Assembly (NCBI GenBank): GCA_943327025.2 | Contig: CALPVO020000046.1 | Span: 1-11,596 of the forward strand | From: Janthinobacterium lividum | GTDB taxonomy: Bacteria; Pseudomonadota; Gammaproteobacteria; Steroidobacterales; Steroidobacteraceae | Direction of reading: 5' to 3' | Length of the DNA: 11,596 nt | In this document: piece by piece, positions 1-11,596 of the stretch | Layout: each line of letters starts with the position of its first letter | How positions within the stretch are numbered: the stretch's first letter is position 1 | Translations under genes and position numbers: made by a program | Notes under the pieces: generated by a model | Told to the model about the DNA's origin: nothing | The model's input: only the letters and a program-made list of their open reading frames with translations | Database searches by the model: none

Positions 1-2063
1 CGCCCGGTAGCTGCCACGGCCTGGTGGTAGCTGGTATGAATGCGCCCGGTATTGGGGTTCACCTGCAACGGCAGCTTTTCAGTGTAGGTGCCGCGTAGCT
101 TGGCGAGACCGCGATGTTCGATGATGAGCTTGGGCAGTGGGTAGTCCGCTGCCAACTCTTCCAGCACATCTTCTGCGGTGGAAGGCTGTCCGGTCGGTGT
201 TTTGCGCAGCGGCGGAATGCCCAGCTTTTCGAACAAGATGTGCTGTAGCTGTTTGGGGCTTTCGAGATTGAACGGCTGCCCTGCGGCTAGGTGCGCTTCG
301 GCTTCCAGTTCCAGCATGCGCTTGCCGATTTCGCCGCTCTGGATGGCCAGCAAGGCGGTATCGACGAGCACGCCGCGACGTTCCATCCGCTGCAGTACCG
401 GCTGTAGTGGCTGCTCCAGCGTGGTGTAGACCGCGGCGAGGCCAGGGATGGCTTCCAGCCGTGGCCACAGCGTTTGGTGCAATTGGAAGGTGACGTCCGA
501 GTCTTCCGCCGCATATTCACCGGCCGTCTCGAGTGGCACTTGGTCGAAGGTAATCTGCTTCGCGCCCTTGCCTGCTACCTGCTCGAAGGTAATGGTTTCG
601 ATACCGAGATATTTGCGGGCGAGCGAGTCCATGTCGTGGCGCGTCGCCGTGCTGTCGAGCACGTAGCTTTCCAGCATGGTGTCCCAGGCAATGCCTGCCA
701 GCGCAATGCCATGGTTCTGCAGCACATGCAGGTCGTACTTGCCGTGTTGCATCACCTTGGGCCGCGCAGGGTCTTCCAGCAGTGGCTTGAGTGCGCCCAG
801 CACATAGTCACGCGAGAGTTGGTCCGGGGTGCCCGGGCCCGAGTGTGCCACCGGCACATAGGCGGCTTCACCGGGTGCCACCGCGAATGACACGCCGACG
901 ATTTGGGCGCGCATGTAGTCGAGGCTGGTGGTTTCAGTATCGAAGGAAAACAGTGGCGCGGCCTGCAGGCGTTCCAGCCATTTGGTGAAAGCTTCGGCAG
1001 TGAGTACGAGTTCGTAGTGGCGTGGCGCAGGGGGCGGAGGCGCGAGCACGCTCGTGCCCACAAGAGCTTCGGCTGTGGAAGTGCCATCTCCTGCTGAAAT
1101 GCTATCTGCCGTAGAACTGCTCTCGCCTGCGGAAGTGAACTTGCTCGCGACTGCGGCAGGAGCCCCCAGCAAGTCGGTTTCCATGACAGCGGCCGGCGGG
1201 GCGAACTGTCGCGCCAGCGAGCGAAGTTCCATGCGTTGGAACAACGTATGCAGCTTGTCGCGGTCGGGCTCGCCGAGGCGCAGGCTGTCGAAAGCCACGC
1301 CGAGTTCCACATCGCAACGAATGGTGGCCAGTTCGCGTGATAGCGGCAGGATGCCTTGGTGTTCACGCAGGCTCTCGCCCACCTTGCCGGGGACTTCGTC
1401 GGCTTTGGTGAGCAGTTCATCCAGCGTGCCGTACTGCCCCAGCCACTTTGCTGCGGTCTTGGGGCCGACTTTCGGAATGCCCGGAATGTTGTCAGCGCTA
1501 TCGCCCACGAGTGCGAGGTAGTCGATGACTTGCTCGGGCCAGACGTCGAACTTCGCTTTCACGCCCGCGCGGTCCATGACGCTGCCGCTCATGGTGTTGA
1601 TAAGCGTGACGCCGTCGTCGACGAGCTGCGCCATGTCCTTGTCGCCGGTGGACACGCGTACCTGCAGCCCCTGTGTGCGGGCGGTGCGAGTGAGCGTGCC
1701 GATGACATCGTCCGCTTCCACACCACTGATGCGCAGCAAAGGTAACCCCAGCCCCTGCACCGCTTCGAGTAGCGGTTCTACCTGTGCGCGCAGTTCATCG
1801 GGCATGGGCGGCCGGTGGGCTTTGTACTGCTCGAATAAGGCATCGCGGAAGGTCGGGCCGGAAGCGTCGAATACGATGGCTATGCGTGCGGGGTGCTCGT
1901 CCTTCAAGAACTTGAGCAGCATGTTCAGCACGCCGTAGACAGCGCCGGTAGGCTCGCCACGCGAATTCGATAGCGGCGGCAGCGCGTGGAAGGCGCGGTA
2001 CAGATACGACGAACCGTCGACGAGGTACAGCGTTTGGTCGCTACCGGTCTGGCTGGGTTCCAT
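1..2063 (-). CDS. polA: DNA polymerase I (3' end missing, runs off left edge)
   Basis: DNA polymerase I does gap filling, Okazaki-fragment primer removal and repair synthesis in the cytoplasm. I translated the minus strand by hand from the ATG at 2063: the frame is open for 687 codons to the window edge. Residues about 10-290 are the 5'-nuclease domain (VDGSSYLYRAFHALPP, VEADDVIGTL, STGDKDMAQLV, VGDSADNIPGIPKVGPKTA). Residues about 350-540 are the 3'-5' exonuclease with all three motifs intact: FDTETTSLD (Exo I, 374-382), the Asp of HGKYDLHVL (Exo II, 440-448) and YAAEDSDVT (Exo III, 517-525), so proofreading is predicted active. The polymerase domain begins after about 550 and the window ends near the SYHQAVAATG motif. 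By comparison with the roughly 930-aa E. coli enzyme, some 260 residues are missing. A Ser/Thr/Ala-rich linker (about 300-347) carries an imperfect 12-residue duplication. The start lies 5 bp after the lptM stop with no good Shine-Dalgarno, suggesting translational coupling. Confidence 0.97.
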   Translation of the reverse strand, partial: MEPSQTGSDQTLYLVDGSSYLYRAFHALPPLSNSRGEPTGAVYGVLNMLLKFLKDEHPARIAIVFDASGPTFRDALFEQYKAHRPPMPDELRAQVEPLLEAVQGLGLPLLRISGVEADDVIGTLTRTARTQGLQVRVSTGDKDMAQLVDDGVTLINTMSGSVMDRAGVKAKFDVWPEQVIDYLALVGDSADNIPGIPKVGPKTAAKWLGQYGTLDELLTKADEVPGKVGESLREHQGILPLSRELATIRCDVELGVAFDSLRLGEPDRDKLHTLFQRMELRSLARQFAPPAAVMETDLLGAPAAVASKFTSAGESSSTADSISAGDGTSTAEALVGTSVLAPPPPAPRHYELVLTAEAFTKWLERLQAAPLFSFDTETTSLDYMRAQIVGVSFAVAPGEAAYVPVAHSGPGTPDQLSRDYVLGALKPLLEDPARPKVMQHGKYDLHVLQNHGIALAGIAWDTMLESYVLDSTATRHDMDSLARKYLGIETITFEQVAGKGAKQITFDQVPLETAGEYAAEDSDVTFQLHQTLWPRLEAIPGLAAVYTTLEQPLQPVLQRMERRGVLVDTALLAIQSGEIGKRMLELEAEAHLAAGQPFNLESPKQLQHILFEKLGIPPLRKTPTGQPSTAEDVLEELAADYPLPKLIIEHRGLAKLRGTYTEKLPLQVNPNTGRIHTSYHQAVAATG

Positions 2064-2068
2064 GGAAG

Positions 2069-2299
2069 TCAGCGCTGCGGCGGCGGGTTGGCCGTTACCG
2101 CAGACGGTGCTGCAGCCGGCGTTGTGGCCGGCGCTGGTGTCGTCGTCTGCGCTGCGGGCGGTGGCGCTTCACGAATGACGATAGGCGTCGCCCCGCCACT
2201 ATCTGGCAAGGTCAAGGCGCCTTTCTGGCCGCAGGCCGCCAACAGTAATCCGGCGAGGAAGAGTGGCAGGGCGAGCACGCGTGCTGCAGGAAGTTTCAT
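2069..2299 (-). CDS. lptM: LptM-type small lipoprotein (YifL family)
   Basis: A 76-aa protein with a lipoprotein signal peptide: MKLPAAR, a hydrophobic segment (about residues 8-20), then lipobox LAAC with the lipidated Cys at 23. The mature start CGQKGALTLP is the signature of the LptM/YifL family. In E. coli LptM is known to assist oxidative maturation of the LptD outer-membrane LPS translocon. The rest (about 35-76) is low-complexity Pro/Ala/Thr, probably disordered. I chose the ATG at 2299 because AAAGG sits 6 bases upstream. A TTG at 2314 would add MKRPA before the signal peptide and is less likely. The gene starts 11 bp after the thioesterase stop and ends 5 bp before polA. In many gammaproteobacteria lptM lies next to lysA or dapF, so this polA neighbourhood is a different arrangement. 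Family membership rests on a short motif, but a distinctive one. Confidence 0.85.
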   Translation of the reverse strand: MKLPAARVLALPLFLAGLLLAACGQKGALTLPDSGGATPIVIREAPPPAAQTTTPAPATTPAAAPSAVTANPPPQR

Positions 2300-2310
2300 G
2301 GCTGGCCTTT

Positions 2311-2778
2311 TCAAGCGGGGGTATAGGTGAAGGTGGGGCCGTCGACGGGGCGTGGCACCACCGCCATGGTCAGGCGCGAGATACAGACAAGCGCACCGGC
2401 GTCATCGCGGATCTCGATACTCCACACTTGGGAGCGGCCGCCGATATGGAACGGGCGCGCCGTGCCGTGGACGAGACCACTGCGTACGCCCTTCAAGTGG
2501 TTGGCGTTGATTTCCTGACCGAGGGCAGACTGGTCGAGCGACAGGCTGAGGTTGGCAGCCACGCTGCCAACGGTTTCGGCCAGTGCCACGGAAGCGCCGC
2601 CGTGCAGCAGCCCCATGGGTTGATGGGTGCGCGAATCGACCGGCATCGAAAAAGTGAGGAAGTCGTCGCCGAAAGCTTCCGCGCGCATGCCGAGATGGGC
2701 GCTCAGGGCACGAACCGGTTCCTGCGTGAGGAAGTGGTTGATGGAGTCGACGGTGAATTCGCGTTTCCAGAGGGGCAT
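2311..2778 (-). CDS. Hotdog-fold acyl-CoA thioesterase, YdiI/MenI (PaaI) type
   Basis: A 155-aa cytoplasmic thioesterase of the 4-hydroxybenzoyl-CoA-thioesterase-like hotdog family. The motif HQPMGLLHGGASVALAETVG (52-71) matches the active site of E. coli YdiI (MenI). Gln53, His59 and Glu68 line up with the YdiI Gln48/His54/Glu63 set (numbers from memory), with constant spacing. The start at 2778 gives MPLWKREFTVDSIN, which matches the YdiI N-terminus. A TTG at 2826 would add 16 unmatched residues. The Shine-Dalgarno is weak. Family members hydrolyse aryl- or acyl-CoA thioesters such as DHNA-CoA in menaquinone synthesis, or act as housekeeping or proofreading thioesterases like EntH. The substrate cannot be read from sequence and no men genes are nearby, so no symbol is given. 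It is divergent from an acyl-CoA dehydrogenase, hinting at acyl-CoA metabolism, and is the first gene of the unit continuing into lptM and polA. Confidence 0.9.
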   Translation of the reverse strand: MPLWKREFTVDSINHFLTQEPVRALSAHLGMRAEAFGDDFLTFSMPVDSRTHQPMGLLHGGASVALAETVGSVAANLSLSLDQSALGQEINANHLKGVRSGLVHGTARPFHIGGRSQVWSIEIRDDAGALVCISRLTMAVVPRPVDGPTFTYTPA

Positions 2779-2927
2779 GGGTTCGGTCCGTGCGAGCAAG
2801 GCGTGAAGGCCTGAAGTGGATGGCAAGCGGCGATGGTTGGTCGTTCTGGCGAGACCGGCAGAATGGCATGCCCCACGGCGTATCGCGAGTAGCGCGTCGG
2901 GTTGCGCTGTCGGAGGCGGATTACTTA

Positions 2928-2957
2928 TTGTCGGACTATGTTACCCATGAGTTTAAT
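2928..2957 (+). promoter_or_regulatory. Candidate sigma70-like promoter for the acyl-CoA dehydrogenase
   Basis: In the 248-bp divergent intergenic region the only AT-rich patch is around 2917-2960. It holds TTGTCG (2928-2933) and TTTAAT (2952-2957) separated by 18 bp, a 4/6 and a 5/6 match to -35 and -10. The implied start site near 2964 leaves a leader of about 60 bases. The imperfect dyad GAGT-N7-ACTC (2949-2963) overlaps the -10. No convincing promoter for the opposite-strand thioesterase was found, and the rest of the intergenic region shows nothing recognisable. This is a weak pattern-based call. Confidence 0.25.
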
Positions 2958-3026
2958 TCACTCCGGGTTGAGGGGGGTCACGCGTACTAGACTCCAAGAA
3001 CTTCCCCTCTTGATGGTCCATTTCCC

Positions 3027-4739
3027 ATGCCCTACGTTGCTCCGGTCGCCGACCTGCTCCGCACTTTGTCCGCCAACGGCCAACTGGACCGCGTACTGGC
3101 CCTGCCGGGTTACGCCGAACTCGGCATCGGCCGCGAAGAAGTCGCCGCGGTTATCGAGGAAGCGGGGCGCTTGGCCACCAACGTGCTTGAGCCCATCAAC
3201 CGCAGCGGCGATCTGGAAGGCAGCCGCGTTACGCCGGAAGGCGTCATCTCGGCCAAGGGCTTCAAGGAAGCCTATGCCCAGTTCGTGGCCGGTGGCTGGC
3301 CCGCTTTGGCGGGCCCGGAGGCCTTTGGTGGCCAAGGGCTGCCCCACGTGGTGGGGACCGCGGTGGGCGAACAATGGCCGGCCAGCAACATGGCCTTTGG
3401 CCTGTGTTCGGAGCTGAGCGTGGGTGGCGTCATGGCGCTCGAAGCGCATGGCAGCGAGGAACTGAAGGCGCGCTGGTTGCCGCCCATGGTCAGTGGCCAG
3501 TACAGCGGCACCATGTGTTTGTCCGAGCCGCAGGCCGGTTCGGACCTTGGCGCCATCGCCACGCGTGCCGAGCCCGACGGCGACATGTGGAAGCTGTTCG
3601 GCCGCAAGATCTGGATTACCTGGGGCGAACACGATATGGCGGAGAACACCGTCCATCTCGTGCTGGCGCGTGCCGTGGGCAGCCCTGCCGGAACCAAGGG
3701 CTTGTCCCTGTTCTTGGTACCGCGCTACCTCGACGGCAAGAGCAACGACGTGCATTGCGTGTCGGTGGAACACAAGCTTGGCATCAAGGCCAGCCCGACT
3801 TGCGTCATGGCTTTCGGCGACAACGGCGGTGCGCGTGGCTGGTTGGTCGGCAACCTGAACCAGGGCATCAACAACATGTTCACCATGATGAACGTGATGC
3901 GCCTCGGTGTCGGCTTGCAGGGCGTCGGCCTCATGGAACGTGCTTACCAGCATGCTTTGGCTTACGCCAAGGAACGTGTGCAGGGCCGTAACACGGAAGG
4001 CGGCAAGGCCCGCATCATTGAACACGCCGACGTGCGTCGCATGCTGCTGGAAATGCGTGCGCTCACTTCTGCTTCGCGCGGCATTGCCATGATGGCGAGC
4101 GCTGCTATCGATATCTCCAGCCATAGCGACGACCCGGTGGAGCGTGAAGCCGCGCGTGTGCGTGGCGACCTGCTCACCCCCATCGTGAAGTCGTTCCCTT
4201 CGGAAAGTGCCCTCAAAGTGACCTCGCACGCCATTCAGGTATGGGGCGGCATGGGCTTCGTGGAAGAGACGGGCGTGGCGCAGTACTACCGCGACTCGCG
4301 CATCATCCCCATCTACGAAGGCACGAACGGCATTCAGGCCGCCGACCTCATCGGTCGCAAGACCACGCGTGATGGTGGTGCGGGCTATACCGCGCTGCTG
4401 AACGAAATTGCCGCTTTCCGCGGCGACAAGGCGGGTGTGGCGCAAGCTGCGCTACAGCGCTTCGTGGCGCGTCTGCGGGAAGTGTTGCCGGCGGTGTTGG
4501 CCGGCGGTGGGCACGCGGCTTTCGCGGGCGCGGTAGCGCACGACTTCCTCATGGCCACCGGCCACTTGGTGGGCTTGTACGCGCTGGTGCGCAATGCCAA
4601 CGACCCGTTGGCGCTGCCGCACGACGAAGAACTGGCCGCCTTCCACGCTGCGCATTTGCTACCGCAGGCCTACGCGCACCTTGAAGTGGTGTTGGCCGGT
4701 GGCGATGCCGTGGCGGCGTTCGGCGTCGAGGCGTTCTAA
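3027..4739 (+). CDS. Acyl-CoA dehydrogenase, DmdC-like long form with C-terminal extension
   Basis: A 570-aa flavoprotein oxidising an acyl-CoA to the 2-enoyl-CoA, passing electrons to electron-transfer flavoprotein. The N-terminal alpha domain comes first (about 40-155). The FAD-binding beta segment CLSEPQAGSDLGAI (164-177) and WITWGEHDMAENTVHLVLA follow. The C-terminal alpha domain has QVWGGMGFVEETGVAQYYRDSRI and IPIYEGTNGIQA, in which Glu431 is the predicted catalytic base. After about 450 there is the extra helical domain of the 590-600-aa class that includes DmdC (3-methylmercaptopropionyl-CoA dehydrogenase). This copy is slightly short at the end. The start MPYVAPVADLLRTL is typical of the class, although no strong Shine-Dalgarno precedes it. 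It is monocistronic: divergent from the thioesterase and convergent with argH. Most proteobacterial members are uncharacterised or handle medium/long-chain acyl-CoAs, so DMSP catabolism should not be assumed. The long open frames antisense to it are shadows. Confidence 0.93.
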   Translation: MPYVAPVADLLRTLSANGQLDRVLALPGYAELGIGREEVAAVIEEAGRLATNVLEPINRSGDLEGSRVTPEGVISAKGFKEAYAQFVAGGWPALAGPEAFGGQGLPHVVGTAVGEQWPASNMAFGLCSELSVGGVMALEAHGSEELKARWLPPMVSGQYSGTMCLSEPQAGSDLGAIATRAEPDGDMWKLFGRKIWITWGEHDMAENTVHLVLARAVGSPAGTKGLSLFLVPRYLDGKSNDVHCVSVEHKLGIKASPTCVMAFGDNGGARGWLVGNLNQGINNMFTMMNVMRLGVGLQGVGLMERAYQHALAYAKERVQGRNTEGGKARIIEHADVRRMLLEMRALTSASRGIAMMASAAIDISSHSDDPVEREAARVRGDLLTPIVKSFPSESALKVTSHAIQVWGGMGFVEETGVAQYYRDSRIIPIYEGTNGIQAADLIGRKTTRDGGAGYTALLNEIAAFRGDKAGVAQAALQRFVARLREVLPAVLAGGGHAAFAGAVAHDFLMATGHLVGLYALVRNANDPLALPHDEELAAFHAAHLLPQAYAHLEVVLAGGDAVAAFGVEAF

Positions 4740-4755
4740 CTGCCCGCTCGCTGAA

Positions 4756-4779
4756 CGGGGCGCGCGGTTGCGCGCCGCG
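4756..4779. terminator. GC-rich hairpin between convergent genes, possible bidirectional terminator
   Basis: GGCGCGC (4759-4765), loop GGTT, GCGCGCC (4770-4776) form a perfect 7-bp stem. Two more pairs follow beyond a mismatch (4756-4757 with 4778-4779). It sits in the 55-bp gap between the stops of the acyl-CoA dehydrogenase and argH. It is not a textbook intrinsic terminator: the nearest T-run on the plus strand (4798-4803) is about 20 bases away and lies inside argH, and there is no T-run on the argH side. A direct repeat CACGTCA occurs at 4781-4787 and 4791-4797. The location favours a role in separating the two transcripts. Confidence 0.4.
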
Positions 4780-4794
4780 TCACGTCACATCACG

Positions 4795-5985
4795 TCATTT
4801 TTTCCCGAAGAGCTGTGCGCCCACGCGGCGGTAGGCTTCGCGGAAGGGAATGCCCTCTTCGATGACCAGGCGGTTGGCCTGTTCTGCGGCGTGAATGGAA
4901 GGGTCGAGATGAATGTTCTCGGCGACGAACGTCACTCCATCCAAGGCTACGGGGAGCAGGTCCGTGGTGGCGATGGCCAAGTCGATGCCGCGAAACACCG
5001 GTACCTTCAGCAACTGCAGGTCGCGGTGGTAGCCGCTGGTGAGCTTGGCGATGATGCCAAGCGCTTCATGCAGGCAGGCCTGCGCCGTGGCAGTGCGGCC
5101 ACGAATGAGTTCAAACACATCCGGGTTGCGCTTCTGCGGCATGATGGAACTGCCGGTGGTGAAGGCATCTGGTAGCTTCACGAAGGCGAACTCTTGCGTG
5201 TAGTACAGCATGAGGTCCGCTGAGAGGCGGCCCAGGTCCGTCATTAGCAGCGCAATTTCGAACAGGAGCTGTGCTTCTGCCTTGCCACGCGATATTTGTA
5301 CGGCAGTGACCGGGCTATGCGCCTCAGTGAAGCCCAAGCGGTGTGCAGTGGCTTCACGGTCCAGCGGTAGCGCCGGCGTGCCGTAGCCGGCAGCACTGCC
5401 GAGTGGGCTCTTGCCCAGACGACGCAGCACGGTTTGTACACCCGTGGCGTCATCCCGTACTTCAGCAGCAAAGCCACCGGCCCACAAAGCCACGCTGCTC
5501 GGCATGGCCTGCTGCAGGTGCGTGTAGCCGGGCAGCGCCAGGTCCGGGTGGCGCGCAGCCAAGCGGTCCAGCGCTTGGGCTACTTGCTCCGCGCCTGCAG
5601 CCACTTGGCCGACCGCATCACGCAGATACAAGCGCAGCGCCGAAAGCACTTGGTCGTTACGCGAACGCCCCAGATGGATGCGACCGCCAGCCTCACCGGC
5701 GCGCGCTACCAACTGTGCTTCTAGCGCCGTCTGGCCATCTTCCTGTTCCAGTTGCACGCGCCACTCGCCCGCGGCATGCGCGGCGGCGGCGGCATTCAAT
5801 GCGGCAGTGAGCGTATCGAGATCGGTGCGGGACAAAAGCCCAACCGCCTGCAAGCCTTCGGCATGCGCGATGGAGGCGCGCACGTCGTAAGCCACCAAGC
5901 GGTCGTCGAGTGCGTGGTCTTCACCGGCGGTGTAGGCCAGCACCCGGCCGTCTAGCGGCGCGCCTTTGTCCCACAGACGGCTCAC
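4795..5985 (-). CDS. argH: Argininosuccinate lyase
   Basis: Last step of arginine synthesis: argininosuccinate to arginine plus fumarate, a cytoplasmic homotetramer of the fumarase/aspartase superfamily. Visible signatures are HLGRSRNDQ (104-112), PGYTHLQQA (152-160, His156 the conserved His) and the mobile-loop signature GSSIMPQKRNP (278-288, catalytic Ser about 280). The GTG at 5985 is the start: it makes a GTGA overlap with the argB stop, leads into LWDKG...LDDRLVAYDV as in other ArgH proteins, and has AGGG 9 bases upstream. Two oddities. The usual ED-x-H-S/T motif reads EDGQTALE (82-89), so Gln85 replaces a conserved active-site His. The protein has 396 residues and stops soon after PFREAYRRVG, where relatives carry some 30-50 more residues. 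All other motifs are intact, so it is probably functional. It is the last gene of the operon and faces the acyl-CoA dehydrogenase. Confidence 0.96.
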   Translation of the reverse strand: MSRLWDKGAPLDGRVLAYTAGEDHALDDRLVAYDVRASIAHAEGLQAVGLLSRTDLDTLTAALNAAAAAHAAGEWRVQLEQEDGQTALEAQLVARAGEAGGRIHLGRSRNDQVLSALRLYLRDAVGQVAAGAEQVAQALDRLAARHPDLALPGYTHLQQAMPSSVALWAGGFAAEVRDDATGVQTVLRRLGKSPLGSAAGYGTPALPLDREATAHRLGFTEAHSPVTAVQISRGKAEAQLLFEIALLMTDLGRLSADLMLYYTQEFAFVKLPDAFTTGSSIMPQKRNPDVFELIRGRTATAQACLHEALGIIAKLTSGYHRDLQLLKVPVFRGIDLAIATTDLLPVALDGVTFVAENIHLDPSIHAAEQANRLVIEEGIPFREAYRRVGAQLFGKK

Positions 5986-6911
5986 GGCTGGCTGCCCTGC
6001 TCGGCGGCCGACAGCGCATCGATGTCTTCGACAATGAGCGTGCCAGTGCCTTCGTTCGTGAACACTTCCGCCAGCAAGGCATCCGGGTTCTTGAACGACA
6101 CGACGTGGACGCGACGCACACCGCCCTTGATAGCCGCTTCGATAGCCGAAGCCTTGGGCAGCATGCCGTCGGCGAGGCTGCCGCTGGCGTGCAGCATGGC
6201 GAGACCTTCGAGGTCCGTATAGGACACGATGGAGCGCGGGTCCGCGATGTTCTCTAGGATGCCCGGCGCGCCGGTGCACAGCAGCAGCTTTTCAGCGCCC
6301 AGTGCGGCACCGATGGCGGCGGCCACGGTGTCGGCGTTCACGTTCAGCACATTGCCGGCGTCGTCCGCACAGAGCGGGCTGACTACCGGCATAAAGCCGG
6401 CGTCCAGCGCCTGGCGCAGTACTTCCGGGTTCACCCCATCCACATCGCCCACGAAGCCGTAGTCCACGGTGGTGCCGTCCTTCTGCAGCACGGGTGCGCG
6501 CTTGTGCACGGTGACAAGACCAGCATCCACGCCCGAGTAGCCCACGGCGTTGATATCGAGTTCCTTGCACATGGCGAGCAGCTGCGTATTCAGTAGGCCG
6601 TTCAGCACCATGACGGTGACCTCAATGGTCTTGCCATCGGTAACGCGACGGCCTTGCACCATCTGCGGCTGCAGGCCGAGCGAGCGCTGCATTTCGTCGA
6701 GCTGCGGGCCGCCGCCGTGCACCAGCACCACGCGGATACCTACCTGATGAAGAATGGCGACTTGTTCGAGGAAGGCGCGCGTAGCGCTCTTGTCTGCGAA
6801 CAGGGCGCCCCCCACCTTCACCACAAACACCTTACCCTTGTACATGCGAATGTACGGCGCAGCACTGCGCAGGGCACGGACGGCAACGGTCTGGTCAGCA
6901 CGGAAGTTCAT
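5982..6911 (-). CDS. argB: N-acetylglutamate kinase
   Basis: Phosphorylates N-acetyl-L-glutamate with ATP, the second and usually feedback-controlled step. It is a 309-aa amino-acid-kinase fold: VVKVGGALF (31-39), VVLVHGGGPQ (61-70, glycine loop), GRRVTD (87-92), VGYSGVDAG, LNVNADTVAA (189-198, substrate site) and a C-terminal EVFTNEGTGTLI. The N-terminal stretch before YKGKVFVVKVGG (about 25 residues, predicted helix) is the extension seen in hexameric arginine-inhibited kinases and absent from the arginine-insensitive E. coli enzyme, so feedback inhibition is inferred. There is no C-terminal GNAT domain, unlike the bifunctional synthase/kinase described from Xanthomonas. The ATG at 6911 is preferred over that at 6920 because GAGGA at 6921-6925 is 9 bases from the former and abuts the latter. 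It follows argF' after 31 bp and overlaps argH by four bases. Confidence 0.96.
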   Translation of the reverse strand: MNFRADQTVAVRALRSAAPYIRMYKGKVFVVKVGGALFADKSATRAFLEQVAILHQVGIRVVLVHGGGPQLDEMQRSLGLQPQMVQGRRVTDGKTIEVTVMVLNGLLNTQLLAMCKELDINAVGYSGVDAGLVTVHKRAPVLQKDGTTVDYGFVGDVDGVNPEVLRQALDAGFMPVVSPLCADDAGNVLNVNADTVAAAIGAALGAEKLLLCTGAPGILENIADPRSIVSYTDLEGLAMLHASGSLADGMLPKASAIEAAIKGGVRRVHVVSFKNPDALLAEVFTNEGTGTLIVEDIDALSAAEQGSQP

Positions 6912-6920
6912 CGTCGGCAT

Positions 6921-6925
6921 TCCTC
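6921..6925 (-). promoter_or_regulatory. Shine-Dalgarno site deciding the argB start
   Basis: GAGGA on the minus strand lies directly against an in-frame ATG at 6920 and 9 bases before the ATG at 6911. Only the second spacing is workable, so the kinase starts MNFRADQ. Confidence 0.7.
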
Positions 6926-6942
6926 GGGGCGGGGTAGTGGAA

Positions 6943-7941
6943 TCAACGTGCGAGGAGGCGGTGGAGTACCGCCATCTGCACGACGAGTCGGTTGTGGGCC
7001 TCACGCAGCACAATGCTGCGGGGGCCATCGAGCACTTCGTCCGTCACAGCGACATTGCGCCGTACCGGGAGGCAGTGCATGAAATGAGCGGTGCTGGCGG
7101 CAGCCGCGAAGCTGGCTTCGCTTACCTGCCAATCGTTCAAGTGTTGGCGCAGCGCGATATCGGCGGCCGCATCGCCATAAGGGGCAGTGCAGCCCCATTC
7201 CTTGGCGTAAACCACATGGGCGCCGGCGGTGGCAGCAGCGCGGTCAGTGGTTTCGGTGACGCTGCCCCCGGAAGCCGCGGCAGCAGCGCGCGCCTTGGCC
7301 ATGGTGGCCTCGGGCAGGGCGTAGCCTTCAGGGCGACAAACCACCACTTCCATGCCGCGGTGCGCAGCCATGTGCAGCGTGGCGGCCGGTACAGCGAGCG
7401 GTAGGGCGCGCGGGTGCGTTACCCAGTGCAGCACGAACTTGCCACCGCGGGGCACGCCAACATCGTCCAGCGTCTTCCAGTCCGCCAACGCTTGGCAGGG
7501 GTGGTTCACTGCAGACTCGAGGTTGATGAGCGGCTTGTTGATGAGCGCGGCCATGGCGGTGAATTGCTCTTCAGCCAAGTCTGCTGCGAGGTCCTTGCCT
7601 TCGGCGAAAGCGCGCACGCCCATGGCATCGCAGTAAGAGGCCAACACCGGGAAGCCTTCGCGGATGTGCTCCGCGGCACCACCATCCATGCGCACACCCA
7701 AGCGGGTTTCCAGTTGCCACGTGCCCTGCCCGGGTGTGATGACAAAGCTGGTGCCGCCAAGCCGTTGCATGCCGGCCTGCATGGAAGCGAGCGTCCGCAG
7801 CGACGGGTTCATGAAGACCAGGCCGAGAATCTTGCCAGCCAGCGCGTGCGGCTCCGGATGGTCTTGCAGGCGTTGGGCCAAGGCCAGGAGGTCGGTGACT
7901 TCTTCGCGGGTGAAGTCCGCGAGGTCGAGGAAACGTTTCAT
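6943..7941 (-). CDS. argF': N-acetylornithine carbamoyltransferase (AOTCase)
   Basis: Transfers the carbamoyl group from carbamoyl phosphate to N-acetyl-L-ornithine, giving N-acetylcitrulline. This is the variant route of xanthomonads, related to the succinylornithine enzyme of Bacteroidota. The 332-aa protein has the aspartate/ornithine carbamoyltransferase fold with the AOTCase-type phosphate loop MNPSLRT (44-50) in place of STRTR. Other motifs are NHPCQALAD (146-154), VVYAKEWG (243-250), HCLPVRRNV (289-297, Cys290) and a C-terminal NRLVVQ. Glu78 in WQLETRLG aligns with Xanthomonas Glu92, the residue reported to favour acetyl- over succinylornithine. The Xanthomonas Lys302, reported to be carboxylated and to affect activity, aligns with Ala298 here. 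The length is close to the roughly 339 residues of the Xanthomonas enzyme. The ATG at 7941 makes an ATGA overlap with the argD stop, with GGAG 8 bases upstream. Annotation as plain ornithine carbamoyltransferase would be wrong. Confidence 0.93.
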   Translation of the reverse strand: MKRFLDLADFTREEVTDLLALAQRLQDHPEPHALAGKILGLVFMNPSLRTLASMQAGMQRLGGTSFVITPGQGTWQLETRLGVRMDGGAAEHIREGFPVLASYCDAMGVRAFAEGKDLAADLAEEQFTAMAALINKPLINLESAVNHPCQALADWKTLDDVGVPRGGKFVLHWVTHPRALPLAVPAATLHMAAHRGMEVVVCRPEGYALPEATMAKARAAAAASGGSVTETTDRAAATAGAHVVYAKEWGCTAPYGDAAADIALRQHLNDWQVSEASFAAAASTAHFMHCLPVRRNVAVTDEVLDGPRSIVLREAHNRLVVQMAVLHRLLAR

Positions 7942-9095
7942 GCAGGAATCTCCGCCAGCGCCGTGGCGAGCAAGTCGACGTGCTCGCGGCGCAAGGTGAA
8001 CGGGGGCAGCAGGCGCAGGATATGCGGGTCGCCGCTGGTGCCCGTGAGGATGTTGCGAGCCAACAGGGCCTGCTGCACTTCTTTTGCCGGACGGGTGGTA
8101 CGCAGACCGAGCAGGAAGCCGGCGCCCTGGAAGCCGGTCACTGGGCCCACTTGGCACGTGGCACGGACGTAGTCCGACACTGCACGCACGTTGGCCAGCA
8201 GGTTTTCGGTTTCCAGAATGTCCACCACAGCCTCGACGATGGCGCAGGCCATGGGGCCGCCGCCAAACGTCGTGCCGAGGCCTTCCAGTTTCACAGCGGA
8301 GCGCACGCGGTCGCCATACATCAACGCGGAGACGGGGAAGCCGGCGCCGAGTGCCTTGGCGGTGGTCAGGATGTCCGGCTCCACGCCATAGAGGTTCGCG
8401 CCGAACGGCTGACCGACTCGGCCCATGCCGCTCTGCACTTCATCGAAGATGAGCACCGCTCCGGTTTCATCGCAGCGGCGACGCAGTGCGTCGGCCATCG
8501 CTTGTCCGATATCGTAGGCACCGCCAACGCCTTGCACGGGTTCAACGATGACAGCAGCAGTCTTCTCCGTAATGCCGGCGCAGGCCGCATCCACATCGCT
8601 GCGTGAAACCCACTTCGCATCGAACGGGGTGCGCGGAAAGCCGTACCACTTCTCGGCGGCGCCCCAAGTGATGGCGCCGGCAGCGGCGGTACGCCCATGC
8701 CAGCCCTGCTCGAGTGCCACGGCTTCACTACGCCCCGTCAGTTTGAAAGCCAAGCGCAAAGCGTTCTCGTTCGCTTCGGCACCAGAGTTGATGAAGAACA
8801 CCTGGTTCAGCGACAGCCCGGCAAACTGAACCAAGCGATGCGCTGCCCGTTCGCGAATCTCCATGGGCACGGCGTTGGTCTGAAACACCACGCTACGGGC
8901 CTGCTGTTCCAGCGCTGCCAACCAGCGCGGATGGCCATAGCCGAGAGCCGCCACCGCATGGCCACCATACAGGTCCAACACACGTCGCCCAGCCGCATCC
9001 TGCAGCCAGACATCGTTGGCGCTGGCGACCTCGAACGGGTACTGCGCGAACACATGGGCGAGATTGGATGGGGTGGAATCAGCGACGGCGTTCAT
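7938..9095 (-). CDS. argD: Acetylornithine aminotransferase (class III, PLP)
   Basis: Transfers an amino group from glutamate to N-acetylglutamate semialdehyde, giving N-acetylornithine. It is a 385-aa fold-type-I class III aminotransferase: FINSGAEANENALRLAF (101-117), GWHGRTAAAGAITWG, LIFDEVQSGMGR (215-226, Asp218 contacts the pyridine nitrogen) and TTAKALGAGFP (244-254, Lys247 the Schiff-base lysine), ending in RLLPPFTL. The ATG at 9095 has TGAGGAG about 11 bases upstream and lies 14 bp after the argC stop. The stop overlaps argF' (ATGA). Class III enzymes of this type can also accept succinyl-diaminopimelate intermediates of lysine synthesis. The position between argC and argF' makes arginine the main job. 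Confidence 0.95.
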   Translation of the reverse strand: MNAVADSTPSNLAHVFAQYPFEVASANDVWLQDAAGRRVLDLYGGHAVAALGYGHPRWLAALEQQARSVVFQTNAVPMEIRERAAHRLVQFAGLSLNQVFFINSGAEANENALRLAFKLTGRSEAVALEQGWHGRTAAAGAITWGAAEKWYGFPRTPFDAKWVSRSDVDAACAGITEKTAAVIVEPVQGVGGAYDIGQAMADALRRRCDETGAVLIFDEVQSGMGRVGQPFGANLYGVEPDILTTAKALGAGFPVSALMYGDRVRSAVKLEGLGTTFGGGPMACAIVEAVVDILETENLLANVRAVSDYVRATCQVGPVTGFQGAGFLLGLRTTRPAKEVQQALLARNILTGTSGDPHILRLLPPFTLRREHVDLLATALAEIPA

Positions 9096-9109
9096 CTTTG
9101 CAAAGCTCC

Positions 9110-10165
9110 TCAGGTCCAGCCAGGGGCAGTAGCGAGCAGACCGGCAGTCTGCTCATAGCCGCACAGGCGGTTCATCCATTGCACGGCGCCGCCAGCGGCA
9201 CCCTTGGTCAAGTTGTCGATCGCCACCATCACGGCCACGGTCTGGCCATCGGCCGCCGCGGACAGATGCGCGTAGTTGCTGGTGGCCACGTCCTTCACGC
9301 GCGGGGCCTCGTCGAGCACACGCACGAAAGGCTGGCCCGCATAAAACTCGCGTAGGGCGGCGACGACGTCGGCAGTCTTCATCGGGCGGGCCAGCTTGGC
9401 CTGCGCCGTCAGGTGAATGCCGCGCGCGAATGGGCCGGAGTGGGGCACGAAGGCCAAGTGCGGGCGCGTCCCGGTGAGGTTGGCAACGATACCTTCCACT
9501 TCCGGCGCGTGACGGTGGCCCAAGGCGTTGTAGCTATAGAGGTCGCTATGGCGCTGCGGATGGTGCGTGCCAGCCGTGGGTGAGCGCCCAGCGCCGGTGC
9601 TGCCAGTCACGCCGCTCACGAACACCTGCGGCTCGGCAATGCCCAGCTTCACGAGCGGCACGGTGGCCAGCAGCGTTGCCGTGGCAAAGCACCCCGGATG
9701 TGCCACGTGCTGCGTATGCAGTTCGGTGACATGCTCAGGGGCAGCACAGGTGAACTGCGCCTGCCGGGCGGGAGCGGCGTGCGCATGCTTGTACACCTGC
9801 GCGTAGGCCTCGACATCGCTGAAGCGGTAGTCCGCCGAGATATCCACGACCCGCGGATTCGCGCCTGCTGCGTTGGCCGCAGTGAGCAAGCGGTCGATGA
9901 GCGTGGCCGAAACACCATGCGGCGCGGCGCCGAACAGAGCGCTTTCGCCGGCAGCGCAAAGACGCTGCGTCAGCGTGGCTTCATCGATGAACGTCAGTTC
10001 CGGGAAGGCTGCCGCCAAGTGGGGGAAAGCTTTCGCCACGCGCTCGCCGGGCTGGCTATCCGAAAGAATGCCAGCCACTGCGAGGTGCGGGTGCGCTGCC
10101 AACAAGCGCAGCAGTTCACCGGCCACATAGCCGGTGCCACCGAGAATGAACGCGGGACGCTTCAT
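9110..10165 (-). CDS. argC: N-acetyl-gamma-glutamyl-phosphate reductase
   Basis: NADPH-dependent reduction of N-acetylglutamyl phosphate to the semialdehyde. The 351-aa protein begins with a Rossmann motif ILGGTGYVAGELLRLL (7-22). Next come VVDISADYRF (106-115), the active-site AHPGCFATATLL (155-166) with nucleophile Cys159, GVTGSTGAGRSP (185-196), FVPHSGPFARGIH (239-251) with the likely catalytic His242, and the C-terminal DNLTKGAAGGAVQWMN (317-332). The length is normal for the family. The start at 10165 has GGAAGG 6 bases upstream and is only 2 bp from the stop of the preceding P-loop gene, so the two are clearly co-transcribed. Confidence 0.97.
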   Translation of the reverse strand: MKRPAFILGGTGYVAGELLRLLAAHPHLAVAGILSDSQPGERVAKAFPHLAAAFPELTFIDEATLTQRLCAAGESALFGAAPHGVSATLIDRLLTAANAAGANPRVVDISADYRFSDVEAYAQVYKHAHAAPARQAQFTCAAPEHVTELHTQHVAHPGCFATATLLATVPLVKLGIAEPQVFVSGVTGSTGAGRSPTAGTHHPQRHSDLYSYNALGHRHAPEVEGIVANLTGTRPHLAFVPHSGPFARGIHLTAQAKLARPMKTADVVAALREFYAGQPFVRVLDEAPRVKDVATSNYAHLSAAADGQTVAVMVAIDNLTKGAAGGAVQWMNRLCGYEQTAGLLATAPGWT

Positions 10166-10167
10166 CT

Positions 10168-11265
10168 TCAGCCTTCCACCGCATCGGCAGGCGTGCGTGA
10201 ATTGGCCAGCGCCGTCAGGCCTACGGCATCAATGATGCAATCCGCCAGCGCGGCACCGGAAGTCATCGCGTTGAAGGCCGGTACGTTCAGTTGGTCTTGA
10301 ATGATGTCCACGCCGACCTGGTTGTCGGTAGCGGGGCCGGTGACCGCGCAAGGCTCCACCAAGAATTTCTCGCGCAGCAGCTTCACGCCACCCCAAGCGG
10401 CTACCGGGTCGTTCGCCGAAAGCACCACCCCCGTGAGCACGGCACGGATGTCCGGTGCGTTCAGGATAGCCTCGACGCCATAGGCGCCGAGCAAGCCGTC
10501 ACCGAGTTCGAACACGATGACGTCGGGCTGCCCCTTGGCCATTTCCGTCAGCATGACGCGCGTTAGCGCGGGGCCGGTCTTGTTCGTGGTGGTGATGACG
10601 CCGAAGTCTGTGAAGATGCTCGTCTTGCGGGCACCGGCGTCTTCCATGGCCATGATGTCGCGCCGCAGCGAAACACCCGTGGCCTTGAAGGCGTGGACGT
10701 TCAGGCCGCGGTGACGCATGCGCGAGATGATGGCGCAGGCGGCAGCAGTCTTGCCCGCTTCCATGCAGGAACCGGCCAGCGCAACGACCGGTACGCCCTG
10801 CGTGTCGACGGTGGCGTTGTAGTCCAGCGCCTGATAGCCAGCACGTGCGGGCACGCCGATGCGCTCACCCAAGTAAGGGAAGCTGAGCACCACGCCGAGC
10901 ACGCGGCAGTCGAAAGGCTTGCCACGGTCCGGGTTAGCACTGGTGCATACGCCCATGACGCCGCCGATGTTCAGCATCTGGATGATGTCGCCGGCCTTGA
11001 GGTTGGTGGGCAAGTGGCCCGAATACCCGAACAGCGCCTTGCGATGGCCTAGCGCGCCCACTACCACGTCGCCCTTCACCACCTTCGCCATGCGGCCGGA
11101 GGTGAGCTCGAGCGTGTTGTAGGTGCTCTTGTTGTTCAGTACTTCGGCTACTACCACCACGCCTTCATCGCAGGGGATGTTGTCCGTGGAGACGCGCAGC
11201 TCGCGACCGAGGCCGCAGGCCTGCGTAACGGAACCCACTTTATCGACAACGACGGTCTTCATCAT
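10168..11265 (-). CDS. Uncharacterised P-loop protein embedded in the arginine operon
   Basis: A 365-aa soluble protein with no signal peptide or membrane segment, not recognised as any known arginine enzyme. The N-terminal half (1-155) is rich in predicted beta strands and glycine turns: TDNIPCDEGVVVVAEVLNN, GDVVVGALGHRKALFGYSG (65-83) and LNIGGVMGVCTSANPDRGKPF. The C-terminal half starts with strand VPVVAL and a Walker A-like loop GSCMEAGKT (165-173). It continues with HAFKATGVSLRRDIMAMED, then VIVFELGDGLLGAYGVEAIL (249-268, a strand ending in an acidic residue and Gly-rich loop). The order and GxxxEAGKT loop resemble dethiobiotin synthetase and DUF1611/DgcN-type proteins, without full-length identity that I can claim. 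It starts at 11265 with GGAGG 9 bases upstream, overlaps the argG stop (ATGA) and ends 2 bp before argC, so it is dosed with the pathway. A missing arginine function, an ATP-dependent ligase/acyltransferase or a regulator are all possible. Confidence 0.85.
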   Translation of the reverse strand: MMKTVVVDKVGSVTQACGLGRELRVSTDNIPCDEGVVVVAEVLNNKSTYNTLELTSGRMAKVVKGDVVVGALGHRKALFGYSGHLPTNLKAGDIIQMLNIGGVMGVCTSANPDRGKPFDCRVLGVVLSFPYLGERIGVPARAGYQALDYNATVDTQGVPVVALAGSCMEAGKTAAACAIISRMRHRGLNVHAFKATGVSLRRDIMAMEDAGARKTSIFTDFGVITTTNKTGPALTRVMLTEMAKGQPDVIVFELGDGLLGAYGVEAILNAPDIRAVLTGVVLSANDPVAAWGGVKLLREKFLVEPCAVTGPATDNQVGVDIIQDQLNVPAFNAMTSGAALADCIIDAVGLTALANSRTPADAVEG

Positions 11266-11596
11266 GGCGTGCTGCCTCCAGCGCGGGTGTGGAACATGCC
11301 GGGCAGCGCCAGCATCTTGGAATAGCCGAGGGCGTCGGCAGCAGTCCATTCACCGGCCGCTTCGCCATAGACGCCCTTCGAGGCGGCCATGAGCGAATAG
11401 GCCGAGTCATAGCCTTCTATGAACAAGTTGCCGGGGCGCAGGCCGACGGTGACGGTGCCCGTGACACGCTGCTGGCTCGACAACATGAGTGCTTCAATAT
11501 CGCGACACACCGGGTCGAGATGCTGGCCTTCGTGCACCAGGTCGCCGTAGAGCGCAGCCACTTGGTCCTTCACGCGCTGCTGACGTGGCAGCAGCA
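11262..11596 (-). CDS. argG: Argininosuccinate synthase, C-terminal 110 residues only
   Basis: ATP-dependent condensation of citrulline and aspartate. Only the last 110 codons are in the window, running in from the right edge with the frame LLPRQQRVKDQVAALYGD. Recognisable are YGDLVHEGQHLDPVCRDIEA, VTGTVTVGLRPGN and SAYSLMAASKGVYGEAAGEW, which correspond to the C-terminal oligomerisation part of ArgG. The HEG-x(3)-DPV-x-RDIEA pattern resembles the form found in xanthomonads and Bacteroidota (from memory). An internal GTG at 11573 is not a real start. The stop overlaps the next gene by four bases. The nucleotide-binding N-terminus and the operon promoter lie outside. Confidence 0.9.
   Translation of the reverse strand, partial: LLPRQQRVKDQVAALYGDLVHEGQHLDPVCRDIEALMLSSQQRVTGTVTVGLRPGNLFIEGYDSAYSLMAASKGVYGEAAGEWTAADALGYSKMLALPGMFHTRAGGSTP
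11275..11279 (-). promoter_or_regulatory. Shine-Dalgarno site for the P-loop gene, inside the argG 3' end
   Basis: GGAGG on the minus strand, 9 bases before the ATG at 11265. It is the strongest ribosome-binding site in the operon segment seen here. It supports MMKTVVV as the true N-terminus over an upstream start at 11349 within argG. Confidence 0.7.

Follow-up and report, generated by a model that had tools for sequence, protein, structure and literature searches.

A P-loop protein encoded between argG and argC as a candidate N-acylglutamate synthase of arginine biosynthesis in Steroidobacteraceae

The window analysed here is the whole stretch of 11,596 nucleotides, and its minus strand carries a cluster of genes in the order argG, X, argC, argD-like, argF′, argB and argH, where X denotes an unassigned gene. 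The cluster enters the window with the C-terminal 110 amino acids of argininosuccinate synthase (argG, 11262–11594, running off the window). X is followed by argC, which encodes N-acyl-γ-glutamyl-phosphate reductase (9110–10165; TIGR01850, 298.2 bits, cut-off 233.6), a gene for an ArgD-like class III aminotransferase, a probable N-acylornithine transaminase (7938–9095; below the NCBIfam argD cut-off), argF′, which encodes a carbamoyltransferase of the AOTCase/SOTCase type (6943–7941; NF003384, 352.5 bits, cut-off 288), argB (5982–6911, 309 amino acids; TIGR00761, 214.4 bits, cut-off 151.3) and the argininosuccinate lyase gene argH (4795–5985; TIGR00838, 293 bits, cut-off 279.5), all on the minus strand. 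The GTG start of argH was set by comparison with the 396-residue frame of locus L002, which is almost identical to the window. ArgB comprises the amino-acid kinase domain alone and has no acetyltransferase domain, as a preliminary description of this DNA had recognized. Beyond argH lie genes for DNA polymerase I (3–2063, minus strand), a 4HBT thioesterase (2311–2826, minus strand) and an acyl-CoA dehydrogenase (3027–4739, plus strand).

Gene X occupies 10168–11265 of the minus strand as an open reading frame of 365 codons, with its start at 11265 or 11262. The true length may be 364 amino acids, because the second Met codon of X is where most relatives start (MKTVVVD); residue numbers below follow the 365-residue frame. 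A Shine–Dalgarno-like GGAGG (11275–11279) precedes the first ATG by 9 nt. The TGA of argG, which ends at 11262, overlaps the start of X as ATGA, and only 2 bp separate the X stop codon from the argC start at 10165. The preliminary description had given the frame (with no strand), the overlap, the gap and the position of a P-loop motif, GSCMEAGKT (10747–10773), and the coordinates agree with it in each respect.

Relatives of X are encoded on 199 contig stretches, of which the best 80 were kept; since these 80 over-represent close relatives, order-level and class-level samples were added. The record titles of the best 80 of 199 include uncultured proteobacterium, Gammaproteobacteria bacterium, Steroidobacteraceae, Steroidobacter and Povalibacter, among others; two cluster-bearing records (L023 and L045) are titled Klebsiella pneumoniae MAGs and are probably misnamed. 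Within the best 80 of 199 loci, X is followed by argC in 79 (the contig of the remaining locus ends shortly past X) and preceded by argG in 78, so that the strong positional link to arginine synthesis proposed in the preliminary description holds. The full order argG, X, argC, argD, argF′, argB, argH is present in 62 of these 80 loci, the rest being cut or missing a gene. Two loci (L013 and L017) read argG-X-argC-argF′-argB with no argD between, and X-argC-argB is kept in L024 (8001–11132). In 53 of 63 loci X is closer to its window counterpart than argC, argD, argF′ and argB are to theirs; its median identity to the window is 76.9%, compared with 64.0% for argC and 73.0% for argF′. X is thus confirmed as a real gene, conserved far beyond chance.

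The genome to which the window belongs is only 75% complete, and near-complete relatives were therefore analysed in its place. X matches occur in 145 of 150 genomes of the taxonomic family, if every match with an E of at most 0.001 is counted, some of them fragments at contig ends, and in all 95 family genomes of at least 90% completeness and at most 5% contamination. The sole match of one 74% complete genome (G083; E 7e-31, positions 47–337) looks like a paralogue. At class level 31 of 370 genomes gave matches: three belong to the family of the window, seven contain an arg-linked X of 41–67% identity and 21 are weaker (E 4.7e-12 to 3.7e-31). No arg gene was found in stretches of 2–4 kb around 20 of the weaker loci, and no arg cluster in 11 wider stretches. 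Four class-level relatives show the order argD-argF′-argB-argH-argG-X-argC and a fifth, on a short contig, argG-X-argC; the position between argG and argC is thus kept down to approximately 41% identity. One genome of another class (L158, 6089–9739) carries argR-like-X-argC-argB with an X that is 72% identical, an arrangement which suggests the horizontal transfer of a compact unit. ArgR-like genes also lie beside X-bearing arg clusters in L002 (6314–6763; argR is the best match, 106.2 bits, cut-off 130.45) and, as judged by eye, in L112 (5450–5941) and L116 (1194–1610).

The predicted structure of protein X comprises a β-rich N-terminal part (approximately residues 1–150) and a C-terminal P-loop domain (approximately residues 155–350). 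The model obtained from an alignment with distant relatives added has a pLDDT of 95.0 and a pTM of 0.91; an earlier model from 58 close orthologues was poor in the N-terminal half, with a mean pLDDT of 74.8. The P-loop GSCMEAGKT, in which Lys172 is encoded at 10750–10752, shows the G-x5-GKT spacing that we take to be that of BioD, and its Gly, Met and Gly-Lys-Thr are invariant in all 42 aligned sequences, 13 of which are paralogues. A K-A-T-G motif (Lys194 to Gly197, 10675–10686) with invariant Lys and Gly lines up in the HMMER alignment with K..TG of dethiobiotin synthetase, and an E-L-G-D-G motif (Glu253 to Gly257, 10495–10509) has an invariant Glu. Lys172-Thr173, Lys194, Asp203, Asp209 and Glu253 are among the residues invariant in the 29 arg-type and 13 paralogue sequences, and Glu253 may have a catalytic role. 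All 29 arg-type sequences, but none of the 13 paralogues, have Ser12, Lys46, Tyr49, Asn99, Asp314 and Asn315, which makes these residues candidates for a glutamate or succinyl pocket.

Protein X stays below the cut-off of every Pfam and NCBIfam family. The C-terminal domain is predicted to adopt the P-loop fold of BioD, CTP synthase and DUF1611; in the structural comparison suggested in the preliminary description the matches were tied (CTP synthase 17.2, DUF1611 16.7, BioD 16.2, DgcN 15.6), and the fold therefore does not select an acyl-CoA mechanism. The protein had been called DUF1611-like, which is apt for the fold (PDB entries 2obn, a DUF1611 protein, and 7xrj, the N-acetyltransferase DgcN) and for a weak similarity detectable at E up to 1 in 52 of 58 orthologues (best E 0.00032). 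However, X aligns with PF07755 only over residues 152–197, at 13.5 bits compared with a gathering cut-off of 25 bits, and does not match the NCBIfam DgcN model NF041892, mobB being the sole NCBIfam family listed at E up to 0.1. Profile–profile alignment with DUF1611 in hhalign gave a probability of 15–26% (E 0.0018–0.00075, 43–101 columns). The consensus motifs also differ: GTCMEAGKT...KATG...ELGDG in X against GTDCALGKK...RATG...EGQGS in DUF1611/DgcN, with Lys in X and Arg in the DUF1611 alignment two residues ahead of T-G, and X, unlike DUF1611/DgcN, is fixed in an arginine operon. The BioD-like label is similarly apt for the fold of the C-terminal domain and for a profile match confined to approximately 50 positions that span the P-loop and the K..TG motif, but neither Pfam nor NCBIfam gave a BioD family match; in comparison with BioD and CTP synthase, X has no full-length sequence match, an extra N-terminal part of approximately 150 amino acids and the arginine-operon linkage. 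The MobB scores were 14.7 bits (NCBIfam, cut-off 76.2) and 14.9 bits (Pfam, cut-off 26.6). Membership of DUF1611/DgcN, BioD or MobB was rejected on these cut-offs.

Known enzymes of the first arginine step were sought in 61 genomes, 49 with X and 12 without. Neither 32 near-complete genomes of the family, drawn from 19 genera, nor 29 further genomes gave an ArgJ match; the same model matched ten of 14 control genomes. The ArgA model TIGR01890 likewise passed its cut-off in none of the 32 and none of the 29. As it did so in only one of the 14 controls, its absence alone is weak evidence, and ArgJ and the NAT domain of NAGS-K (ArgB fused to a NAT domain) were tested too. All 32 family genomes contain sub-cut-off TIGR01890 matches over model positions of approximately 2–280, the kinase part; these were rejected as synthases and correspond to ArgB in the clusters inspected. 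The GNAT part of the model gave short separate hits only, in eight of the 32 genomes. The NAT domain (PF04768) was found in none of the 49 X-bearing genomes, in nine of the 12 X-less genomes of the same order and in none of the 14 controls; the other three X-less genomes also have no TIGR01890 match. In these three (G894, G897 and G906, completeness at least 92%) X, NAT, ArgJ and TIGR01890 all went unmatched; they may be auxotrophic for arginine or rely on a different route.

The preliminary description had suggested a survey of X against the absence of argA, argJ and other synthases, and the result was a mutual exclusion. Among 21 order genomes (G887–G907), drawn regardless of X, nine have X only, nine NAT only, three neither and none both (Fisher p 0.0011); counted by their 14 families, which is more cautious because the Fisher tests ignore ancestry, the figures are six, six, two and none (p 0.0097). 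Genomes in which X had already been seen (G297, G467, five class-level genomes and G716) were kept out of the test, as were the 32 family genomes, since all genomes at or above 90% completeness on the list they came from have X. Two NAT genomes (G889 and G892) carry a paralogue only, so the exclusion applies to X of the arg type. X therefore occurs where the other synthases searched for are missing. X itself gave no NAT or ArgJ match, and no GNAT family is among the Pfam matches of X or its 58 orthologues. It would share its proposed reaction and pathway position with ArgA, ArgJ, the Bacteroidetes BT3761 type and NAGS-K, the last being present in X-less genomes of the same order, but differs from the known N-acylglutamate synthases in having no GNAT, NAT or ArgJ match. 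Among the papers listed in searches of the open literature through PMC, none reports a P-loop acylglutamate synthase in its title or the opening of its abstract.

The nature of the acyl group is indicated by the neighbouring carbamoyltransferase. According to a review, N-acetylornithine carbamoyltransferase is characterized by Glu92, Asn185 and Lys302, and the N-succinylornithine enzyme by A/S/P/V/Q, P and V/I/E at these positions (PMC4581275, in part); according to the GapMind paper, Ser, Pro, Ala or Val at the first position goes with a preference for the succinyl substrate (PMC7311316, in part). The window ArgF′ has Ala, Pro and Ala at the positions of Glu92, Asn185 and Lys302 of the X. campestris AOTCase. 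In 76 X-linked ArgF′ sequences (the window and 75 loci, two of 77 matches having been dropped as short or containing a stop) the first position is Ala in 72, Pro in three and Val in one, the second is Pro throughout, and the third is Ala in 69, Glu in four and Val in three and never Lys, Ala lying outside the published V/I/E set. Nine more X-linked copies from the order have Ala, Pro and then Ala (two) or Val (seven), so that the two main specificity positions are of the succinyl type in 85 of 85 copies. In the seven NAGS-K-linked ArgF′ of the same order, in contrast, the first two positions are always Glu92 and Asn185, and the third is Lys302 in six copies and Gln in the seventh. NCBIfam names the window ArgF′ an N-acetylornithine carbamoyltransferase (NF003384, over cut-off); the Bacteroides succinyl enzyme is misannotated under this name in Swiss-Prot (PMC7311316, in part). 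Because of these succinyl-type residues, N-succinylation of glutamate is probably likelier than acetylation. An argE gene lies between argG and argBA in NAGS-K cluster L207 (family match), an argE-like gene was seen by eye in NAGS-K cluster L214, and inspection of nine X loci by eye revealed none. Two alternative modules, one acetyl and one probably succinyl, thus seem to exist in the order, with X belonging to the latter.

We propose that X catalyses the committing first step of arginine synthesis as an L-glutamate N-acyltransferase, most likely an N-succinylglutamate synthase, and assign this reading a probability of roughly 0.64. X would N-acylate L-glutamate, most likely to N-succinyl-L-glutamate; ArgB, ArgC, ArgD and the succinyl-type ArgF′ would then process succinylated intermediates, a putative desuccinylase would release citrulline, and ArgG and ArgH would complete the pathway. 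By analogy with DgcN, an acetyltransferase of the same fold and of solved structure for which such binding is assumed, the P-loop domain is the probable binding site for the phosphates of succinyl-CoA, the favoured donor, and the glutamate amine would then attack the thioester. What X catalyses, which acyl group and donor it uses, and what Lys172, Lys194 and Glu253 do are all inferred. The preliminary description had offered a non-orthologous glutamate acetyltransferase. The counts for ArgJ (0 of 61), ArgA over cut-off (0 of 61) and NAT (0 of 49 X-bearing genomes) support the idea of an acyltransferase that stands in for NAGS, but the acetyl group is probably wrong.

BioD and CTP synthase are P-loop enzymes that use ATP, and the main alternative for the donor is an ATP-driven ligase like them, X performing the first step by joining glutamate to succinate or acetate. 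We consider this rather unlikely, since DgcN, the relative that acylates glutamate, is titled an acetyltransferase and the acylglutamate synthases of the arginine pathway known to us all use acyl-CoA or transacylation. Its fuller version is unlikely as well: a P-loop ligase joining succinate and glutamate with ATP and no CoA that would, with the succinyl-type ArgF′, form a second complete arginine module alternating with the acetyl NAGS-K/ArgE module in one order. DgcN acts on D-glutamate, and the weak similarity noted above would also fit a DgcN/DUF1611 protein that shares this substrate and lies in the operon by chance. This is barely credible, as chance location cannot yield conserved linkage; moreover, the genome of the window has a separate DgcN-like DUF1611 gene (L182, 1474–2577, contig G000:C223; 441.8 bits, cut-off 480), and clear DUF1611 proteins occur in 21 of 59 relatives, with none found in the X-bearing one-contig genome G028.

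The first step might instead be performed by an unrecognized GNAT encoded elsewhere, with X serving the arginine enzymes in a nucleotide-dependent manner, as sensor or partner. GNATs were found in all 15 genomes searched, and the succinylated pathway of Bacteroidetes has a different proposed synthase, BT3761 (PMC7311316, in part). Among the GNAT matches compared in six X genomes (G249, four of five; G184, six of seven; G016, six of seven; G355, seven of seven; G015, eight of ten; G003, nine of nine), a second, unnamed group is common to five, weakly in one, and was not found among the four of five matches compared in G249. The only group common one-to-one to all six is RimI, every member being over the RimI cut-off, and a sensor need not be mutually exclusive with the NAGS-K domain as X is; we regard this explanation as improbable. 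Since the inspected X loci show no argE, the cluster seems to lack two activities and offers X as the sole additional gene for both; X could accordingly deacylate N-acylcitrulline or transfer the acyl group from acylcitrulline to glutamate, as a P-loop counterpart of ArgJ. The NAGS-K clusters mentioned above carry argE or a similar gene. This is very improbable: we know of no P-loop amide hydrolase or transacylase of such a kind, the argR-like-X-argC-argB arrangement places X with steps 2 and 3, and the Bacteroides desuccinylase candidate BT3549 is numbered far from BT3758–BT3761 (PMC7311316, in part).

If X is an N-succinylglutamate synthase, an unrelated protein superfamily joins the known acylglutamate synthases, and arginine synthesis via succinylated intermediates extends from Bacteroidetes to Proteobacteria. 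The succinylated pathway has been described in Bacteroidetes (GapMind, PMC7311316) and, in the available text of the papers cited here, so far only there. It resembles the X-linked clusters in its succinyl-type carbamoyltransferase residues but differs in its proposed first enzyme, BT3761, for which a P-loop protein stands here. BT3761 is more than 50% identical to Cabys_1732 (PMC7311316, in part), and the Caldithrix/Bacteroidetes-type synthase sits in argAGCBEH (PMC5317091, in part). The first arginine step can be a gap in genome-based predictions, as in B. thetaiotaomicron, for which a preliminary version of GapMind gave no ArgA or ArgJ candidate (PMC7311316, in part); X would close this gap throughout one bacterial family and in its relatives from other families.

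The proposed role would also offer a way into the function of a broader, unnamed P-loop family, which is encoded outside arg clusters and is 22–28% identical to X in the alignment. These paralogues are encoded in L119 (6373–7392), L122 (6394–7476), L124 (7251–8366), L126 (4525–5694), L129 (6256–7464), L159 (7133–8158), L160 (6818–7921), L161 (7118–8230) and L163 (7295–8347); NCBIfam gave no family match for the L119 and L163 members. DUF1611 is over its cut-off in 24 of 59 genomes, 21 clearly and three (G889, G892 and G003) through marginal frames of 25.4–26.8 bits; three distant paralogues are just over the cut-off of 25 (25.4–26.7 bits), and the marginal match in G889 and G892 is the X paralogue. 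A weak partial match to the X profile in the genome of the window (G000:C97, 7495–7731; E 8.5e-7) is perhaps a paralogue fragment. As judged by eye, the paralogues often have as neighbours a gene of ABC-transporter type together with one for a hydrolase or porin, and those of L119 (family match) and L159 (by eye) adjoin an M20 carboxypeptidase-like gene. Near the L163 paralogue, the region 395–5826 contains genes that by eye resemble those of arginine/succinylornithine catabolism, comprising an argD/astC-like gene at 38% identity and astD-like and astB-like frames.
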